From: Methanoculleus sp. 7T
GTDB taxonomy: Archaea > Halobacteriota > Methanomicrobia > Methanomicrobiales > Methanoculleaceae
Assembly (NCBI RefSeq): GCF_023195915.1
Contig: NZ_JALPRP010000001.1
Span: forward strand, 186,001-250,000
DNA length: 64,000 nucleotides
Direction of reading: 5' to 3'
Shown here: piece by piece, positions 1-64,000 of the stretch
How positions within the stretch are numbered: position 1 is the first letter of the stretch
How the letters are laid out: the number at the start of each line of letters is the position of its first letter
Notes under the pieces: model-generated
Told to the model about the DNA's origin: nothing
The model's input: only the letters and a program-made list of their open reading frames with translations
Database searches by the model: none
Made by a program: the position numbers and the translations under genes

Positions 1-104
1 GCATCGCGAGGATTAATCTGGTTTCGAGAATCAGAGGAGCTTAATATAGGATAACTCTATCAAAGCAATCTGAGAATATTTCTATAACGAAAGGGCCAAA
101 ATCT
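1..104. other. Leading stretch before the first glycosyltransferase
   Basis: The window opens in AT-rich DNA. One plus frame stays open from base 1 to a TAA at 52-54 and could be the last 17 codons of an upstream gene, but this is too short to identify. The remainder is the presumed leader of the gene that starts at 105. Confidence 0.3.
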
Positions 105-1274
105 ATGAAAATTTGTATACTTTCACCCGCTTATCTTCCACATATGGGTGGTGTAGAGATAGTTACGCACTATATGGCAAAAGAATTATCTATACTTGGT
201 CATGAAGTTCACATCGTTACGAGTGAGGAAATAACTGAAAGAGATGAAGATTTTTCAGATGATATGTTTTCAGATAACAAGTTCTATGTTCACAGGCTTC
301 ATCTTCCGTTTATGACAGTGATAAGCCACAATTCGATACTAAAAAGTATGTTATTTATATTCACTGCCTTTATGGAAGTGAGGAAAATCCGCCCCGATAT
401 TATACATGCGCAGAATTTTATGCCCTCGATACCGGCGTACCTCTCAAAAATATTCTTTAATATCCCGTATGCGATCTGTGTGCATACTGAGAAATTTAAT
501 TTAACCGGTTGGGGGATTGTATTGCCTCTTTTTTTAAAAAAGTATTGGCCTTCTCTACCCTACATTAAACATTCTGATATGATTTTCGCCTTGACAGATA
601 ATGCCAGGCTAGAAGTTCAAAAGTATCTAAATAAAAATTCCATAACAGTACCGAATGGTGTGGATCTTGATTTGTTTAAGTCCGATCAATTAGAGTCCGT
701 AGCACAGTCCGATATTCCAAAAATTGCTTGCATTTCAAGGTTGGAAAAAGGTAAGGGTATTGAGTGTGCTCTGCATGCGATGAGATTAATAGTAAAACGA
801 TATCCTAATTCAAAACTAATAATTATTGGCGATGGTCTTATTCGACAAGAGTTGGAAAACTTAACAAATAGTTTGGGGATCAAAAAAAACGTTGAATTCA
901 TTGGTGAAGTACCGAACTATGATATCCCAAAATATTTAGCGTCTGTAAATATCTACCTTCTCACTAGTTTTCGCGAGGGTTTCTCGATGAGTCTTTTAGA
1001 AGCGATGGCATTCGGTCTCCCCGTTATCTCAACGCCAGTGGGAATTGCTCAATATATACTTAATGGATGTAATAACGGTTATTTGGTACCTATAAGAGAT
1101 CCCCATGCAATATGTGAGGCTGTGGTTAAAATAACTGAAAATCCTGAAATTAAGGTCATGTTCTCAAAAAATAGTGCGGAAAAAGCGAAAGAATACTCTT
1201 GGAGCAAAATTATTAAACAGTATGAAAAAGGATATTACAAAATAATATATCGTGACTCTGGAGACATCTGGTAA
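105..1274 (+). CDS. Glycosyltransferase, GT4 family (GT-B fold)
   Basis: A 389-residue protein predicted to transfer a sugar from a nucleotide-sugar donor onto a growing surface glycan on the cytoplasmic side of the membrane. The N-terminus carries the GT4 glycine-rich loop (PHMGGVE), and the donor domain near residue 290 has the EX7E motif (REGFSMSLLEAMAFGLPV). Length is normal for GT4. The gene is clearly AT-rich against the rest of the window and is the only plus-strand gene in the polysaccharide region, which suggests horizontal acquisition. It converges on the minus-strand glycosyltransferase at 1307. The sugar specificity cannot be read from sequence. Confidence 0.88.
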   Translation: MKICILSPAYLPHMGGVEIVTHYMAKELSILGHEVHIVTSEEITERDEDFSDDMFSDNKFYVHRLHLPFMTVISHNSILKSMLFIFTAFMEVRKIRPDIIHAQNFMPSIPAYLSKIFFNIPYAICVHTEKFNLTGWGIVLPLFLKKYWPSLPYIKHSDMIFALTDNARLEVQKYLNKNSITVPNGVDLDLFKSDQLESVAQSDIPKIACISRLEKGKGIECALHAMRLIVKRYPNSKLIIIGDGLIRQELENLTNSLGIKKNVEFIGEVPNYDIPKYLASVNIYLLTSFREGFSMSLLEAMAFGLPVISTPVGIAQYILNGCNNGYLVPIRDPHAICEAVVKITENPEIKVMFSKNSAEKAKEYSWSKIIKQYEKGYYKIIYRDSGDIW

Positions 1275-1306
1275 CTCGCTTTGCAGATTCTTTGGAGAGC
1301 CCAATT

Positions 1307-2509
1307 TCATCCTAACACCCACTCGTACACGCCCACAATCTCCTTCGCAATCTTCTCCCACGTAAACCGCTCTGCATACCGAAGGATCGCCTCCCGGTCC
1401 CACTCCCGGTCCAGCGCCACCAGGATCTTCTTCGCCAGGTCGTCGGGATCGGCGGGCTCGACCAGCAAACCATACTCATCCGACGTAACGACCTCCGGCA
1501 CTCCTCCGACCCTCGTCCCCACAAAGGGTTTCCCGCAGCCGAGTGCCTCGAACATGACCGTCGGGTTGCCTTCGTTGAGGCTCGGCAGGACAAAGAGATC
1601 GCAGGCGTTCATCCAGAGGGGGATCTCGTCGTGCGGCTTCCCACCGGCGAGCATGACGTAGTCCTCCAGCCCGAGCGAGTGGATCTGGCGTTCGAGGGCG
1701 GTCCGGAGCTTCCCGGCACCGACGATGACGCAGAGGATATCCTTTCTTTCCCGCACGATCCTCTGGACTGCTTCGACAAGGTATTTCTGGCCTTTGACAG
1801 GCTCCAAGTTCCCCACTGTGAGGATGATCTTCTTATCCTGAGTAAGATTGAGCAGCTTTCTACACTCTGAAGAGTCGCGAGGGTAGAAGAGATCGCTCCT
1901 GAACCCGTTGGGTATGACCGTTACCGGCGTAGAAACGTCCAGTTTTTTGATGCACGCAAGATTGCTCTGGCTGACGGTGATAACATGGTCTGCAGTGTTG
2001 AGAACGTATTCGATCTTCTCCTGCCATTCATGATCTTTGAAGGGAAGGGAGTATACGTCATAACCGTGCCCGGTGACGACGAAGGGGGTGCCGAATTCCT
2101 CCTTGAGGCGGGCACCGGCGTAGCCTTGTGGCCACGTGAAATGTGCGTGTATAATATTGAAATCAAATCTATTCTTGGCTATTATTTTTTTAACGGGATT
2201 GTAAAATATATTTCCGAGTTTTTTATACTGGTTGTCTGTAGGAACGTAACATATGCCTATTGGGAGAACCAAAACGTTTTTGGGTATATTTCCTAAATCC
2301 ATTAGCGCCGTTTTCCTAAACGGCTTTAATGATTTTAACTGAAAGACACCTAAGAACTCAACTATTTCATTGTACCTAAAAAGGACATACTCCTGCCCGA
2401 CATAATGTGCAGTAGTGTCGACACAATCCTTCAATGCAAAGCGATATGCATTCATCAGGATCAGCGGGTTGATGTTGTAAGCTTCATCCCTCATCATAGC
2501 CCCTCGCAA
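1307..2509 (-). CDS. Glycosyltransferase, GT4 family, compositionally mosaic
   Basis: A 400-residue GT-B glycosyltransferase. The N-terminal acceptor domain includes a HAHFTWPQGY stretch; the C-terminal donor domain has VGNLEPVKGQ and the EX7E region NEGNPTVMFEALGCGKP. The coding sequence changes character near base 2140: the first 120 or so codons are AT-rich like the upstream acyltransferase genes, and the rest is GC-rich like the host chromosome. That fits recombination joining an imported acceptor domain to a resident donor domain. Starts at residues 5 and 6 are also possible. The 5' end overlaps the upstream gene by 16 bases, so the two are probably cotranscribed. Last gene of the minus-strand polysaccharide operon. 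Confidence 0.88.
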   Translation of the reverse strand: MRGAMMRDEAYNINPLILMNAYRFALKDCVDTTAHYVGQEYVLFRYNEIVEFLGVFQLKSLKPFRKTALMDLGNIPKNVLVLPIGICYVPTDNQYKKLGNIFYNPVKKIIAKNRFDFNIIHAHFTWPQGYAGARLKEEFGTPFVVTGHGYDVYSLPFKDHEWQEKIEYVLNTADHVITVSQSNLACIKKLDVSTPVTVIPNGFRSDLFYPRDSSECRKLLNLTQDKKIILTVGNLEPVKGQKYLVEAVQRIVRERKDILCVIVGAGKLRTALERQIHSLGLEDYVMLAGGKPHDEIPLWMNACDLFVLPSLNEGNPTVMFEALGCGKPFVGTRVGGVPEVVTSDEYGLLVEPADPDDLAKKILVALDREWDREAILRYAERFTWEKIAKEIVGVYEWVLG

Positions 2510-3126
2510 TTATTCAGAGAGATGTCGGTGAAACCGTCGCCGAGGAATTTTGAGTGCAGCACAAATTGGAATAACTGGATATATCGCAATGATCCAATTT
2601 TTTTAAAGCCCGCTTTTTCAATACCTTTCTGAGAGAATACGTTATCCGAATCAGCTGATATTAGCACACTTTCTCCATGAGACACTAAATTTTTACAAAT
2701 ATGCGTCAATGCGTAGGAATAGACCGCATTATTGCGGTACTTCTCGAACGTTCGACAATAGTATATAAAATAACCGGGGCCAACGCCGAAGATGGGGTGA
2801 TAATTAAATAAGTAGGGTTTATGTTTCGTTAAGTCGGTCACTAGATAGTGCCCCGCGAGATCGTCGGCAACAAAAGCCAAATATAACTGACTGCCCTTAT
2901 TTAAAAGATCATTGAACTTCCAAAAATGGCTTCTGATCTCCGGAAATCTTGTGAATTTATTTAAATCTCCTTTGCTTAAGATAACTTTAAATTGAACAGT
3001 TACTTTAGAAGAGACAACAGGAATACTTTCATTATTACACATTTTATATATCACTATATCAGAGTTGCAAAAGGTGTTCTGTTTAATACATGAAGCTCTT
3101 GATAAAAGAGTGGATATTAGCGTCAT
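2494..3126 (-). CDS. GNAT-like acyltransferase, probable glycan or peptide modification
   Basis: A 210-residue AT-rich gene. The C-terminal half (HICKNLVSHGESVLISADSDN, then FSQKGIEKAGFKKIGSLRY) resembles the acetyl-CoA binding end of GNAT N-acetyltransferases, where a short helix-strand precedes a KAGF-type motif. The N-terminal third is unrecognised. It lies 3 bases from the FemAB-like gene at 3130 and overlaps the glycosyltransferase at 2509, so all three probably act on one cell-surface product. GNAT assignment is by motif appearance and moderate; the substrate is unknown. Confidence 0.55.
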   Translation of the reverse strand: MTLISTLLSRASCIKQNTFCNSDIVIYKMCNNESIPVVSSKVTVQFKVILSKGDLNKFTRFPEIRSHFWKFNDLLNKGSQLYLAFVADDLAGHYLVTDLTKHKPYLFNYHPIFGVGPGYFIYYCRTFEKYRNNAVYSYALTHICKNLVSHGESVLISADSDNVFSQKGIEKAGFKKIGSLRYIQLFQFVLHSKFLGDGFTDISLNNCEGL

Positions 3127-3129
3127 AGA

Positions 3130-4125
3130 TTATCCTGCCTTTCTTACAAATTTTTGATAAGTGGTTTCGGCTAATTTTCCGAGAGTGTCTTTTCTGCAGA
3201 CATTGTAGCATATTTCTAAAGTTGGATTAAATTTTGTTTTGAATTGGCAAAGATTTTTCTTATTGGCCCCCGTAATCTCAAAATTAAGATACCCTTCTTC
3301 CTTTGCCTTTTGAATTAAATGCCAGATAATGTATTCGTTTCCAAAAATATTATCTGGAATTCTAGTGTTTCCCATCCATAGTATGTATCGTTTATACTCC
3401 TGAGTTGTTATAGAACCTAAGAGATCGTCACCATAATACAGGTAATATAAACGTAGATGGTTAGGATATACCCTAAACAAATCCTCCAGATATTCAATGC
3501 TATAAATTGGATAAGTTAATCCCTGCTCTTCGTATCTCTGTTTTGCTAAATTGTAGAACAGCGACATATCTTCGCTGGGAACTAACCTTAAATCAAGAAT
3601 CTCAGGCCTCGACAGTTGCTTTCTTAAGTTCTTTTTAAAACCATTCCAGATTGAATCCAAATCCTCGTCCAGATGAATTACATAGTTATAGTTAGGAACC
3701 ACCTCAAAGTTATTCCATTTAAAGGGTCTAATATCTATAAAATTTGAAACGGTAGATATGGAGACATAATTTGGGGATGCCAATTCGATGTAATCGTTGA
3801 TCTCATCTACAACCTGATTTAAAAATACCTCTTTCTTATCCTGTTTCAATCCATTATATTCTGAGCTCATTACAAATCCAAGATAGGGTATCCCAGATTG
3901 AGGGGGAGGGGAGAATATTGCCTTAAATGCCATATTTCTCTTATAATACAGTGGGAACACTCCAATTAGGATATCGCCACGGAACACTCCACAGGGATAC
4001 AGGGTGTACCCACTGTACTTTTCTACGATCTTTAGAAATTCCCATTTATGGAATATCAGCCCATAGGGACTCTCATCTATAAATCTGTCCCAAATCTCCT
4101 TATCCTGAACAATTTCAACGACCAT
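3130..4125 (-). CDS. FemAB/GNAT-type acyltransferase
   Basis: A 331-residue protein resembling the FemAB-related double-GNAT family. The signature is the central basic stretch FKKNLRKQLSRPEI and, later, the YILWMGNTRIPDN segment followed by the C-terminal EYIIWHLIQKAKEEGY/FEITGANKKNLCQFKTKF block, which is typical of FemAB-like proteins in exopolysaccharide clusters. Such proteins transfer acyl or aminoacyl groups onto lipid-linked precursors. AT-rich composition points to import. The 3' end sits 3 bases from the next gene, and the start overlaps the deacetylase gene (4115-5176) by 11 bases. Confidence 0.7.
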   Translation of the reverse strand: MVVEIVQDKEIWDRFIDESPYGLIFHKWEFLKIVEKYSGYTLYPCGVFRGDILIGVFPLYYKRNMAFKAIFSPPPQSGIPYLGFVMSSEYNGLKQDKKEVFLNQVVDEINDYIELASPNYVSISTVSNFIDIRPFKWNNFEVVPNYNYVIHLDEDLDSIWNGFKKNLRKQLSRPEILDLRLVPSEDMSLFYNLAKQRYEEQGLTYPIYSIEYLEDLFRVYPNHLRLYYLYYGDDLLGSITTQEYKRYILWMGNTRIPDNIFGNEYIIWHLIQKAKEEGYLNFEITGANKKNLCQFKTKFNPTLEICYNVCRKDTLGKLAETTYQKFVRKAG

Positions 4126-5176
4126 TGTAATGCCACCACCTCAGAACTTCGTTTCCACTTGCCATCCACGCGCCCTTTCGATAACATTGTTCCAAGGTAT
4201 TTTCATACAGTCGGGGCCAAGAACCCCTAAATGGACAATTGAAGTTATTTGTATGCCAATTCAGTGTCAAAACACCCTGGCAGTCTGCCACAGTATCGAT
4301 CAACCGCTTTGTCATCTCCCATGCCTCATCATAAGACCTTACCAAGTCGAAGAGCGTGCCGTCCATTATGATCATTGGAACCTCCAGGATGCTGACTTCC
4401 GTGTCGGTGCGCAGATTATAGGGTCGGAACGGGTGGCACATACCGTTCCTGAAGCCGACCATATCGGGGTAACCCAGAGTCGTGTCGTACCCAAATCCTG
4501 CCTTCTCCAGGATCTCCCAGGAATCGGGCACGCAAAACCGCAGGTAATGATTCCGGTAACCAGTAACTCTTCTGCCAAGTACCTGTTCCAGCCGCTCCTT
4601 CTCCCGCAGGATCTCCTCCAGGTCGTTGTAGGCATAGTAACCGCCGTGGAGCCCGACTTCCCATCCCCGGTCTACGATCCGGCCCAGTTCGCCCTCTAAA
4701 TCCTCTATGTTATACCTGAAACGTCTGATATCGGAATCGGTGGCAAGGAAGTAGAACGAGGAGCGTGCACCATATTTCTCCTCCAAGTCCATAATCCCCT
4801 GGAAGTTCCAGTATGGACTCTTCTCTTTTCCATGCAGTTTCCAGAAAGTCTGTTGCTTAAAGCCGCCGAAGTCCAGTCTCTTGAAACAGGTCAGGGTTGA
4901 TAGCAATGTATGCTTACGGGGAGGGTAAATCTCATCAACATCATGGGTGAGGCAGACAGCGAATTGCTTACCATCAGGGTATTCTATTTCGTATCCATTA
5001 TCTACAAGATGTTTTGAAACCCTTGGCTCAAGGACATCCTGATTTGTACTGTAGGCATACAAAAAGCGCCCATAGCGATCCAACTGCCGGGGAGAATACT
5101 CCTCTTTTCGGGTATAGAGGTCCCAAAGCCCCTTATTTTGCCTGATATGTTGGAGTGTATCATTCGGGTGGAACAT
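4115..5176 (-). CDS. Polysaccharide deacetylase family protein (NodB-like)
   Basis: A 353-residue protein with the NodB homology fold. The first catalytic block is CLTHDVDEIYPP near residue 70, where the DVD supplies the Asp ligands. A later GWEVGLHGGYYAYND block provides the His ligand, and TLNWHTNNFN near the C-terminus is the last His motif. Family members remove N- or O-acetyl groups from glycans, usually with a divalent metal. It sits in the middle of the glycan operon with an 11-base overlap to the FemAB-like gene. Composition is intermediate between the AT-rich genes downstream and host DNA. Confidence 0.85.
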   Translation of the reverse strand: MFHPNDTLQHIRQNKGLWDLYTRKEEYSPRQLDRYGRFLYAYSTNQDVLEPRVSKHLVDNGYEIEYPDGKQFAVCLTHDVDEIYPPRKHTLLSTLTCFKRLDFGGFKQQTFWKLHGKEKSPYWNFQGIMDLEEKYGARSSFYFLATDSDIRRFRYNIEDLEGELGRIVDRGWEVGLHGGYYAYNDLEEILREKERLEQVLGRRVTGYRNHYLRFCVPDSWEILEKAGFGYDTTLGYPDMVGFRNGMCHPFRPYNLRTDTEVSILEVPMIIMDGTLFDLVRSYDEAWEMTKRLIDTVADCQGVLTLNWHTNNFNCPFRGSWPRLYENTLEQCYRKGAWMASGNEVLRWWHYNGR

Positions 5177-5188
5177 CGCTAATCCCCC

Positions 5189-5749
5189 TTAATCCCAGCT
5201 GCTGAGATATGTGTGGTCGGAACCAGCAGTCTGCAAATCACCTTTCCCAATCCCCAGATACACAACCCCCTCCCCGCCTGCGAACAAATTCTTCCCATCC
5301 ACGACCACCTGCGAGGCCATGAGCCCCTTCACCGTCTCCATAGAGATCCCCCGGAACATGTCATGGTCCACGAGAAAGACCGCACACTCAGCCTCGGAAA
5401 GCGCCCCCTCGATGCTCCCGACCGAGGTAAACACCCCGGCCTTCGTCGCAAGCGAGGGGACGAAAGGATCGTAGACCCGCACCTCGGCCCCGAGGTTGGC
5501 AAGTTCCTCGACGATCTTGATGGCAGGGGACTCCCGGGGGTCGTTCTTCTCGTAGGCGAGGCCAATGGCGGTGATCTTCGCCCCATAGAGGCGCTTGCCG
5601 GCCTGCCGGAGACCCCGTTCGGCGAGGTTAATAACGTGCATCTTCAAGAGTTCGTTGATCTCCCCGGAGGTCTCAATGAAGCGGTGCGATCCCATGGCGG
5701 CATGGGAGAATGGGTAACCGGAAGGGGGAGCAGTGAATACGACACTCAT
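5189..5749 (-). pseudogene. C-terminal fragment of UDP-sugar dehydrogenase (WecC/UgdH family)
   Basis: This 186-residue frame matches only the C-terminal third of nucleotide-sugar dehydrogenases: the central-helix region (LAERGLRQAGKRLYGAKITAIGLAYEKND), the conserved ESPAIKIVEELANLGAEVRVYDPFVP segment and the terminal VVVDGKN. The N-terminal NAD-binding Rossmann domain and the catalytic Cys region are absent, so it cannot be a working dehydrogenase alone. It nevertheless keeps a good start: GGAGG lies 8 bases before the ATG, and that ATG overlaps the stop of the upstream gene as ATGA. It may still be translated as a lone UDP-binding domain. Residues 1-40 look degenerate. Confidence 0.75.
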
Positions 5750-6843
5750 GATGCATCCTCCGGAACCCGAGGACAGGAATACTGCACCTCAGGGTGCTTC
5801 CTCATCTCAGTAAAACTCCGGGGATAATTCTCGACGAACCAGACCATGAACGCGGTCACATCAATCTTATCCTCTAACAACCGCTCCCGCTTGGTCCCCC
5901 ATTTTTCCTTGCTTGCAGGATTCTGAAGAATCTCAATCGCCTTACCTAGCGCTGCATTAGCATCGGTAAAACTGTAGAGAAGGCCATAGGTCTCCTCAAG
6001 TTCGATGAAGTTGCCCATCGTACCCACAAGAGAAGAGACATAGATTGATGGCGTCCCGAGCACCGCTGCCTCCGACGCCGTCGTTCCCCCCTCCCCCACA
6101 TACAGCCTCGCGTAGTACAACAGATCATGCAGCTTCTCCGGGGAGACCCGGATTTGATAGGGCTGCAACTTCGGGGGGAGTACACCCTCGGAGGTAATTA
6201 GGACACGACCGTACCGCTCCAGTGCTTTCACAAGCCCAACTTTATCACGAATTCCATGCTGGCCAACGTCATGGCTTGCCTGCCAGGAGACAAAGCGGAC
6301 GATGATGAAGGGGTCGCCCTCGGAAAGGCCAAGTTCGGTGAGGACGGCGGGGTTTGGGGTGAAGCGGTCTGGGTGGAGGTAGGCGAGTTCGTGATAGCCA
6401 TTGTAGCGGACCTGCTTCGGGCCGATGTCGCCGCGGTAGCAGGAAGGAGTGCAGATAACGCTCACAAAGGGGTCCATCAGACGGTGGTCGATCTTTGCAT
6501 GCTCGGTGTCGTCAAAGACAATCGAAGGCTTCCGGAGCAGTTTCCCGACATGCGCAACATACACGTTCCCAACGCCGCCGACGAGGAGGTCGGGCCTGAA
6601 TGAGCGGGCAATCCGATACAGCCTTGATTCTACCCTGAGCAACTCCATGGCTTTGGTCGCGAGTGTGGGTTTTTCCTCTCCAACCACTTCATACTCAAAC
6701 CCGTATGCGTCGAGGAGGTACAGAGAAACATCCTTGGCGATGGTGGTGATCTTGCACTGGTGGCCCCGGCGCTCCAGTTCTCGGATCAGATTTTTAAACA
6801 GGTGGACCTGAGCTGGGTGCCCGATATTGAAGAGAATTTTCAC
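5746..6843 (-). CDS. DUF354 family GT-B-like protein, probable glycosyltransferase
   Basis: A 365-residue protein with the DUF354 signature: MKILFNIGHPAQVHLFKNLI at the N-terminus, a Rossmann-like first domain and a C-terminal domain with YVGEGGTTASEAAVLGTPSIYV, the MurG/UDP-GlcNAc 2-epimerase-like donor-binding loop. DUF354 genes are regularly found in archaeal and bacterial surface-glycan clusters and are thought to act on nucleotide sugars, although their reaction is not defined. It lies between a deacetylase-like gene and the dehydrogenase fragment, to which it is translationally coupled by ATGA. Confidence 0.82.
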   Translation of the reverse strand: MKILFNIGHPAQVHLFKNLIRELERRGHQCKITTIAKDVSLYLLDAYGFEYEVVGEEKPTLATKAMELLRVESRLYRIARSFRPDLLVGGVGNVYVAHVGKLLRKPSIVFDDTEHAKIDHRLMDPFVSVICTPSCYRGDIGPKQVRYNGYHELAYLHPDRFTPNPAVLTELGLSEGDPFIIVRFVSWQASHDVGQHGIRDKVGLVKALERYGRVLITSEGVLPPKLQPYQIRVSPEKLHDLLYYARLYVGEGGTTASEAAVLGTPSIYVSSLVGTMGNFIELEETYGLLYSFTDANAALGKAIEILQNPASKEKWGTKRERLLEDKIDVTAFMVWFVENYPRSFTEMRKHPEVQYSCPRVPEDAS

Positions 6844-6871
6844 TGTATAATCACCTTTAAAGAGAGTTGAA

Positions 6872-7642
6872 TCACTTTGAGATACTCATAACTGCAAGAA
6901 CTCCCATCTTTCCCGCATTCATAAGAAGATCCTTGACGCCCCCGGCAACCCATTCTATCTCACCCACCGCCCACCGCTCCGGGTGCACGGTCAGGTAGAG
7001 CCCCTCCTCTCCCGAAGACTCAATCCAGTCTACAAGGTCATCGGTCGTCTCCACCGGGACCGGCTCCGCATCAGGCATCATGTCCCGCAATGAGTGCTTC
7101 CCGCTCCAGGTCCGGCCGGTGTCAGTGAGGTACCGGAGGTTCTTCCCGGCCATCGAGAGGTAGGCCTCCCCCTCGATCCCAAAGTCCCGGAAGTCGTATC
7201 CCTTCCAGAGGTCGCGGTTGTCGTAGCGGGAGAGAGGGCTCCCGTGCATGCAGACCGTCCGGACGTCGCAGAGAGTCCGGAACTCCGCAAGTTCCCGGGC
7301 GAAAAGGTCGATCGCCTTCTTGTAATCGCCGCCTGCCTTCGCGAGCACCTCGTAGTGGTAGCCGACCTCGTGACCCAGGGAGTGGACCTGCCTAATGATC
7401 TCGGGGACGAAGGTCGCGGGGTACCGGAAGTAGTAGGTGGCGGCAACGCCGAGGCTTGCTTCGAGTTCAGCCATCTTCAGGGCGTTCACCGGCCTTCGGT
7501 CGACATCGTGCCTGAGTACTGCACGCTGCATATTCCGGCAGTTTCCAGTAAGGCAGCCCCTGACGGTTAGGGTTGTATAACCGGCGTCAAGGATCGCTCG
7601 GATAAGATCCCCATATTTCTCGAGTGTAAAGTCCCGCACCAA
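6872..7642 (-). CDS. Polysaccharide deacetylase-like protein
   Basis: A 256-residue protein with a NodB-like arrangement: AVLRHDVDRRPVNALKMAELE near residue 42 (DVD metal motif), then LGHEVGYHYEV (His ligand block) and a C-terminal YLTVHPERW motif. The family hydrolyses acetyl or related groups on glycans. The frame opens with TTG at 7642 followed by GTG at 7639, both directly after the stop of the GT2 gene at 7643, with GGTGG upstream; which is used is unclear. This is the second deacetylase-type gene in the operon and it is more host-like in base composition. Confidence 0.78.
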   Translation of the reverse strand: MVRDFTLEKYGDLIRAILDAGYTTLTVRGCLTGNCRNMQRAVLRHDVDRRPVNALKMAELEASLGVAATYYFRYPATFVPEIIRQVHSLGHEVGYHYEVLAKAGGDYKKAIDLFARELAEFRTLCDVRTVCMHGSPLSRYDNRDLWKGYDFRDFGIEGEAYLSMAGKNLRYLTDTGRTWSGKHSLRDMMPDAEPVPVETTDDLVDWIESSGEEGLYLTVHPERWAVGEIEWVAGGVKDLLMNAGKMGVLAVMSISK

Positions 7643-8593
7643 TCAGTACCACCCGCCGTTTTTCTCTGCCTGCATGTCAAACAGCATTGCAAAGAGGAGG
7701 AACTGCACCCCCAAGCCGAACATTAGAAGCGTGATAACTGCCGGGACGAATATCGGGTAGCCTTGCACGAACTTATAGTGCAGGGAGTAGACCCCCATGA
7801 TGATGCTTGTTGCACTGAAAGCAACCCCAAAGAGGTAGAAGAACACAAGCGGATGGAAGTTCATGAAGACGTATTTCGTCTTCAGCCTCCAGAGGAAGTC
7901 CTTCAGAAGGAGGCGCGAGAGCCTCACAATATACCGGCCGTACCTGATCCCGGATCGTTCGGGCCCGTAGCGGGCAGGGTGGGGGACATTCTTCACATGG
8001 AACCCATAGACGTTGAGCCTGACCAGAAGGTCGTTACAGTAGCCATACCGTGGATAGATAGCGTCAAGCGGGATCGTCTCCAGCGCCCGCAGGGAGATGG
8101 CCGTGTAGCCGTTCTGCGGGTCCATCAGTTGCCAGTAGCCTGACGCGATCTTCGTGAGCAACGTCAGAACCGCGTTCCCCATGAACCGCCATCTGCTCAT
8201 CCCTTTCCGGAACTCCGGATTAATGAGGCGGTTCCCAACTGCATAGTCCGCCTTTCCATCGACGATCGGATCCAGCAGTTTCGGCAGGAACATCGGATCC
8301 ATCTGGTTGTCCCCGGCCATGACGGCAACAACGTCCAGACCGTCGGTGAGGGCGGCCTCGTAACCAGTGACAATCGCAGCACCGACACCCCGGTTCTCCT
8401 CGTGGCGGATGGAGACGACCCGTGGGTCTCTCGCCGCCCGCTCCGCAACACGCGCGGCCGTCTGGTCTGTGGAGCAGTCGTCAACAACGTAGATCCGGTC
8501 CACAAACTCCGGCATGGTATCGAGCGTCGGCCCGATCAGGAGTTCTTCGTTGTACGCAGGGACGACCGCTGCGATTCTGTGTTCTCGGTACAT
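7643..8593 (-). CDS. Membrane-anchored GT2 glycosyltransferase (dolichol-phosphate sugar synthase type)
   Basis: A 316-residue protein with a GT-A domain followed by two C-terminal membrane helices (FHPLVFFYLFGVAFSATSII and FVPAVITLLMFGLGVQFLLF). The opening AAVVPAYNEELLIGPTL and the GDNQMDP metal motif are typical of DPM1/DPG synthases, which load a polyprenyl phosphate with a sugar. The ATG at 8593 is chosen over one at 8614 because GAGAGG precedes it at a workable distance. First gene of the minus-strand glycan operon; the intergenic region above it is AT-rich and probably holds the promoter. Confidence 0.85.
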   Translation of the reverse strand: MYREHRIAAVVPAYNEELLIGPTLDTMPEFVDRIYVVDDCSTDQTAARVAERAARDPRVVSIRHEENRGVGAAIVTGYEAALTDGLDVVAVMAGDNQMDPMFLPKLLDPIVDGKADYAVGNRLINPEFRKGMSRWRFMGNAVLTLLTKIASGYWQLMDPQNGYTAISLRALETIPLDAIYPRYGYCNDLLVRLNVYGFHVKNVPHPARYGPERSGIRYGRYIVRLSRLLLKDFLWRLKTKYVFMNFHPLVFFYLFGVAFSATSIIMGVYSLHYKFVQGYPIFVPAVITLLMFGLGVQFLLFAMLFDMQAEKNGGWY

Positions 8594-9056
8594 GACGGCA
8601 GTGCCTCTCTGCATCCGCGATAGAGCCCCTCCGGCCGTGGTTGTCCCCTCGCGGTGCAGTACTTGGTAACCATATTCTCCTGTGGATAGGGATAATTATT
8701 TCGCTTTTTGTGGCGATGTATACACTCTCATTAGGTAAAAATCAGCGTATTTTCCCTTGCAGCGACGATTAGGACGCCCATCAAGGGAACGTGTGTCTAG
8801 GTAATTTCCCGAAATCGCGCACGGACACTCGCAGTGGTCCTCCTAGATTTTCCCAGCGGCCTCGGGACCAGGACATGCCGGCAGGGGGCTGTTTGAGGGC
8901 TGCCGGGATAGTGCACTTCCCTCTATCCACAATATCTAATATATATTCTTTCTCAATTTGTGTCGGGAAATTTTTAAGAAGATATAAAAATCGAAGAACC
9001 TAAACCATACTAAACCATAAATTGACTTCTCTTTACGTAGTATCAGGGCGATAAAA
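8594..9056. promoter_or_regulatory. AT-rich divergent intergenic region of the glycan locus
   Basis: About 460 bases without a convincing gene lie between the divergent GT2 gene and the large membrane protein. TATA-like stretches occur near 8690 (reading minus) and near 8940-8950 (CTAATATATAT, reading plus), plausible for the two divergent promoters. I see no RNA gene and no coherent reading frame. Confidence 0.4.
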
Positions 9057-10973
9057 ATGAGTTCTCGACGACTTGGGTCAACAAAGCAGCCTCAACCTGA
9101 ACGGGTGGATAAGAGCCGCCCGGGTCCGGGGACGGTATCCTGTTTCATGGACCAAAACATCATCCCAGTGCTCATCTTCCTCTTTGCGCTCTTCTTCATC
9201 ATAACGTTCTCGAACCCGGCGCTCTTCCTGAACGACGAATGGATCACCGTCAGCCAGCTCCACCAACTCGGTGAGGGCCACCAGGTAACCGTGAACGAGG
9301 GGAAGTACGGGACGTTCGTGAACGGGACGCCGGGGCCCTACTTCCAAGCCCGCCATAACCTCCTCGGCTATACGATGATGCTCCCGATCCTCTCGCTTCC
9401 CGCGCTCTGGCTCTTCAGCCTCTTCGGGGACCAGTTCAGGATCGCGGTCGTGCTTCTCTGGTCGCTCCTTCCGGTAGCAATGGCGGTCCTGGTCGATGCC
9501 TATCGTCCTGATTACGCCCGGTGGCGGGGATTCCGGTGGACATGGCTCGTGATCGGCGCTTCGTTCCTCGCGCTGCTCGCGAACCTTGTCTTCTATTACC
9601 CCTGGCCGTTCACCGCCCCGGACGCGCCCGTGGAGGCCGCAGCAGTGGTCTTCACGAACCACCTCCTCTTTGCCGCACTCGCGGTGATGGCCTACCTCAT
9701 CTGCAGGATCATCTTCGAGGACACCTGGTTCTCGATCTTCGGGACGATCGCCTGCATCTCCTGTTCGTCGTACATCTTCTGGGCGTCGAACGCGAAGGAC
9801 CACATGCTGCTGGCAGCAATGACAGCAGCGGTCATCCTCTTTCTGGTGCGGTATATTCGGTATGGGGGCCTCAGGGATGCCGCTCTCGGATTTGCGTTCA
9901 TCGGGCTGCTCGCGTGGGCACGGCCGGAAGTCGGGTTTACGGTCTTCATCTTTGCGCTGCTATACTTCGTCGGGCTCCAGGTCTCCCGCGGTCTCCTGCG
10001 GAGGCCAACGAATGAGATAGTAAAGGCGCTCTGCATGCCCCTTGCTACAGCCATAGGGGCTATCCCACTCCTCCTGAACAACGCCCACGTGACCGGAAAC
10101 CCCCTGGTGCCTGCGTTCTACGTATACGAGAAGAGGCTCCTCACCGGTGCCTCAGGAGGGGAGATCATCGGCGCGGCCGAAGCCGTAAACGGTGTCGTCC
10201 AGTCGGTCCCGGCCCCATCGGGAGGCATATCAGGATTCCTTTCGGTCCTCGCGAACCACTTCACCCCGTCGTGGTCGACCCTGCCCGGGGATATCTTCGG
10301 CATCCTCTTCGCCCCGGCGTCGGGGAACATGAGCCTCGTCGCCGTCTCGCCGCTGATCGTCTTCGCGATCCTCCTGCTCCCGGTGCTCTACCTGGACTAC
10401 CGGAGGGGCGAACGATCACCCAACCTCCCGGTGGTGATCTTTCTCGCCGTTGTGGCCTGCGCCGTCTGGGTCGCGTACGCCCGGAACCTTCCGGGGCTGA
10501 ACGCCAGCCACGGCATCGTCCCGGACATTCGGTATCTCAGCCCCTTCTACCTGCCGGCAGGGCTGCTCGGGGTCTATGCCGTATCGCGCCTCGCCGACGC
10601 CACCGACCCGAAGCGGATGACGCTGTGGCAGGTCGCCGTCATCGGGGTCTCCGCCCCGGCGCTGCTCGTTGCCATGATGCTTATCCAGCCCTACGGCGGC
10701 CAGTACGCCGGTTACACGATGTTTTTTACCCAGATCACGTTCGCGCTCCTTGCGGTAACCCTCGTCCTCATCGCGGCGAAAAAACGGTTCGGCATCCCGT
10801 CCGGATGGATCGCAACGGCCCTGCTCATCCTCGTCGCCGTCCCGTTTGCGTGGCAGTTGATGATGGTCTTCCTCTATTCCGTGGCAAAGTTCAACGGCTA
10901 CCCGCTCTGGATCCCGCTTGTTGAAACGCTTTACCAGCACTGTATCGGGGTTAGCGAGGTTGTTCCTCCGTGA
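9057..10973 (+). CDS. Large polytopic membrane protein, probable GT-C type glycosyltransferase
   Basis: A 638-residue protein with roughly a dozen hydrophobic helices. After a short basic N-terminus, helix 1 (IIPVLIFLFALFFIITF) leads into a first exterior loop with LNDEWITV, an acidic pair placed where GT-C enzymes (PMT, ArnT, AglB-like) hold their catalytic acids. GT-C enzymes use polyprenyl-phosphate sugars, which would fit the divergent dolichol-phosphate sugar synthase at 8593. No exact family is recognised; a non-enzymatic membrane protein remains possible. GC-rich and host-like. Confidence 0.55.
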   Translation: MSSRRLGSTKQPQPERVDKSRPGPGTVSCFMDQNIIPVLIFLFALFFIITFSNPALFLNDEWITVSQLHQLGEGHQVTVNEGKYGTFVNGTPGPYFQARHNLLGYTMMLPILSLPALWLFSLFGDQFRIAVVLLWSLLPVAMAVLVDAYRPDYARWRGFRWTWLVIGASFLALLANLVFYYPWPFTAPDAPVEAAAVVFTNHLLFAALAVMAYLICRIIFEDTWFSIFGTIACISCSSYIFWASNAKDHMLLAAMTAAVILFLVRYIRYGGLRDAALGFAFIGLLAWARPEVGFTVFIFALLYFVGLQVSRGLLRRPTNEIVKALCMPLATAIGAIPLLLNNAHVTGNPLVPAFYVYEKRLLTGASGGEIIGAAEAVNGVVQSVPAPSGGISGFLSVLANHFTPSWSTLPGDIFGILFAPASGNMSLVAVSPLIVFAILLLPVLYLDYRRGERSPNLPVVIFLAVVACAVWVAYARNLPGLNASHGIVPDIRYLSPFYLPAGLLGVYAVSRLADATDPKRMTLWQVAVIGVSAPALLVAMMLIQPYGGQYAGYTMFFTQITFALLAVTLVLIAAKKRFGIPSGWIATALLILVAVPFAWQLMMVFLYSVAKFNGYPLWIPLVETLYQHCIGVSEVVPP

Positions 10974-11057
10974 GCGAGGACCCGGAAATCTCTTTTCTGT
11001 CGGAGTTGCTCGGGTAGACCCGTCTCCGATTGCAGCGCATCCCAGGAATACCGGATA

Positions 11058-11108
11058 GGGGTGACTGCTCCCCCGACTTCAGTCGGGGGCATCTTGGGAT
11101 GTTACCCC
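11058..11108. repeat. Right-end hairpin of TnpB element
   Basis: A perfect hairpin, CCCCCGACT (11070-11078), loop TC, AGTCGGGGG (11081-11089), is nested inside an outer GGGGT/ACCCC pair (11058-11062 and 11104-11108). It lies just past the 3' end of the minus-strand tnpB, where IS200/IS605-family elements carry the subterminal imperfect palindrome recognised during transposition. Confidence 0.65.
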
Positions 11109-11200
11109 TGAGATTGCAGTCCCAATCTCATAATATTGATCGCCGCGTTCTGGTCGCGATCCATCACCAGCCCACAATGCGGGCAGGAGTGGACACGATC
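11060..11200 (-). ncRNA. Putative omega RNA of TnpB element
   Basis: TnpB nucleases are guided by an omega RNA that overlaps the 3' end of tnpB and runs to the right end of the element. The corresponding DNA here covers the last codons of tnpB and the 11070-11089 hairpin. Position and hairpin are seen; existence of the transcript is inferred and the ends are approximate. Confidence 0.3.
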
Positions 11201-12193
11201 CGAAAGCGTCTTTGCGACTATCATTCCACATCTGGAGCACATTTGAGACGTATTCCGGGGGTTCACCAGGATCACGTGTGAGCCAGCCTCTTCCGCTTTG
11301 CTCTCTGTGATCGAGATGAACAGATTCCAGGCAACATCGGCAATGCTTTTTGCCAGATGATGGTTCTTCTGCATGTTTGTGATGTTCAGATCCTCGAACA
11401 CAATCGTCCCGAACCGATCCACCACCTTCCGGGAAGTCTGGTGAGCAAAATTGAGCCGTCTGTTGGCGATCCGTTCGTGGATGTGTGCGACGGTCTTCCG
11501 GGCTTTCTTCCGTTCGGGAGTGCCCTTCTCCGCTTTCGAGAGTCTTCTCTGCGCCTTCGCAAGAGCCTTCTCGTCGGTACGGAAGAACCGGGGGTTTTCA
11601 ATCTTCTCCCCATTTGAGAAGGTGGCGAAGGACTCCAGACCGACATCGATCCCGACTGTGGTCTCCTTCTGTGGGAGAGGAGAAGGATCGTACTCGACCG
11701 AGAAGCAGGCATACCACTTCCCGGTCGACGATCGCCGGATCGTGAGGGTCTTGATCGTCCCTTCAACCGGACGGTGGAGGAGGACCTTCACGTCTCCGAT
11801 CTTTGAGAGATGGAGACGATCCCTATCGAGTTTGAAGCCATACTGCGGATATGTGAAACTGTCGTACCGACCCCGCCCTTTGAACCTTGGATATCCGGGG
11901 TTCTCCCCTGCCTTCACCCGCCGGAAGAAGGCTTTGAAGGCAAGATCAACGCGCATGGAGACATCCTGCAAGACCTGAGAATAGACCCCAGAGAGTTCAG
12001 GATGCTCCTTTTTCCAGAGCGGGATCTGGCGTTTCGACTCATAATAGGAGATAGAACGCTGTTCCTGCTCCCATGCACTCTTCCGCATTGCAAGCGTCTC
12101 GTTATAGACCCACCGACATATCTCCAGCGTCTGCTCCATCTGAGAGACCTGGGATTTTGTCGGGTAGAGTCGATAGCGATACGCTTTAGGCAC
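11102..12193 (-). CDS. tnpB: TnpB (IS200/IS605-type RNA-guided nuclease, OrfB)
   Basis: A 363-residue full-length TnpB. The RuvC acidic triad is intact: D183 in GIDVG, E267 in FEDLNI, D347 in MDRDQNAA. The zinc finger is complete with C319/C322 and C337/C340. The N-terminus (YRLYPTKSQ) is the usual OrfB helix-turn-helix region. There is no tnpA (Y1 transposase) nearby, so this is a stand-alone IS1341-type unit that would need a TnpA supplied elsewhere. Hairpins flank the gene at 11070-11089 and 12246-12265. TnpB cuts DNA guided by omega RNA, which promotes retention of the element. Confidence 0.93.
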   Translation of the reverse strand: MPKAYRYRLYPTKSQVSQMEQTLEICRWVYNETLAMRKSAWEQEQRSISYYESKRQIPLWKKEHPELSGVYSQVLQDVSMRVDLAFKAFFRRVKAGENPGYPRFKGRGRYDSFTYPQYGFKLDRDRLHLSKIGDVKVLLHRPVEGTIKTLTIRRSSTGKWYACFSVEYDPSPLPQKETTVGIDVGLESFATFSNGEKIENPRFFRTDEKALAKAQRRLSKAEKGTPERKKARKTVAHIHERIANRRLNFAHQTSRKVVDRFGTIVFEDLNITNMQKNHHLAKSIADVAWNLFISITESKAEEAGSHVILVNPRNTSQMCSRCGMIVAKTLSDRVHSCPHCGLVMDRDQNAAINIMRLGLQSQG

Positions 12194-12236
12194 AAATTAT
12201 TACAGGTGATAATGGCCTATAATGGTATCGGTGGAC

Positions 12237-12274
12237 GGGCTGTATCCCGCCATTGAAATGGCGGGGATTAGCCC
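12237..12274. repeat. Left-end hairpin of TnpB element
   Basis: CCCGCCATT (12246-12254), loop GA, AATGGCGGG (12257-12265) form a perfect 9-bp stem, enclosed by GGGCT (12237-12241) and AGCCC (12270-12274). The position 5' of tnpB matches the left-end palindrome of IS200/IS605-family elements. Confidence 0.6.
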
Positions 12275-12945
12275 TGACTTGATCCTAAAGGCGTCTGCAC
12301 CGAACACCGCAGTGGGAGAGGGGTGTCCTCGGGGTTTGCTTGCCATTAGACAGTCGGAGGGAGTAACCGGCGGTTACAGACCTCCTGCGGCAGCCCGTGA
12401 GGTGCCTATCCCGGAAGCCGTCCCGAAAGTACGGATCGGAGACCCGCAGGATTTTAAGTACACTCTTATGTACGTTTGCGGAGAATCGAGCGGTACCTAG
12501 TGTCAAACCACTGATAAAGGCTTCCCACTGAGTATCCGGGGGTCTTCGAGTGTGTGAGCGAAAGGCAAGCACGCGAAATTCGAAGAATTTCGCCGAGGGA
12601 CCCAGGAGGTGCGACCAGAGGGAACTTGGAAAGATCTTTGACCTCCAAGCAACGACGCCTCCAAGGAGCGGAGTTTACGCACCGGTTCTCACGAACCATC
12701 GCACGCTCCGATAGTCGATTCCACGAGACGCGATACCCAGAGGGGAGCTGTGTCCACGCTCCGATGCCAAGTCGGGCGCAACTCTCCGTGAACGTGCGCA
12801 AGAGTGCTTTAAATCCTATGGATCTCCAATCCGTGCTTTCGGGACGACTTTCCCATTACCGGGTCCTTACTGCGGGCTGGAGTTACCAGGACAGCATTGC
12901 ACCAACAAGTGCCAAAAAAGAGAGTTGTGTAGAGAGCATTCACCG
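12275..12945. repeat. Non-coding, palindrome-rich stretch with repeat-like segments
   Basis: No coherent gene is visible in these 670 bases. A perfect hairpin, GCGAAATTC-GAA-GAATTTCGC, lies near 12575. The segments GTGCGACCAGAGGGAACTTG (near 12609) and GCGATACCCAGAGGGGAGCT (near 12730) resemble GTGCGACCGAAGGGAGCTTG and GCGATACCCAATGGGAATCT at 39348 and 39426. This points to a dispersed non-coding repeat family rather than a gene remnant. Confidence 0.45.
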
Positions 12946-13602
12946 TTAGACGGGGGTCACCGCATAGAGGTTAGAAGGTACGGTCTTCTTGATCGGGAAG
13001 GCCGCACCGATCGCGGGCTGGAGGTTCACAGAGAACCGGGTGTTGGGTTTCAGCACCGTGCCGTCATCAGGGAATGCGATCTTCACGACGAACTGCTCGC
13101 CAGGTTCGAGGAGTTTGTTTCTGCCCGCACCAACATCATTGTAGGTGTTAATGACACCCCATTTGCCTGCGGTGATGGCCGTATTGGCGGTAGCTTCGTC
13201 GGCACTCGTGCCGCCACCAATACCGGTGATGGAGTTCGTCTCGTCGAACGTTATGACGTCTGCTTTCTCTCCGCAGACAAACGTCACCACCATACTGGTG
13301 ATATCGATCGGTGCGCCGCCGGCGGTGTTCCCGACGGAAAACAGAATGTACTGGAGATGCGCATTTGCAGTCGACTTTTCGGTTGTTGCCGTTGTTTTTC
13401 CGTAAATGTTACCGATGATCTCCAGGCTGGAACTGGCCTGTTGCGATCCGGTGTGTACGGTCCTCTGCGCCTCTTGGGTCGCGAAGAACCCGGCCCCGAG
13501 CATCACGTACGAGAAGACCGCGGCCACGACGATGAACGCGATCAACACGATCGCCGCCTCAAGTCCAGTGAATGCATCTTCGTTCTTAAGTAGTTTCATC
13601 AT
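12946..13602 (-). CDS. Archaellin (FlaB-like), second gene of pair
   Basis: A 218-residue archaellin. The class III signal peptide ends in KNEDA before FTGLEAAIVLIAFIVVAAVF, the hydrophobic N-terminal helix that forms the filament core; prepilin peptidase FlaK/PibD would cut after the Ala. The C-terminal domain is a beta-rich archaellin head. The ATG at 13602 is preferred over 13608 because GAGGTGA lies 6 bases before it and would abut the other. It follows the archaellin at 13614-14192 by a few bases and shares the first 40 mature residues almost exactly, indicating recent duplication. No archaellum motor genes are in the window. Confidence 0.88.
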   Translation of the reverse strand: MMKLLKNEDAFTGLEAAIVLIAFIVVAAVFSYVMLGAGFFATQEAQRTVHTGSQQASSSLEIIGNIYGKTTATTEKSTANAHLQYILFSVGNTAGGAPIDITSMVVTFVCGEKADVITFDETNSITGIGGGTSADEATANTAITAGKWGVINTYNDVGAGRNKLLEPGEQFVVKIAFPDDGTVLKPNTRFSVNLQPAIGAAFPIKKTVPSNLYAVTPV

Positions 13603-13613
13603 GTTCATTCACC

Positions 13614-14192
13614 TCAGTAGACCTCGTAGTTCTGGTTCGCCTGGAAGTCGGGCGGTGCTACCCGGTTGATCGGGAGCGAAGCACCTATGTCGGGCTTGAC
13701 CTCCACAGTGAACCGATGGTTCGGTTCGATTTTAGGTAAGGCTGCTCCGCTGCTGCCCGGGACGGTGATCTTCACCATCTCGAACTTGTCGAGCATGTCG
13801 TTCTTAGCTGTGGTTTGCTCAACCCCGTTTGCATACCACGTCGAGCCTACATCACCATACTGGTAGGTCTTCATGTCAGTAGACGTCGCTACGGTGAAGG
13901 TGACCTTCTTCATATCCACCGATGCTCCCCCGGCAGCAAGCTGCAGGAAGAAGCTGATCTTGCCCAGACCTGTCGTGCTTGAAGCCGTTACGATAACCGG
14001 TCCAGACAACTCAAGGTTCGAGCTCGCCTGAGCCACGCCCGTCTGCACGACCCTCTGCGCCTCGCCGGTCGCGAAGAACCCGGCGCCGAGCATCACGTAC
14101 GAGAACACCGCGGCCACGACGATGAACGCGATCAACACGATCGCCGCCTCAAGCCCGGTGAATGCATCTTCGTTTCTCACGAATTTACTCAT
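13614..14192 (-). CDS. Archaellin (FlaB-like), first gene of pair
   Basis: A 192-residue archaellin with leader MSKFVRNEDA and mature start FTGLEAAIVLIAFIVVAAVF. Filament subunit of the archaellum, exported unfolded, cleaved by FlaK and assembled at the base. AGGAGGA sits 9 bases before the ATG, the strongest ribosome site of the cluster, consistent with high expression. The head domain (residues about 60-190) differs from its neighbour while the core helix is nearly identical, as expected for multi-archaellin filaments. The 5' leader contains a perfect hairpin at 14221-14237. Confidence 0.9.
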   Translation of the reverse strand: MSKFVRNEDAFTGLEAAIVLIAFIVVAAVFSYVMLGAGFFATGEAQRVVQTGVAQASSNLELSGPVIVTASSTTGLGKISFFLQLAAGGASVDMKKVTFTVATSTDMKTYQYGDVGSTWYANGVEQTTAKNDMLDKFEMVKITVPGSSGAALPKIEPNHRFTVEVKPDIGASLPINRVAPPDFQANQNYEVY

Positions 14193-14540
14193 AAAACGTT
14201 TCCTCCTGTTACCGGAGTCCGAATGAGCGCCTCATTCCGACTGTTACGGTTCTTTGGAGTATATGCACAACCACCTATAAAAAATTATTCAAACGCAAAG
14301 CGGTTTATGAACTCCGTATTTGGATAATACGTGCGTGTAACCCCCCGTTTAGCGGCCGTCAGCGGGATCAGGCAAGTATTTGTAACGGGAAGTGCAACGA
14401 TACGTGCAGCAGAAAAACTGTGCGGCAGGCCCCTAGTTCGTGGAAATAATGTTTCCACGCGGGAAAAATAGCACACCCTTCCCGCTGCGGCGGAGGGGAA
14501 GCCGCACAGGGAACTCTCAACCGACGAAGAGGGAAGGAGT
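14193..14540. promoter_or_regulatory. Divergent promoter region upstream of the archaellin pair
   Basis: An intergenic region of about 350 bases. Reading minus, TATA-like elements lie near 14255-14285 (GCATATAC and TTTTTTATAGG), placing the archaellin leader at roughly 60-80 nt. Within that leader GAATGAG-CGC-CTCATTC (14221-14237) forms a perfect 7-bp hairpin that could affect mRNA stability or translation. The plus-strand side has GAAGGAGT just before the ATG at 14541. Confidence 0.45.
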
Positions 14541-15218
14541 ATGGCGGAGAAACAGGATTTCATGTACGTCGTTCTGGCTATCGGGATCGTCCTCGTGATA
14601 GCCCTGATCATAAAACCGGCAGCAACCGGAGAACTGCCCGGCCTCTGGAAACCCGGCGGGCCGGAGCCGACGATCACCCCGGCATGGACGCCCACGTACG
14701 TCCCCGGTACGCCCCCGGCAACCCCGAAGCCCACCCCGGTGCCCACTTGGGACGGGAAGCCTCGGGAGATCGGGTTCGTCGACCCTGCAACCTACCATAT
14801 CACTTCTGAAAAGAGCCTCTTGAACATAACCACGTCCCGGCCCGGGACCGCACCCGGCATCACGAAGTGGGTGACCTACGCGACCGTCGACGGCCAATGG
14901 TCGGGCACCACCGGGATCGTCAGGATACCGTTCCCCCTCTGGCGGCTCGACTACTCGGAGACCATGCCGGCAAACGACGAGATCCCGCGCTTCAACTGCC
15001 AGGTCATGGACGCCGAGGACCCGAACCGGTTCGTCCGGGTCATCACCCTCAACGCCGCCGACTTCCTCGCCGTGAAGGGCAAGCCCGAACTCAAGAAGGA
15101 ACAGTGGGTAAGCACCTTCTACGAGGGGCACCACGACTACTACTTCGTCATCAACGCCCGGTGCATAGACGCCTATCACCTGAAGATCCAGGTGCCGGAG
15201 ACGTATATGAGCAGTTAA
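14541..15218 (+). CDS. Membrane-anchored extracellular protein, function unknown
   Basis: A 225-residue protein with one N-terminal membrane helix (YVVLAIGIVLVIALIIKP), then a Pro/Thr-rich linker (residues about 45-75) and a compact domain of about 150 residues carrying several Trp and Tyr (FPLWRLDYSETMPAND; YEGHHDYYFVINARC). It is probably anchored in the cytoplasmic membrane with the domain outside. I do not recognise the family. A GGAAGGAG ribosome site precedes the ATG. Divergent from the archaellin pair; a link to the archaellum or surface is only positional. Confidence 0.75.
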   Translation: MAEKQDFMYVVLAIGIVLVIALIIKPAATGELPGLWKPGGPEPTITPAWTPTYVPGTPPATPKPTPVPTWDGKPREIGFVDPATYHITSEKSLLNITTSRPGTAPGITKWVTYATVDGQWSGTTGIVRIPFPLWRLDYSETMPANDEIPRFNCQVMDAEDPNRFVRVITLNAADFLAVKGKPELKKEQWVSTFYEGHHDYYFVINARCIDAYHLKIQVPETYMSS

Positions 15219-15253
15219 GATAATACGGGAACGGCTCTTCCCGGTGCCGGCGG

Positions 15254-15476
15254 CGACCATCGGAAGAACTTCGAGGATTTGACGGTACGGAGAAACAACT
15301 CCCAGAGGATTGTGTCGCGCTCTTGGCCGAGGTCAAAGAGCGCGTCTGTGCCGCTTCAGTACCAGGCGTTCAAGGCGATCAACAAGGAGCCGGTCGGCCT
15401 GTACCGGAATGCCGGGAGGCTGAACGTGGAGCGGCAGGCCGGTGATACCCGGCGGAGTAAATCAATTCTTCAATAA
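15254..15476 (+). pseudogene. Broken YhcG/DUF1016 (PDDEXK-associated) N-terminal fragment
   Basis: Two overlapping plus frames together spell a DUF1016 N-terminal domain: LPEDCVALLAEVKERVCAA (from 15299) continues after a one-base shift near 15350 as QYQAFKAINKEPVGLYRNAG then RLNVERQAGD. The usual family sequence runs on with a PDDEXK nuclease domain, which is missing here. The gene is therefore both frameshifted and truncated, with no usable start. YhcG/DUF1016 proteins cluster with restriction and toxin-antitoxin genes, which fits the hicBA and relBE-like loci just downstream. Confidence 0.65.
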
Positions 15477-15490
15477 CTGGTTGGAGATTT

Positions 15491-15802
15491 TCAAAAGGAG
15501 TTTCCCGGCGGCTTTTCCATCTCAAGCATGTTCACGCGAGTACGAAGTGCATTTGCCAGCCCAGAATCGCAAACCATTTGCAAAAGATCCTCGATCTCCT
15601 CCCGCTCAACCCCAACCTGCTTGAGAATCTCCAGGAGCGTGCCGGTCGGAAGATTCCGCCCATGCACCGGAACAGTGACCCGGCGCTTCGTCTCCGGATG
15701 ATAGAGGAGGTGGTGACTCCCCTCCACCCGGTCCAGCACAAATCCCTTCTTCTTCAGAACCCTGATAACCTTCCGGGCCGTGAGGACCGGAAGTTTAGGC
15801 AT
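15491..15802 (-). CDS. hicA: HicA-type mRNA interferase toxin
   Basis: A 103-residue protein whose first 75 residues are a typical HicA double-stranded-RNA-binding fold: MPKLPVLTARKVIRVLKKKG, then FVLDRVEGSHHLLYHP with the catalytic-type His in GSH, then VPVHGRNLPTGTLLEILKQ. HicA toxins cleave mRNA without ribosomes. The ATG at 15802 overlaps the upstream antitoxin stop by 8 bases; the longer open frame upstream is an artefact. About 28 extra C-terminal residues go beyond the normal HicA length. Confidence 0.85.
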   Translation of the reverse strand: MPKLPVLTARKVIRVLKKKGFVLDRVEGSHHLLYHPETKRRVTVPVHGRNLPTGTLLEILKQVGVEREEIEDLLQMVCDSGLANALRTRVNMLEMEKPPGNSF

Positions 15803-16034
15803 GGGCTTCGATGGTGAGGGTGTATTCCAGCAGTCCTTCCTCGGTGGGGATTTCCTCACCCTTCTCCCGGAGGTCTTCAAGGTAGAGTTCGATGGCCTCT
15901 CGTGCCATCGCTATCGCCTCCTCGACGGTCTCCCCGAAGGTGACGCGAGCACGGGCGAGGGTCGGTACGGTGACGGTATACCCGCCTTCCGGCTCTTTCC
16001 GGAGGAGGATACGGTAGTTCAAGTTTCTCACCAT
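15795..16034 (-). CDS. hicB: HicB-type antitoxin
   Basis: A 79-residue HicB-like protein: MVRNLNYRILLRKEPEGGYT followed by VTVPTLARARVTFGETVEEA and a helix AIAMAREAIELYLEDLREKGE, the standard partial RNase-H-like HicB fold that caps HicA. No DNA-binding domain is visible at the C-terminus, so it is a short HicB. The ATG at 16034 has AGGGTG about 9 bases upstream; a longer frame starting at 16112 lacks support. The antitoxin precedes the toxin, the less common HicB-HicA order. Confidence 0.85.
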   Translation of the reverse strand: MVRNLNYRILLRKEPEGGYTVTVPTLARARVTFGETVEEAIAMAREAIELYLEDLREKGEEIPTEEGLLEYTLTIEAHA

Positions 16035-16506
16035 AGTGCACCCTGCTCGTGATAACACATTACTTGATGATGCATAAAGGGTATCCGTGCGGGTGTCGCC
16101 CATAGGGGCCATTGTCCATGTTGGATCGACGAGAATGCAGATGAAGCCGTTTTTCGAGACATGCGCCGGTTCTGAAAAACTCGCACCGCTGGTGCGAGAA
16201 ATTGAGTGACGTCACAATCTGATCGTCCTGGTCCACCTCTACTGCCGGCTGAACCTGGACGAGGTCTATAAGGTGCTCCAGGACGGCCTTCTGGTTGTGA
16301 ACACGATTACGGGTCCTGGTTCGTGCGATGCTCCGAGACCACCTCCTCTCGGAGTGACGGCTAGGGTCTGCCGCGCCACGAACCTTCCTTTGAGTGCGCA
16401 CCGCCGGGAAAACCCCCTCTTCCGGGGAAATCGCACAAATTCCAGTAAGTTATCATGATCGCGTCCCGGTAAACCAAATAAAACACGTTCCGGACCTATT
16501 GCAAAG
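16035..16506. other. Intergenic stretch with hairpin and three-way-junction-like fold
   Basis: No intact gene is visible. A perfect hairpin CTCGCACC-GCT-GGTGCGAG lies at 16180-16198. At 16318-16384 GGTTCGTG and CACGAACC enclose an 8-bp stem-loop CTCCGAGA/TCTCGGAG (16331-16338 and 16347-16354) and a short CGGC/GCCG stem. A short coherent-looking frame between 16210 and 16300 (LIVLVHLYCRLNLDEVYKVL) may be debris of a gene. Confidence 0.4.
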
Positions 16507-16797
16507 TCAGAAACGCCCATATCTTTTGTGCGCCTGTTCTATCGACATCACAGCGAGGACGTGAACTTCTTTTTCTGATTCGTAGATGCGATAGAAAGCC
16601 GTGAATGTATGGCTTATGTGAAGGCGATATGTGTCCTCCCGTCCCTGAACATATAGGCGTTCCTTATCGCCCCCGTTGCCGGGAAACGGATCCTCTTGAA
16701 GAGTTCCCAGTTTATCCATGATGATCCGTCGACTCTTCGGACGGATACTCTGGATACCCTCAAGGGCCTTGCGATTAATCAGTATCCGGAACGGCAA
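16507..16797 (-). CDS. RelE/ParE-family toxin
   Basis: A 96-residue RelE/ParE superfamily protein: FRILINRKALEGIQSIRPKS at the N-terminus, the central DPFPGNGGDKERL and YRLHISHTFTAFYRIYES, and the C-terminal VLAVMSIEQAHKRYGRF. RelE members cleave mRNA at the ribosome; ParE members target gyrase; sequence alone does not decide. The start is taken as TTG at 16797: GGAG lies 7 bases before it, and the reading frame upstream is not toxin-like. It overlaps the antitoxin gene by 23 bases. Confidence 0.82.
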   Translation of the reverse strand: MPFRILINRKALEGIQSIRPKSRRIIMDKLGTLQEDPFPGNGGDKERLYVQGREDTYRLHISHTFTAFYRIYESEKEVHVLAVMSIEQAHKRYGRF

Positions 16798-16978
16798 AGT
16801 CCAGCTCCACAAAATCCCCTTCTGCCTCAATACGATCCATTTCTTCAAGGAACCGGCGCTTCTTCTCCTGCTCCACCATCTGAGCGAGAAGATCATCAAA
16901 CGTCTGCCCCGGGCGCTTGAGCTCGGAGATGTCTTCCCATACCCCCTCTGAGACCGGGATCCGCTTCGTTGCAGTCAT
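16775..16978 (-). CDS. Small antitoxin of the RelE/ParE pair
   Basis: A 67-residue protein, MTATKRIPVSEGVWEDISEL followed by KRPGQTFDDLLAQMVEQEKK, that matches the short VapB/DUF7557-like archaeal antitoxins carrying a ribbon-helix-helix start and an acidic C-terminal toxin-wrapping tail (EAEGDFVELDFAVPDTD). It immediately precedes and overlaps the toxin gene, the standard order. Likely autoregulated by the pair. Family naming is moderate; role comes mainly from size, shape and coupling. Confidence 0.75.
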   Translation of the reverse strand: MTATKRIPVSEGVWEDISELKRPGQTFDDLLAQMVEQEKKRRFLEEMDRIEAEGDFVELDFAVPDTD

Positions 16979-17249
16979 AGTAATATTGTAAGCGTTTGTC
17001 GTATTTACAATGTGTGAAGGATATTCGGTAGTGCTCTAAGAAACAACTGATAAAGGGAATGCGAAACGCAGATGATGAAAACTGTTGTTATCATCGATGG
17101 TATATGGCATGGTGATGCTATTTTGAGAAGAGGCGTCGCCTGCACTTTGAAGTAATCGATGCCGGGAACCCGGGTAATGCAGCTGCAGGCCTTCGACGAG
17201 ACGATTGTGCCAGCGGCAAAACGAAGTGCCGGAAAAAGAGCCCGGGTCT

Positions 17250-18134
17250 TCACCGCCCGGCAATCCAGTGCCGCGCGATGAACTCCCGCACCATCTGCGC
17301 CGCCACCGCCGCCGTCTGCCCGGAATCGAACGGAGCGACCTCGACGTAGTCGAACCCGACAGCATGCGGCGCGAGGGTCCGCACGACCTCCCTGATATCG
17401 AGCGGCGTCATCCCGAACGGCTCGGGCGTCCCGAGGCCCGGGGTGAGGCAGCAGTCGATCGCATCGGCGTCGATCGAGAGGTAGACCCGCGCATCTCCAA
17501 TCTCTTTGAGAACCTCCCCGAGGACGCCGGCGATACCCAAATCACGCACCGTGTCGGCGGTATAGAGCCGCGCCCTCTCCGCCGCAACCTCAAACTGCTC
17601 GCGGTCGCCGCTCCGGGCGCCGATGATGACGACGTCGTCGACCGTATCAAGGACGCGGCGGGTGACGCACCCGTGACTGTAGGGCGTCCCGTCGAGTTCT
17701 TCCCGCAGGTCCAGGTGCGCGTCGCAGACGACGTAGACATCCGGTTTCACGGCCTCGACCGCCCCGACCGTGGCGGTATGCTCGCCGCCGAGCATCACCG
17801 GCAGTTTGCCGTCGCGGACGATGTCCCCCGCAACGTCGGCCACCTGGGCGACGACCTCCTCCGGCAGCCGGGAAACCTCGAGGTCGCCGAGGTCCGTGAA
17901 CGGAACCTCGTAGAGGTCGAGACCGGTCGAGGGGTCGTAGGACTCGAAGTTGAACGACAACTCCCGGATAGCCCGGGGGCCGAACCGCGCCCCCGGCTTG
18001 AACGATGTCGTACCGTCGTAAGGCACTCCGAAGACGGCATACCGGGCATCCTCATACGATGCATCCGCATCCGCAAAATGGAGATGAGCAAGCTCGTGCA
18101 TGCCCGTCTTCGAGAGCCAGAACAGGTCACTCAA
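17250..18134 (-). CDS. speB: Agmatinase / arginase-family ureohydrolase
   Basis: A 294-residue ureohydrolase that converts agmatine to putrescine and urea with a di-manganese centre. Metal motifs are visible: GGEHTA (His ligand), DAHLDLREE (Asp-His-Asp), SIDADAID and a C-terminal EVAPFDSG. The gene overlaps the upstream aIF5A gene by 8 bases, so the two are translationally coupled. Putrescine leads to spermidine, the aminobutyl donor for deoxyhypusine on aIF5A, so the operon links the supply of the modifier to its protein target. Confidence 0.92.
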   Translation of the reverse strand: MSDLFWLSKTGMHELAHLHFADADASYEDARYAVFGVPYDGTTSFKPGARFGPRAIRELSFNFESYDPSTGLDLYEVPFTDLGDLEVSRLPEEVVAQVADVAGDIVRDGKLPVMLGGEHTATVGAVEAVKPDVYVVCDAHLDLREELDGTPYSHGCVTRRVLDTVDDVVIIGARSGDREQFEVAAERARLYTADTVRDLGIAGVLGEVLKEIGDARVYLSIDADAIDCCLTPGLGTPEPFGMTPLDIREVVRTLAPHAVGFDYVEVAPFDSGQTAAVAAQMVREFIARHWIAGR

Positions 18135-18504
18135 GTTTCTTCTTGCCCAGGGATGAGATGTAGGCGATCTCTTTGCCGGGTTCCAGGTCGGCGACCTGTT
18201 CCTCGGTCACGGCGAGTTCGAACATCTCGAAGTCCTTGACATCCATGAGCTGGACGTTTGTGCCGGCGATCGAGATGACCTGTGCAATCTTTCGCTCCAC
18301 CACGGGGACGTAGGTCTTCGCCGAGACCGGCTGGACAATCGAGCGCTTGACACCGTCGAAGATGCCGATGCAGTCGATCCGGGACTTCGCAGCCCCGTGC
18401 TTACCGGGCTTGGAGATAGCGATGGAGACAATCCTGCAAGGCTCATCATCAACGACGACGTAGCGTCCCTCTTTTAGCTTTCCAACTTCTGTCTGTTCCT
18501 TCAT
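18127..18504 (-). CDS. Translation initiation factor 5A (hypusine-type aIF5A)
   Basis: A 125-residue aIF5A that binds the ribosomal E/P site and relieves stalling at proline-rich runs. The hypusination loop is intact (SKPGKHGAAKSR; the Lys in GKHG is the modified residue). The N-terminal SH3-like domain and C-terminal OB domain are of normal length. The upstream intergenic region is AT-rich with TATA-like sequences serving both this gene and the divergent IMPase gene. Confidence 0.95.
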   Translation of the reverse strand: MKEQTEVGKLKEGRYVVVDDEPCRIVSIAISKPGKHGAAKSRIDCIGIFDGVKRSIVQPVSAKTYVPVVERKIAQVISIAGTNVQLMDVKDFEMFELAVTEEQVADLEPGKEIAYISSLGKKKLE

Positions 18505-18595
18505 ATTGTCTCACTCAACAAACGCGTGATTAATGTATCTAGATTGCATTACATAAATACACCGTAGAAAGAAGAGGAGGCACGAGGACTTTTTG
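18505..18595. promoter_or_regulatory. Divergent promoter, aIF5A and IMPase/FBPase genes
   Basis: A 90-base AT-rich intergenic region. TTACATAAATA (about 18550) is a TATA candidate for the plus-strand gene at 18596, and GATACATTAATC read on the minus strand is the counterpart for aIF5A. GAGG and CGAGG precede the ATG at 18596. Confidence 0.45.
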
Positions 18596-19372
18596 ATGGA
18601 GTTCATCCGGGCATGCGACGACCTGGCAGGGGCCGTCAGGGATGCAGTGGCAGGAATGGTCGGGACGCCGGAAGCAGGGGAGTACGTGAAGATGGGCGCG
18701 GACGGCACGCCCACGAAGAAGATCGATCAGGTTGCGGAAGATATCATCGTGGACTACTTCACGCGCAACCCGTTCTGCCGGCGCCTGATCAGCGAGGAAC
18801 TCGGGTGCGCCGAGATGGGCGGGGAGAAGGGCACCATCTTCCTCGACCCGGTCGACGGCACCTACAACGCCGTGGTCGGGATCCCCTTCTACGCCCTCTC
18901 CATTGCGTACGCAGAAGAAGGCATCGTCCAGCAGGGATACGTCCAGAACCTCGCCACGGGCGAGACGTTCCATGCCGTCCGGGGCCGGGGCGCCTTCCTC
19001 GACGGACACCCCATCCACGTCTCGGGGACATCGCTCCTCGAAGAGAGCGCCATGAGCGTCTACGGCCGGAAGTTCGACCCGACCCGCATACTCGAGGTCA
19101 GTAGAAAGATCCGGCGGTGGCGTCTCCTCGGCGCATCGGCGCTCGAACTCTGCTATGTCGGATGCGGCCGTATCGACGGGTTTATCGACGTGCGAGGGAC
19201 GCTCCGTGTCACGGACGCCGCGGCGGGGATGCTGGTCTGCGAGGAGGCCGGCGGGACGGTCTCCGACCTCGATGGACACACACTCATCTTCCCTGACGAA
19301 GTCTCCGTCGGGCGGAGCCTCGTCGCCACGAACAGCGTCGTGCACAACAAGATCATCGAGTATCTGAGGTAG
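18596..19372 (+). CDS. suhB: Inositol monophosphatase / archaeal fructose-1,6-bisphosphatase family
   Basis: A 258-residue IMPase-superfamily phosphatase. Metal motifs: EELG (residue about 65), DPVDGTYNAVVGIPFY (DPxDGTxN) and, near the C-terminus, DAAAGMLVCEEAGG in place of the common WDxAAG. Archaeal members often hydrolyse both inositol-1-phosphate and fructose bisphosphate. An inositol-phosphate synthase gene at 24586 makes an inositol role attractive. The adjacent ATG at 18596 is better placed than the TTG at 18593. The stop is 9 bases from the NAD kinase gene; in some archaea these activities are fused in one protein. Confidence 0.88.
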   Translation: MEFIRACDDLAGAVRDAVAGMVGTPEAGEYVKMGADGTPTKKIDQVAEDIIVDYFTRNPFCRRLISEELGCAEMGGEKGTIFLDPVDGTYNAVVGIPFYALSIAYAEEGIVQQGYVQNLATGETFHAVRGRGAFLDGHPIHVSGTSLLEESAMSVYGRKFDPTRILEVSRKIRRWRLLGASALELCYVGCGRIDGFIDVRGTLRVTDAAAGMLVCEEAGGTVSDLDGHTLIFPDEVSVGRSLVATNSVVHNKIIEYLR

Positions 19373-19381
19373 GCTTGGGGT

Positions 19382-20194
19382 ATGAAGATCGTGCTGGTAT
19401 CGCGTATCGACGATGCGGATGCGCTCCGCTACACCGCGGCGCTTGCGGAGGAACTCGAAGGTCTGGGGCACGACGTCGCCCTCGAAGAGGGGACGGCACG
19501 GCACCTCGGAAGGGAGGGGATCCCGTTTGAAGAGATCGCCGGCGACCTGGTCGTGGTCGTCGGCGGCGACGGGTCGGTCCTCCTCACCGTCCACCAGATG
19601 AGAAAGCAGGTCCCGGTCCTCGGGATCAACTGGGGCGAGGTAGGGTTCCTTGCCGACCTGGAGCCGGACGAAGCGGGAGCGTTCTTCGCCGCCCATAAAG
19701 GCGTGTTTCAGGTCGAACGCCGGATGCGGGTCAGCCTCTCCGTCGACGGGAGGTGGCTTGGAGACGCCCTCAACGAGGCGGTGATCGTCACCGACAGGCC
19801 GGCGAAGATGCTCCGGTTCGGCGTCTACGTCGACGGGAAGTCTGCAGAACGATTCAGGGCCGACGGCCTGCTGATATCGACCCCGACCGGGTCGACCGCC
19901 TACGCCATGAGCGCGGGAGGGCCGATCGTCGACCCGCAGATCGAGGGGTTCCTCCTCATACCCCTTGCGCCCTACATGCTCTCGTCCCGTCCCCACCTCA
20001 TCAGCACCGGGAGAAACGTCGAGATCTCCCTTGAGACCGAGAAGCCGGCGCACCTTGTCATCGACGGACAGACCACGTTCGAACTGGAGAGGGAGGCCAC
20101 GGTCACGGTCAAAAAATCGGAGGAACCGGCGCTCTTCGTCAGTACCGGAAAACCCTTCTTTGAGAAGGTAAACCACAAACTGCGCAACCTCTGA
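19382..20194 (+). CDS. nadK: NAD kinase
   Basis: A 270-residue ATP/polyphosphate-dependent NAD kinase producing NADP. It shows the GGDG motif ([11 protein letters not shown]), the NE(A)VI substrate motif ([15 protein letters not shown]), the [19 protein letters not shown] nucleotide loop and the normal all-beta C-terminus. Length is typical. It follows the IMPase/FBPase gene by 9 bases and is presumably cotranscribed. Confidence 0.95.
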
Positions 20195-20264
20195 CCCCTC
20201 CGATACCTCAAACCGAGATTTTATGAGTCGAGGGGACTACTTCCACAGAGGAGTGAGCACGAGT

Positions 20265-20981
20265 ATGGAAGACCAGATGCGCACGAAGGTCTCCTACGCG
20301 GAGATCGCAGAGACGCTGAAGAAAACCCTCAATCTCCGGGGATCACCGGTCGCGGTGAAACTCGCAAAGAGCCCGGAGGGCATCCCCGAAGGGGTCGGCC
20401 CGATCGAGGAGACGGTCCGCCACTGCCAGATGATCAGCAGAGCCCGGCTGAACGGCGAGATCTTCTACGCGACCGCCGACAAGCACGTCTGCATGGGGGG
20501 CGGCTGGGCCCTCGGGCTCAAAGAACTCACGAGAAGCCTCCGGACAGGAGAGTTCTACTTCAAACTCGGCAAGTTCGAGAGTTGGGCCGCCTGTATGCGG
20601 ACCATCCAGCAGGTGCCGCATATCCCGGAACTCGAGACCTACGCGACAGTCTATGCGCCGCTTGAGAAGGCGCCGTTTGACCCGCACGTCGTCGTCATCG
20701 TCACCGAACCCCGGGGAATGCTGAAACTCGCGCAGGCCACGCTCTATCAACTCGGCGGGCGGATAACCTCCTCGATGTCGGGGATCCAGTCCGTCTGTGC
20801 AGACGCGACCGCGCAACCCTACCTCACCGGCAAGATCAACTACTCCCTCGGATGCGACGGCTCGCGCCGGTTCTCCGGCATTGAGGACAACGAACTCGTC
20901 ATGGGCATCCCAGCCGAGATCCTCCCCGAGTTCACCCAAGCCCTTACGGTCGTCACCGGTGCGCCCGGGTCGGTGCGGTAA
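20265..20981 (+). CDS. DUF169 family protein
   Basis: A 238-residue member of DUF169, common in methanogens. Recognisable blocks are LRGSPVAVKLAKSPEGIPEG, then VRHCQMISRARLNGEIFYAT, and near the C-terminus GIQSVCADATAQPYLTGKIN followed by SLGCDGSR. Conserved Cys residues in the HCQM, HVCMGG, SVCAD and GCDGSR segments could bind metal or cofactor, but no function is established. A TATA-like GATTTTATG overlaps the upstream ATG at 20223, so the ATG at 20265 is preferred. Confidence 0.82.
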   Translation: MEDQMRTKVSYAEIAETLKKTLNLRGSPVAVKLAKSPEGIPEGVGPIEETVRHCQMISRARLNGEIFYATADKHVCMGGGWALGLKELTRSLRTGEFYFKLGKFESWAACMRTIQQVPHIPELETYATVYAPLEKAPFDPHVVVIVTEPRGMLKLAQATLYQLGGRITSSMSGIQSVCADATAQPYLTGKINYSLGCDGSRRFSGIEDNELVMGIPAEILPEFTQALTVVTGAPGSVR

Positions 20982-21103
20982 CCGGACCTCGATCTACACC
21001 AATTTTTCCGGCGCATTCTCCGTCGATGGGTCCGTTCAAGGGTACAAGGCTTATCTTCCCGGCCGGTCAACTATTCAGCAGGTGGTTTTTTTTGCAGGTA
21101 TCC

Positions 21104-21592
21104 ATGAAGCTGGAGATGAAAGACCAGCCCGGACAGCTGGTTGCGGCCCTCAAACCGATCTCGGCCGTCGGGGGGAATATCATAGCGGTCATTCACCAGA
21201 GGGAGGCCTCGACGACCGCAGAAGCACTGGACGTCCAGATCGTTCTCGAACTGCCGGAGGGGCGCCTCGAGAGACTCTTGGAACTGCTTCGGGAGCAAGG
21301 CGTCAGTGTCGTGCGGATCGGCGAAGAACGGCTCCTCTACGAGTGCACGCTGATCATGATCGGGCACCTGATGCATACGGACCTCTCCGACACGGTCAAT
21401 CAGATCGACAAGACCGGCTCTGCAGAGGTGACGGAACTCTCTATGGTCATGCCGGCGATCAAATCCCCGTCTTCAGCCCGCATCACCATCCGTTCGACCA
21501 CCCGGGCGGAGATGAAGAAGGCGATCAGGATTCTCCGCGACGTCGCGAAGCAGAAGAAACTCCTCATCATCGAGCCCTTGGAGGACGCATGA
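21104..21592 (+). CDS. ACT-domain regulatory protein
   Basis: A 162-residue protein opening with an ACT domain (MKLEMKDQPGQLVAALKPIS, then AVGGNIIAVIHQRE) and followed by a second region (SDTVNQIDKTGSAEVTELSM) that may be another ligand-binding fold. ACT domains bind amino acids to control biosynthetic enzymes. It overlaps the homoserine dehydrogenase start as ATGA, so it probably senses threonine, methionine or a related product and tunes that enzyme. The longer frame upstream lacks a ribosome site; AGGT lies just before this ATG. Confidence 0.85.
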   Translation: MKLEMKDQPGQLVAALKPISAVGGNIIAVIHQREASTTAEALDVQIVLELPEGRLERLLELLREQGVSVVRIGEERLLYECTLIMIGHLMHTDLSDTVNQIDKTGSAEVTELSMVMPAIKSPSSARITIRSTTRAEMKKAIRILRDVAKQKKLLIIEPLEDA

Positions 21593-22578
21593 TGCGGATC
21601 GCGCTCCTAGGCTTCGGCTCCGTGGGCCGGGGTATCGCCCAGGCCATCCTTGCAAAAGACCTTAATATCACCGTCACCGGCCTTGCCGACTCGCGGAGCG
21701 GCATCATCGACGCCGGCGGGATCGACCTTGCGGCGGCGCTTGCCCGGAAGGAGCAGGGCGGACCCTGCGGCAACCCGGGCGTCGGCACTATGGACGTCGT
21801 AGAGAAGGCGGACTACGACGTCCTCGTCGAGGTGACCCCGACGAACGTGGAGACCGGCGAACCGGCACTGGGCCATATCAGGGAGGCCCTCCGGCGCCGG
21901 AAGCATGTCGTCACCTCGAATAAAGGCCCGATCGCTCTTGCATACCCCGAACTCCGGGCTCTCGCGGAGGCAAACGGCGTCCTCCTGAAGTACGAGGCAA
22001 CGGTCTGCGGCGCCATCCCGCTCATTCATGCCCTCCAGGAAGGGCTCGCCGGGAACACCATCTCCCGGCTCTGCGGGGTCTTCAACGGCACCTGCAACTA
22101 CATCCTCACCCGCATGGCCGAAGACGCCCTCACCTACGAGCAGGCCCTTGCCGAGGCTCGGGAACTTGGATACGCCGAAGCGGACCCCACTTACGACGTC
22201 AAAGGGATCGATGCGGCGATCAAACTGGTCATCCTCGCCAACACCATCCTCGATATGCATACCACGCTCGACGACGTCGAGAGGACCGGGATCGACCGCC
22301 TGACACCTGACGCCCTGGAGCTTGCGGAGGATCTGGACTGCACGATCAGGCTCATCGGCGAGATTATTCCGGGTTCCGGGGTGCTGCGCGTATCGCCGAG
22401 GATTGTCCCGAAAGTCCACCCGCTCGTCGTCGAAGGAACACTCAACGCCGTTACCGTGGAGGCTGACCTCGCCGGGGAACTCACATTCATCGGGAAGGGT
22501 GCAGGTTCCACGGAGACCGCCAGCGCCGTGATCGGCGATCTCCTCTACATCCGTGACAGGTATGTCCAGGGTTCTTGA
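21589..22578 (+). CDS. hom: Homoserine dehydrogenase
   Basis: A 329-residue NAD(P)-dependent homoserine dehydrogenase without a C-terminal ACT extension. Motifs: GFGSVGRGIAQAI (dinucleotide binding), VVTSNKGPIAL, GTCNYIL and YAEADPTYDVKGIDAAIKL with the catalytic Lys. It reduces aspartate semialdehyde to homoserine for threonine and methionine synthesis. Two consecutive ATG codons are available; GGAGG sits 4 bases from the first and 7 from the second. The separate ACT protein directly upstream replaces the regulatory domain fused in many bacteria. Confidence 0.95.
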   Translation: MMRIALLGFGSVGRGIAQAILAKDLNITVTGLADSRSGIIDAGGIDLAAALARKEQGGPCGNPGVGTMDVVEKADYDVLVEVTPTNVETGEPALGHIREALRRRKHVVTSNKGPIALAYPELRALAEANGVLLKYEATVCGAIPLIHALQEGLAGNTISRLCGVFNGTCNYILTRMAEDALTYEQALAEARELGYAEADPTYDVKGIDAAIKLVILANTILDMHTTLDDVERTGIDRLTPDALELAEDLDCTIRLIGEIIPGSGVLRVSPRIVPKVHPLVVEGTLNAVTVEADLAGELTFIGKGAGSTETASAVIGDLLYIRDRYVQGS

Positions 22579-23689
22579 GCGAAGGAAAGAGTACCTGCGG
22601 CTGATGCGTCAGATGACGCTTGAGAAGGGCTACTTTACGGTGGTCGATATCGCCGGGGCCTTCGATACCCCCCGGAGCACCGTTCAGGACTGGGTGAACC
22701 GCCTCATCGAGGAGGGGTGCGTCGTCCTCACTGAGGAGCAGCGGGGGCGGCACGCAGCCCGGTATGCGGCGAGCAGCGTGATCCCGGAGAGCGCCTGCCG
22801 GCGGGTCTTTACCACCGTCGACGGCGACGAGGTCGAGATCTACCACGAGTGCATGAGCGGAGGGTGCGCCGCCTTCTGCGAGTTCCACCATGCCCGAGCC
22901 GGCGGCGCCCTCCGGTCGGTCCACCGTGACGGGACCCTGCTCCGGGAACGGGCGTTCCTCGGACGGCGGGACGTCTTTGTCGGGCTCGACCCTGCACCGG
23001 CGGTCGGCATCGTCGGCGTCTTTCACGAGGGTGACTACATCCATCAGCATATCAAGTGCATCGGGGGCCCGGCCTACTCGCTCACCGATATGCTCTCCCT
23101 TGCCGAAGGCGTCTGCGGCGTCACCGTCCACCGCGAGCGGCCGGTGGTCGAGGGGGAGGTGATCACCCGGGCGCTCGCATACGTCGCCATCGGCATCGAC
23201 GACACCGATACCGAGACCGAGGGAGCAACGTTCGCCCTCGCCCTCGCCCTCCTCCAGCACCTCGCAAAACTGGACGGCGTCATGCCTATCGGCCATCGTG
23301 TTGCGATGCTCAACCCCCGGCTCGAGAACCCGACCGCCGGGAACTCCTGCAGTTATATCGAACTCGCGGTGGAGCCGGACCAGGTGCCGCGGATCGAGGA
23401 GGCCGCCGTGCGGTTCGTCGCCGATGAGGCGGCCTCCCCTGAGTGGGGCATCGCAGTCAGGCAGGGGTTCCGGATACCAAGGGACCTCCGGGCGTACGGG
23501 AAGAGCGCAAGAGAGTCGGTGGTCACGCGGGAGACGGCGGAGGCCGTAGCCGAACGGTTCGGAGCCCGGCTCCACGGCGGCCGGGGCGTCATCGGAGCGC
23601 TCGCGGCCATCGCGCTCGTCGGGCTCCCGCACGACGTCCTCCTCGACCCGCAGCGGGATGTCTGCGCCGGGTTGGAGCCGGCGGAGTGA
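22562..23689 (+). CDS. HTH protein fused to TiaS-like IDDTDT domain (possible methanogenesis marker 11)
   Basis: A 375-residue protein. Residues 1-60 are a winged-helix DNA-binding domain (LRLMRQMTLEKGYFTVVDIA, then DTPRSTVQDWVNRLIEEG). Residues 70-200 hold a Cys/His-containing segment (YHECMSGGCAAFCEFHHA) and residues 205-375 a domain with AYVAIGIDDTDTETEG, the acidic IDDTD motif shared with tRNA(Ile2) agmatidine synthetase TiaS. I suspect the methanogenesis marker 11 group but cannot confirm it. It overlaps hom by 17 bases, so cotranscription is likely. Function unproven. Confidence 0.6.
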   Translation: MSRVLERRKEYLRLMRQMTLEKGYFTVVDIAGAFDTPRSTVQDWVNRLIEEGCVVLTEEQRGRHAARYAASSVIPESACRRVFTTVDGDEVEIYHECMSGGCAAFCEFHHARAGGALRSVHRDGTLLRERAFLGRRDVFVGLDPAPAVGIVGVFHEGDYIHQHIKCIGGPAYSLTDMLSLAEGVCGVTVHRERPVVEGEVITRALAYVAIGIDDTDTETEGATFALALALLQHLAKLDGVMPIGHRVAMLNPRLENPTAGNSCSYIELAVEPDQVPRIEEAAVRFVADEAASPEWGIAVRQGFRIPRDLRAYGKSARESVVTRETAEAVAERFGARLHGGRGVIGALAAIALVGLPHDVLLDPQRDVCAGLEPAE

Positions 23690-23699
23690 GAGGGGAGCA

Positions 23700-23926
23700 T
23701 CGTCCGCGGCGCTTACTCTCGAGTTCCGGTCATTGAGGTGCTTTTCCTCAGAGTCTTTCGGCCGAAGCGCTAGCAAGCCCATACCCTGGACCGTGGTGGA
23801 TATCGCCTAAAGGGGGAGAGACAGGGGGATTCGCACTTCCCCTGCCATTACACTGCCGGCACCTCTACTCCACAACTATTCATAAATACCCGGAGGCGGC
23901 AGATACCCGCACTGAGGCGAAGCGCA
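23700..23926. repeat. Non-coding stretch with copy of the GGACCGTGG repeat core
   Basis: No gene is visible. Bases 23786-23804 (CTGGACCGTGGTGGATATC) are identical to 38809-38827 in the repeat block near 39 kb; the following G-rich tail (AGGGGGAGAGACAGGGGG) also resembles that element. This looks like a partial, single-arm copy. Confidence 0.5.
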
Positions 23927-24574
23927 GTGAGACGCGACCTTGAGAGCGAGATCGAAAAACTCTCCTCCCTCGCACGGGAGCGCGGTGCGGAGGCACGGCC
24001 GATAGCGGCCGGCGACGTGGTCGTTGCTGAGTGGGTGCGGTTCAAGTGCCGGTTCGGGTGCAAAGGCTACGGGAAGCACATGTCCTGCCCGCCGTACGCC
24101 CCTGCCCCCGCCGAGACCAGGCGGCTGCTCGCCGAGTACGTCACCGGCATCCTCCTCCGGTTCGAAGGCGTGCCTGGGCATCCCGACCTGAAGCCCGACG
24201 AGATACCCCTCGACTTCCATCCGTTCTTCCGCGACCTCATCCTCTGGGTGAACTCGACGGTGCACTTCCTCGAAAAGACAGCCTTCTACGACGATTTCCC
24301 GAAAGCGTTCGGGTTCGGGGGATATCCCTGCATATACTGCGAGCACCTGCACTGCGTCGCCGAAGAGCACGAAGGCGTCGTTGACGAGAGCATCCGCAGG
24401 CTTTGCCGGCACATGGACCTCGTCCGCCCGACCATGGAGGGCGCCGGAATCGATGTCTTTTCCACCGCCCGGAAGGTCGGGTGGGACCTGCACGTCATCC
24501 CCTGCAGGGACCTCGAGTACGGGAAGATCGTCCACGGCGACATCACCTCGATAGGGCTCGTCCTCATCGAGTGA
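23927..24574 (+). CDS. DUF2284 family predicted metal-binding protein
   Basis: A 215-residue protein with the DUF2284 cysteine pattern: FKCRFGCKGYGKHMSCPPYA (residues about 37-58), and later YPCIYCEHLHCV. The Cys clusters suggest an iron-sulfur or other metal site; the family is widespread in methanogens without known function. It begins with GTG at 23927. Convergent with the inositol-phosphate synthase gene, with only about 11 bases between the stops. Confidence 0.85.
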   Translation: MRRDLESEIEKLSSLARERGAEARPIAAGDVVVAEWVRFKCRFGCKGYGKHMSCPPYAPAPAETRRLLAEYVTGILLRFEGVPGHPDLKPDEIPLDFHPFFRDLILWVNSTVHFLEKTAFYDDFPKAFGFGGYPCIYCEHLHCVAEEHEGVVDESIRRLCRHMDLVRPTMEGAGIDVFSTARKVGWDLHVIPCRDLEYGKIVHGDITSIGLVLIE

Positions 24575-24585
24575 CGTCCCGGCCT

Positions 24586-25689
24586 TCAGTCGGTCCTGAC
24601 GCCCCTGATAAACTCCTCGGTCATGCGGAAGGCGTCGTCGTCCCTGACCTGCACCGGAGGGTGCTTCATAAAATAGGCGGACGGGGATATGAGCGGGCCG
24701 CCGATGCCCCGGTCGAGGGCGAGCCTGCAACACCGGATGGCGTCGATGACGATTCCTGCGGAGTTCGGGGAGTCCTCCACGGAGAGGCGAAGGTCGAGGT
24801 GCATGGGAACATCGCCAAAGAGCCTTCCCTCCATGCGGAGGAAGCAGACCTTGTTATCCTTCTGCCAGCAGACGTAGTCGCTCGGGCCGATATGGATATC
24901 GTCGTCGTCGAGGCGTTCCGGAAGGACCGACTGCACCGCTTCGGTCTTCGACTCCCGCTTCGAGGCGAGGCGATCCCGGTTCAGCATATTCAGAAAATCC
25001 GTGTTGCCGCCGGTATTCAACTGATAGGTCCGGTCTAGTTTCACGCCCCGCCTCCGGAAGAGGTCGGCGAGGACCCGGTGGGTGATGGTCGCCCCAAGCT
25101 GGGCCTTGACGTCGTCGCCGATGATCGGGAGGCCCCGGGCGCGAAACCTCTCCGCCCAGACGGGATCGCTTGCGATGAAGACCGGCATGTTGTTGATGAA
25201 ACCGACGCCCGCATCCAGCGCACACTCTGCGTAGAACCGTGCGGCCTCCTCCGACCCTACGGGGAGGTAGTTGAGCAGCATCTCGGCGCCCGAGTCCTCA
25301 AGCGCCCCGACAATATCCTCGGCCGTTGCCTCCTCCTCGTCGGCGAGCGCGAACCGGCACTCCTCCTTGTAACCCTGCATGTGCTCGGGAAAGCCGTCCA
25401 GCACCCGCCCCATCCCGACGGTCACCCCGGTCTTCGGCATATCGGGGCAGAAGACCGTCGTGCAGTTCGGAGGGGAGAAGATTGCTTCGGAGACATCGTT
25501 TCCGACCTTTCTCGCGTCGATATCGAACGCTGCAACCACTTCGATATCGGACGGGAGGTAACCTGCAAGGTCCCAGTGCATCAGCCCGATTCCGCCGGCC
25601 TCGTCCTTCCTCCGGTAATATTCGATCCCCTGAAGCAGCGAACTGGTACAGTTTCCGACACCCACAATTGCAATCCTGATCGTATCCAC
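24586..25689 (-). CDS. ino1: Myo-inositol-1-phosphate synthase
   Basis: A 367-residue NAD-dependent synthase converting glucose-6-phosphate to inositol-1-phosphate, the head-group precursor of archaeal archaetidylinositol lipids. Signature segments: IAIVGVGNCTSSLLQGIEYY (Rossmann), LLNYLPVGSEEA, FINNMPVFIASDP, GDDVKAQLGATITHR and YQLNTGGNTDFLNM. It starts with GTG at 25689, with GAGGGG 5 bases upstream. The IMPase-family gene at 18596 could complete inositol synthesis. Confidence 0.95.
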   Translation of the reverse strand: MDTIRIAIVGVGNCTSSLLQGIEYYRRKDEAGGIGLMHWDLAGYLPSDIEVVAAFDIDARKVGNDVSEAIFSPPNCTTVFCPDMPKTGVTVGMGRVLDGFPEHMQGYKEECRFALADEEEATAEDIVGALEDSGAEMLLNYLPVGSEEAARFYAECALDAGVGFINNMPVFIASDPVWAERFRARGLPIIGDDVKAQLGATITHRVLADLFRRRGVKLDRTYQLNTGGNTDFLNMLNRDRLASKRESKTEAVQSVLPERLDDDDIHIGPSDYVCWQKDNKVCFLRMEGRLFGDVPMHLDLRLSVEDSPNSAGIVIDAIRCCRLALDRGIGGPLISPSAYFMKHPPVQVRDDDAFRMTEEFIRGVRTD

Positions 25690-26040
25690 GTCAGCCCCTC
25701 GGTTATTTGATATGCTGCTTCATGCACCCTCACCTTGTGAGGAATGCGTTAAACAGCACTTGAGAGAACGCAATTACATAACGGTTGCGTTTTGCACCAT
25801 ACTGTGGATGGAAATATAAGGGTATGCCTGGAGAACCCCCGGAGTGCGGCATGCTCATGTGTCAAGGATTGTGTGGGTCCCATGCATGGCCCGTACGGCA
25901 GGCCGCACGGATCGGCCGAAAATGTGGGACTGTACCACGCGGCGGCGACACGCTATCCCCGCCGGGGCCTGTTGCCCCCTTCATAACTTTTTTTCACCCA
26001 ACGGTCCATATCAGCATCATTCACGTAGAGGTATGATAAT
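25690..26040. promoter_or_regulatory. Divergent intergenic region between ino1 and fae, with inverted repeat
   Basis: AACGCAA (25767-25773) and TTGCGTT (25785-25791) form a spaced inverted repeat, a possible operator. GAAATATAAGG near 25810 is a strong TATA candidate reading plus, about 230 bases before fae. Between them the DNA can fold (GTCCCA/TGGGAC enclosing CGGC/GCCG stems, about 25877-25930). A second AT-rich stretch lies near 25983, closer to fae. No protein gene is convincing here. Confidence 0.45.
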
Positions 26041-26544
26041 ATGGTCAATTTCGAACACGCACTCATCGGAGAAGCGCTCGTCGGCGAAGGGCCGGAGGTT
26101 GCCCACATCGATCTCGTCATCGGGAGGAAGGGGAGCAGCGTAGAGCAGGCCTTCGTCACGGCGCTCGCATCGCCGGCACGGGGGCACACGCCGCTTCTTG
26201 CCGTCCTCACCCCGAACATTCCGGCAAAGCCGCCGACCTTGATGGTCAACAAGGTCACAATCAAGCATGCGAACCAGGCTCTCCTGATCTTCGGCCCGGC
26301 ACAGGCCGCCGTCGCGAAAGCGGTGGTCGACAGCGTTGCCGAGGGGATCATTCCGGAGGGGGAGGCCGACAACCTGCTCATCATCGCATCGGTCTTCATC
26401 GAGTGGGACGCTGCCGACAAGAAGAAGATCTACGACTGGAACTATGAGGCGACAAAGACCGCTATCCGCCGAGCGATCACGGGCGAGCCGAAGATGAAGG
26501 ATGTGCTCGCATCGAAAGATACTGCAAAGCACCCATTCGCGTGA
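26041..26544 (+). CDS. fae: Formaldehyde-activating enzyme
   Basis: A 167-residue Fae that condenses formaldehyde with tetrahydromethanopterin (here likely tetrahydrosarcinapterin or H4MPT) to methylene-H4MPT. The active-site region is present: VGEGPEVAHIDLVIGRKGS with the conserved His22, and the C-terminal TAKHPFA tail typical of the family. In archaea Fae may detoxify formaldehyde or accompany ribulose monophosphate metabolism; no hps fusion is seen. GAGGT lies 8 bases before the ATG. Confidence 0.95.
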   Translation: MVNFEHALIGEALVGEGPEVAHIDLVIGRKGSSVEQAFVTALASPARGHTPLLAVLTPNIPAKPPTLMVNKVTIKHANQALLIFGPAQAAVAKAVVDSVAEGIIPEGEADNLLIIASVFIEWDAADKKKIYDWNYEATKTAIRRAITGEPKMKDVLASKDTAKHPFA

Positions 26545-26568
26545 TGCACCAAGGGGCGCTCCCCTTTT

Positions 26569-27318
26569 TTACCCCAGCAGAAGGATGGCGGCATACCCGA
26601 ACGCACCGAGCAGGAAGGGTGCAATGCGGCTTTTTCGCTCCTCGGGAAGTTCCTCCTTGAGCACGTTGAGGATGATGCCGCCGGCAAGGAACGCAGTGAT
26701 GACGGCGATCCAGAGTTCGGGGAGTCTGGTTAGGTAACCGGCCGCGAGGCCGCCGATGAGCGCTGCGGAGAGGGCCCAGCGCCCTATCCGGTCGTAATCC
26801 CCTCGGTGATCCTTGCGCAGCCCGTAATCGGCGACCAAGAAGTGCAGCGCCATGGCGGTCGTGTAGAAGGCAAGGCTCATGAGGCCGGGGCGAATGCGGT
26901 GGAGCAGGAGATAGCCGATCAGGATGTTGTAGACACCGAAGGATGAGATATGGAGCCAGAAGACGCCCCGGCTGGTCGTCGTACGCTCTAGAGTCCGGGT
27001 CGGCGGCCGACGCTCCTGCGACGTCCTGACAACCCGTTCAAGCCCGTAGAATGTGGCGAGGCCGACGAGGGCTATGACGTAGATGTGATTTTCAAGGCCG
27101 GCAAGCACCGCGCCGCCGACCGACCTCCGGACGACCTCCTGGCCGGCGCTCAGTTCTGGGAGCAGACGAACAAAGACATATGCCACTGAGACACCGCCCG
27201 CTGTTGAGAGCCAGCGGCTCCGCGGTATGACGTCAAGGAACCGCAGCCTGCCGGCGCCTAGATGCACGGCCGCCATAACAGCAGCGGCAAGGAGCGAGAA
27301 GAGGGTGACGGGGGCCAT
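26569..27318 (-). CDS. Polytopic membrane protein, ZIP-like
   Basis: A 249-residue membrane protein with about seven helices. Its pattern (WLSTAGGVSVAYVFVRLLPE near the start, ALHFLVADYG in the middle, AFLAGGIILNVLKEELPEER near the end) recalls ZIP-family metal transporters, where His and Glu on helices 4 and 5 line the metal path. The usual HNFxDG motif is not obvious, so a transport role is uncertain. AGGAGG precedes the ATG. Ends 24 bases past fae in the opposite orientation; probably cotranscribed with the permease at 27351. Confidence 0.6.
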   Translation of the reverse strand: MAPVTLFSLLAAAVMAAVHLGAGRLRFLDVIPRSRWLSTAGGVSVAYVFVRLLPELSAGQEVVRRSVGGAVLAGLENHIYVIALVGLATFYGLERVVRTSQERRPPTRTLERTTTSRGVFWLHISSFGVYNILIGYLLLHRIRPGLMSLAFYTTAMALHFLVADYGLRKDHRGDYDRIGRWALSAALIGGLAAGYLTRLPELWIAVITAFLAGGIILNVLKEELPEERKSRIAPFLLGAFGYAAILLLG

Positions 27319-27350
27319 CGGCCTCCTCTCCGGCTGAAGAGGGATAACTG

Positions 27351-28775
27351 TTACCTTGCTCCGGGTTCGCGGCTGCCCGGCCGCCCGACCCGCCGGAAGA
27401 CCGTGCGGATAATACCCAGAAAGTTTGCGAGATACGTCTCTTTCGCCTCGAGACGCCGCAGGAGCACGGCTTCCTCGGAGAGGAAGAGATCTTTGAGGTG
27501 GCGTATGTCTTCCTTCGGGGAGTAGAAGAGGTAGATCGGAATGCCGGCGAGGATGACCAGGATTCCCACGACTTTATCGAACGTCGTGGTCGAATAAAGG
27601 AGAAATAGACAGATGGCGATGCCTGCTATGGGAAAAATGTGCTGGCCGCGGAGTTTGACATCACCGTCGCTCCGCAGAACGATGAGGGCGAAGCAGGTGA
27701 GCATGAACGAGAACGCGAGGTTGAGGACGGCGAACGATATCAGCCCGGAGAGGTTTCCGATGTTGGAGAGGACAAACGCGAGTATCCCCTGGACAATGAG
27801 GACCACGTAGGGCGTGCCGTAGCGCGGGTGGACCTCGGTAAATGCACGGGGAAAGAGGCCGTCGATCGCCATAGCGTATGCGAGCCGTGCGCTGCCGAGC
27901 ATCCCGGACTCGTCCGACCCCGAGACCGAGAAGAGGGCGCCGACCGTCATGATGAGGGCTCCCGCCGACCCGAAGAGGGCGGTGCCGGCGACGACGAGCG
28001 GGACGGTGCTCTGGTCGAGTATGGTCCAGTTGACGAGCCCGAAGAGCACGAAGTTCGTGAGGAGGTAGAAGAGAGAGACGATCAGCATCCCGCTGACGAT
28101 GGCGCGGGGGATGGCTTTTTGCGGGTTCTCCACCTCACCGGCCGGGAGCGTCCCCAGTTCAAACCCGGCGTATGCCCAGAAGATCAGAACCAGGGCATGG
28201 GCGGCGTTCTCAAGCCCGAGCGGGAGCAGGGGAGTGTAGTTTCCGACGAATGTCTCCGGGTGGATGACGAAAATGCCGAGCCCGGCCACGATGAGGAGGA
28301 GCAGGGGAGAGAGTTTGATGAGCGTGAGGGCATCGTTCAGTTTCCCTGCGGCCCTGACGCCGACGATGTTGACGAGCGTCAGGGATGCGACGAAGATCGC
28401 TCTCACAGCGACCTCTGCGGCCGGAGGGAGGGGGACGAGCGCTTGGAGGTAGTTCGCAAACGCGATCGCAAAGACCGGGAGCGCGAGGAGTTCGGCGACC
28501 CACATGCTCCAGCCGGTGAGAAACCCGTAGAAGTCGTCGAACGCCTCCGAGACATAGGCGAACGGCCCGCCGACGCGGGGGACGTAGTAACTGCAGTAGG
28601 CGAAGACCATCGCGATCGTCGCGGCGAAGAGCCCGGCCACCGCCCAGAGGACGATCGAGAACGGGCCGACGAGGCCCGCAGTGAGTGCGGACGCGATGTA
28701 GATGTCGGCGCCGACGATCGCCCCGACGATGATGTTCGTCAGGTCGAACTGCGAGAGCCCCCGCTGCAACTCCAT
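27351..28775 (-). CDS. APC-superfamily amino acid permease
   Basis: A 474-residue transporter with about 12 predicted helices and the APC opening LTNIIVGAIVGADIYIASAL (helix 1 GxxG break for substrate binding). The segment IFWAYAGFELGTLPAGEVEN corresponds to the conserved helix 6 region. It should import an amino acid or amine by cation symport or exchange; the substrate is not readable. A soluble C-terminal tail of about 60 residues follows the last helix. Close spacing to the ZIP-like gene downstream suggests one operon. Confidence 0.88.
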   Translation of the reverse strand: MELQRGLSQFDLTNIIVGAIVGADIYIASALTAGLVGPFSIVLWAVAGLFAATIAMVFAYCSYYVPRVGGPFAYVSEAFDDFYGFLTGWSMWVAELLALPVFAIAFANYLQALVPLPPAAEVAVRAIFVASLTLVNIVGVRAAGKLNDALTLIKLSPLLLLIVAGLGIFVIHPETFVGNYTPLLPLGLENAAHALVLIFWAYAGFELGTLPAGEVENPQKAIPRAIVSGMLIVSLFYLLTNFVLFGLVNWTILDQSTVPLVVAGTALFGSAGALIMTVGALFSVSGSDESGMLGSARLAYAMAIDGLFPRAFTEVHPRYGTPYVVLIVQGILAFVLSNIGNLSGLISFAVLNLAFSFMLTCFALIVLRSDGDVKLRGQHIFPIAGIAICLFLLYSTTTFDKVVGILVILAGIPIYLFYSPKEDIRHLKDLFLSEEAVLLRRLEAKETYLANFLGIIRTVFRRVGRPGSREPGAR

Positions 28776-28965
28776 GACAGCAAGGGGAGAAGGCGGTAGC
28801 GGCTATAAATATTCCGCACAGGGGATCGGGGGCAGGATGTATACGGAACGTGCTTACCGGCTTTGTGCTCGGGCAGCGGGACGAGCCGGCTGTAACATAT
28901 CTCCCGAGAATGCAGTCACTGTAAAAGAAACTCTGGAAAAACAGCGCACCTGCGCGGTGCCTCAA

Positions 28966-29037
28966 TGCGCCGACCGGGACTCGAACCCGGGTTTAGGCGT
29001 TGGCAACGCCTAGTGATAACCACTACACTATCGGCGC
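28966..29037 (-). tRNA. tRNA-Gly (GCC)
   Basis: The minus strand folds into a complete cloverleaf: acceptor GCGCCGA/TCGGCGC, anticodon loop TTGCCAA giving anticodon GCC (glycine), and a T arm GGGTTCGAGTCCC. The discriminator is A and CCA is not encoded. No intron is seen. Confidence 0.95.
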
Positions 29038-29198
29038 ACGCTTGTGCTTTGCACTGTGTGCCTTACAACATGGGATTTCCTGTATAATAAGTCTATCGAA
29101 TCGCAGTCAGGATCGGGAGGCGCCGCCCCTGCGGTATCGGCACGGCGAAGCGCTTTCCGGGCGCCTACCGCCGCATCTCCGCGCAGGTGGCCCGGCAC

Positions 29199-29888
29199 TT
29201 ACCGCTGCCAGCGAAGCGCGCTCCTGATGTTCCGGTCTGCAAGTATCCACAACCCCGGTATCAGGACCAGAATGAAGGCGATCATGGTGTAGGCGACCAC
29301 GTCGGCGGTGAAGAGCAGGAGGTTGAAGATGCCGTGCAGCACCATGGCGAGGGCGAGCCCCCGGAAGACGATCCCCGGCCGCTGAGCGGCGGCCGTGAAC
29401 TTGGCTCGGCCGAGAGCGTAGCCCCAGACGCTGGAGAAGAGCGCGTGCCCCGGGACCGAGAAGATCGCCCGGACGACGATTGTGCCGATGGCAAGCGACG
29501 GCGACGTCGCATACGCCGCAAAGACATAGATGACGTTCTCAAGGGATGCAAGCCCGAGGGCGGCGGAAGCGGCGTAGACGATACCGTCCATCGGCTCATC
29601 GAACTCGGTGTCCCGATAGGCGAACCGGCGAACAACCCAGAACTTCCCGTACTCCTCGACGATGGGCGCGATGATGACCCCCATGATCAGCGACGATGCG
29701 ACGAAGAGGCCGACGAACCCTTCGACAAACGCCACGGGGAACGTGACGAGGACACCGAGGAGGAAGATCTTCACGATCAGGGACGCCGGTTCGGGTTCGA
29801 ATTTGTCCCGGCGGTAGAAGTACCACGCCCAGAAGATCCCCGGCCCCAGCGCCAGGGCAAGGATCGCCAGCGGTTCGATCTCAACCAT
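29199..29888 (-). CDS. PrsW-family intramembrane metalloprotease
   Basis: A 229-residue polytopic protein of the PrsW/RsiW-degrading family. The characteristic blocks are APIVEEYGKFWVVRRFAYRD (EEYGK, Glu pair on a membrane helix), EPMDGIVYAASAALGLASLE and the GHALFSSVWGYALG His motif, together the proposed zinc-site. Bacterial PrsW cuts anti-sigma factors within the membrane; archaeal substrates are unknown. Normal length, host-like composition. Confidence 0.85.
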   Translation of the reverse strand: MVEIEPLAILALALGPGIFWAWYFYRRDKFEPEPASLIVKIFLLGVLVTFPVAFVEGFVGLFVASSLIMGVIIAPIVEEYGKFWVVRRFAYRDTEFDEPMDGIVYAASAALGLASLENVIYVFAAYATSPSLAIGTIVVRAIFSVPGHALFSSVWGYALGRAKFTAAAQRPGIVFRGLALAMVLHGIFNLLLFTADVVAYTMIAFILVLIPGLWILADRNIRSALRWQR

Positions 29889-29951
29889 TGTCGATCCGAG
29901 TTCAGGGTGTCATAGCGGAAGAGCCTTTCTCTTCCTCTGTTCAAAAAAGGG

Positions 29952-30896
29952 TTACTCCGGGAGGAGCCGGTACTCAGGGAGAAGCCCCTCCAGCACCAGC
30001 AGAGCGTAGTACCGGAAGTATGTGACAAACGGCACCGCAATCAGGAGGGAAACCGGGATAGCGATGATCAGGTAGGGAATGATGAGAGCGAGGAGTAACA
30101 CGATGTTCTCAGGGAGTGCAGCGAGGAGCACGATCCCGATGAGGATGAACGGTATCGCAATGACCACCAGCGCAAGGACGATCAGGATTACCTGCACGAT
30201 CGCGGCAACGATCCCCAGCACGAACCTGACGACGACGTAGACGACCGTCTGCCAGAGGCGTGAGGCGATCACCCCGATAAGCCGCCGCCAGCCCTCGATA
30301 ACGCCGCAGTCCTCGCGGATCATGATGGGGACGACGAAGTCGGTGGTCAGGAGGAAGACGAGCCCGAAGAGGAGGGCTGCGACCAGAAAGGCCGGTATGA
30401 GCGCGAGGATCAGAAGCGATGCGGCAACGCCGGAGCCGGCCCCTCCAAACCTGATGAGCATGAAGACAAGCGCCGCGACGGCGAGGATCATGACCGCGAT
30501 GAGGGCGATCTCGAAGAAGAAGAGCCGCGCTCCTTTACCGAACCGCTCCCTGAAATGGCGCCTGATGTGGATGTCCCCGGTCGAGAGCATGTCGACGAAG
30601 GCGAACTGCAATGTAGCTCCAACCAACGTCCAGAGGAGGGCGATCGCCAGCACGACGGCGATGATCCCGAGTACGACCACCGGCGCGACGTCGGGGAAGG
30701 CTCCTGCTGTGCCGGTCGCAAAATCACTCCCATCGAATTGGTACTGGAAGATGTCGGGCACATTGATGCCGCCTCCCACAAAGAGCGCGATCACGGCCAG
30801 GCGGAGCCAGACGCCCCATCTCACCGGCCAGAGCAGGTCTTTCGTGCGATGGAAGGCGCCTTCAAGCCTGCTGAATGCATACGTCTCTTCAGCCAT
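29952..30896 (-). CDS. Polytopic membrane protein (DUF4013/DUF7544-like)
   Basis: A 314-residue protein with about six long hydrophobic segments, many runs of Ile/Val/Leu/Ala, and an N-terminal soluble stretch (FSRLEGAFHRTKDLLWPVRW) characteristic of archaeal membrane proteins of the DUF4013/DUF7544 group. No catalytic motif is visible. I start it at the ATG at 30896; two earlier in-frame starts exist (30971, 30959) but add a non-conserved-looking leader. No strong ribosome site is evident at any of them. Confidence 0.65.
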   Translation of the reverse strand: MAEETYAFSRLEGAFHRTKDLLWPVRWGVWLRLAVIALFVGGGINVPDIFQYQFDGSDFATGTAGAFPDVAPVVVLGIIAVVLAIALLWTLVGATLQFAFVDMLSTGDIHIRRHFRERFGKGARLFFFEIALIAVMILAVAALVFMLIRFGGAGSGVAASLLILALIPAFLVAALLFGLVFLLTTDFVVPIMIREDCGVIEGWRRLIGVIASRLWQTVVYVVVRFVLGIVAAIVQVILIVLALVVIAIPFILIGIVLLAALPENIVLLLALIIPYLIIAIPVSLLIAVPFVTYFRYYALLVLEGLLPEYRLLPE

Positions 30897-30999
30897 ATCT
30901 GTCGTGAAGAGAAGGATCTGCTCGCTGTTAAAACCTCCTTTGGAGAAGACGGCCTCCATGATCCGGATCACAGGAATATGCCCGCCCCTTCTGGAGGAA

Positions 31000-31049
31000 A
31001 CGGCTTTTTCAACACTTTAATGTAGTCAGTTCACCACACTATAGAACGA
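31000..31049 (+). promoter_or_regulatory. Promoter region of the tetrapyrrole operon
   Basis: AT-rich bases (ACTTTAATG near 31012) precede the operon by about 35 bases, a plausible TATA placement. CCACACTATAG at 31033-31043 resembles the CCACACTATAA motif in the divergent PAN promoter at 45123. No ribosome site stands before the ATG at 31050, suggesting a leaderless transcript. Confidence 0.35.
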
Positions 31050-31676
31050 ATGATCCCTCTCATGCTTGATTTGGCGGGCAGGAGGGTGCTTATCTTCGGG
31101 GGAGGCGACGTCGGTGCCCGGAAGGCTGCGTACTTTGAGCATGAGGCAGAGGTGACTGTGATCAGCCGTTCTTTCTCTCCGGACCTTGAGGGTCTCGCAA
31201 TCAGGCGACTGGAGGCCGATATCTCGACCCTCGCCGACGAAGGGCTTCGAGGCCTCCTGCAAGGTGCGTTCCTCGCAGTGGCGGCGACATCGGATCCGGG
31301 ACTCAACGACCGTATCGGGGGGATATGCGCCGAGACCGGCGTCCTCTTCAACAACGCCGCCGGAGAGCCCGGCGACGTCACCATCCCGTCGGTCGTCCGG
31401 GGCCGCAACTACCTGGTCGCGATCAGCACCCGCGGAAAGAGCCCTGCCGTATCGCGGTATCTTCGCATGAAACTCGAGGCCGAGCATGCAGACCTCGACC
31501 TGATGATCGACCTGCAGGAAGAGATGCGCTCGATGCTCAAAGAGGTCGAACCGGCGCAGGAAAAGCGGTCCCGTATCCTCTGGAGCATACTCAGAGACGA
31601 AGAGGTCTGGGCGGCGCTTGCCGCCGACTACGGCCGGGCACGCACGCTGGCGATAGAGAGGTACCTGCATGCCTGA
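31050..31676 (+). CDS. Precorrin-2 dehydrogenase / sirohydrochlorin ferrochelatase (CysG N-domain, Met8-like)
   Basis: A 208-residue enzyme of the CysG N-terminal/Met8 type, oxidising precorrin-2 to sirohydrochlorin with NAD. The Rossmann loop RRVLIFGGGDVGARKA, NDRIGGICAETGVLFNNAAG and STRGKSPAVSRYLRMKLE are family features. Sirohydrochlorin is the branch point to cobalamin, coenzyme F430 and siroheme. First gene of a six-gene operon; the stop overlaps hemA by 8 bases. Confidence 0.92.
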   Translation: MIPLMLDLAGRRVLIFGGGDVGARKAAYFEHEAEVTVISRSFSPDLEGLAIRRLEADISTLADEGLRGLLQGAFLAVAATSDPGLNDRIGGICAETGVLFNNAAGEPGDVTIPSVVRGRNYLVAISTRGKSPAVSRYLRMKLEAEHADLDLMIDLQEEMRSMLKEVEPAQEKRSRILWSILRDEEVWAALAADYGRARTLAIERYLHA

Positions 31677-32940
31677 ACCGATCACAACCCCGCTCGCGCT
31701 TGCGGGCGTGAACCATCATACCGCGGATATCGCCACGCTCGAAGCGTTCCGGTTCCCAGACGAGGCCGCGTTCCTTCACGAAGCACGGGAGCGGTTCAAG
31801 GGGGTGCTCTTGCTCCAGACCTGCAACCGCGTCGAGGTCTTGGTGCAGGGCGACGCACGGAGCCTTGATGCGTTCCTCCGGGAGCAGGGTCGGAAGGACT
31901 TTACGGTCATCGAGGGCGCGGATGTGCCCCGCCACCTCCTGGAACTCGCGGCAGGCATCGACTCCCTGATCGTCGGCGAGGACCAGATCCTCGGGCAGCT
32001 CAAACAAGCGCTCGCAACCACGGAGGAGGCGGGGACCGCGAGCAGCATCATCAAGCTCTGCATCACCAAGGCGGTGCACGTGGGGGTCAGGATCCGACGC
32101 CAGACGCAGATCAACCGGGGTGCGGTCTCGGTCGGTTCGGCGGCCGTGACGCTTGCAGAACAACTCCTCGGCACTCTCCGCGACCGGCACATCCTGGTCG
32201 TCGGGAGCGGAGAGATGGGACTGCTGGTGGCGCAGGCGCTGGCCGCCAAGGGCCTCACGGCCATATACGTCGCCAATAGGACCTACGAGCGCGCGGTGGT
32301 GCTTGCTGAGAAGATCGGGGGGCGGGCGGTCAACTTCAAGGACCTCTACCGCTACATCGCGCTCTCCGACGTCGTCATCTCCTGCACCGCCGCGCCGCAC
32401 CCGGTCGTCCGCGCGGAGGAGATCGAGGGGGTAATGGAGAAGCGTCTCTGGCCGCTCGACCAGCACCCCCGCCACCTGGTCCTCATCGACATCGCCCAAC
32501 CCCGCGACGTCGAGGAGGAGGTGCGGTCCATCGAAGGCGTGCACCTCTTCACCATCGACGACCTCCGGAACGTGAACGACGCCGCCATGGACTCCCGGAA
32601 GAGCGAGGCCGACCGGGCCAGGGGGATCATCGAAGAGGAACTCGAACACTTCATCAGGCTTCTCCGGCGGACTGCGGCCGACGAGACGCTCGCTCTCCTC
32701 TATACCTGGGCGGAGTCGATTCGGGCGCGTGAACGCGACCGAGCACTCGCCCGCTTGGGAGAGGACGACGACCGCACGGTAGCGATCGTCGACGATCTCT
32801 CGCGTGCGCTCACGAAGAAACTCCTCTCGGACGTGACCGCATCCATCCGCTCAAGCGCGGAGTGCGGCGATATGGAGAGGGCAGAAACCCTTGTTAAGGC
32901 GATTACCCGGGGAGAACTATGTTTCCACAACGACGAATGA
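31669..32940 (+). CDS. hemA: Glutamyl-tRNA reductase
   Basis: A 423-residue HemA reducing glutamyl-tRNA(Glu) to glutamate-1-semialdehyde, the committed step of C5-pathway tetrapyrrole synthesis. The catalytic Cys lies in LLLQTCNRVEVLV, followed by SLIVGEDQILGQLKQALAT, the NADPH-binding domain (HILVVGSGEMGLLVAQAL) and a C-terminal dimerisation helix. Overlaps hemB by 22 bases. Confidence 0.96.
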   Translation: MPEPITTPLALAGVNHHTADIATLEAFRFPDEAAFLHEARERFKGVLLLQTCNRVEVLVQGDARSLDAFLREQGRKDFTVIEGADVPRHLLELAAGIDSLIVGEDQILGQLKQALATTEEAGTASSIIKLCITKAVHVGVRIRRQTQINRGAVSVGSAAVTLAEQLLGTLRDRHILVVGSGEMGLLVAQALAAKGLTAIYVANRTYERAVVLAEKIGGRAVNFKDLYRYIALSDVVISCTAAPHPVVRAEEIEGVMEKRLWPLDQHPRHLVLIDIAQPRDVEEEVRSIEGVHLFTIDDLRNVNDAAMDSRKSEADRARGIIEEELEHFIRLLRRTAADETLALLYTWAESIRARERDRALARLGEDDDRTVAIVDDLSRALTKKLLSDVTASIRSSAECGDMERAETLVKAITRGELCFHNDE

Positions 32941-33902
32941 GGCGGATGCGGCGGCGGATAATCCAGCCGCTCCTCCGCGAAACAGAACTCAGGAAGACCG
33001 ACCTCGTTGCGCCGGTCTTCGTAGACGAATCGATCAGCACACCACTACCCATCGCATCGATGCCGGGGCAGTACCGGCACCCGGTGGACGGGGTCGCCGA
33101 CTACTGCGAACGTCTCTGGAACGCCGGCATCCGGGCGGTTATCCTCTTTGGGATCCCGGCCGCGAAAGACGGCGAGGCGACCGAAGCCTACGCAAAGGAC
33201 GGCGTCGTCCAGCGGGCAGTCCGGAGCATCAAAGAGCGATTGGCTCAGATGGTGGTCGCTACCGATGTCTGCGCCTGCGAGTACACCGACCACGGTCACT
33301 GCGGCATCGTCGGGGAGACCTGCGACGGCCCCGACCTCCTCAATGATCCTTCGCTTGCACTGATGGCGCGGATCGCCGTATCCCACGCAGAGAGCGGCGC
33401 CGATATCGTCGCGCCGTCGTGCATGCTCGACGGGATGGTGCAGGCGATCCGGGGGGCCCTGGACGCCGCCGGATACCAAGACGTCCTGATCGTCTCCTAC
33501 TCCTCGAAGTTCGCGAGCGCCCTCTACGGGCCGTTCCGTGACGCTGCGGACTCGGGGTTTTCTTTCGGCGACAGGACGACCTACCAGATCAACCCGGGCA
33601 ACGCACGCGAGGCTGTGATGGAGTCGGAACTGGATGCGGCCGAAGGAGCGGATATCCTGATGGTCAAGCCGGCCGGGATATACCTCGACATCCTCTCGTC
33701 GCTTACGGAGTTCGGACTGCCGGTGGCGGCCTACCAGGTCAGCGGGGAGTACGCGATGATCAAGGCGGCCGCAGAACGCGGCTGGCTGAACGAGCGGGCC
33801 GTCGCCCTCGAGAGCCTCACCGCCATCAAACGCGCCGGGGCCGACCTGATCATCACCTACTTTGCCGAAGACGCAGCGAGGTGGCTCGATGAAGAGCAGT
33901 GA
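32919..33902 (+). CDS. hemB: Porphobilinogen synthase (delta-aminolevulinic acid dehydratase)
   Basis: A 327-residue HemB joining two 5-aminolevulinate molecules. The zinc-type Cys cluster is present ([16 protein letters not shown]), as are both Schiff-base lysines ([14 protein letters not shown] and [12 protein letters not shown]). GGGGAG precedes the ATG, inside the end of hemA; an internal ATG at 32937 is less well placed. The 3' end overlaps hemL by 14 bases. Confidence 0.96.
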
Positions 33903-35136
33903 CCTTTTCGCACGCGCAAAGACCCTGATGCCGGGCGGCGTCAGCAGTCCGGTCCGGGCAATCAAGCCCTACCCGTTCTATGTGGAGCGGGCGGCGGGCT
34001 CGCATCTGGCGACCGTCGACGGGGCCGATCTCATCGACTGCTGCCTCGGCTACGGCCCCCTCATCCTCGGCCACGCGCACCCGGCGGTCAGGGAGGCGAT
34101 CGAACGCCAACTCGAGAAGGGCTGGCTCTACGGCACGCCGTCGCCGCTTGAGATCGACCTTGCGGAGATCATCACCGGCGACCACCCGGGAATCGACATG
34201 GTCAGGTTCGTCTCGTCGGGTTCCGAAGCGACGATGGCCGCGATCAGGCTCGCACGCGGCTACACCGGGAAACAGGATATCATCAAGGTCGAGGGCGGGT
34301 TCCACGGCGCCCACGACGCGGTCCTCGTGAAGGCCGGGTCGGGGGCAACGACCCTCGGGATACCAGACTCCGCAGGCGTCGTCGCCGACCTTGTCGCCCA
34401 CACACGGCAGGTCCCGTACAACGACCCCGAGGCGCTGGAGGCGATGCTCTCCGGGAACGACGACGTCGCTGCGTTCATCCTCGAACCGATCATGGGGAAC
34501 ATCGGGCCGGTGCTCCCCGACGACGGCTACCTCGCCGATGTCCGGGAGATCACCGCCGCACACGACGTCCTCCTCATCCTCGATGAGGTGATCACCGGCT
34601 ACCGGGTCGGTATCGGCGGCGCCGAGGTGCTCTACGGGGTAAAACCCGATATCGCCACGTTCGGAAAGATCATCGGCGGCGGTCTCCCCATCGGTGCCTT
34701 CGGCGGGCGGCGCGATATCATGGAACTGGTCGCTCCTTCAGGCCCGGTCTACCAGGCCGGGACGTTCAGCGGCAACCCGGCAAGCCTCGCGGCTGGCTCT
34801 ACGGCCCTCCGTTACCTCCACGACCACCCCGAGGTCTACCGGCGGCTCGACGACGCCACGCGGGCTATCGAGGAGGTCGCCGTCGACGCGCACCGAGGTT
34901 CGTTCGTCAGGATAGGCTCGGTCTTCAAGCACTTCTTCAGGGACTCGGCCCCGCGGAACTACCGGGAGGTCAAGGAGTGCGACACGGAGGCGTTCTCGCG
35001 GTTCTGGAAGGCGATGCTTGATGCAGGAATCTTCCTCCCGCCCTCGCAGTTTGAGACGAACTTCCTCTCGGCCGCGCACACACAAGTGGATATCGAACAG
35101 ATAGCGGACGCATACGGATCATGTCTCTTCGCATAG
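33889..35136 (+). CDS. hemL: Glutamate-1-semialdehyde 2,1-aminomutase
   Basis: A 415-residue PLP enzyme that isomerises glutamate-1-semialdehyde to 5-aminolevulinate. Start [20 protein letters not shown] is typical of the family; [16 protein letters not shown] holds the PLP lysine. ATG at 33889 with GAGGTG 7 bases upstream is chosen over an earlier frame at 33862. Overlaps hemB at its start and hemC (ATG 35121) at its end. Confidence 0.95.
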
Positions 35137-36005
35137 GCACACGGGGAAGCGCTCTTGCGCTTGCGCAGACAAACAAGGTCGTCGGCATGCTCGCCGACCG
35201 GGGTGTCGAGGCTGAGACGGTCACGATCACGACCGCGGGCGACACCGCAACAGGAGTCCCGCTCCACGCCATCGGGGGGCAGGGGGTCTTTGTACGGGCG
35301 CTCGACGATGCGATCCTCAGGGGAGAGATCGACGCCGCGGTGCACAGCATGAAGGATATCCCGGCGGCCCGCCCGGCGGGGCTTACCTGCTGCGCGGTGC
35401 TTGAGCGGGACTCTCCCGCAGATTTCCTCGTGCACGAGGGGTCCCTCGATGCGGTCCGCGTCGTCGGGTCGTCGAGCACCCGGCGCCGAGCCCAACTCCT
35501 CCGCTACGACCCGTCGCTTGAGGTGAAGCAACTGCGGGGGAACGTCGATACCCGGATCCGGAAACTCCGCGAGGGTCAGTACGACGCCATCGTGCTTGCC
35601 GAGGCCGGCCTCCAGCGGCTCGGGCTCCAACTGCCCGGGGAGCCTCTCCCCACGGACCGGTTCGTCCCGTCGCCGAACCAAGGGACCGTTGCGGTCGTCT
35701 GCCGGGACGCCCCCGCCGTCACCGAGGCCCTTGCGCCGCTCGACCATGCGCCCTCCCGCCTCGACGTGGAGATCGAGCGTGCCGTCATGGAGGAGGTCGG
35801 CGGCGGCTGCTTCACCCCGCAGGGGATCTACTGCAGGGACGGGAACCTGATCGCCGAGGTGCTCGCGCTCGACGGTTCTCGGTGGGAGCGTATCGAGCGG
35901 CAGATTGCGACGCCCGGGGAGGCCCGGGAGTGCGGACGGGCTCTGCGCGAGAAGGGGGGCGACCTGATCCGGGAAGCCTATGCGGCACTGGGGTTGAAAC
36001 CATGA
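35121..36005 (+). CDS. hemC: Hydroxymethylbilane synthase (porphobilinogen deaminase)
   Basis: A 294-residue HemC that polymerises four porphobilinogens. It starts [19 protein letters not shown] and contains [29 protein letters not shown] and [11 protein letters not shown]. The Cys carrying the dipyrromethane cofactor is in [11 protein letters not shown]. Overlaps hemL by 16 bases and the next gene by ATGA. Confidence 0.96.
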
Positions 36006-36745
36006 TGGGAAAAGCGTATCTTGTAGGGTCCGGCCCGGGAGGGCTCGGCCTCCTGACGATGAGGGCGCGTGAGGTTATCGACGGGGCGGACGTGGTCCTC
36101 TACGACCAGCTCCCCGGCGAAGAGATCCTCTCGACGCTCCCGAAGCACGCCGAACTGATCGACTGCGGGAAGTACGGCGGCAACCACACGCTGGAGCAGC
36201 ACGAGATCGAGGCGTTGATGGTTGAGAAAGTGAAGGAAGGAAAGACGGTCGTGCGCCTGAAAGGGGGCGACCCCTTCCTCTTCGGCCGCGGCGGGGAGGA
36301 GATCGAGGTGCTCCGGGAGCACGGCATCAAGGTCGAAGTGGTGCCGGGCGTCACGAGCGCCATCGCCGTCCCCGAGATGGTCGGCATCCCGGTCACCCAC
36401 CGGAGGTATGCGTCGCAGGTGACCTTCATCACCGGCCACGAAGACCCCACAAAACCGGAGTCCGCCCTCGACTGGGAGGTCCTTGCCCGCCTGAAGGGGA
36501 CCCTCGTTATCCTGATGGGCGTAAAGAACCTCCCCGCGATCGCGGCGGCGCTCACGGCGCACGGCAAGGACCCCGCGACCCCGGTGGCAATCATCGAGCG
36601 GGGCCTCCGGCCAGACCAGCGCGTGACGGTCGGGACCCTCGCCGATATCGCCGGAAAAGCCCGCGCCGCAGGCGTCCGGCCGCCGGCGGTGATCGTCATC
36701 GGGGGCGTGGTGAACCTCTACGACGAGGGGTCGCTCCCTGAGTGA
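36002..36745 (+). CDS. cobA: Uroporphyrinogen-III C-methyltransferase (SUMT)
   Basis: A 247-residue SAM-dependent methyltransferase making precorrin-2. VGSGPGGLGLLTMRAREVI at the N-terminus, RLKGGDPFLFGRGGEE, VPGVTSAIAVPEMVGIPVTH and TLVILMGVKN are hallmark blocks. Two adjacent ATGs (36002 and 36005) overlap the hemC stop. Last gene of the operon; uroporphyrinogen-III synthase (hemD), needed between hemC and this step, is not in the cluster. Confidence 0.95.
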   Translation: MMGKAYLVGSGPGGLGLLTMRAREVIDGADVVLYDQLPGEEILSTLPKHAELIDCGKYGGNHTLEQHEIEALMVEKVKEGKTVVRLKGGDPFLFGRGGEEIEVLREHGIKVEVVPGVTSAIAVPEMVGIPVTHRRYASQVTFITGHEDPTKPESALDWEVLARLKGTLVILMGVKNLPAIAAALTAHGKDPATPVAIIERGLRPDQRVTVGTLADIAGKARAAGVRPPAVIVIGGVVNLYDEGSLPE

Positions 36746-36790
36746 TCGCAGGCTCCTCTACGAACCTCTTTTTTGCCGTGCCCTCTCTGA

Positions 36791-37285
36791 TCAGACATTC
36801 AGAACGCGTTCCTCTCTCCGCCCGGCCTTTCCCCGTGCCCTGAGGAGATCGAGGACATCCCGCATATCGGGCACGCTCGTCGCCCGATACTCTCTCACGA
36901 ATATGATCTGCCGAGACTCGTCGATGACGATGTTGGCGCGCCTCGCATAGCCTTTTGTCCCGTCAAAGACGCCGTACATCTGCGCCACGCCGCCGTGAGG
37001 CCAGAAGTCCGCAAGGAGCCTGGTCTTCTCGACCCCGATGCTCCCCGCCCATGCCCGTTTGCAGGGGACGGAGTCCACGCTGATCCCGAGGGCAACGGCA
37101 TCGAGGGCGTCGAACGCGTGCCGGTTCGCCTCCAGCGCCTTCATCTGCCCGGTACAGATGCTGGTCCAGGCCAGCGGGTGGAACGAGAGGATAACCCGCT
37201 TTCCCGGGAAGTTTGAGAGCCGGACCTCGTTCCCGTTCTGATCAGGTATCGAGAAATCCGGAGCCCATTCACCGATCTCGACCAT
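36791..37285 (-). CDS. Peroxiredoxin (AhpC/TSA family)
   Basis: A 164-residue thiol peroxidase reducing hydrogen peroxide or organic peroxides. It shows the thioredoxin fold of the family (APDFSIPDQNGNEVRLSNFP), and a peroxidatic Cys in FHPLAWTSICTGQM, matching the usual PxxxTxxC pattern. A second Cys (VDSVPCKRAWA) could be the resolving residue. Convergent with cobA. The starting ATG is 37285. Confidence 0.92.
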   Translation of the reverse strand: MVEIGEWAPDFSIPDQNGNEVRLSNFPGKRVILSFHPLAWTSICTGQMKALEANRHAFDALDAVALGISVDSVPCKRAWAGSIGVEKTRLLADFWPHGGVAQMYGVFDGTKGYARRANIVIDESRQIIFVREYRATSVPDMRDVLDLLRARGKAGRREERVLNV

Positions 37286-37412
37286 TCTGATTCACGGACG
37301 GGACTCCGGCCCCGATGACGATAAGTGTTTCGGGAGGGGATCCGGCGTCGATACGCATAAGTGAGAGTGCGGTATAGACGCATGCCGGACCCTTACCGGG
37401 GAGAGCCGTGAG

Positions 37413-38732
37413 ATGCCCGTCGTTGCCAGCATCCTGATCATCATCCTGCTGATACTCGCAAACGGCTTCTTCTCGATGACGGAATTCGCTCTCATCTCCG
37501 CAAGAAAGGCACGCCTGCAGAAGAGAGCCGCAGGCGGCGACGCCGGAGCGGCGGTCGCCCTCGAACTTGCAGAGGACCCGACGCAGTTCCTCTCCACCAT
37601 CCAGATCGGGATCACCGTCGTCGGGATCCTTGCCGGAGCCTTCGGCGGAGCGACGGTCGCGGGGCCTCTTGCAGATATATTCGCCGGCATCCCCCTACTC
37701 GCCCCCTACAGCGGCCCGCTTGCGGTCGCGATTGTCGTCGCCGTCATCACCTACCTGACGCTGGTGATCGGCGAACTGGTGCCGAAACGGGTGGCTATGG
37801 GCAACGCCGAACGGGTCGCCTCTCTGGTCTCGCGTCCGATCCGGCTCCTCTCCCGGGGTGCCGCACCGCTTGTCCGGCTGCTGAGCGCCTCGACCGATGC
37901 GGTGCTCGTGGTACTCGGGGTGCGGCAGCCGTCGGGCCCCGAGGTTACGGAAGAGGATATCAGGGTCCTGATAGAGCAGGCCACCCGGGCGGGCATCTTT
38001 CAGGAGGCGGAGCAGGATATGGTGGAGAGCGTCTTCCGCCTCGGCGACCGGCGGGTCAGCGTGCTGATGACCCCGAGGCCCGACGTCGTGGCCGTGGACC
38101 TGGAGGACCCCCCTGAAGAGAACTGGCAGAGGATGGTCGAATCCGGACATGTGTACTTCCCGGTCTACCGCGAGCACCTGGATAACCTGCTCGGCGTCGT
38201 CTCGGTCCGCAACCTCTGGGCACGGATGATCGCAGGCGAACCTCCCGATCTCTCGAAGGCTATCGAGCCCGCGCTCTTCGTGCCCGAGAGTGTTCTGGCG
38301 CTGACGGTCCTTGAGGAGTTCAAGACCTCCGGTGCGCGGGTCGCCCTCATCACCGACGAGTACGGGAGCATTCAGGGGCTGGTCACGGTGCACGACATCA
38401 TGGAGGCGATCGTCGGCGGCATCCCGTCGGTCGAGCACCCGCCCGAGGCCATGGCGGTCCGGCGCGAAGACGGGTCGTGGCTCATCGACGGGATGCTCCC
38501 GATCGACGAGTTCCACGACCTCTTCGAGGTCGGCACCTTGCCCGGCGAGGATCGCGGATATTATCAGACGCTCGGCGGGTTTGTGATGATGTATCTTGAG
38601 CGGACGCCCGAGACGGGAGACCGGTTCACCTGGAACAACCTCAGGTTCGAGGTCCTCGATATGGACGGCTACCGGGTCGATAAAGTGCTGGTCACGCCGG
38701 TGAGCGGCGGGGAAGAGAGTGAAAACCCGTGA
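37413..38732 (+). CDS. DUF21-CBS-CorC family membrane protein (CNNM/hemolysin C type)
   Basis: A 439-residue protein in the usual order: an N-terminal CNNM/DUF21 membrane domain with four helices (from IIILLILANGFFSMTEFALI), a pair of CBS domains from about residue 215 (LMTPRPDVVAVDL and ALITDEYGSIQGLVTVHDIM), and a C-terminal CorC_HlyC domain (GDRFTWNNLRFEVLDMDGYR). Members are implicated in magnesium or cobalt efflux and homeostasis; CBS pairs bind adenine nucleotides. Starts near position 37413 with GGAG-type site upstream. Confidence 0.92.
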   Translation: MPVVASILIIILLILANGFFSMTEFALISARKARLQKRAAGGDAGAAVALELAEDPTQFLSTIQIGITVVGILAGAFGGATVAGPLADIFAGIPLLAPYSGPLAVAIVVAVITYLTLVIGELVPKRVAMGNAERVASLVSRPIRLLSRGAAPLVRLLSASTDAVLVVLGVRQPSGPEVTEEDIRVLIEQATRAGIFQEAEQDMVESVFRLGDRRVSVLMTPRPDVVAVDLEDPPEENWQRMVESGHVYFPVYREHLDNLLGVVSVRNLWARMIAGEPPDLSKAIEPALFVPESVLALTVLEEFKTSGARVALITDEYGSIQGLVTVHDIMEAIVGGIPSVEHPPEAMAVRREDGSWLIDGMLPIDEFHDLFEVGTLPGEDRGYYQTLGGFVMMYLERTPETGDRFTWNNLRFEVLDMDGYRVDKVLVTPVSGGEESENP

Positions 38733-39616
38733 GGCGCCGACCTGGTGAACAGATGAGGATTAGGGTGCAGGAATATTCCGGACCTAGTTTCCCACCAATC
38801 CCTGTGCACTGGACCGTGGTGGATATCATAATGTGGGGTGGGGCTGACGGGGAGGGGGCCTGCCCCCCTGTCTCACCTCAGGCGGTACCAGGAAACCCCA
38901 TCGAAGACCTTTGGTCTTCTCAAGCTCCCGCCGTTTCCAGGAGTAGTCCCCCGCTCTCCCCGCCCGCACTCCGGCCAGTCGCTCCCCGGAATACGGATAC
39001 GCCACTCCCTTTGAGAAGGGTTCGAGCGCCACCGCGCATGACCGCCGGCTCGCCTAGTGGAGCATTTCATCTAATTTTCCATGCAGACATCCCCGGATCC
39101 GGCTTGTGCGGGGAGGGGGTCTCCCCCTCCCCTGCCCCCACCCCCAAGGCGATTCCCACCACGGTCCACTGCCTGGGAATAGGTCGCTTTCGTGCGTACA
39201 GCCTCTCGCTCTGCCCCATGCGTTCTCCCGGGTGCTTCCCCGAGAGGATGGTGATCCGCACCAGAACAGCAAATAAGATGAAATGGCCTACTAGCGACGC
39301 TGGACCGTGGCGTCCGGCGCACCTGACGGTGCTCGAACGCCCGCTGTGCGACCGAAGGGAGCTTGAGAAACACGAAGAGTTGCGAGGGGCGGAACTTGAG
39401 GCACCGGAGGTGCGAGCTCCCCATGGCGATACCCAATGGGAATCTGTGTAGGTGCGCAGTGAGCAGGACCGCATTTTCAGTCTGACTACAGTACCTCTGT
39501 CACCCGGACCCTGCTCTTGGTCTAAACGTGAACCCGGCTTTTACAGAGAAAAACTCAATCCGGCCATACCTCTTAGCCGGACACAATCTCACAGAGTATT
39601 AGGATCGATGAGATCC
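38733..39616. repeat. Non-coding repeat block with long imperfect inverted repeat
   Basis: There is no credible gene in 880 bases. An imperfect inverted repeat of about 75 bases joins 38795-38875 with 39110-39182; its core TGGACCGTGGTGG is exact in both arms. Inside, GAAGACC-TTT-GGTCTTC (38903-38919) is a perfect hairpin, and TTCTCAAGCTCCC (38917-38929) matches GGGAGCTTGAGAA (39357-39369) inverted. A fourth partial core, CTGGACCGTGG, starts at 39300. The structure looks like a MITE or dispersed palindromic element. Confidence 0.6.
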
Positions 39617-40123
39617 TTATTCAATCTCAACGATCCGGACGGTAAACGTGAGGTTCTCCCCTGCAAGGCGATGGTTCGCGTCGACGGTGACCGCCTCCGG
39701 CGAGACGTTGGTGACCGTTCCCGCCAGTCTTAACCCGTTTTGGAGGGTTATCCCAAGACGCTGCCCGACGGCCAGGTTCTCCCCGCCGGAGATCCCTGCC
39801 GGGTCGACGACGAAGACGAGGTCTTCCCGGTACGGCCCGTATGCCTGGTCAGCCGGGATGTGGAAGGTCTTCGTCTCCCCCACCTGCATCCCCAGAACGC
39901 CCGCAGCGAACCCGGGGACAACCCGGCCGGCGCCGACGGTGAACCCAAGCGGTTCACGCCCTGCGGAACTGTCGAAGACGGTCCCGTTCTCGAACGTGCC
40001 GGTGTAGTGGACCCTCACCGCATCCCCGGACTTCACCTGCTGCGGGGCTTCGCCGATGCATCCCGAACCCAAGACGAGGAGCGTCAGTACCCCAGCGAGA
40101 AGGCCTTGCACATACCGTCTCAC
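39617..40123 (-). CDS. Exported FKBP-type peptidyl-prolyl isomerase, SlyD-like, lipoprotein
   Basis: A 168-residue protein with signal peptide RRYVQGLLAGVLTLLVLGSG and a lipobox-like LGSGC, predicted to be lipid-anchored outside the membrane. The FKBP core is VKSGDAVRVHYTGTFENGTVFDSS, split by the IF-type insert (VVDPAGISGGENLAVGQRLG) typical of SlyD-like archaeal FKBPs. It probably catalyses proline isomerisation of exported proteins. The GTG at 40123 overlaps the stop of the TPR gene as GTGA, with GGGGAG just upstream, implying translational coupling; the longer frame to 40216 is rejected. Confidence 0.88.
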   Translation of the reverse strand: MRRYVQGLLAGVLTLLVLGSGCIGEAPQQVKSGDAVRVHYTGTFENGTVFDSSAGREPLGFTVGAGRVVPGFAAGVLGMQVGETKTFHIPADQAYGPYREDLVFVVDPAGISGGENLAVGQRLGITLQNGLRLAGTVTNVSPEAVTVDANHRLAGENLTFTVRIVEIE

Positions 40124-43100
40124 GTTCGCTCCCCGTTCTCCAGCGCCTTCCCGAAGCACGCCACCGCTTCCGCAAACCTGCCCTGCCGGTCGAGCGCTCT
40201 CCCCTTCAGGTACCATGCCCGGGCGTGCCGAGGGTCCGCCTCCAGAACCTTGTCGTAACAGGCGGCTGCCTGGTCGTAGCGGCCGAGGTGGCCGAGGGCG
40301 ATCCCCTTGGAGAGCCAGGCATGGACGTCCCCGTCGCCCAATCCGATCGCGGTATCAAACGCCTTGACGGCATCGGCGTGCCTCCCGAGCGCGTCCATGA
40401 ACGCCCCCAGAGCGTTCCAGACGGCTGCGTTCTCCGGGTCGATCTGCAGCGTCTTCTCGTAACTCACCAGAGCGTCGTCGTACCTGCCGGCCTTCTCGAG
40501 CACCGTCGCCCGCACGAAGAGGGCGGCGGGGTTCTCGGCTTGGAGAACGATGATCTTGTCGATCGATTTGACCGCTTCGTCGTAGCGGCCGAGGTGGATG
40601 AGGGCCGATGCCCGGGCATGGAGGGTCTCGATGTTGGCCGGTTCCTGATCCAGCACTCGCGTGTAGGCGGCGAGAGCGTCCTCGTGCCTGCCGGCCTTCT
40701 CGTACGCCTCCCCGAGTTTCCGCAGGGTGAGGGTGTCTGCCGGGTCGGCCTTCATCACCTTCTCGAAGCATTCCGCTGCGTCGGAGTAGCGCCCGAGCCA
40801 CATGAAGGTCTCGCCGCGCCGCTGCCAGGCCGCCCAGTTCTCCGGGCTGACCTCGATGATGCTGTTCGAGCACTCCAACGCCTCTTCATACCGCCCCGTA
40901 TGCACAAGAGCGCTCTCGAGCGTATACCATGCCTCGACGTCGCGCTCGTCGCCCTTGAGAACCAGCGCATACTGCCTGATCGCGTCGCCGTACCTCCCGT
41001 CTCGCTCGAGCGCCATGCCGAACGCCATCCGTGCGTCCCGATCGTCGGGGGCGACCTCCAGATAGCGTTCATACGCTTCGCCCGCCTCTTCGTGCCTGCC
41101 GACGGCTTCCAGCATATCAGCCCGGATCTTGGTGACCGCCGCATTCGAGCCTTCGGCGGCGAGCACCCGGTCGCAGTACTCGATCGCCTCTTGATGCCTG
41201 CCGAGCCGTGCGAGCACGACGGCGAGCGCAAAGCAGGCACCGGTATCTCCCGGCCTCCCGTCGGTCACTCTCGCGTAGCACGCCGCCGCGTCTGCGTACT
41301 GCCCCATCCTCTCCAGAGCCCGGCCCTTGTTAAACCATGCAAAGAGGTCGCCAGGGTCGGCCTCGATGACCCGGCCGAACCGTTCGGCGGCCTCCTCATA
41401 CCGCCCGAGCGTAGCAAGGACGATCCCGAGGTTCAACAGATTCCCCCCGGCATCAGGATCGGCGGCGAGGAGCGCCTCGTAGCAGTCGGCAGCTTCGGCG
41501 TAGCGGCCGAGACCCTCGAGGATCCACGCTTTCCGGGTGAGCGTCCCGGTATCGGTAGGTCCGGCCTGCGTCACCCGGTTGATGGACTCAAGGGCCTCCT
41601 CGTACCGGCCGAGGCCCTCGAGCGCCGTACTCCGGCCGAGCAGGGCGCCCCGGTCTGCCGGATCCGCTTCCAGCGCCAGATCGAAGGCGGCGAGCGCCTT
41701 CCCATACTCCCCAAGGTGCACGAGCGCGTCCCCCTTGCACTTCGCCGCTGCGGCATCCCCGGGGTTGGTCTTGAGAAGGGCGTCGAACGCCTCCGCCGCC
41801 TCCGCATACCGGGCAAGGTGCATCAGGGCATCGCCCTTCCTGTGCAGGGCAAGGAGGTCGTCTCCGCCGGCACCCGACATCCTCTCAAGATGCGTCAGCG
41901 CATCGCCGTATCTGCCGAGGTTTGCGAGGACGTCCGCTTTCATGGAGCGGGCGAGGGCGTTTTGGGGTTCTTTTTCGAGGACCGCGTCGAGACAGATGTT
42001 GGCTTCATCATACCTGCCGAGGTGGATGAGCGCAACGCCGCTCTGCTGCAGGACGGGAATGTTTCCGAGGTCGATCTCGAGGGCGTGCTCGAAGTCCTGT
42101 TGCGCCTCCGCATACCTGCCGAGGTGGAGCAACGCGGTCCCCCGGTAGTTCAGGACAGTCTCGTTCCAGGCATCGAACTTCAACGGTTTCCGCTTCCGGG
42201 GAGCCCCGGACTCGTCTCTTTCGAAGAGAGCAAGATCGGTTTCGCTCCCGATCCACTTCATCCCGGTCATCGTCCCGCTCTCAAGCACGCGGTCGAACGA
42301 CCGGATCGCTTCGGCGTATTGGCCGAGATGGAGGAGCGCCGTACCGCGGGCGTACCAGACATGGACCAGACCTTGGTCATGCTTCAGAATCTGGTCGAAG
42401 ATCTTGACCGCCCGGTCGTAGCGGCCGAGCGTATCGTAGACCAAGCCCATGGAGTAGCGCACCGGGATATGATCGGGTTCGGCGAGGGCGACCTTGTCAA
42501 AGCACCCCATCGCTTCCGCATACTTCCCGATCCTGAGGAGGAGTGAGCCGCGGTGATACCAGATCGGGGTGTTCTCGGGATCGGCGGCGGTGATCCCTCC
42601 GTAGCAGTCGGCGGCGTCTTGGAAGTAGCCGAGGTGTTCGAGCGCCCGGGCTTTGCCGTAGAGTGCGTCGAGGTTGTTTGGGTCCTTCTCGATCGCCCGG
42701 TCAAACGAGTCGACTGCCTTGGGGTAGTCTCCGCTGTACAGAAGAGCAGCCCCTTTTCTTGCGAGCAGATCGATGCGGTCGGGGTTCGCCTTAAGGATCC
42801 GCTCGAAGCAGGCCGCCGCTTCTCGGTAAGCGCCGGTCCGCTCGAGCATCCGCCCGAGGTTCTCCCGCAGGACGGGATCTTCCGGGTTCCTGTCAAGCGC
42901 TCGTGCGTAGGCCGCCGCTGCATCGGCATACCGGCCGAGCCTCTCGAAGATCTCCCCCTGCCGGTACCACGCGTTCGCGTCTGCGGGGTTCTTCTCCACG
43001 ATCGCGGCAAAGCACTCGGCCGCCTGCCGGTAATCGCCGGATCGGGCAAGGACTCCCCCCAGCGCCCATAGGGTCTCGGCATCGCCGGGCGACGACTCAA

Positions 43101-43323
43101 GGGCCTTCTTCAGCCACTCCGCGGCTTCACCGTCCCTGCCGAGGCAGGCGAGCGCCCGACCCATTAATAGTCGGACCGGGCCGTTTTCAGGATCGACCTT
43201 CAGCGCTTTCTCGAAACTTTTCACCGCCTCGTTGTAGTTCCCGGCCTCAAACTGAGAAGTTCCCTGCTTTATCGAGGGGTTCGCGTTTTTTCCCTGACCC
43301 AGAATATTACCGAAGAAGTCCAT
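40120..43323 (-). CDS. Giant tetratricopeptide-repeat protein
   Basis: A 1067-residue protein built almost entirely of about 30 TPR units of 34 residues, recognisable from recurring phrases such as LGRYAEAV, LERLGRYADAAAAYARALDR and WYRQGEI. No signal peptide or enzymatic domain is visible, so it is probably a cytoplasmic scaffold that assembles protein complexes. The unusual repeat count suggests growth by internal duplication. Translationally coupled to the exported FKBP gene, which hints at a shared role in protein folding or assembly. Confidence 0.9.
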   Translation of the reverse strand: MDFFGNILGQGKNANPSIKQGTSQFEAGNYNEAVKSFEKALKVDPENGPVRLLMGRALACLGRDGEAAEWLKKALESSPGDAETLWALGGVLARSGDYRQAAECFAAIVEKNPADANAWYRQGEIFERLGRYADAAAAYARALDRNPEDPVLRENLGRMLERTGAYREAAACFERILKANPDRIDLLARKGAALLYSGDYPKAVDSFDRAIEKDPNNLDALYGKARALEHLGYFQDAADCYGGITAADPENTPIWYHRGSLLLRIGKYAEAMGCFDKVALAEPDHIPVRYSMGLVYDTLGRYDRAVKIFDQILKHDQGLVHVWYARGTALLHLGQYAEAIRSFDRVLESGTMTGMKWIGSETDLALFERDESGAPRKRKPLKFDAWNETVLNYRGTALLHLGRYAEAQQDFEHALEIDLGNIPVLQQSGVALIHLGRYDEANICLDAVLEKEPQNALARSMKADVLANLGRYGDALTHLERMSGAGGDDLLALHRKGDALMHLARYAEAAEAFDALLKTNPGDAAAAKCKGDALVHLGEYGKALAAFDLALEADPADRGALLGRSTALEGLGRYEEALESINRVTQAGPTDTGTLTRKAWILEGLGRYAEAADCYEALLAADPDAGGNLLNLGIVLATLGRYEEAAERFGRVIEADPGDLFAWFNKGRALERMGQYADAAACYARVTDGRPGDTGACFALAVVLARLGRHQEAIEYCDRVLAAEGSNAAVTKIRADMLEAVGRHEEAGEAYERYLEVAPDDRDARMAFGMALERDGRYGDAIRQYALVLKGDERDVEAWYTLESALVHTGRYEEALECSNSIIEVSPENWAAWQRRGETFMWLGRYSDAAECFEKVMKADPADTLTLRKLGEAYEKAGRHEDALAAYTRVLDQEPANIETLHARASALIHLGRYDEAVKSIDKIIVLQAENPAALFVRATVLEKAGRYDDALVSYEKTLQIDPENAAVWNALGAFMDALGRHADAVKAFDTAIGLGDGDVHAWLSKGIALGHLGRYDQAAACYDKVLEADPRHARAWYLKGRALDRQGRFAEAVACFGKALENGERT

Positions 43324-43731
43324 CCGACATCATCTGCCGCTGCTCGTTTGATATGAGGTATATTTGTACGCAAACAAACCCTGTGGACGGCCGCCGGTGG
43401 AAGAGGCGGCCGAGCGTTTTCTAAGGTTGATGCGCGAGCCACTATTTGAAAAGACCGGTTTGTCTGCACAGACCAGTTTAGACTATAATGGGGGTCGCGG
43501 ATTCATAAAAGAGTACCGCTGCAAACCCTCGCCGCACCGGAGGATCGGATCCCCTTCGGCTGAACCGCCGGGTGCTACCCAAAGTGCTGGGCCGTGAGTG
43601 AACCCCGCCCGGGGAAAACCGGATCAGGAATCCAGTCCAAGGGATGCCACGCCCCATTTCCGATCGAAACCGGATCGTAAGCAGATCCGACGTAGTAATC
43701 AAGGGAGAGAGGTTGGAGCGCCTTCCCCCGT
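43324..43731. other. Intergenic stretch above the TPR gene
   Basis: About 400 bases with no credible gene. A TATA-like GAGGTATATTTG sits near 43354 but on the plus strand. A small hairpin GTCTG-CA-CAGAC lies near 43461 and ACCGGATC is repeated at about 43618 and 43668. The minus-strand TPR promoter should lie at the left end of this stretch. Confidence 0.3.
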
Positions 43732-44118
43732 TCAGACGTCGAGAATAGGATCAAACTGCGCCTTGCCGACCGGCCCGTAGAAACTCGTGATCTTCGGGTC
43801 CATCCCGCAGACAGGACAGGTGTAGTCCTCCGGCAAATCTTCGAACGCAGTGCCCTTCGGGTAGCCGCGGAGCGGTTCTCCGCGGTTTTTGTCATACACG
43901 TAGCCGCATATCTTGCAGACGTACTTCGTCGGCTCCCAGGGCTCGAACCCCCATGCCCCAATCGGCCCTTTGCCGGTCGCGCCGCAGACCGGGCATATGT
44001 AGTCCTCCGGCAGGTCTTCAAAAGCGGTGCCGGCCGAGATGCCGCGGTGGGGCTCGCCCCGTAGCGGGGAGTAGATGTAGTTGCAGTACTTGCACCGGTA
44101 TCGTTTCACTTTCTCCAT
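43732..44118 (-). CDS. Tandem rubredoxin (two domains)
   Basis: A 128-residue protein with two full rubredoxin domains in a row. The first has CKYC (residue about 10) and CPVC, the second CKIC and CPVC, each pair binding one Fe(SCys)4. A linker of about 25 residues joins them and an unusual tail ([17 protein letters not shown]) ends the protein. Rubredoxins carry single electrons, in methanogens often to oxygen- or peroxide-reducing enzymes. The ATG at 44118 is preferred; a GTG at 44133 is possible. Confidence 0.92.
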
Positions 44119-44284
44119 GCGGATCACGCTCACCTAAGGATAACCACCCAGCACAACCATGGTGGGGGTGCTGGAAGGCGGTTCCATCAGATAAGGTTTC
44201 CCGCGATCCGGCCCGACGCCACCCCTGCCGCCCCCGGAACGGGCACGGCGGCGATACGTCTCTTTTGGGAACTCGCAAAACGAT

Positions 44285-44701
44285 TCAGGAGGCCTGCCGC
44301 CGCCGGAAGCCCAAAACTACACGGGAGAAGAGTGAAAGCACGAGCAAAAGACCAAACAGCATGCCCCAAAAGACCAAAAACACCATAAACCCGATCCTGC
44401 CGGCCCCGGACTCGGGCATCCGGCATCTCCATGAGAACCCCTCCCCGGCAGCGGCCCGGTAACGGAACTGGTCATGCGGTGCGGAGCCGATACCGCCTTG
44501 CAGGGCAAGGTCGTAGCGTGCCCTGGCCTCGGGGTCGATCAGCGTCTCGTATGCCTGCCTGACGGCGATGAACCGCTCGCTCGCATCCGGGTCCGGGTTG
44601 ACGTCAGGGTGATACCGTTTGGCCAGTCTGCGGTACGCCGCTCGGATCTCATCGGATGTAGCCTCCCGAGAAACGCCGAGGAGGTCGTAATAGTCCTCCA
44701 A
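44285..44701 (-). CDS. Membrane-anchored J-domain protein
   Basis: A 138-residue protein with an N-terminal J-domain (residues 3-65: YYDLLGVSREATSDEIRAAY, the HPD motif in KRYHPDVNP) and one C-terminal membrane helix (GFMVFLVFWGMLFGLLLVLS). J-domains recruit and stimulate Hsp70/DnaK; this one would do so at the membrane, but no DnaK is in the window. It starts with TTG at 44701, with AGGAGG 6 bases upstream. Eleven bases separate it from the PMDh-S gene, so they share a transcript. Confidence 0.88.
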   Translation of the reverse strand: MEDYYDLLGVSREATSDEIRAAYRRLAKRYHPDVNPDPDASERFIAVRQAYETLIDPEARARYDLALQGGIGSAPHDQFRYRAAAGEGFSWRCRMPESGAGRIGFMVFLVFWGMLFGLLLVLSLFSRVVLGFRRRQAS

Positions 44702-44712
44702 AGCGGCCCTCC

Positions 44713-45111
44713 TTACGCGGCCTCATCGCAGGAGACCTCGCCGGTACTCCCGTTCACCGTCACTTTGGTGCCGGGAGATAGGCGAGAGAACTCCGGCGGC
44801 AGGCGGTCGACCATGGGGATCCCCGCGATGATCGCCCCGACCGCGATGATCGGTTCGGTCTCGGTATTGATGATTGCGGCGGGGGCGAGGCCGTTCTGCT
44901 TCAGCGCGTAGATGACGTAAGATCCTACCGTCGATCCTTTCCCGTACGGGAAGGCCAGCACGCGTCCGGCGATGGATTGGCCCTCAAGCGGATGCCCGTG
45001 CTCTACGACGACGCCGGTCTCGGGATTGACGCCCGAGAGGAACGATATGGGTTCGGACGAGACGAGGAGTTCTCCGCTCCCGATACCCTTGGATATGCCT
45101 CTGCCTTTCAT
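44713..45111 (-). CDS. Phosphomevalonate dehydratase small subunit (DUF126/AcnX swivel)
   Basis: A 132-residue DUF126 protein, the small subunit of the aconitase-X type phosphomevalonate dehydratase (PMDh-S), which acts with a large subunit to make trans-anhydromevalonate phosphate in the archaeal mevalonate pathway to isoprenoid lipids. Signature: SSEPISFLSGVNPETGVVVE, GKGSTVGSYVIYAL and AGIPMVDRLP. The usual start is the ATG at 45111; the frame to 45150 runs into the promoter. The large subunit gene is not here. Confidence 0.85.
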   Translation of the reverse strand: MKGRGISKGIGSGELLVSSEPISFLSGVNPETGVVVEHGHPLEGQSIAGRVLAFPYGKGSTVGSYVIYALKQNGLAPAAIINTETEPIIAVGAIIAGIPMVDRLPPEFSRLSPGTKVTVNGSTGEVSCDEAA

Positions 45112-45154
45112 GATCGCTGCCACCACACTATAATGTGGTTGGAGATCCAACTAT
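45112..45154. promoter_or_regulatory. Divergent promoter, PMDh-S and PAN, with inverted repeat
   Basis: CCACACTATAATGTGG (45123-45138) holds arms CCACA and TGTGG around a TATA-like centre that serves both directions. Reading plus, GGAG (45141) lies 10 bases before the PAN ATG; reading minus, GGTGG precedes the PMDh-S ATG. The short shared region implies the two genes are controlled together. Confidence 0.5.
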
Positions 45155-46327
45155 ATGAGTGACATGGACGAAACCATTGGCAACAATCCTGGCAGCGAGC
45201 ACGACATGCTCGCCCTCCAGATTCAGGAACTGAAGGCGCAGATCCTGGATTATAAATTAAAAAACGAGTTGCTCGAAAAGGAGCTCCTGCAACTCAGAAA
45301 AGAAAACGGGCAGCTAAAACGGGTGCCGCTGTTTGTTGCCGCTGTGGTCGATGTGCTTGATAACGGCGAAGTGTATCTCCGGCAGCAGGGCAACAACCAG
45401 GAATACGTCACCACCGTCAGCGAGAAACTCCACCGCACCCTCAAGCCCGGAATGAAGGTGGCGGTGAACAACACCCTCTCCATCGTCAAGACGATCAGCA
45501 ACATCTACGACTCGAGGGTCAGGGTCATGGAACTCGACGAACAGCCGAACGTGACGTTTGAGCAGGTCGGCGGCCTGAGAGACGAGATCGAGGAAGTCAG
45601 GGAAGCAGTCGAGTATCCGCTCACGAAACCCGAGATCTACGAGCGCGTGGGTGTCGAGCCCCCGAAGGGCATCCTCCTCTACGGCCCGCCCGGGACGGGG
45701 AAGACCCTGATCGCAAAGGCGGTCGCTCACCAGTCCAACGCCCGGTTCATCAGGATGTCGGGAAGCGAACTCGTCCACAAGTACATCGGGGAGGGCGCGC
45801 AGCTCGTGCGGGAGCTCTTCGTCCTTGCTCGGGAGCGTGCTCCGGCAATCGTCTTCATCGACGAGATCGATGCGATCGGGAGCATGCGCACCAACGACGG
45901 GACCTCCGGAAGCGCCGAGGTCCAGCGGACGCTGATGCAACTCCTCGCCGAGATGGACGGGTTCGGGAACCGCGGCAACGTCCGGATCATGGCGGCGACG
46001 AACCGTATCGATATGCTGGACCCGGCGCTCCTTCGTCCGGGCCGGTTCGACCGGATCATCAAGGTCCCGCTCCCCGACGCAGGGGCACGCCACGAGATCC
46101 TGAAGATCCATACCGCAAAGATGACCCTCGCCGGGGACGTGGACCTCGCCGAGCTTGTGGAACTCACCGAGAACACCACCGGTGCGGAACTGCAGGCGGT
46201 CTGCCGCGAGGCCGGTATGATGGCGGTCCGGCGGGATGCCGAGGCTATCGAGCAGGCGGACTTCCTCGCTGCGATCAAGAAAGTGAAGCGCGAAGTGGCG
46301 ACGCCCGATACCCGTATGTATATCTGA
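45155..46327 (+). CDS. pan: Proteasome-activating nucleotidase
   Basis: A 390-residue AAA ATPase that unfolds proteins for the 20S proteasome. An N-terminal coiled coil (residues about 15-60: LQIQELKAQILDYKLKNELL) leads into an OB domain, then the AAA module with Walker A GPPGTGKT, Walker B IVFIDEIDAIG and arginine-finger region RPGRFDR. The last residues MYI form the HbYX motif that docks into the 20S alpha ring and opens its gate. Close to full family length. Confidence 0.96.
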   Translation: MSDMDETIGNNPGSEHDMLALQIQELKAQILDYKLKNELLEKELLQLRKENGQLKRVPLFVAAVVDVLDNGEVYLRQQGNNQEYVTTVSEKLHRTLKPGMKVAVNNTLSIVKTISNIYDSRVRVMELDEQPNVTFEQVGGLRDEIEEVREAVEYPLTKPEIYERVGVEPPKGILLYGPPGTGKTLIAKAVAHQSNARFIRMSGSELVHKYIGEGAQLVRELFVLARERAPAIVFIDEIDAIGSMRTNDGTSGSAEVQRTLMQLLAEMDGFGNRGNVRIMAATNRIDMLDPALLRPGRFDRIIKVPLPDAGARHEILKIHTAKMTLAGDVDLAELVELTENTTGAELQAVCREAGMMAVRRDAEAIEQADFLAAIKKVKREVATPDTRMYI

Positions 46328-46482
46328 TGTGGATCACCCGATCCGCATCGCCTCATTCCGAGCGGCACCCGAAGGCTCGGGAGAGAACCTCTTTTTTGTC
46401 CCGGCGGTTATGGCGGCCTTGAATGTTTGTTCCGGTGGTCCAGGGGAAACCTTATAGATCTCCCCGGCACACCAGATATGCG

Positions 46483-46920
46483 ATGAACGTCCTCCTCATT
46501 CAGCCGGAGGGGGTAGACCTCTATACCACCCTGCTCAAGTCAGAGACCAGCAGGGGGATCCTTCGTTTTTACCAACCCGACAGGCTGGAATACGGTATAC
46601 GCGTCCGTACGGCGTCGCTTGGGAGTGCACTTGCTCTCGTCTCCGAGCTCCGCTGGTATATCCAGCGATACGTCGAAGAAGTCCTCTTCGAGCCAGAGGA
46701 AGGCATCTTCTGCTCGTCCGGCCTTGCCCAACAGATCTACGAACGGGACGTGAAGCCCGCGTCACCCTGGAGATACCGCTGCCTCTACCGCATCTCCGAC
46801 CACCCGGTCGACACCATATGGATGGATGCGGGCACGACGCCTGAGGCATACGCAGACCGCATCGAACCCGGCGATACGGCGCTTGAGGTCTGGTGCACCG
46901 AAGAGGAGTATCCGGCCTAA
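46483..46920 (+). CDS. Conserved hypothetical protein (possibly DUF5804)
   Basis: A 145-residue protein, MNVLLIQPEGVDLYTTLLKS followed by ETSRGILRFYQPDRLEYGIR. The pattern resembles short archaeal proteins assigned to DUF5804, but I am not certain. No catalytic motif, signal or membrane helix is visible. Start is the ATG at 46483; CTTATAGATC about 30 bases upstream is a good TATA candidate, which suggests a leaderless mRNA. The stop overlaps the convergent membrane protein gene by 4 bases. Confidence 0.65.
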   Translation: MNVLLIQPEGVDLYTTLLKSETSRGILRFYQPDRLEYGIRVRTASLGSALALVSELRWYIQRYVEEVLFEPEEGIFCSSGLAQQIYERDVKPASPWRYRCLYRISDHPVDTIWMDAGTTPEAYADRIEPGDTALEVWCTEEEYPA

Positions 46921-47690
46921 CAGTCCTCGCGGCCGGTATCGGACCGACGCACAACCGCACCGGCAACCCCGCCGGCGGTCCCGAAGAGGATGAAGAGGTA
47001 CCCCAGGGCAACCGCGGCCATCCCTGCAAGTCCGGCGACGAAGCCCGCGGCATGAGACGCCGTCCAGAGGAGCGGGAGCGAGAAGAGCCCGGTCCCGAAG
47101 AGCGCCGTCACGAGCCCGGCCTCAAGGCCGTCCCTCGCCTCGCCTCCGGCAGCGAATCCGGCGATGAACCCGCCGATGAGTGGAACGGCCGCAATCAGCG
47201 GGCCGAGGAAACCGATGAAGAGCGTTGACGCGGCGATGACGGCCGTGCCGACCCCTATCCCGAGCCATCGGGTCCGTTCGGCCGCCCCGATGGTTCCTGC
47301 CGGGGTGCCGGCTCTCAGGATGCCGTTCCGCACCAGAGCGCCGGCCGCCCCGCCTATGGCGTTGTAGGGGAGAAGGAGAATAGTGAGGACCAGGGCGTAG
47401 AAACCGAACGTCGCCCACGGCGGGGGGTACTGCGGACTGCTTGCTACGACACTCATGAGGGCCGTTGTGAGGGCCACGGCTAGAGCCACGAGCACCCCGC
47501 ATACAGCACCGGCGACGGCGCCGTCCCGAACCGTTCCAGGGGTGAGGAGCCCGGCGATAAGCCCCCCGCCGAAGAGATAGACCGCAGTCACGGCCGGGCT
47601 CGGGATGAACTCCAGCACCCCGAGGAGCGAGGCTGCACCGACCGCCAGCGCTCCCAGAATCGCCCCCTTCCAGCGGCCGATAAACGTCAT
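46917..47690 (-). CDS. DUF5518-like polytopic membrane protein
   Basis: A 257-residue membrane protein with about seven short Ala/Gly-rich helices arranged as two repeating units (AILGALAVGAASLLGVLEFI; GPLIAAVPLIGGFIAGFAAG). The pattern matches archaeal DUF5518. No function is known. The ATG at 47690 is chosen over a longer frame at 47768 that would overlap the region just before the ABC exporter. Confidence 0.7.
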   Translation of the reverse strand: MTFIGRWKGAILGALAVGAASLLGVLEFIPSPAVTAVYLFGGGLIAGLLTPGTVRDGAVAGAVCGVLVALAVALTTALMSVVASSPQYPPPWATFGFYALVLTILLLPYNAIGGAAGALVRNGILRAGTPAGTIGAAERTRWLGIGVGTAVIAASTLFIGFLGPLIAAVPLIGGFIAGFAAGGEARDGLEAGLVTALFGTGLFSLPLLWTASHAAGFVAGLAGMAAVALGYLFILFGTAGGVAGAVVRRSDTGREDC

Positions 47691-47785
47691 GCGCGGATCT
47701 TGCCTCGCCGCGGTTAATCTCTTCCGGTTCGTCGCCGGGCCGGAGGTATTATACCGGCCGGGCTGCATGACACAGAAGAGACTCG

Positions 47786-49663
47786 GTGAAGAACGTTCGA
47801 CCGGACTTGCATACGATGAGAGACTACTGCCGACGCACCGTCGCCTTCGCCCGAGATATCATGCGCCAGCCGGTGAAGACCGGCGGGGACCTGAACTTCT
47901 CCGACCTCGCCTTCTTCCTTCGGTTCGCCCGCCCGGTCTGGAGAGCGGGCGTGCTGGCGCTCGTGGCGACGGCCTTTGTCTCTGCCGCAAAGACGGTGCT
48001 CCCGCTCAGCATCAAGTTCTTCATCGACTATGTCCTGTTGGGCGAAACCCCGGACCCCGAGAGCCTCCTCGCAGGGGCCGGAGGGGTCCTCTCGTCGCTC
48101 AACGCCCTCATTGTCGCCCTTCTCGTGCTCGGGCTCCTCACCGGCGGCATGGACCTTCTTCGGAACTACTGGACGGCGCGGTTCCGGGAAGACTACGCCT
48201 TCAACCTCCAGACCGCGCTCTTCGAGCATGTATTAGGCTTCCCGCTCTCGTACTTCAAGTCGCAGCAGACCGGCTACATCATGTCCCGCCTCTCCGACGA
48301 CGTCCAGATCCTGCAGTACACCATCTCTCAGTATCTCCCCCAGATTGTCGCAAACGCCCTCTACGTCGTCTTCGCCTTCGCCATCCTCTGCACCTTGAAC
48401 CTGAGGCTGACCCTTGTCGTCGTTGCCTTCGTCCCCCTCTACCTGCTGGTCAACGCCGTCTTCATCAAGAGGATCCGTGCCGCCACATATCGGGAACGCG
48501 AGCGGCAAGCCTACGTCTCGCGAGACCTCGCAGAGGTGATCTCCGGCATCGAGACCGTGAAGTCGCATGCCGCCGAGGACCGGGAGGTGCGCAAGGTCTC
48601 CGGGACACTCCGGAACATGGTTGACGCCCGCATCCGGAATACGATGCTCTCCGCGTTCTCGGAGTACTTCAGGATCGGCACGATGTCGCTCATGGTGATC
48701 GCCGTCTTCTGGTTCGGCGGGAACGAGGTGCTCGCCGGCGTCATGACCGTGGGGGATTTCGTCGCGTTCGCGGTCTATATCGTGACGTTCGCCCCCACCG
48801 TCAACACCTTCTTCGCCTTCCCCGTCGTCATGCAGCCGGCGCTCACATCGGCCGCCCGCCTGCGCGACCTCTTCCGGATGCAGGGCGAACCGGGCGCCGC
48901 CCCCGACGCCGGCGGGATTGTGCCCGATGCCGTGCAGGGCCGGATCGAGTTTTCCGGGGTTTGGTTCGGCTACTCAAGAGAGGACCCCGTCCTGCGGAAC
49001 GCAAGTTTCGTCGCTCGCCCCGGTGAGACAGTCGCCGTCGTCGGGCGGACCGGCGCCGGAAAGACGACGCTAATCAACCTGATCCTCCGTGCGTTCGTAC
49101 CGCAAGAAGGGACGATCACCCTCGACGGTCGTGACCTTGCGTCGCTCGACCCCCGATGGCTGCGGCGGCAGATATCGATCGTCTCGCAGGACCTCTTCCT
49201 CTTCCACACGACCATCGAGGATAACATCCGCTACAGCAGGCCCGACGCTACCTTCCAGGAGGTTGTGGAGGCCGCACGGAAGGCGCAGATCCACGACGAC
49301 ATCGTCCGGTTCCCAAAAGGATACCGGACCATCGTCGGCGAGCGCGGGGCCCAGTTATCTCTCGGCCAGCGGCAGCGTGTCGCCATCGCACGGGCGTTCC
49401 TGAAGGATGCGCCCATCCTCATCCTCGACGAACCTACATCGGCGCTGGACCTCCGGACCGAAGACCAGATCCGGCAGACGCTCCGGGCGCTGGTCCGGAA
49501 CCGGACGACCATCCTCGTCTCGCACCGCCCGTCGCTTCTGGAACTGGCCGACCGCGTACTCACGATCGAAGACGGGCGGGTGCGGGAGTACGAGGGAGCG
49601 GACCTCCCGGTAAAACCCGGCACCGACCGCACATACCTCTCCGGCCGGTCCACCGTCCCCTGA
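47786..49663 (+). CDS. ABC exporter (fused membrane and ATPase domains)
   Basis: A 625-residue half-type ABC exporter. Residues about 40-340 are the six-helix membrane domain, the rest a nucleotide-binding domain with Walker A VGRTGAGKTTLIN, signature LSLGQRQRVAIARA and Walker B ILILDEPTSALD, followed by the H-loop VSHRP. It most resembles MsbA/MDR-like lipid or drug exporters and should act as a homodimer. The open frame starts with GTG at 47786; an ATG at 47816 is equally possible. Substrate not readable. Confidence 0.92.
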   Translation: MKNVRPDLHTMRDYCRRTVAFARDIMRQPVKTGGDLNFSDLAFFLRFARPVWRAGVLALVATAFVSAAKTVLPLSIKFFIDYVLLGETPDPESLLAGAGGVLSSLNALIVALLVLGLLTGGMDLLRNYWTARFREDYAFNLQTALFEHVLGFPLSYFKSQQTGYIMSRLSDDVQILQYTISQYLPQIVANALYVVFAFAILCTLNLRLTLVVVAFVPLYLLVNAVFIKRIRAATYRERERQAYVSRDLAEVISGIETVKSHAAEDREVRKVSGTLRNMVDARIRNTMLSAFSEYFRIGTMSLMVIAVFWFGGNEVLAGVMTVGDFVAFAVYIVTFAPTVNTFFAFPVVMQPALTSAARLRDLFRMQGEPGAAPDAGGIVPDAVQGRIEFSGVWFGYSREDPVLRNASFVARPGETVAVVGRTGAGKTTLINLILRAFVPQEGTITLDGRDLASLDPRWLRRQISIVSQDLFLFHTTIEDNIRYSRPDATFQEVVEAARKAQIHDDIVRFPKGYRTIVGERGAQLSLGQRQRVAIARAFLKDAPILILDEPTSALDLRTEDQIRQTLRALVRNRTTILVSHRPSLLELADRVLTIEDGRVREYEGADLPVKPGTDRTYLSGRSTVP

Positions 49664-49710
49664 CCATTCCGGCCGCAGACTTATAGGATACGGCGACACA
49701 CTCCTACGAC

Positions 49711-50421
49711 ATGGAGCATAGGGCAGGATGCCTGATCTGCGGCCGGGATCTCGTGTATACACAGGAGCCCCGCGACCTTGCGTGCGCCGTCTGCGGGGAG
49801 GTCCGGAGCACCACGGCCGCCTGCGAGGCCGGGCACTTCGTCTGCGACCGGTGCCACAGCCTTGAGGCGTTCGACCTCATCGAGCAGTTCTGCATCACGA
49901 CGGCGCTCGAGGACCCGCTTGCCGTCGCCTGCATCCTGATGCGGAACCCAGCAATCAGGATGCACGGGCCGGAACACCACTTTCTCGTGCCGGCAAGCCT
50001 CATCGCCGCGTACTGCAACCACCGGGGGGAGCCCGGGAGAAAAGCGGCGCTCCTCCGGCAGGCGCGTGTGAGAGCCGAGATGGTCAGGGGAGGGTTCTGC
50101 GGGACCCACGGCACCTGCGGCGCAGCGGTCGGGACAGGCATCTTCGTGAGTCTTATCACGGGGTCCACACCCTTGAAGAAGCAGGAGTGGTCGCTCTCAA
50201 ACCAGATGACCGCACGCAGCCTGATGGTGATCGCCCGGCACGGCGGCCCCCGGTGCTGTAAGCGCGACTCATGGCTCGCCATCAGGACGGCAGTCACGTT
50301 CCTCGAGGAGCGGTTCGGGGTAACCCTCCCGGTGCAGGGGAACGTGCGGTGCGAGTTCTGCGATATCAACCGCGAATGCCTGCGGGAGGCCTGTCCCTTC
50401 CACGTCGACTACTCTACCTGA
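49711..50421 (+). CDS. DUF5714 cysteine-rich protein
   Basis: A 236-residue protein of the DUF5714 group. It opens with zinc-ribbon-like pairs (CLICG, CAVCG, CDRCH), has a conserved GGFCGTHGTCGAAVGTGIFV block in the middle and a C-terminal CEFCDINRECLREACPF cluster. In other methanogens this domain can be fused to methyltransferases. The function is not known. TTATAGGATAC about 30 bases before the ATG suggests a leaderless transcript. Confidence 0.78.
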   Translation: MEHRAGCLICGRDLVYTQEPRDLACAVCGEVRSTTAACEAGHFVCDRCHSLEAFDLIEQFCITTALEDPLAVACILMRNPAIRMHGPEHHFLVPASLIAAYCNHRGEPGRKAALLRQARVRAEMVRGGFCGTHGTCGAAVGTGIFVSLITGSTPLKKQEWSLSNQMTARSLMVIARHGGPRCCKRDSWLAIRTAVTFLEERFGVTLPVQGNVRCEFCDINRECLREACPFHVDYST

Positions 50422-50597
50422 CCTAGAGCCCGGAGAGCGGCCACGATGGCGTAGTAGCCGACGACGATCCCGATGAGCGTCGATGCAAGGGTGACCAAGC
50501 TGTTCCCCCAGTGCATGCCGCTCCACCATCCCGCCGCACTGCCGATGAGGAACGATGTGAAGAGGATGAGGATCTCCCCTCTGTCAAGCGAAGCCAT
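50409..50597 (-). CDS. Small two-helix membrane protein
   Basis: A 62-residue protein with two hydrophobic segments (ILILFTSFLIGSAAGWWSG and LASTLIGIVVGYYAIVAAL). AAAGGA lies 5 bases before the ATG, supporting expression. No family is recognised. Its end overlaps the convergent DUF5714 gene by 13 bases. Confidence 0.6.
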   Translation of the reverse strand: MASLDRGEILILFTSFLIGSAAGWWSGMHWGNSLVTLASTLIGIVVGYYAIVAALRALGQVE

Positions 50598-50728
50598 GGT
50601 CCTTTCCCTGCCAGATAGTGATAAAAGATCGGCTTTTCACCGGCATTATCGTTTGCGTAGAGGCCGTCGCATCGCCCTCCGTCTTCGGACCGTAGGATTA
50701 TAGCCGACCGGCATCGATTCCATAAAGA

Positions 50729-51421
50729 ATGTTCGTCGCCTGCCACCTGTTTGTCGGCCTCATCCTGGGCCTGGCGATCGCCGACCGCCTGGGCGACCGG
50801 CGACTCCTCGGGCTCTCTGCGCTCGGGGCCGTCCTCCCCGACCTGCTTGATAAACCGGTGGGCCACATCCTGCTCGCAGGATCGCTCAACTCCGGGCGGA
50901 TAATGGGCCACGGGCTGCTCTTCCTTGCGCTCCTGCTCGTAGCGGGCGTCGCCCTGAACAAAAGGCGGGGGTCGTTCGCGCTCCTCGCCGTTGCTGTGGG
51001 CGTAGTCTCCCACCAAGTCCTCGATGCCATGTGGGCGATGCCCGTCACATGGTACTTCCCGCTCCTCGGCCCTTATGAACCCTATGAGTTTACCAACTAT
51101 TTCGGGAACGGTATCCTAGCAGAGGTCTCCTCGCTCTCGGAGTGGGTCTTCCTTGCAGCATCGGTCGGCATCGCCCTCGCCGCCGGTCTCGGCCCGGACC
51201 TCGCCGGGGTCGGCCGCACACTCACCCGCGCGGCCGTTGTGCTCCTTACAGCCCTCGTCCTTGTCTCCCTCTATGCCTGGGCGGCCGGCATCACGGGAAG
51301 CATCCTGATGGCCGGGGCCGGGCCTGAGGAGTACCTGATGCTTGCAGCGGCGGGTGCCGTCGGGGTCGTCGGCGTGATCAGGCACCGGGAGTTCCTGAAC
51401 ACCGGGCGGACTCGTCAGTAA
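50729..51421 (+). CDS. YdjM/DUF457-type membrane-bound metal-dependent hydrolase
   Basis: A 230-residue polytopic protein with the family pattern: MFVACHLFVGLILGLAIADR (His on helix 1), ALGAVLPDLLDKP, GRIMGHGLLF and VVSHQVLDAMW, the His/Asp residues that would make a metal site. These proteins are predicted membrane hydrolases without known substrate. The end overlaps the convergent archaellin-like gene by a few bases. Confidence 0.82.
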   Translation: MFVACHLFVGLILGLAIADRLGDRRLLGLSALGAVLPDLLDKPVGHILLAGSLNSGRIMGHGLLFLALLLVAGVALNKRRGSFALLAVAVGVVSHQVLDAMWAMPVTWYFPLLGPYEPYEFTNYFGNGILAEVSSLSEWVFLAASVGIALAAGLGPDLAGVGRTLTRAAVVLLTALVLVSLYAWAAGITGSILMAGAGPEEYLMLAAAGAVGVVGVIRHREFLNTGRTRQ

Positions 51422-51984
51422 AGACGAGTCACCCTATCAATCCTTCCCGGGACGGTTCGCTCCACCCGGAGCGCCGCCCTTCCCGCCGGTTTGATCTCGA
51501 CGGCAAACGACCCGTACGGCGCACAGTCATTCCTGTGCGCCGGGGTGATGTTCAGGACAAACTCTTCGCCGGCCTCAAGAAGCAGATCCCCATCGGCGTT
51601 TAGGCTCTGCTGGACGCTCCACAACCCGGGTTGTGCAGGATATGCGTCCATCAGTGGTTCGCTCTGCGCCAGCACCTCCTTATGACGGGGACCGACAATG
51701 CGGACCGAGACGGTGGTGATATCGATGGGTTCGCCGTCGGCGGTGAGTCTGACCGGGATGATGATGGAATCCACGTAGTCGGGAGTGCTACTGACGCCGT
51801 AGACGGTCCCCGCCACGGTGCAGGCCGAGCCTGCCTGACGCACCCCTTGATGGACGACCGACTGGCTCTCCCCGGTGAAGAGAAATCCCGCCGTGAGAAC
51901 GGTATAGGAGAAGACGGCAACAACCACGATGAAAGCGATCAGCACAATCGCTGCTTCGAGCCCGGTGAACCCGGCCTCCGGCAT
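51415..51984 (-). CDS. Archaellin-like protein, second gene of second pair
   Basis: A 189-residue archaellin homologue with a very short leader, MPEAG, before FTGLEAAIVLIAFIVVVAVF. The ATG at 51984 is preferred over a GTG at 52032, because GGAG lies just upstream and the shorter leader matches other archaellins. The head domain (residues 50-189) diverges strongly from the archaellins at 12.9-14.2 kb. It may form a minor filament subunit or a separate pilus. Confidence 0.82.
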   Translation of the reverse strand: MPEAGFTGLEAAIVLIAFIVVVAVFSYTVLTAGFLFTGESQSVVHQGVRQAGSACTVAGTVYGVSSTPDYVDSIIIPVRLTADGEPIDITTVSVRIVGPRHKEVLAQSEPLMDAYPAQPGLWSVQQSLNADGDLLLEAGEEFVLNITPAHRNDCAPYGSFAVEIKPAGRAALRVERTVPGRIDRVTRLY

Positions 51985-52003
51985 GCTCCGGCGGCCCGTC
52001 CCG

Positions 52004-52564
52004 TCAGAAGATCTCGATGAATGCATTCTCACCGACGCCCGAAGGAACCGTCTTGGTCAGCGAGGCCGTCGCTCCTCCGGCAGCGGTCGCGCTGATGGTG
52101 AACGTATCTCCCGCTCGAATCCCCACACTACGCACGTCCAGCGTCACCGCGACGAGTTCTCCCGCTTCCAGGAGGTCGCCGGTATCTTTCCGGCACCGCC
52201 AGGATTCCTTTACGGAAGCCTCACCGGAGCGAAACGTGACAAGGGCCTCCTTCGTGGCGACGGTGTAGGTCATGGTTCGCATATCTATCGCGGCCACGTC
52301 CGTCGCGGTCTCAAGGTCGAACTCCACCGACCTGAGCGCATCGCTCCCGGTGTCCGTCTGGGCGATGACCGTGTATCCCGGGCGGAGGGAGGAGCCGGCT
52401 TCGTCGAGGGCGGCATACATCACTTCTTGGTCCTTCTGCGACGTAGCCATCCCTACCCCGAGCACGGCATACGAGAAGACCGATGCAACGACGATGAAAG
52501 CGATGAAGACGATGGCCGCCTCGATCCCGGTAAAGGCCCGGTCTTCCCCGTCTTCCCGGTACAT
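52004..52564 (-). CDS. Archaellin-like protein, first gene of second pair
   Basis: A 186-residue archaellin homologue: leader MYREDGEDRA, then FTGIEAAIVFIAFIVVASVF. The core helix is slightly divergent from the other three copies and the head domain is unrelated in detail. Processing by FlaK/PibD is expected after the Ala. No clear ribosome site stands before the ATG, suggesting weaker or leaderless expression. It is followed 19 bases later by the second copy. Confidence 0.82.
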   Translation of the reverse strand: MYREDGEDRAFTGIEAAIVFIAFIVVASVFSYAVLGVGMATSQKDQEVMYAALDEAGSSLRPGYTVIAQTDTGSDALRSVEFDLETATDVAAIDMRTMTYTVATKEALVTFRSGEASVKESWRCRKDTGDLLEAGELVAVTLDVRSVGIRAGDTFTISATAAGGATASLTKTVPSGVGENAFIEIF

Positions 52565-52692
52565 AGCGATTTGAAATTGGTCGCACTCCGATTAAAAGAT
52601 GCTGATGTTGCCTGCAACCGCACCGCTGCGGGAGTCGGCAAGGATCCCTCGAGGAAACCTATTTATAACATGGCTCTTGATGAAGTAACAGA

Positions 52693-53664
52693 ATGCCCCC
52701 CGGTACCACCGCAGATCTTCTCATCGGCTCCCTAAATCCCCGCACCATCCCGCTGGATCTGAAGAGCGTCTATCTCTGGATTCTCCTTGCTCTTGTCGGC
52801 GTTTACGTACCGGCAGTCAGCGAGAGCTTCCTCTGCGTGGTCCTCGTCTTGCCGTTCATCCTCTTCATCCCGGGCTACCTCCTGATCGCAGCCCTCTTCC
52901 CGGCGCAGGACGACCTTGGCGGACTGGAACGCGTTGCGCTCTCGTTCGGGCTCTCCGTCGCCGTTGTGCCGCTGATCGGCTTTGCGCTCAACTATACCCC
53001 GTGGGGTATCCGGCTCGACTCCATTGCTCTATTTCTGGTGCTATTCAGCGTCGCCGTCGGTCTTGTTGCGCAGTTCCGCCGCTGGGAACTGCCCGAAGAG
53101 GGACGGTTCTCGGTCCCGGCCGGTGCGTACCTCGCTGCCGCAAAGGAGGGACTCTTCGGCAGTTCCGTCTCCGGCGTGGACCGGATCTTGAGCGTCGTCC
53201 TCATTGCCGCCGTAGTCGTGGCCGCCGGGGTGACGGCCTATATCGTCGTGGTGCCGAGAGAGGGGGAAAAGTTTACCGAGTTCTACATCCTCGGGCCGAA
53301 GGGGAAGGCGGCCGACTATCCGACCGAGTTTATGGCCGGGACCCCGCAGACGGTCATCATCGGGATCGGGAACCATGAGTACCGGGAGGTCACCTACACG
53401 GTGGAGACGCTTGCCGTGCAGGACAGGTTCGATAACGCGACAAATCGGTCGGTGATCGTCTCCGCGACGCTCCTCGATCGGTTCTCGGTCACGGTGCCGC
53501 ATAACCAGACCATCGAGCAGCCCTACTCCTTCCGGGTCACGGATCCGGATGTGAACCGGTTGGAGTTCCTCCTCTTCAAGGAGGCGCCTCCCGAAGACCT
53601 CTCCGGCAACGACCTCATCGATGCCGGTTACCGCGACCTGCACCTCCGGCTGCGGGTGCATTGA
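52693..53664 (+). CDS. DUF1616 membrane protein
   Basis: A 323-residue protein: four hydrophobic segments in the first 150 residues (including VLPFILFIPGYLLIAALFPA, the DUF1616 hallmark), one more near residue 165 (ILSVVLIAAVVVAAGVTAYI) and a long exterior domain with several N-glycosylation sequons (NAT, NRS, NQT). DUF1616 proteins appear in archaeal glycosylation and S-layer contexts. A TATA box (CTATTTATAAC, about 52659) about 30 bases upstream suggests a leaderless mRNA. Confidence 0.88.
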   Translation: MPPGTTADLLIGSLNPRTIPLDLKSVYLWILLALVGVYVPAVSESFLCVVLVLPFILFIPGYLLIAALFPAQDDLGGLERVALSFGLSVAVVPLIGFALNYTPWGIRLDSIALFLVLFSVAVGLVAQFRRWELPEEGRFSVPAGAYLAAAKEGLFGSSVSGVDRILSVVLIAAVVVAAGVTAYIVVVPREGEKFTEFYILGPKGKAADYPTEFMAGTPQTVIIGIGNHEYREVTYTVETLAVQDRFDNATNRSVIVSATLLDRFSVTVPHNQTIEQPYSFRVTDPDVNRLEFLLFKEAPPEDLSGNDLIDAGYRDLHLRLRVH

Positions 53665-53813
53665 CGGCGGCACGGATCGCCTCCGTATCCGCATGACGGC
53701 GTTCGCGGGCGAGCGGGACCGGAAAATCTCCGAGCCTACGCAACCGTATGCAGTGCCCGCCTCTCAAAACCTTTATGCTTTTAAACGGCTTAAGGGAATG
53801 TCGAGGTGCAAGA

Positions 53814-54308
53814 ATGAGACGCGGGATTCTGGTTGCCTCCCTCCTGATCGCGGTGTTTATGGTTGCTCCGGTGGGGGCGTTCACCGCCGACGAGCTTCGG
53901 ATAGCCTTGGACGAGGACGGGAACGCAGATATCACTTTTAACTACACCCTCTCGTGGGTCGAGAAGATCGCCGTCTTCTTCAAGATCGCCGAGCCTGATC
54001 AGGAACTGAAGTCCGCGCTCGAGGAGGCGACAGGGGCCCCCGTGACGGTGACTTCGGCCGAGAGCAACGCCGCTGCGTTCTCGGTTGCGGGCTTTGCAGA
54101 GATCAACGGCACCGACGGCGGGACCGTCTACTCTACGCCGGCGCTCAACTTCACCGGGGCGCAGGCGATGCTCGACCGCTACTGGTTTGCGCCGCTGGTC
54201 CAAGCCGACTTCTCCCCGAATCTGACCACCGTCAGGTTCCCGGACGGCTACGAGGAGACCTTCTCCAACCAGAGCGCCATTCCGGCCCTTGCTCACACAG
54301 TCCCGTGA
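53814..54308 (+). CDS. Exported protein of unknown function
   Basis: A 164-residue protein with a clear Sec signal peptide (MRRGILVASLLIAVFMVAPV, cleavage expected after GAFTA or thereabouts) and a mature domain with no membrane helix. Acidic and sequon-bearing (NYT, NGT, NFT, NLT), consistent with an extracellular glycoprotein. GAGGTG lies 6 bases before the ATG and TTATGCTTTTAAA about 40 bases upstream is a TATA candidate. No recognised family; adjacent DUF1616 protein suggests an envelope role. Confidence 0.78.
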   Translation: MRRGILVASLLIAVFMVAPVGAFTADELRIALDEDGNADITFNYTLSWVEKIAVFFKIAEPDQELKSALEEATGAPVTVTSAESNAAAFSVAGFAEINGTDGGTVYSTPALNFTGAQAMLDRYWFAPLVQADFSPNLTTVRFPDGYEETFSNQSAIPALAHTVP

Positions 54309-54457
54309 ACAGGCCGACCCATCTCTGTTTTTAGCGCTCCGGCGCCGCCGCGAGCGGCAAACGTGATAAACGACCTCCAAGAGGTTGTCGTCCGCGAGAA
54401 CTTCCCGAAGAAGAGGCTGCTCGGAGGACAGGAACACTAGGGATACTACGAGTTATC

Positions 54458-55417
54458 TCAGTCCTGCCGCTGCCGATTACGGGCTTCGGCGATCCGGGCC
54501 TCTGCGATCGCCCGGTAGGCCGGGTCGATCTCGAATCCTATGTAATCCGTGCCGAGGGTGATTGCTGCGAGTGCCGTACTCCCGATGCCCATGAAGGGGT
54601 CGAGAACCAGCGTCCCCGGCAGGCAGCCGTGGAGCCGGATGCACATCTCCGGGAGTTTCTCCGGGAAACTGGTAGGATGGGGCCGGGAGGAGCGGATGGT
54701 CCGGTAGGGGATGAACCAGGCGTTTCCCCGGTCACGGAGGTCGCGTCCCGCCGCTTTCCACCGCCCGATGTTGCTCTTGTCCTGGTAAGGCACGCCGACG
54801 CCCAGTTTGTCCAGAGCCACGTCCCCGTTCTTCGTGAAGTGGAAGATGTGCTCGTGGCACTGGCTCAGGTAGCGGGAACTGTTCACCGGCTGGTAGTGGC
54901 CGACGGCGATGTCGCCGGCGACGTTCTCATAGTTTCCCACATCCTCTTTTGCGATGGCGATCGACTTGACCCAGTGGATGACGTTCTGCAGCGCAAAGTG
55001 CGGGCGGAACTGCTGGACGACGTCGAAGGGGATCCAGGGGTCCCGGGGTTTGCCGCCGATGTTGAGGAAGAACGAGCCGTCGTCGGCGAGGACCCGTGCC
55101 GCTCCGGCGGCGACCCGCCCCATCCAGTCGAGGTAGTCTTCCCGGGGCTTCTGGTCGTCGTAGGAGTTGTACTCCTTCCCGATGTTGTAGGGCGGCGACG
55201 TGACGATGATATCGACCGAGCCTGCCGGGAGGCGCTGCATGCCCTCTATGCAGTCCATGGTATGGATGGTGTTGATAGCAAGCCCGCCGGGCCCGGGCTC
55301 CCCTCTCTTCCCTTCTGCCACTCCGATCACATACTGGTTTGCGGTCCTCCGCAAAAAGGTGAACGAACCGGTCCCGGTGCAGCCGGCCGCCGCCTGCACC
55401 ACTGCACGCGGCCGCAA
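54458..55417 (-). CDS. Site-specific DNA methyltransferase (N4-C or N6-A)
   Basis: A DNA aminomethyltransferase whose conserved part begins at [20 protein letters not shown]. Motif IV is TSPPYN, motif I is [14 protein letters not shown] located after it, giving the beta-class order. TSPPYN is commonest in N4-cytosine enzymes but also seen in some N6-adenine enzymes. The start is unclear: the 319-residue frame includes about 48 extra N-terminal residues, and GTG at 55330 is a likely alternative. No restriction gene is seen beside it, so it may be an orphan methylase. Confidence 0.85.
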
Positions 55418-55432
55418 ACCCGGGTGAGCGTA

Positions 55433-55804
55433 TCAGGGTGCGCCTGACGCCGTATCCTCCCCGTCGACCACCGCCTGCCGCATCCTCTCGAGGGCATCGA
55501 CGAGGTCTTCGACCTGGTACGGGGTGAGCCCTCCGCTCCGGGAGTCGCCAGGTTCGAGGTGCACGATCTGGAGGAGTGCGTCTTTGAGAACCTCGAGGCG
55601 GCTCTCAGGGGGGAGGATGACTTCGAACCGGTGGAAGATGCGGTCCGGGACGCAGACGAAGTCACCGTGGATGGACGCAAATGAGAGGATCTCGTCTGCA
55701 GCGAGGACATTCCCCTGGTCTACACCGACCTCGAGGACCGCCGGCGAGACCCCGGGGTTAGCGGTGTCCTCTTGTGTAAAACAACGAACGATCTTGATAT
55801 TCGT
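55433..55804 (-). CDS. Hypothetical protein with apparent ACG start codon
   Basis: A coherent 123-codon frame with normal host codon use. The product starts (M/T)NIKIVRCFTQEDTANPGVS and contains GDFVCVPDRIFHRFEVILPP and LTPYQVEDLVDALERMRQAV. It has no ATG, GTG or TTG in frame before codon 100. GGAGGAG (55816-55810) sits 5 bases before ACG at 55804-55802, the distance of a normal start, and a TATA-like ACTATATCC lies about 45 bases upstream. Either ACG is used, a neighbouring ATC is used, or the base is a mutation or sequence error. No known domain is recognised. Confidence 0.65.
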   Translation of the reverse strand, partial: TNIKIVRCFTQEDTANPGVSPAVLEVGVDQGNVLAADEILSFASIHGDFVCVPDRIFHRFEVILPPESRLEVLKDALLQIVHLEPGDSRSGGLTPYQVEDLVDALERMRQAVVDGEDTASGAP

Positions 55805-55920
55805 GGGTGCTCCTCCGGTTTCTGGTGGGATATTCTCTGCGGGAGAGGATATAGTTGTGATGGGGGACGAGGTGACGTGTGGGGGGCCTCAAGGCCGAGG
55901 CCTTCCAACACATCGGGAGG

Positions 55921-56085
55921 TCACCAAAGTGGGGTTGAACGTCGGTGATCGAACCGGCGATCGTAGCCGGTATGCTCCAGCCGCTCGATGACGAGCACAG
56001 TCAACGCGAGGACTGCTGGAGAGAGCAACGTGCCCGGATACGGATGCTGACACTCCAGTGAAAGAATGGCCACGCCGTCTTTCAT
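55921..56085 (-). CDS. Small hypothetical protein (54 residues)
   Basis: An open frame with host-like codons: MKDGVAILSLECQHPYPGTL, then LSPAVLALTVLVIERLEHTG and a charged end (YDRRFDHRRSTPLW). The frame stays open upstream of the ATG only to a TAA 11 codons earlier. The ribosome site is weak (GTGAGACC). It may be a small gene or the surviving 3' end of a longer one lost when the neighbouring tRNA-linked element inserted. Confidence 0.4.
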   Translation of the reverse strand: MKDGVAILSLECQHPYPGTLLSPAVLALTVLVIERLEHTGYDRRFDHRRSTPLW

Positions 56086-56148
56086 GACGAAGGTCTCACG
56101 TTGTTGAACCCATTCTTAGGAACGGACCAAAAACTCGGCTCCTTTAAA

Positions 56149-56199
56149 CCCCAGCCGATTTAAACTCGGGACCTCTGATTGCAAGTCAGCCGCTCTGCC
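56149..56199 (-). pseudogene. Partial tRNA-Thr copy (3' part), candidate attachment site
   Basis: This 51-base segment matches the D-loop-to-acceptor 3' part of the intact tRNA-Thr at 57697-57769, with about four differences or small deletions. The anticodon position reads TGC instead of TGT, and the 5' acceptor strand and half of the D stem are missing. Such 3'-end duplications are the trace of integrase-mediated insertion into a tRNA gene. Confidence 0.7.
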
Positions 56200-56298
56200 G
56201 CATTTAGCATACGATTCAAGAGTGTTCTTTAATCTTTATAGACTTCAGTATGGCTGAAAGAAGAGAGTCCACAAGCCAGATCTTAACAACCCCCTGCA

Positions 56299-56347
56299 CC
56301 CGAAAGGGAGGCAGGATGCCTCCCTTTCGGGGAATAGCATGCTATTC
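56299..56347. repeat. Strong hairpin plus adjacent palindrome
   Basis: CCCGAAAGGGAGGCA (56299-56313), loop GGA, TGCCTCCCTTTCGGG (56317-56331) is a perfect 15-bp stem. Directly beside it GAATAGCATGCTATTC (56332-56347) is a perfect 16-base palindrome. They lie between the tRNA copy and the 3' end of the minus-strand gene at 56362, and could end its transcript or be an IS terminus. Confidence 0.6.
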
Positions 56348-56361
56348 AAGCCCTCCAGACT

Positions 56362-56994
56362 CTATGTGCCACTTTGCTGCTGAGACCTGTATACCCAAGT
56401 GTAGACTGCATTGGGAATTGCTACATTATATCCATCGACTAATCCAGTGTACCGATCGTATGTGAGAGCAATTTCGACGCCCTGCTCTGGCGATTTGGCT
56501 CTCATCACCCACAGATTAGCACTCCCGCTATTAGATGGGCCCGTTATAGGTGCTGGCCCTATCAACTCCCACATAAGACCGAGCGAACCCGGTGCCGATG
56601 TTGGATTCTGAGGGTCTATATACAACGGCGGTCCAATCCAATGAGGATCGTTGCTCCACGGATTATATTCCCATTCAGTACTGGTCCATTCTGGATTCGT
56701 TGTTTGTCGAGCATAGGTGGCTCCAATCCACCCATTTTGCGACTGCTCATTTACTTGCATGACCCATTCCCCTCTTATGAAATCGCCTCCCTGAACAATT
56801 TGACCACCTATGACGGTGAAATCGTAAGTTAGGGTAAGCCCTGGGGATGGAAACGCACCACCCACATTCGCTAGAGGTTGATTACCCGGCTGTAGATTGC
56901 CCGGACCGGGTGTCATAATGGCAGCATTTGCTCCACCTATAGTAAATAACGTTATCAGGATTGCTATCGCCCCTTTTAATATCAGTTCTCCCAT
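56362..56994 (-). CDS. AT-rich exported protein, unknown function
   Basis: A 210-residue protein with a signal peptide (LILKGAIAILITLFTIGGAN, cut near NAA) and a mature domain rich in Gly, Pro, Trp and Asn (GEWVMQVNEQSQNGWIGATY). Lower GC than the surrounding chromosome and its place inside the tRNA-Thr island mark it as acquired. GGAGGAG lies upstream of the ATG. No family is recognised; a secreted surface or adhesion-like protein is possible but unproven. Confidence 0.7.
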   Translation of the reverse strand: MGELILKGAIAILITLFTIGGANAAIMTPGPGNLQPGNQPLANVGGAFPSPGLTLTYDFTVIGGQIVQGGDFIRGEWVMQVNEQSQNGWIGATYARQTTNPEWTSTEWEYNPWSNDPHWIGPPLYIDPQNPTSAPGSLGLMWELIGPAPITGPSNSGSANLWVMRAKSPEQGVEIALTYDRYTGLVDGYNVAIPNAVYTWVYRSQQQSGT

Positions 56995-57169
56995 TTTCCT
57001 GCTCCTCCTTCACTTGATTACCGATATTATGTAGATTTTTGAAAAATTCTTGCATCGGATACTTATTGAGCTGCTATTGGTTATTGGTTTAAAGAAACGG
57101 TTCACCCAGATCCCTATGGTAATATAAACTTTACTGACAATAGCAACTTTATTAGCAATGGTAGTAAAG
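56995..57169. other. AT-rich spacer inside the tRNA-Thr island
   Basis: Contains the promoter side of the exported-protein gene (AGGAGGAGCAGG reading minus next to the ATG, and AT-rich sequence beyond). No other gene or RNA is visible. Confidence 0.3.
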
Positions 57170-57171
57170 GG

Positions 57172-57660
57172 GTCATCCCATAACTCTCCAGACCATCAGT
57201 GCGCGTGCCAAATGAATCAACCCAAGAAATGAGAAATCATATCGCTCGTAGTGGGGAACAATCTTCTTAAGCGTCTCGATCCAGCTGAAAAACGTTTGCT
57301 CTTGTTTACCTTCTTATACCATCATGACCGATGGATCCCCATTGCGCGGGGATACTCTTGGTATCGGTGATACAGTACTCAAGATCGGCCTTCTGGAACG
57401 TGTAGCCAGCTCAGCGAAGTAAGAGGAAGTTCTACTATAGATACTATGGTCAGCAAGGTACAGGTGAAATCGATGTACCGTCGATCTCGTGCCATATTGC
57501 TGGGACACGTCGCCCTAGGCGCATCCAGTGGTCAGGACAAAGAGAATTCATTGATCGCGGCACGGCGGTCTGTTCGAGTTCCCCGATATGTAGTTACTGC
57601 AGAGGGATGTGCAACTCGATGATTGCCTAAAGATAATCGCCGATTTCCCAGAATGCCATG
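57172..57660 (-). pseudogene. Degraded IS4/IS5-type transposase
   Basis: The minus strand encodes the C-terminal end of a DDE transposase: GKQEQTFFSWIETLKKIVPH then YERYDFSFLGLIHLARALMV and WRVMG before a TGA at about 57173. Upstream the sequence continues in shifting frames with stops (VSQQYGTRSTVHRFHLYLAD near 57500), so the gene is broken by several frameshifts. No terminal repeats were identified. Confidence 0.6.
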
Positions 57661-57696
57661 CATTTGATTTTCTATTAATAAATTGGGGGAAAACCA

Positions 57697-57769
57697 AGCC
57701 CCAGCCGAGATTTGAACTCGGGACCTGCTGATTACAAGTCAGCCGCTCTGCCAGCTAAGCCACTGGGGC
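57697..57769 (-). tRNA. tRNA-Thr (TGT)
   Basis: A complete cloverleaf: acceptor GCCCCAG pairs with CTGGGGC, anticodon loop CTTGTAA gives anticodon TGT (threonine), T arm TCGAG/CTCGG region intact, discriminator T as usual for archaeal tRNA-Thr. CCA is not encoded. This is the presumed integration target for the flanking remnant. Confidence 0.93.
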
Positions 57770-57865
57770 ATACCTTATATCATGGATCGTCTGCAGTAAA
57801 AAAGGTGGCGCCGGATTCCGCGCGTGGCTTACTACCATCATGCCGCTGATCACTGCATGTCGCAC

Positions 57866-58141
57866 CTAGTGGTGCTCCCGCTCTGCCCCTACCGGAGCGA
57901 AGCGTTCCCAGACCACTTCGCCGTCGTAGAGGATCCGCCGGATCCGATGGTATGGAATGCAGGCGACGTGGGTCCCGGCGTCCACCTCAACGTACTGTGC
58001 ATCGAGCGCGAGGATACGGTCCCCCTGCACCGCCGAGCGGTCGCCCGGTGCTCCCCGATCGACGTACTCGATCCGGACCCGGGAGAAGTCGTAGCTGGGG
58101 TCGTGGTAGAACCGAAGCAGCAGCCGGTGACTCGTCCGCAT
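57866..58141 (-). CDS. DUF504 family protein
   Basis: A 91-residue DUF504 protein: MRTSHRLLLRFYHDPSYDFS then RVRIEYVDRG and a C-terminal HVACIPYHRIRRILYDGEVV. This small archaeal family is of unknown function and is often encoded near RNA-processing genes. The ATG at 58141 gives the usual length; the longer frame to 58279 overlaps the promoter side of mmp10. Divergent from mmp10. Confidence 0.85.
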   Translation of the reverse strand: MRTSHRLLLRFYHDPSYDFSRVRIEYVDRGAPGDRSAVQGDRILALDAQYVEVDAGTHVACIPYHRIRRILYDGEVVWERFAPVGAEREHH

Positions 58142-58314
58142 AGCATCCCTCCTCCGCCGGTACCTCACCCCGCCGGACCATAAAGGTGCACGGTGCCACC
58201 CTTCCCGGAGGACCGCCGCCCAATCGGCCAAAGGGCCGGCAGAATGTTCGATGAGGCTGCAACAAGGACGGGTCTGCAATATTCATAACCGAGGAGCACA
58301 GAAGTACCAGCAGA

Positions 58315-59541
58315 ATGTCGCATCTCACCGTCGATCTCGGAGGCCGGCCCGGCCTCGACTGCCGGGGGTTCTGCTCGTACTGCTACTTCAAACACGTCCA
58401 AGGGACGACCTCGTTCGGATGCAGGTACTGCCTCCCCTTCCAGAAAGGCTGCGACTACTGCACCAGGGGCGTGCGTGAGCAGTATACGGGGTTCAAGGAC
58501 CTCCGAACCGTCGCCGACGAAGTACTGGGCAACCTCCAGGTGATGAGCGACGACGTCGACCGGATCACCATCAGCGGCGGCGGGGACCCGAGTTGCTACC
58601 CCGAGTTCCGCGACCTCGTCGAACTGCTCTCCAGCATGGAGGCGCCGATCCACATCGGCTACACCAGCGGGAAAGGGTTCGACGATCCGAGCATAGCCGA
58701 TTTCCTCATCGAGAGCGGCTTATCAGAGGTCTCCTACACCGTCTTCGCCGCCGACCCGGACCTCCGGCGGCGCTGGATGAACGACCCGACGCCGGAAGCC
58801 TCGCTCGCGGTCCTCGACCGGCTCTGCGGCGCAATCGACGTCTACGCAGCCGCGGTCGTCATCCCGGGCGTCAACGACGGCGAGACCCTTGAAGAGACCT
58901 GCGCGTGGCTGGAGGAGCGGGGCGCCAAAGGGCTGATCCTGATGCGGTTCGCTAACCGGATCGAGCAGGGGCTCATCCTCGGCAACGCGCCGCTCATCGA
59001 GGGGCAGCAGGTCCATACCGTCGATGAGTTCTGCGATATCGTCACCGACCTCAACGAACGGTTCTCGATGAAGATCAGCGGGACCCCGCTCTGGGACCCC
59101 TCGATAGGGTCGCCGTTTGCGATCCTCCACGAACCCGACCTGCTCAAGAAACTCCCCCGGGTCCGGAAACGTGCGACGGTGATCACCGGGAGCGTGGCGG
59201 CACCCTTCATCCAGCGCATCCTCTCGATCCGTGGCTGCCGCTCGAGGGTCATGAAGGTCAGAAAGGAGATCGCCTGCCTCATCACCAGCGACGACCTTGC
59301 TGGTGTGAACCTGAAGAAACTCGAGGACGTCGTGATCATCCCCGGCCGGGCGTTCGTCCACGACGCCGAGGCCCGGGCAATCCTCTCCGCCGACGGCGTC
59401 GACCGTGAGGTGGTGCGCGGCCCCGAGATGCTGACGGCCGATGCGGAGACGAGCATGGGCATGACCCGGGCGGAGGTGCTTGAGAAAGAGATGGAAGGGT
59501 TTGCGGCCCTGATCAACACGATCAACCAGTACGGCCGGTGA
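58315..59541 (+). CDS. mmp10: Mmp10, radical SAM methyltransferase for MCR arginine
   Basis: A 408-residue radical SAM enzyme matching methanogenesis marker protein 10, which installs the C5-methyl-arginine near the active site of methyl-coenzyme M reductase. The radical SAM cluster motif is CRGFCSYCYF (Cys17, 21, 24). A second Cys set, GCRYCLPFQKGCDYC, corresponds to the additional iron loop described in Mmp10. ISGGGDPSCYPE is the SAM-binding GGE-equivalent motif. The C-terminal region is the cobalamin-associated domain of the family. Overlaps the convergent kinase gene by 20 bases. Confidence 0.9.
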   Translation: MSHLTVDLGGRPGLDCRGFCSYCYFKHVQGTTSFGCRYCLPFQKGCDYCTRGVREQYTGFKDLRTVADEVLGNLQVMSDDVDRITISGGGDPSCYPEFRDLVELLSSMEAPIHIGYTSGKGFDDPSIADFLIESGLSEVSYTVFAADPDLRRRWMNDPTPEASLAVLDRLCGAIDVYAAAVVIPGVNDGETLEETCAWLEERGAKGLILMRFANRIEQGLILGNAPLIEGQQVHTVDEFCDIVTDLNERFSMKISGTPLWDPSIGSPFAILHEPDLLKKLPRVRKRATVITGSVAAPFIQRILSIRGCRSRVMKVRKEIACLITSDDLAGVNLKKLEDVVIIPGRAFVHDAEARAILSADGVDREVVRGPEMLTADAETSMGMTRAEVLEKEMEGFAALINTINQYGR

Positions 59542-61513
59542 CGGCCGGGCACGCAGGGAGTGTGAACCGGAAGGCGGCACCGCACTCGGGGTGTCCCGGC
59601 ACCCGGTCCTCGACCCATACCCGGCCCCCGTAGCGCTCGATAAGGGTGCGGACGATGTAGAGCCCGAGCCCCTTACCGCTCCTTGCACCGCTTTTTCTGA
59701 ACTTCTCAAAGACGAGAGGTTTCTCAGCATCCGGTATCCCCGGGCCGGTGTCTTCGACCGAGACCGCGACGAACCCCTCCTCCTCCCGTGCGCTGATCCG
59801 GACCGTAACACCGGGGCCGCCGAACTTGACGGCGTTGCCGATGAGGTTCACGAAGACCGTCGAGAGGAGGTCGTCGGCGGCCACCCACCGGTCCTGCGGC
59901 GTATAGCGGATATCTGCATCCGGGAAGAGGGAGACGACGTTCTCGATGACGTCGTTGAGGCTTATCGGCCCGGATACGGGCGCTTCTTCCGCAATCCGGC
60001 GGATCGTCGAGATGTTCCCGATGATCTCGGCGCTCTGCCCGACGGCGGCCGCAAGTTTCCGGGCGAGGACCTCCCCCGGCCCGGAGAGCGCCTCAGCAAG
60101 GAGCGTCGCGTAGCCGATGGCGGCGGTGTTTGCGTTGTTGATGTCGTGCGTCATGACGTCCAGATAGAAGTTCGCTTCTTCATGCGCCTTCTCCAGACGT
60201 TCATGGAGCCGCATTCGTTCGACGGCGCCCCCGATCTCCCGGCCGACGGAGATGAGCAGCGCCCGTTCGTCGGGGGAGAAGACGTGCACGTCCCGGCTGA
60301 CGAGGTTGACGGCGCCGATGACCCTTCCTTCAGCGGTGATAGGAATGCTGGCGAACGCCCGGATGCCTGCGCCGGTATCCTGCGGATAGCACCGCGGATA
60401 ATCTTCCACAAAGTACGGGACGCCCTGCCCGAGGACCGCACTGTAGGGCGGGGCGTTCATATCGGCAATCCGCCGGCGGAACGAGAACCCCTCAGGAAGT
60501 CCGATCTCCGCGACAAGTTCGGCCCTGGACCGACTGGGGTCGATGAGGTATACGCCGCCGCCCTCGAAACCGAGAAGCTTCAGGGTCTTTTCGAGCACGC
60601 TTATCAGCAGTTCATCCATGCCCGCCGACGACGTAGCTGCCCTGACCACCTGGTTGATGACGTAGAGTTGGGTGTTCCTGCGCCTGACCTTCTCCTCGAC
60701 GAGTTTCCAGCCGGTGATTCCCATGACGCCGACGGCCGTGCCCAGACGCTCCCCGCTTCCGGCAAAGACCGGCGAAACGGCCAGCAGAGCGTCGACCGTT
60801 GCACCGTCGGAGCGCCGGAGCCGAAGTTCGGCCTCGCTCCGCTCGCCCACTCCGAGCAGGGCCTCCGCCCGCGAGGCGTCGCCCGGATCGACGAGGGAGA
60901 GGAAAGGGGTTCCCGATATCCCGTCCTCGGTGTAGCCGAGGATCTCCGCCGCCCGGGTGCTGGCAAAGACTGCAATGCCTTCCGAGTCGACCACCAGGAC
61001 CCCCTCGTGCAGGCCCAAAAGGACCTGGCGCCACATCCCCTCGACCCTTCCGAGCGCCGTCTGCGCGCGCTTCAGCGTGAAGGCGTGCCGGATGGTGCAG
61101 ACCAGGATCTCGGGGGTGACTTCGCCCCGGACCAAGTAGTCGTCCGCACCGCGCCCCAGCCCCCTGACCGCCGACTCCATATCGTCACGTGAGACGAGGA
61201 GGATGACCGGAGTCTCGGGGGCCTCGCTGTTCACCTGTGCCGCCGCCGCAGGTCCGAGATCGAGCAGGACGATATCGAACGATTCTCTTCGGAGAGCAGC
61301 GAGGCCCCCGACAAGCCGCTTGCGCCAGACCGCCTCTGCCGGGAGCCCGGCCTCCCGGAGCGCCCGCCGGATCCAACGGGCGTCGCTTGGGCTCGCGGTG
61401 ACAACGAGCAGCCTGAGCGGGTCGGGCGGGCGCTCCGGCAGGGTCCGGGTACGGGGTACCATCGGCTTCATCCACAGGTGAGGCGCACCGGACGCTGTCC
61501 TGAGCGCCTCCAC
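59522..61513 (-). CDS. Sensor histidine kinase with N-terminal receiver, PAS and GAF domains
   Basis: A 663-residue cytoplasmic signalling protein. Order: receiver-like domain (residues about 35-150; Asp in DIVLLDLG), PAS (about 160-275), GAF (about 295-435), a HisKA helix with the phosphoacceptor in DVMTHDINNANTA, and a HATPase domain with NLIGNAVKFG (N box) and EDTGPGIPD plus GKGLGLYIV (G boxes). No membrane helix is seen, so it senses an internal ligand. The open frame starts with GTG at 61513; ATG at 61471 or 61462 may be the real start. No partner regulator is adjacent. Confidence 0.9.
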   Translation of the reverse strand: MEALRTASGAPHLWMKPMVPRTRTLPERPPDPLRLLVVTASPSDARWIRRALREAGLPAEAVWRKRLVGGLAALRRESFDIVLLDLGPAAAAQVNSEAPETPVILLVSRDDMESAVRGLGRGADDYLVRGEVTPEILVCTIRHAFTLKRAQTALGRVEGMWRQVLLGLHEGVLVVDSEGIAVFASTRAAEILGYTEDGISGTPFLSLVDPGDASRAEALLGVGERSEAELRLRRSDGATVDALLAVSPVFAGSGERLGTAVGVMGITGWKLVEEKVRRRNTQLYVINQVVRAATSSAGMDELLISVLEKTLKLLGFEGGGVYLIDPSRSRAELVAEIGLPEGFSFRRRIADMNAPPYSAVLGQGVPYFVEDYPRCYPQDTGAGIRAFASIPITAEGRVIGAVNLVSRDVHVFSPDERALLISVGREIGGAVERMRLHERLEKAHEEANFYLDVMTHDINNANTAAIGYATLLAEALSGPGEVLARKLAAAVGQSAEIIGNISTIRRIAEEAPVSGPISLNDVIENVVSLFPDADIRYTPQDRWVAADDLLSTVFVNLIGNAVKFGGPGVTVRISAREEEGFVAVSVEDTGPGIPDAEKPLVFEKFRKSGARSGKGLGLYIVRTLIERYGGRVWVEDRVPGHPECGAAFRFTLPACPAVTGRTG

Positions 61514-61551
61514 CCCTTAGCGGAGGGTCCGGCAATAAGTGTAACTCAACA

Positions 61552-62115
61552 TCAGGCCGACTTTGCCAGCCGGAGGAACCGCTCGACGACCCACTCGTTC
61601 CTGACCTCGGGATGGAAGAGGACGCCGTAGAGCGGGAGCGAGCGGTGCCGGATCGCCTGGACGCACCTGTCCGAGACGGCGAGGGTCATGAACCCCTCGG
61701 GGACCTGCACGGCGCACTCGTGCAGTGCGTACGCCGCAAAGGTCTCCATCCCGGCAAAGAGGGGGTCGGATGCGGTCACCCGGACGTCGGCCATACCGAT
61801 CTCGCAGCACGGCTCAACGCCGCCGCCGAAGGCCGCCGCAAGGGCCCGCATGCCAGAGGAGATGCCGAGCACCGGGCGTTCGAACGCGGGAAGCCACCGG
61901 AACATCCCGGGGTGCTCAGCGAAACCCGTATCCTTCAGTGCCGTCCCGCAGAGGACCGCCCCGTCCGCGGCCTCGATCTCCGGTGTGCCGACGGCGGCAT
62001 AGTGGCGGACGGCGAACTGCGCCCCGGCCTCACGGAGAACCCGTACGACCGGCTCGACGAACTCGGCACGGGAGAGCGAACCGTCGCGGTAGCAGAGGTC
62101 GACGACAAGAATCAT
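61552..62115 (-). CDS. Class I glutamine amidotransferase-like protein lacking the Cys nucleophile
   Basis: A 187-residue single-domain GATase1 fold. The nucleophile elbow reads VLGISSGMRALAAAF, so Ser86 replaces the catalytic Cys of the normal G-I-C-x-G, while the later His168 and Glu170 (LFHPE) remain. It therefore probably cannot hydrolyse glutamine and may be a regulatory or binding subunit. The ATGA overlap places it directly downstream of Dph6. Possible partners are unknown; sequencing error at the codon is the main alternative. Confidence 0.82.
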   Translation of the reverse strand: MILVVDLCYRDGSLSRAEFVEPVVRVLREAGAQFAVRHYAAVGTPEIEAADGAVLCGTALKDTGFAEHPGMFRWLPAFERPVLGISSGMRALAAAFGGGVEPCCEIGMADVRVTASDPLFAGMETFAAYALHECAVQVPEGFMTLAVSDRCVQAIRHRSLPLYGVLFHPEVRNEWVVERFLRLAKSA

Positions 62116-62792
62116 TTCTCCACCAGCCCCGCCCGCTCGATCTGCAACACGCCGTTGTAGTTCCGGTAGACCCTCGATACCTTCTCAATCGCTATCCGCC
62201 GAGAGAAGAAGGGAGCGTCGATGACGAACGTCTCGAACTCGCCCCCTTCGCCGGTGAGGGTGATCCGGTACTTCCGTGCGGCGTTTCGAAGTTCGTCGAG
62301 GGTGCGGCGGTCGATCTCCCTTCCGAGCCAGGACGCGTCGAAGGGGTAGGAGAAGACCCCCGCGATGATGACTTGGAACCCGGCACCGATGAGTTCCTCC
62401 ATGTAGGTCTCTTGGTCCGCGTGCCAGAGCGGGTTGAAGCACCAGAGGTCCAGTTCGCGGCAGACCCGCTGGACCCTCGTCGCCTGGTAGACCGAGAGGA
62501 TCGCCCCCGTGACGATCCCCTCGATCCCGAACCGCTCCTTGGCGAGGAGGAGAGCCCGCTTCAAGTCTTGGAGTTCCGCCTCCTTCTCGCCCGCCGTCTC
62601 CACCTCCACGAGGGGAAGCCCCGCCGCCTCGGCCTGCAGTGCGGCGAGGCGGATGTTCGGGGTGTGGAACATGTAACTCTCCGGGTTTCGGGAGACGACC
62701 GTGATCAGGCAGGCCACCTCCTCATGCTGCATCGCCTTCCAGCAGGCGAAGAGTGAATCTTTCCCGCCCGAGAAGAGCACGCCGAGTCTCAT
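62112..62792 (-). CDS. dph6: Diphthine-ammonia ligase (Dph6, MJ0570-type)
   Basis: A 226-residue ATP-dependent amidase of the diphthamide pathway, catalysing the last step on elongation factor 2. It carries the PP-loop MRLGVLFSGGKDSLFACWKA and the family blocks HTPNIRLAALQAEA and GEGGEFETFVIDAPFF. Archaeal enzymes of this length lack the C-terminal extension of eukaryotes. ATG at 62792 is preferred over a frame to 62843. Overlaps the GATase-like gene by 4 bases. Confidence 0.9.
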   Translation of the reverse strand: MRLGVLFSGGKDSLFACWKAMQHEEVACLITVVSRNPESYMFHTPNIRLAALQAEAAGLPLVEVETAGEKEAELQDLKRALLLAKERFGIEGIVTGAILSVYQATRVQRVCRELDLWCFNPLWHADQETYMEELIGAGFQVIIAGVFSYPFDASWLGREIDRRTLDELRNAARKYRITLTGEGGEFETFVIDAPFFSRRIAIEKVSRVYRNYNGVLQIERAGLVEK

Positions 62793-62899
62793 GGTCGTTC
62801 CCGTACCCGTTCTCGTTGGAGCACGATAACCCCTGCGGCGCACGGGTCGCTGACCCGGATGCGCTTAAGTAGTAATCCAACGCTTCCTTAGTGGATAAC

Positions 62900-62923
62900 T
62901 GCTCTCCCCGAACCGGGGAGGCA
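62900..62923 (+). promoter_or_regulatory. Hairpin directly upstream of the ACG-start gene
   Basis: CTCCCCG (62904-62910), loop AAC, CGGGGAG (62914-62920) is a perfect 7-bp stem, extended by TGC/GCA with one bulged T. It ends just 3 bases before the AGGTGA ribosome-binding sequence (62926-62931), and a TATA-like AAGTAGTAAT lies about 40 bases upstream, so it would form in the mRNA leader. Confidence 0.5.
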
Positions 62924-62934
62924 GAAGGTGACCT

Positions 62935-64000
62935 ACGTACAGCATACGGTTCTACCGGATCTACGATATCGGTGAGGAAGTCGACCTTGACGGGCTCGAA
63001 GAGGCGCTTACCGCCGGGGATGCCGTCGGCCCGGGCGATTTTGCCAGGGTCAGGCCGAAGTCGATCTCTATGGAGTCCCCGCCGGTGCTCATCCGGCTTC
63101 CGCCGGTAAATCTGGAGGTCGGCGGGCGCGATCATCGGATGACCGTCGCCGCACGGATATTTGATATCGGCGCCGTCAGCGTCTGCTTGAACCTTGAAGA
63201 CCTCAAAGCGCCCGCGGCGGACCTTCCGGCAACGGCGTTCCGCTTCGCAGGCCAGAGCGGCCTCACCCCGCTCTTCTCGGCATCTCTCAAGAGATTATTG
63301 GAGACACTGGGGCCCATCCTCGGGGACCGCTCCGTCGATCCCGATTTCTTTGAGGATTACACCATCTTCATCGCCGACCGGCCCGCCGAGGCGATCGACC
63401 CCGTCGCCCTCCTCCTCGGGGAGGAGAGGGAGTTCAGTCAGGAGACCCGTGCCGATATCCTCAAAAACTCCCTGAGTTACGGATGCGACGACCTTACCGT
63501 CCTCTCTTGGGATACCGCCCTCCTCATCGGCCCCGAGCCGCCCGGAGACCTCATCGAACTCCTCGAGTTCGCGAACGTCCAGGCGCTGGAGTTCCGGTAC
63601 TACGACCGGGTGCTGACGGAGCAGATGGGGCGGATGTACGATGACATCGAGGCCGTGGATAGGAGGTTCTTCTTCCGTCGGATCGGCCAGTACCATGCCA
63701 TCATGACCCGGCTCATGGAGACGCACGCCGAGATATCGGAGATCACCGAGAAGGTCGATAACCTCATCAAGACGACCAATGACGTCTACTATGCCCGCGT
63801 CTACGGCCATGCCTTAACCGTCCTCCGTATATCGCAGTGGCGTGCGAGCGTCAACCGGCGGATCGACCTGATCCGGCAGAACTACATGATGCTCTCCGAT
63901 GAGGTCAACATACGCCACTCGAACTTCCTCGAGTTCGTCGTCATCCTGCTGATCGCCCTCGAGGTCGTCTTCTTGGTCTGGGAGCAGGCCGGGACGGGGT
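62935..64000 (+). CDS. RMD1/DUF155 family protein, partial, apparent ACG start
   Basis: A window-truncated gene of at least 355 codons. N-terminal (M/T)YSIRFYRIYDIGEEVDLDG, DUF155-type middle and C-terminal helices (YGHALTVLRISQWRASVNRR, then SNFLEFVVILLIALEVVFLV, a membrane helix) match COG1723/RMD1. Only CCT separates an in-frame TGA from ACG at 62935, and AGGTGA sits 3 bases before it, so initiation at ACG (or an internal GTG near 63088 that would lose 50 conserved residues) is implied. Yeast RMD1 relatives sit in mitochondrial membranes; archaeal role unknown. Confidence 0.75.

Follow-up and report, generated by a model that had tools for sequence, protein, structure and literature searches.

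The window analysed here is a stretch of 64,000 nucleotides from Methanoculleus sp. 7T (contig NZ_JALPRP010000001.1, positions 186,001 to 250,000), and on its reverse strand lies a gene of 123 codons in which ACG occupies the place of the start codon (gene, 55433..55804; ACG, 55802..55804; stop codon TGA, 55435-55433). The original prediction, made from the sequence alone, had proposed a coherent 123-codon frame beginning with ACG at 55804-55802, and this is confirmed by translation, which gives a product of 123 aa, and by the coding signal. Codon statistics were trained on the genome's own long frames; by this measure, the coding signal relative to other frames is +38 for the 124 codons that begin with ACG and end with the stop, and -5.6 for the 28 codons 5′ of ACG. 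On the same strand, the Shine-Dalgarno (SD) sequence GGAGGAG (55810..55816) stands 5 nt from ACG, or 7 nt when counted from GGAGG, and a TATA-like promoter element, CTATAT (55849..55854), stands 50 nt 5′ of ACG; both had been part of the original prediction and are present as described. The further claim that the frame contains no ATG, GTG or TTG holds as far as codon 81, where an in-frame GTG occurs, followed by other standard starts at codons 108 and 112, all of them deep within the conserved protein. Directly 3′ of the ACG gene is an N6/N4 DNA methylase gene (54458-55417, reverse strand), which is found likewise 3′ of the ACG gene in four other Methanoculleus loci compared, while the sister-genus contig gave no match to the methylase. 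A near-perfect palindrome, TTTGCGGAGGACCGCAAA (window 55338-55355), lies between these two genes beside a short T run, and related forms of it occur in other Methanoculleus loci; it could be a terminator or an operator.

Orthologues of the ACG gene, taken one per genome, number 29, of which 28 come from Methanoculleus genomes (the window's included) and one from a sister genus. Protein identity is 61-78% to the relatives in the 27 other Methanoculleus genomes and 49% to the sister-genus orthologue (G036). M. chikugoensis and M. sediminis are among the species in which the gene is present. The gene is absent from seven Methanoculleus genomes, and among 232 genomes of the order/class no family members were found outside three genera of one family. 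With every locus oriented and the window included, the aligned first codon is ACG in 29/29 orthologues across two genera, so that the comparison suggested alongside the original prediction comes out in support of real use. The initiation signals are conserved with it: GGAGG with a spacer of 7-8 nt is present in 28/29 orthologues (L019 has GGGGG), and a TATA-like element, in a loose pattern, lies 48-60 nt 5′ of ACG in 29/29. Folding of the mRNA around ACG, judged by eye, revealed no structure in common.

How strictly the codon is held can be read from its third base. Twelve ungapped four-fold codon columns share their first two bases in all 29 sequences, and on the gene tree, whose total length is 3.3 substitutions/site, the third base changed 0 times at the ACG column and 1 to 9 times at each of the other 11. 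Threonine codons inside the gene vary among ACG (54), ACC (26), ACA (8) and ACT (4). Judged from these sequence comparisons, the ACG column is kept beyond the needs of a threonine codon. It also marks the 5′ boundary of protein-coding constraint, as seen in the coding score, in dN < dS and in closure of the frame upstream. In most pairs dN lies far below dS, both over codons 2-45 and over the gene in its entirety (0.12 vs 0.34 to L002 and 0.20 vs 0.59 to L012, for example), and whole-gene dN/dS is about 0.2-0.4. Upstream of ACG, the frame stays open for just 5 codons in three orthologues and for 8-21 in several others, and its translation appears unconserved by eye. No standard start codon is common to the whole family; several orthologues are free of them up to codon 100, and the open frame of L026 contains none at all.

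An internal control is provided by a clade of paralogues with about 25-35% identity to the ACG gene, found in some Methanoculleus genomes, the window's included, and in another genus. Twelve of these paralogues start with ATG or GTG exactly at the ACG column, and the start column is therefore fixed by homology. The protein tree separates the clade of the 12 ATG/GTG paralogues (support 1.0) from a single clade of all 29 ACG sequences (support 0.95), which indicates one origin of the ACG start followed by its retention. The paralogues L031 and L087 lie in variable neighbourhoods, one of them near a predicted ArdC-like antirestriction gene, which suggests mobile or plasmid-derived DNA.

We screened the 2.0 Mb main contig of the 2.6 Mb genome, with 1,866 predicted genes, for genes with coding signal before any ATG, GTG or TTG. 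The 55433-55804 gene ranked first of the 1,866, losing 26.4 of its coding signal if forced to a standard start. Among the other matches, several (e.g., C1:1172862, 1381314, 790616 and 145164) resembled antisense frames or decaying genes and were set aside. The fourth match is a second ACG-start gene of about 355 codons on the forward strand of the window (62935..64000; ACG, 62935-62937), unrelated to the first, which runs to C1:250002 with its stop just past the window end. Its ACG is preceded by AAGGTGACCT, and the SD sequence AGGTGA (62926..62931, forward strand) recurs 5′ of ACG in most ACG homologues, with a shorter GGTGA in one. ACG is shared by nine genomes in four genera, namely the window's and eight genomes of three other genera (G043; G096 and G097; G055, G224, G225, G226 and G231). 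At the same column, four relatives in the genus of the last five genomes have GTG, and the remaining homologues inspected have ATG, GTG or TTG. Close relatives that swap ACG for GTG at a single column show the pattern expected of a functional start codon. This second gene is absent from the other Methanoculleus genomes searched, and its product has no match in Pfam or NCBIfam.

Four other accounts of the ACG were weighed. One, raised with the original prediction, places initiation at the near-cognate ATC two codons 3′ of ACG and makes ACG merely part of the leader. ATC belongs to the same weak-start class as the AUU of E. coli infC and pcnB (PMC9410913), codon 3 is ATC in 28/29 orthologues, and another gene of the window's genome appears to start at ATC/ATT. 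Yet codon 3 is ATA in the remaining orthologue (L003), the distance from GGAGG to ATC is 13 nt vs 7 for ACG, and in the paralogues it is the ACG column that carries ATG or GTG, their own third codon being ATA, CTG or similar. A leader codon, moreover, would not need to go without a single third-base change over 29 sequences, and we consider initiation at ATC unlikely. The original prediction also allowed for a T-to-C mutation or a sequence error, by which a degenerate or mis-sequenced gene copy would have lost its start. ACG does differ from ATG by a single base, but it is identical in 29 genomes comprising independent isolates and MAGs, whose independent assemblies exclude both mutation and error, and the protein-level constraint and the preserved SD and TATA elements likewise speak against decay, so that this is the least credible of the four.

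The two other accounts leave the start at ACG in the DNA and change how it would be read. C-to-U editing of the mRNA would turn ACG, and exactly this codon, into an ordinary AUG start, as in the plant plastid cases described in PMC9845219. Such editing at a second base cannot account for the CTG and probable ATC/ATT starts found in the genus, and around the two ACG sites no common sequence was apparent by eye. Archaea are not known to us to edit C to U in their mRNA, and we regard this account as very improbable, more so than initiation at ATC. Initiation with threonine by tRNA-Thr(CGU) appears more doubtful still: a tRNA-Thr(CGT) cognate to ACG is present at C1:824763, but its anticodon stem is GCTGA/TCAGC rather than the G-C rich stem of an initiator, and an ordinary initiator tRNA-Met is present. 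Scanning 2.0 of the 2.6 Mb, we found the initiator tRNA-Met(CAT) and the anticodon stem of tRNA-Thr(CGT) to be ordinary and saw no dedicated ACG initiator tRNA.

The reading we favour, with a probability of roughly 0.85, is that this is a real protein gene with a natural ACG start, where initiation would be assisted by the SD sequence and carried out by the ordinary initiator tRNA, and the weak codon would be kept by selection. From the comparisons above we infer translation from ACG. Transcription would probably begin from the TATA-like box about 50 nt 5′ of ACG and yield a short leader, in which GGAGG, 7-8 nt before ACG, would set the codon in the P site. There, the ordinary initiator Met-tRNA would pair with the first and third bases of ACG, with a C-A mismatch in the middle, and decoding by this tRNA would give a protein that begins with methionine. 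Weak start codons reduce output, and initiation at ACG is likely to be inefficient. That ACG has long been retained, though a single base change would make it ATG, suggests that selection favours a low or regulated output, such that the product may be needed at a low or regulated level.

Other genes of the genus also appear to have non-standard starts. A glycosyltransferase-like gene (L152:18288-19409; C1:1079409, reverse strand) has a CTG start, which lies behind AGGAGG and follows AGGAGGGCACCCC; CTG is found in six Methanoculleus genomes (the window's and five more), and ATG stands at the column in the other homologues inspected. For a tRNA (t6A37) methylthiotransferase (TIGR01578; L119:9903-11132, forward strand; C1:409903-411135), most Methanoculleus have ATC or ATT at the probable start, with ATG there in three genomes and GTG in one. 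This case is less clean, in that the outgroups begin two codons further in and an ATG stands two codons earlier in two species. An asparaginase-like gene, so named from its translation (L118:1003, reverse strand; C1:381003), has a possible ATA start behind GGAGGATGATAGC, with no standard start nearby. All the non-standard starts studied lie behind an SD-like sequence in the window's genome, whereas a nearby standard start with an SD match of at least 5 bases is present in only about 30% (543/1,823) of the predicted genes. This hints that a strong SD compensates for a weak codon, in a comparison biased by candidates having been picked partly by their SD. Tentatively, and at somewhat less than even odds, Methanoculleus and its relatives may use an extended set of starts, with ACG, CTG and ATC/ATT besides ATG, GTG and TTG, read by the normal initiator tRNA behind a strong SD. 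Such starts would have been retained for as long as the genus has existed and would put a brake on certain genes, one that might respond to the stringency of initiation.

Pfam and NCBIfam searches with the ACG gene and eight orthologues gave nothing above chance, and no relatives were found in viral contigs. For the product, a small beta-alpha-beta-beta-alpha domain is predicted (mean pLDDT 80), to which N-terminal strands and a C-terminal helix are added. Structural comparison gave weak matches to a scatter of folds (Foldseek E 0.04 and Z 6.5 at best). LAGLIDADG nucleases, KH domains, DCoH and monooxygenases were considered as fold relatives and set aside, all being weak. The modified nucleoside t6A influences start selection, and this effect, together with the beta-alpha-beta-beta-alpha model, led us to consider the KEOPS subunit Pcc1 (PF09341). 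Profile comparison did not support a relation to Pcc1, and the idea was dropped: when the family was aligned by hhalign with 13 Pcc1 proteins from the order, the probability was 0.4%, and each of the 47 good-quality genomes searched encodes a Pcc1 of its own at another place. In the fold comparison, Pcc1 chains appear at Z 5.5 amid many unrelated folds of equal Z.

Initiation at codons other than AUG is known from several systems. ACG serves as a natural start in eukaryotes and their viruses, as in the Sendai virus P/C mRNA, and a further reported viral example is a small luteovirus/polerovirus ORF (PMC4422679). The archaeal gene is like these in its natural use of ACG, but where the eukaryotic and viral cases depend on scanning ribosomes and codon context, the archaeal codon is placed by an SD sequence. 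Among prokaryotic genes, E. coli infC, which encodes IF3, and pcnB have AUU start codons, and the weak codon of infC is used for self-regulation by IF3 (PMC9410913). These genes too keep a near-cognate start, although ACG mismatches the initiator anticodon at the middle base and not the third, and the product of the ACG gene, unlike that of infC, has no known link to initiation. In plant plastids, rpl2, psbL and ndhD have ACG starts that are edited C-to-U to AUG in the mRNA (PMC9845219); these conserved genes resemble the archaeal one in having ACG in the DNA where the start is aligned, but editing makes AUG and would not explain the CTG and ATT starts in Methanoculleus. The archaeal start codons listed in a review are AUG, GUG and UUG (PMC7531240). 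ACG falls outside this standard set, while sharing with it an SD leader and an ordinary initiator tRNA. No ACG start was found in those passages of two reviews of archaeal initiation that were searched, and the literature covered, mostly without subscription journals and preprints, gave no description of such a start in bacteria or archaea. Non-AUG initiation in itself is known; a conserved archaeal ACG start is, within the reach of these searches, a new form of it.

Prokaryotic gene finders and NCBI table 11 reject ACG, with the consequence that such genes are missed or truncated. The two genes described here would also offer a natural system in which to test the roles of aIF1, aIF1A and aIF2 in start-codon stringency, since close homologues differ in having ACG or GTG. 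With ACG held across a genus in one gene and found over four genera in a second, an archaeal ribosome would appear able to use a codon that is mismatched at its middle base, and to do so sufficiently well that selection retains it.

Follow-up and report, generated by a model that had tools for sequence, protein, structure and literature searches.

Whether a cellular archaeal gene can begin with ACG is the question raised by the stretch of 64 kb analysed here (the window; bases 186001-250000 of a 2.0-Mb contig in a genome, G000, of 2.6 Mb and 60% GC), in which an earlier, sequence-only reading had placed this codon at the head of two unrelated genes on opposite strands. ACG is not, to our knowledge, a start in NCBI translation table 11 and, lying outside the prokaryotic start-codon table, it leads gene callers to truncate or miss the genes that it opens. 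The archaeal starts named in reviews are AUG, GUG and UUG (PMC7531240); a survey covering 36 groups of bacteria and archaea and dealing with switches between start codons lists, besides AUG, only GUG, UUG and a few cases of CUG and AUU, and does not mention ACG (PMC5622118). Such starts would escape view wherever annotation pipelines never call this codon. An earlier report of an archaeal ACG start was not found in the open-access literature searched.

At the first of the two genes (the focal gene; Table 1), the forward strand runs GGAGGCAGAAGGTGACCT-ACG-TACAGCATACGGTTC, which in frame reads TGA CCT ACG TAC, then 354 open codons, and the frame has a coding base signature across its 355 codons. 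Three features singled out in the sequence-only reading are borne out: the orthologue alignment has a conserved block opening directly at the ACG at 62935; the TGA two codons upstream is indeed present and, in the window copy (L001), excludes an upstream in-frame start; the AGGTGA is correctly placed, with a 3-nt spacer corresponding to an aligned spacing of 7, compared with 8 for the second gene and a genomic mode of 8. After the TGA, ATG, GTG and TTG are absent from the frame until an ATG at 63070, 45 codons in and behind the conserved N-terminal block, so that a downstream GTG, once considered as a competing start, is unlikely to be the true one. Comparison with the ACG-bearing orthologues yields a dN/dS of ~0.2-0.26.

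Table 1. Positions within the window of the two ACG-started genes, their initiation signals and the divergent neighbour
Feature	Position	Strand	Remarks
Focal gene, start codon ACG	62935..62937	+	Orthologue column holds ATG/GTG/TTG/ACG
Focal gene, Shine-Dalgarno AGGTGA	62926..62931	+	Pairs with 16S 3' end ...AUCACCUCC
In-frame TGA	62929..62931	+	Two codons 5' of ACG, within the Shine-Dalgarno sequence
GTG within the Shine-Dalgarno sequence	62928..62930	+	Out of frame in the window; preceded by GGAGG 62917-62921
Focal gene, CDS	62935..63999	+	355 codons counting ACG; stop TGA 64000-64002, just beyond the window end
Gene 2, start codon ACG	55802..55804	-	29/29 orthologues
Gene 2, Shine-Dalgarno GGAGG	55812..55816	-	
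Gene 2, CDS	55433..55804	-	ACG + 122 codons + TGA; small alpha/beta protein, no family assigned
Divergent neighbour of focal gene	62112..62792	-	Ordinary ATG start

The alignment of focal orthologues at the start column, suggested earlier as a check, is informative. Named records among the orthologues assign this methane-producing archaeon to Methanomicrobiales, its genus probably being Methanoculleus. Orthologues are present in 118 of the 232 genomes of the order, but the 34 further genomes from the genus of the window all lack one; in the 78 copies examined (some duplicated between collections; about 75 orthologues), the column holds ATG in 51, GTG in 11, ACG in 10, TTG in 5 and, in a single broken copy, CTG. 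ACG occurs in nine distinct species belonging to three families of the order (L001, the window copy, L002, L003, L004, L005, L006, L041, L042 and L032/L054), always with GGTGA upstream. Exactly at this column, sister species of L006 are canonical (GTG in L044-L046, TTG in L237), and L031 has GTG though it lies within the ACG clade; on a 56-row tree of the family, ACG needs four changes and is found in two lineages, with ATG-started lineages between them. The spacer from (G)GTGA to the start is 3, 4, 5 or 6 nt according to the species and, since these differences are not multiples of three, it behaves as untranslated sequence. In both L001 and L002 a TGA lies in frame and a canonical alternative start is lacking. 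Of the 58 residues that never vary and could be written with four or more synonymous codons, only one is encoded by a single codon in all nine copies, as the ACG is. The retention of the triplet in this position by related species suggests that the cells use ACG as a start, probably a weak one.

Gene 2 is a stronger ACG case than the focal gene. Its orthologues, found in most of the genus and in one neighbouring genus, have ACG in all 29 copies, always preceded at a constant distance by GGAGG or a close variant, while the alignments further upstream contain indels of one and two bases, the single-base ones ruling out an upstream coding extension. A stop lies in frame 6 to 12 codons upstream in several copies; more than half of the orthologues lack any canonical start back to the upstream stop, and the next canonical codon lies 18 to 107 codons downstream or does not occur at all. 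Of 11 invariant residues for which four or more synonymous codons exist, none keeps a single codon across the 29 copies; the ACG does. These codon patterns indicate that in both genes ACG is conserved as a codon, beyond the constraint on threonine, and the double occurrence of the ACG start, at 62935 (+) and 55804 (-), stands; its retention in nine species and in 29 of 29 orthologues makes a one-off mutation, already thought less likely, hard to maintain. The possibility that ACG is a trait of the gene 2 paralogue family was considered and rejected, the paralogue at C1:365561 having a canonical GTG start available. The gene 2 protein has no family match, and Foldseek returned no significant one.

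A third gene with a near-cognate start lies at ~409915 of contig C1 (L186-L212) and encodes what we take, by eye, to be an e-MtaB-like methylthiotransferase; in 26 members from the genus, its start column holds ATC in 14, ATT in 7, ATG in 3, GTG in 1 and ACC in 1, mostly with GGAG at an aligned spacing of 8 to 12. As to the frequency of such starts, the genome-wide search for Shine-Dalgarno-led ACG codons proposed earlier was run on 450 kb as an unbiased scan (Shine-Dalgarno sequence, ACG and a coding frame without a nearby canonical start) and returned exactly two genes, recovering both known cases and adding none. A codon-usage gene finder applied to 1.65 Mb (63% of the one genome surveyed) predicted 1,420 genes, 19 of which have no canonical start up to 9 codons beyond the start of the coding signal, few of them by a wide margin; several are apparent fragments or frameshifts, and one is the e-MtaB-like gene. 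The clear near-cognate cases in these 1.65 Mb are only the focal gene, gene 2 and the e-MtaB-like gene, a count that is too low to the extent that only genes without a nearby canonical codon are visible to the survey. A pairwise scan of Shine-Dalgarno sequence and codon against G029 was discarded for want of stringency, since the DNA upstream is itself conserved among members of the genus. Near-cognate starts thus appear, from these surveys, to be rare in this genome yet conserved gene by gene, which answers in part the question of ACG initiation in this lineage: it seems real in a few genes, each conserved, but is not a general habit.

Three other frames came to notice. The gene at C1:929064 (-), presumably coding for a P-type-ATPase-like protein (named by eye), has its first canonical start only 15 codons inside the coding region and no obvious near-cognate codon led by a Shine-Dalgarno sequence; the coding frames at C1:1139745 and C1:1463058 seem to begin by a frameshift from a frame that lies just upstream and opens with ATG, and possibly represent sequence errors or recoding.

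Position, Shine-Dalgarno sequence, conservation, lack of alternatives and purifying selection on the proteins (dN/dS ~0.15-0.4), all of them read from sequence, argue that ACG very probably serves in Shine-Dalgarno-assisted near-cognate initiation by the ordinary Met-tRNAi, with a probably low output. The focal mRNA would carry a leader, whose AGGTGA would pair with the 16S anti-Shine-Dalgarno and so bring the ACG to the P site; there it would be accepted by the ordinary aIF2-GTP-Met-tRNAi complex in spite of a C-A mismatch in the middle position, methionine being the predicted first residue, the protein level would probably be low, and the codon may be kept for low or regulated expression. 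The same process, with GGAGG and ACG, would operate at gene 2. No special machinery is indicated, since the genome has a single, ordinary, ATG-started aIF1 and its tRNA-Thr(CGU) is an ordinary elongator devoid of initiator features; an initiator-like tRNA with a CGU anticodon was not found in the ~46% of the genome scanned. It counts against the ACG reading that in other archaea aIF1 has been reported to destabilise non-AUG complexes and to discriminate against non-canonical starts in vitro (PMC6237735, PMC8211752).

The alternative closest at hand places the true start of the focal gene at the GTG inside AGGTGA (62928), so that ACG would be an internal threonine codon in the relatives and the window copy a frame-shifted, dying gene. 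In seven of the nine ACG orthologues this GTG, within GGTGA, does lie in frame three codons 5' of the ACG, which for those species alone need not be the start, and a G-rich sequence resembling a Shine-Dalgarno precedes the GTG in L001-L003 and L005; however, five of the seven species with the GTG in frame have no Shine-Dalgarno sequence before it, and spacers of 4 to 7 nt between GGTGA and the start are ordinary genome-wide, which makes the five-nt cases with an in-frame GTG unremarkable. In two separate genera (L001 and L002) the GTG does not share the ACG frame, which a TGA closes, and it is out of frame also in L044-L046, whose ACG column holds GTG. Moreover, the two codons between GTG and ACG vary freely whereas the ACG, with only one equal in fixity among the 58 comparable codons, never does; the frame is intact, with a dN/dS of ~0.26 between L001 and L002, rather than decaying; and gene 2 would be left unexplained. 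A start at this GTG is accordingly judged improbable.

C-to-U editing of the mRNA, converting ACG into AUG as in plant organelles, would account for the recurrence in two genes of ACG rather than of some other near-cognate codon, but it fails for the ATC/ATT start of the e-MtaB-like gene and we know of no archaeal case of such mRNA editing; we consider it very improbable. The likeness to plant plastids, in which such editing is known (PMC9845219), is confined to the ACG found at the gene start in the DNA, the ATC and ATT starts being beyond its reach. Initiation at a near-cognate codon just downstream (ATA, codon 4, in the focal gene; ATC, codon 3, in gene 2) is conceivable in principle, given that ATA and ATC can initiate weakly and that ATC and ATT appear to serve in the e-MtaB-like gene; it would, however, bring the Shine-Dalgarno spacing to at least 14, against a mode of 8, and the isoleucine at the place of the focal ATA is conserved in ATG-started orthologues too, making this choice of codon highly improbable. 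Nothing beyond the oddity of ACG itself speaks for an ATG misread in sequencing, base calling or assembly; the suggested base-calling bias does not survive the recurrence of the codon in 9 and in 29 genomes that were assembled separately, some as a single contig, and the chance of such an error is practically negligible.

The proposed Shine-Dalgarno-assisted initiation at ACG resembles that at GUG and UUG (and, rarely, CUG and AUU) in being Shine-Dalgarno-led and served by Met-tRNAi, with one mismatch and a weaker start that often goes with a stronger Shine-Dalgarno sequence; it differs from all of these in that the mismatch falls on the middle base. In eukaryotes, ACG acts as a near-cognate start in AAV VP2, Sendai virus C' and yeast ALA1; there Met-tRNAi reads ACG, as proposed here, and the archaeal initiation core (aIF1, aIF1A, aIF2) is related to the eukaryotic one, but scanning and the Kozak context take the place held here by a Shine-Dalgarno sequence and by cross-species conservation in cellular archaeal genes. 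In E. coli infC, a conserved rare AUU start sets expression, with IF3 as the regulator; the likeness of the ACG genes to it lies in the conserved rare near-cognate start. We tentatively propose that Methanomicrobiales may keep a small, evolutionarily stable group of genes opened by near-cognate codons (ACG, AUC/AUU), the output of which would be set by initiation fidelity, for example by the level of aIF1; if true, this would parallel in archaea the near-cognate control of eukaryotes, and the ACG starts described here would be the first conserved ones from archaea. That the starts are conserved across many species and in several families suggests that a mismatch at the middle base is tolerated by archaeal ribosomes if the Shine-Dalgarno sequence is strong, which bears on start-codon selection by aIF1 and aIF2 and on the origin that near-cognate initiation in archaea shares with that in eukaryotes; the conserved ACG genes provide concrete substrates for testing it.

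In G029 the flanks of the focal gene are separated by 93 bp, compared with 1,223 bp in G000, which, together with its absence from the 34 other genomes of the genus, points to either a recent gain or a genus-wide loss. Broken copies of the family were seen in L238 (G231:C68:11546-12512), G060, G098 and G045, the defects being a degenerate tandem copy in which the start column holds CTG, a TAA in frame, a split reading frame and a remnant of 37 residues; given the absence from the genus and the broken or missing copies in several genomes, weak selection on the window copy is conceivable, a further point against the ACG reading.

The family, conserved in Methanomicrobiales and with distant relatives in Bacteriovorax (25-29% identity), lends no support to the RMD1/DUF155 label first given to it: none of 33 members matches Pfam DUF155, and the PF02582 profile finds nothing above its cut-off in this genome or in 247 genomes of the phylum. 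The protein consists of an alpha/beta N-terminal part, long helices and a C-terminal hydrophobic segment, presumably membrane-spanning, an arrangement like that of RMD1/DUF155 (PF02582) and CorA, albeit without a Pfam match. A PDB sequence search with the family gave no match, and Foldseek gave no significant one for the focal protein, the best being CorA, a weak match (E 0.009, TM <0.2). The GGAGG that precedes the out-of-frame GTG (window 62917-62930) is a second Shine-Dalgarno sequence and makes for a possible frame of 15 codons that overlaps the ACG start. The divergent neighbour, which we take by eye to be DPH6/ATP-pyrophosphatase-like (MRLGVLFSGGKDS...), is separated from the focal ACG by a gap of 142 bp, leaving room for a promoter and a leader.
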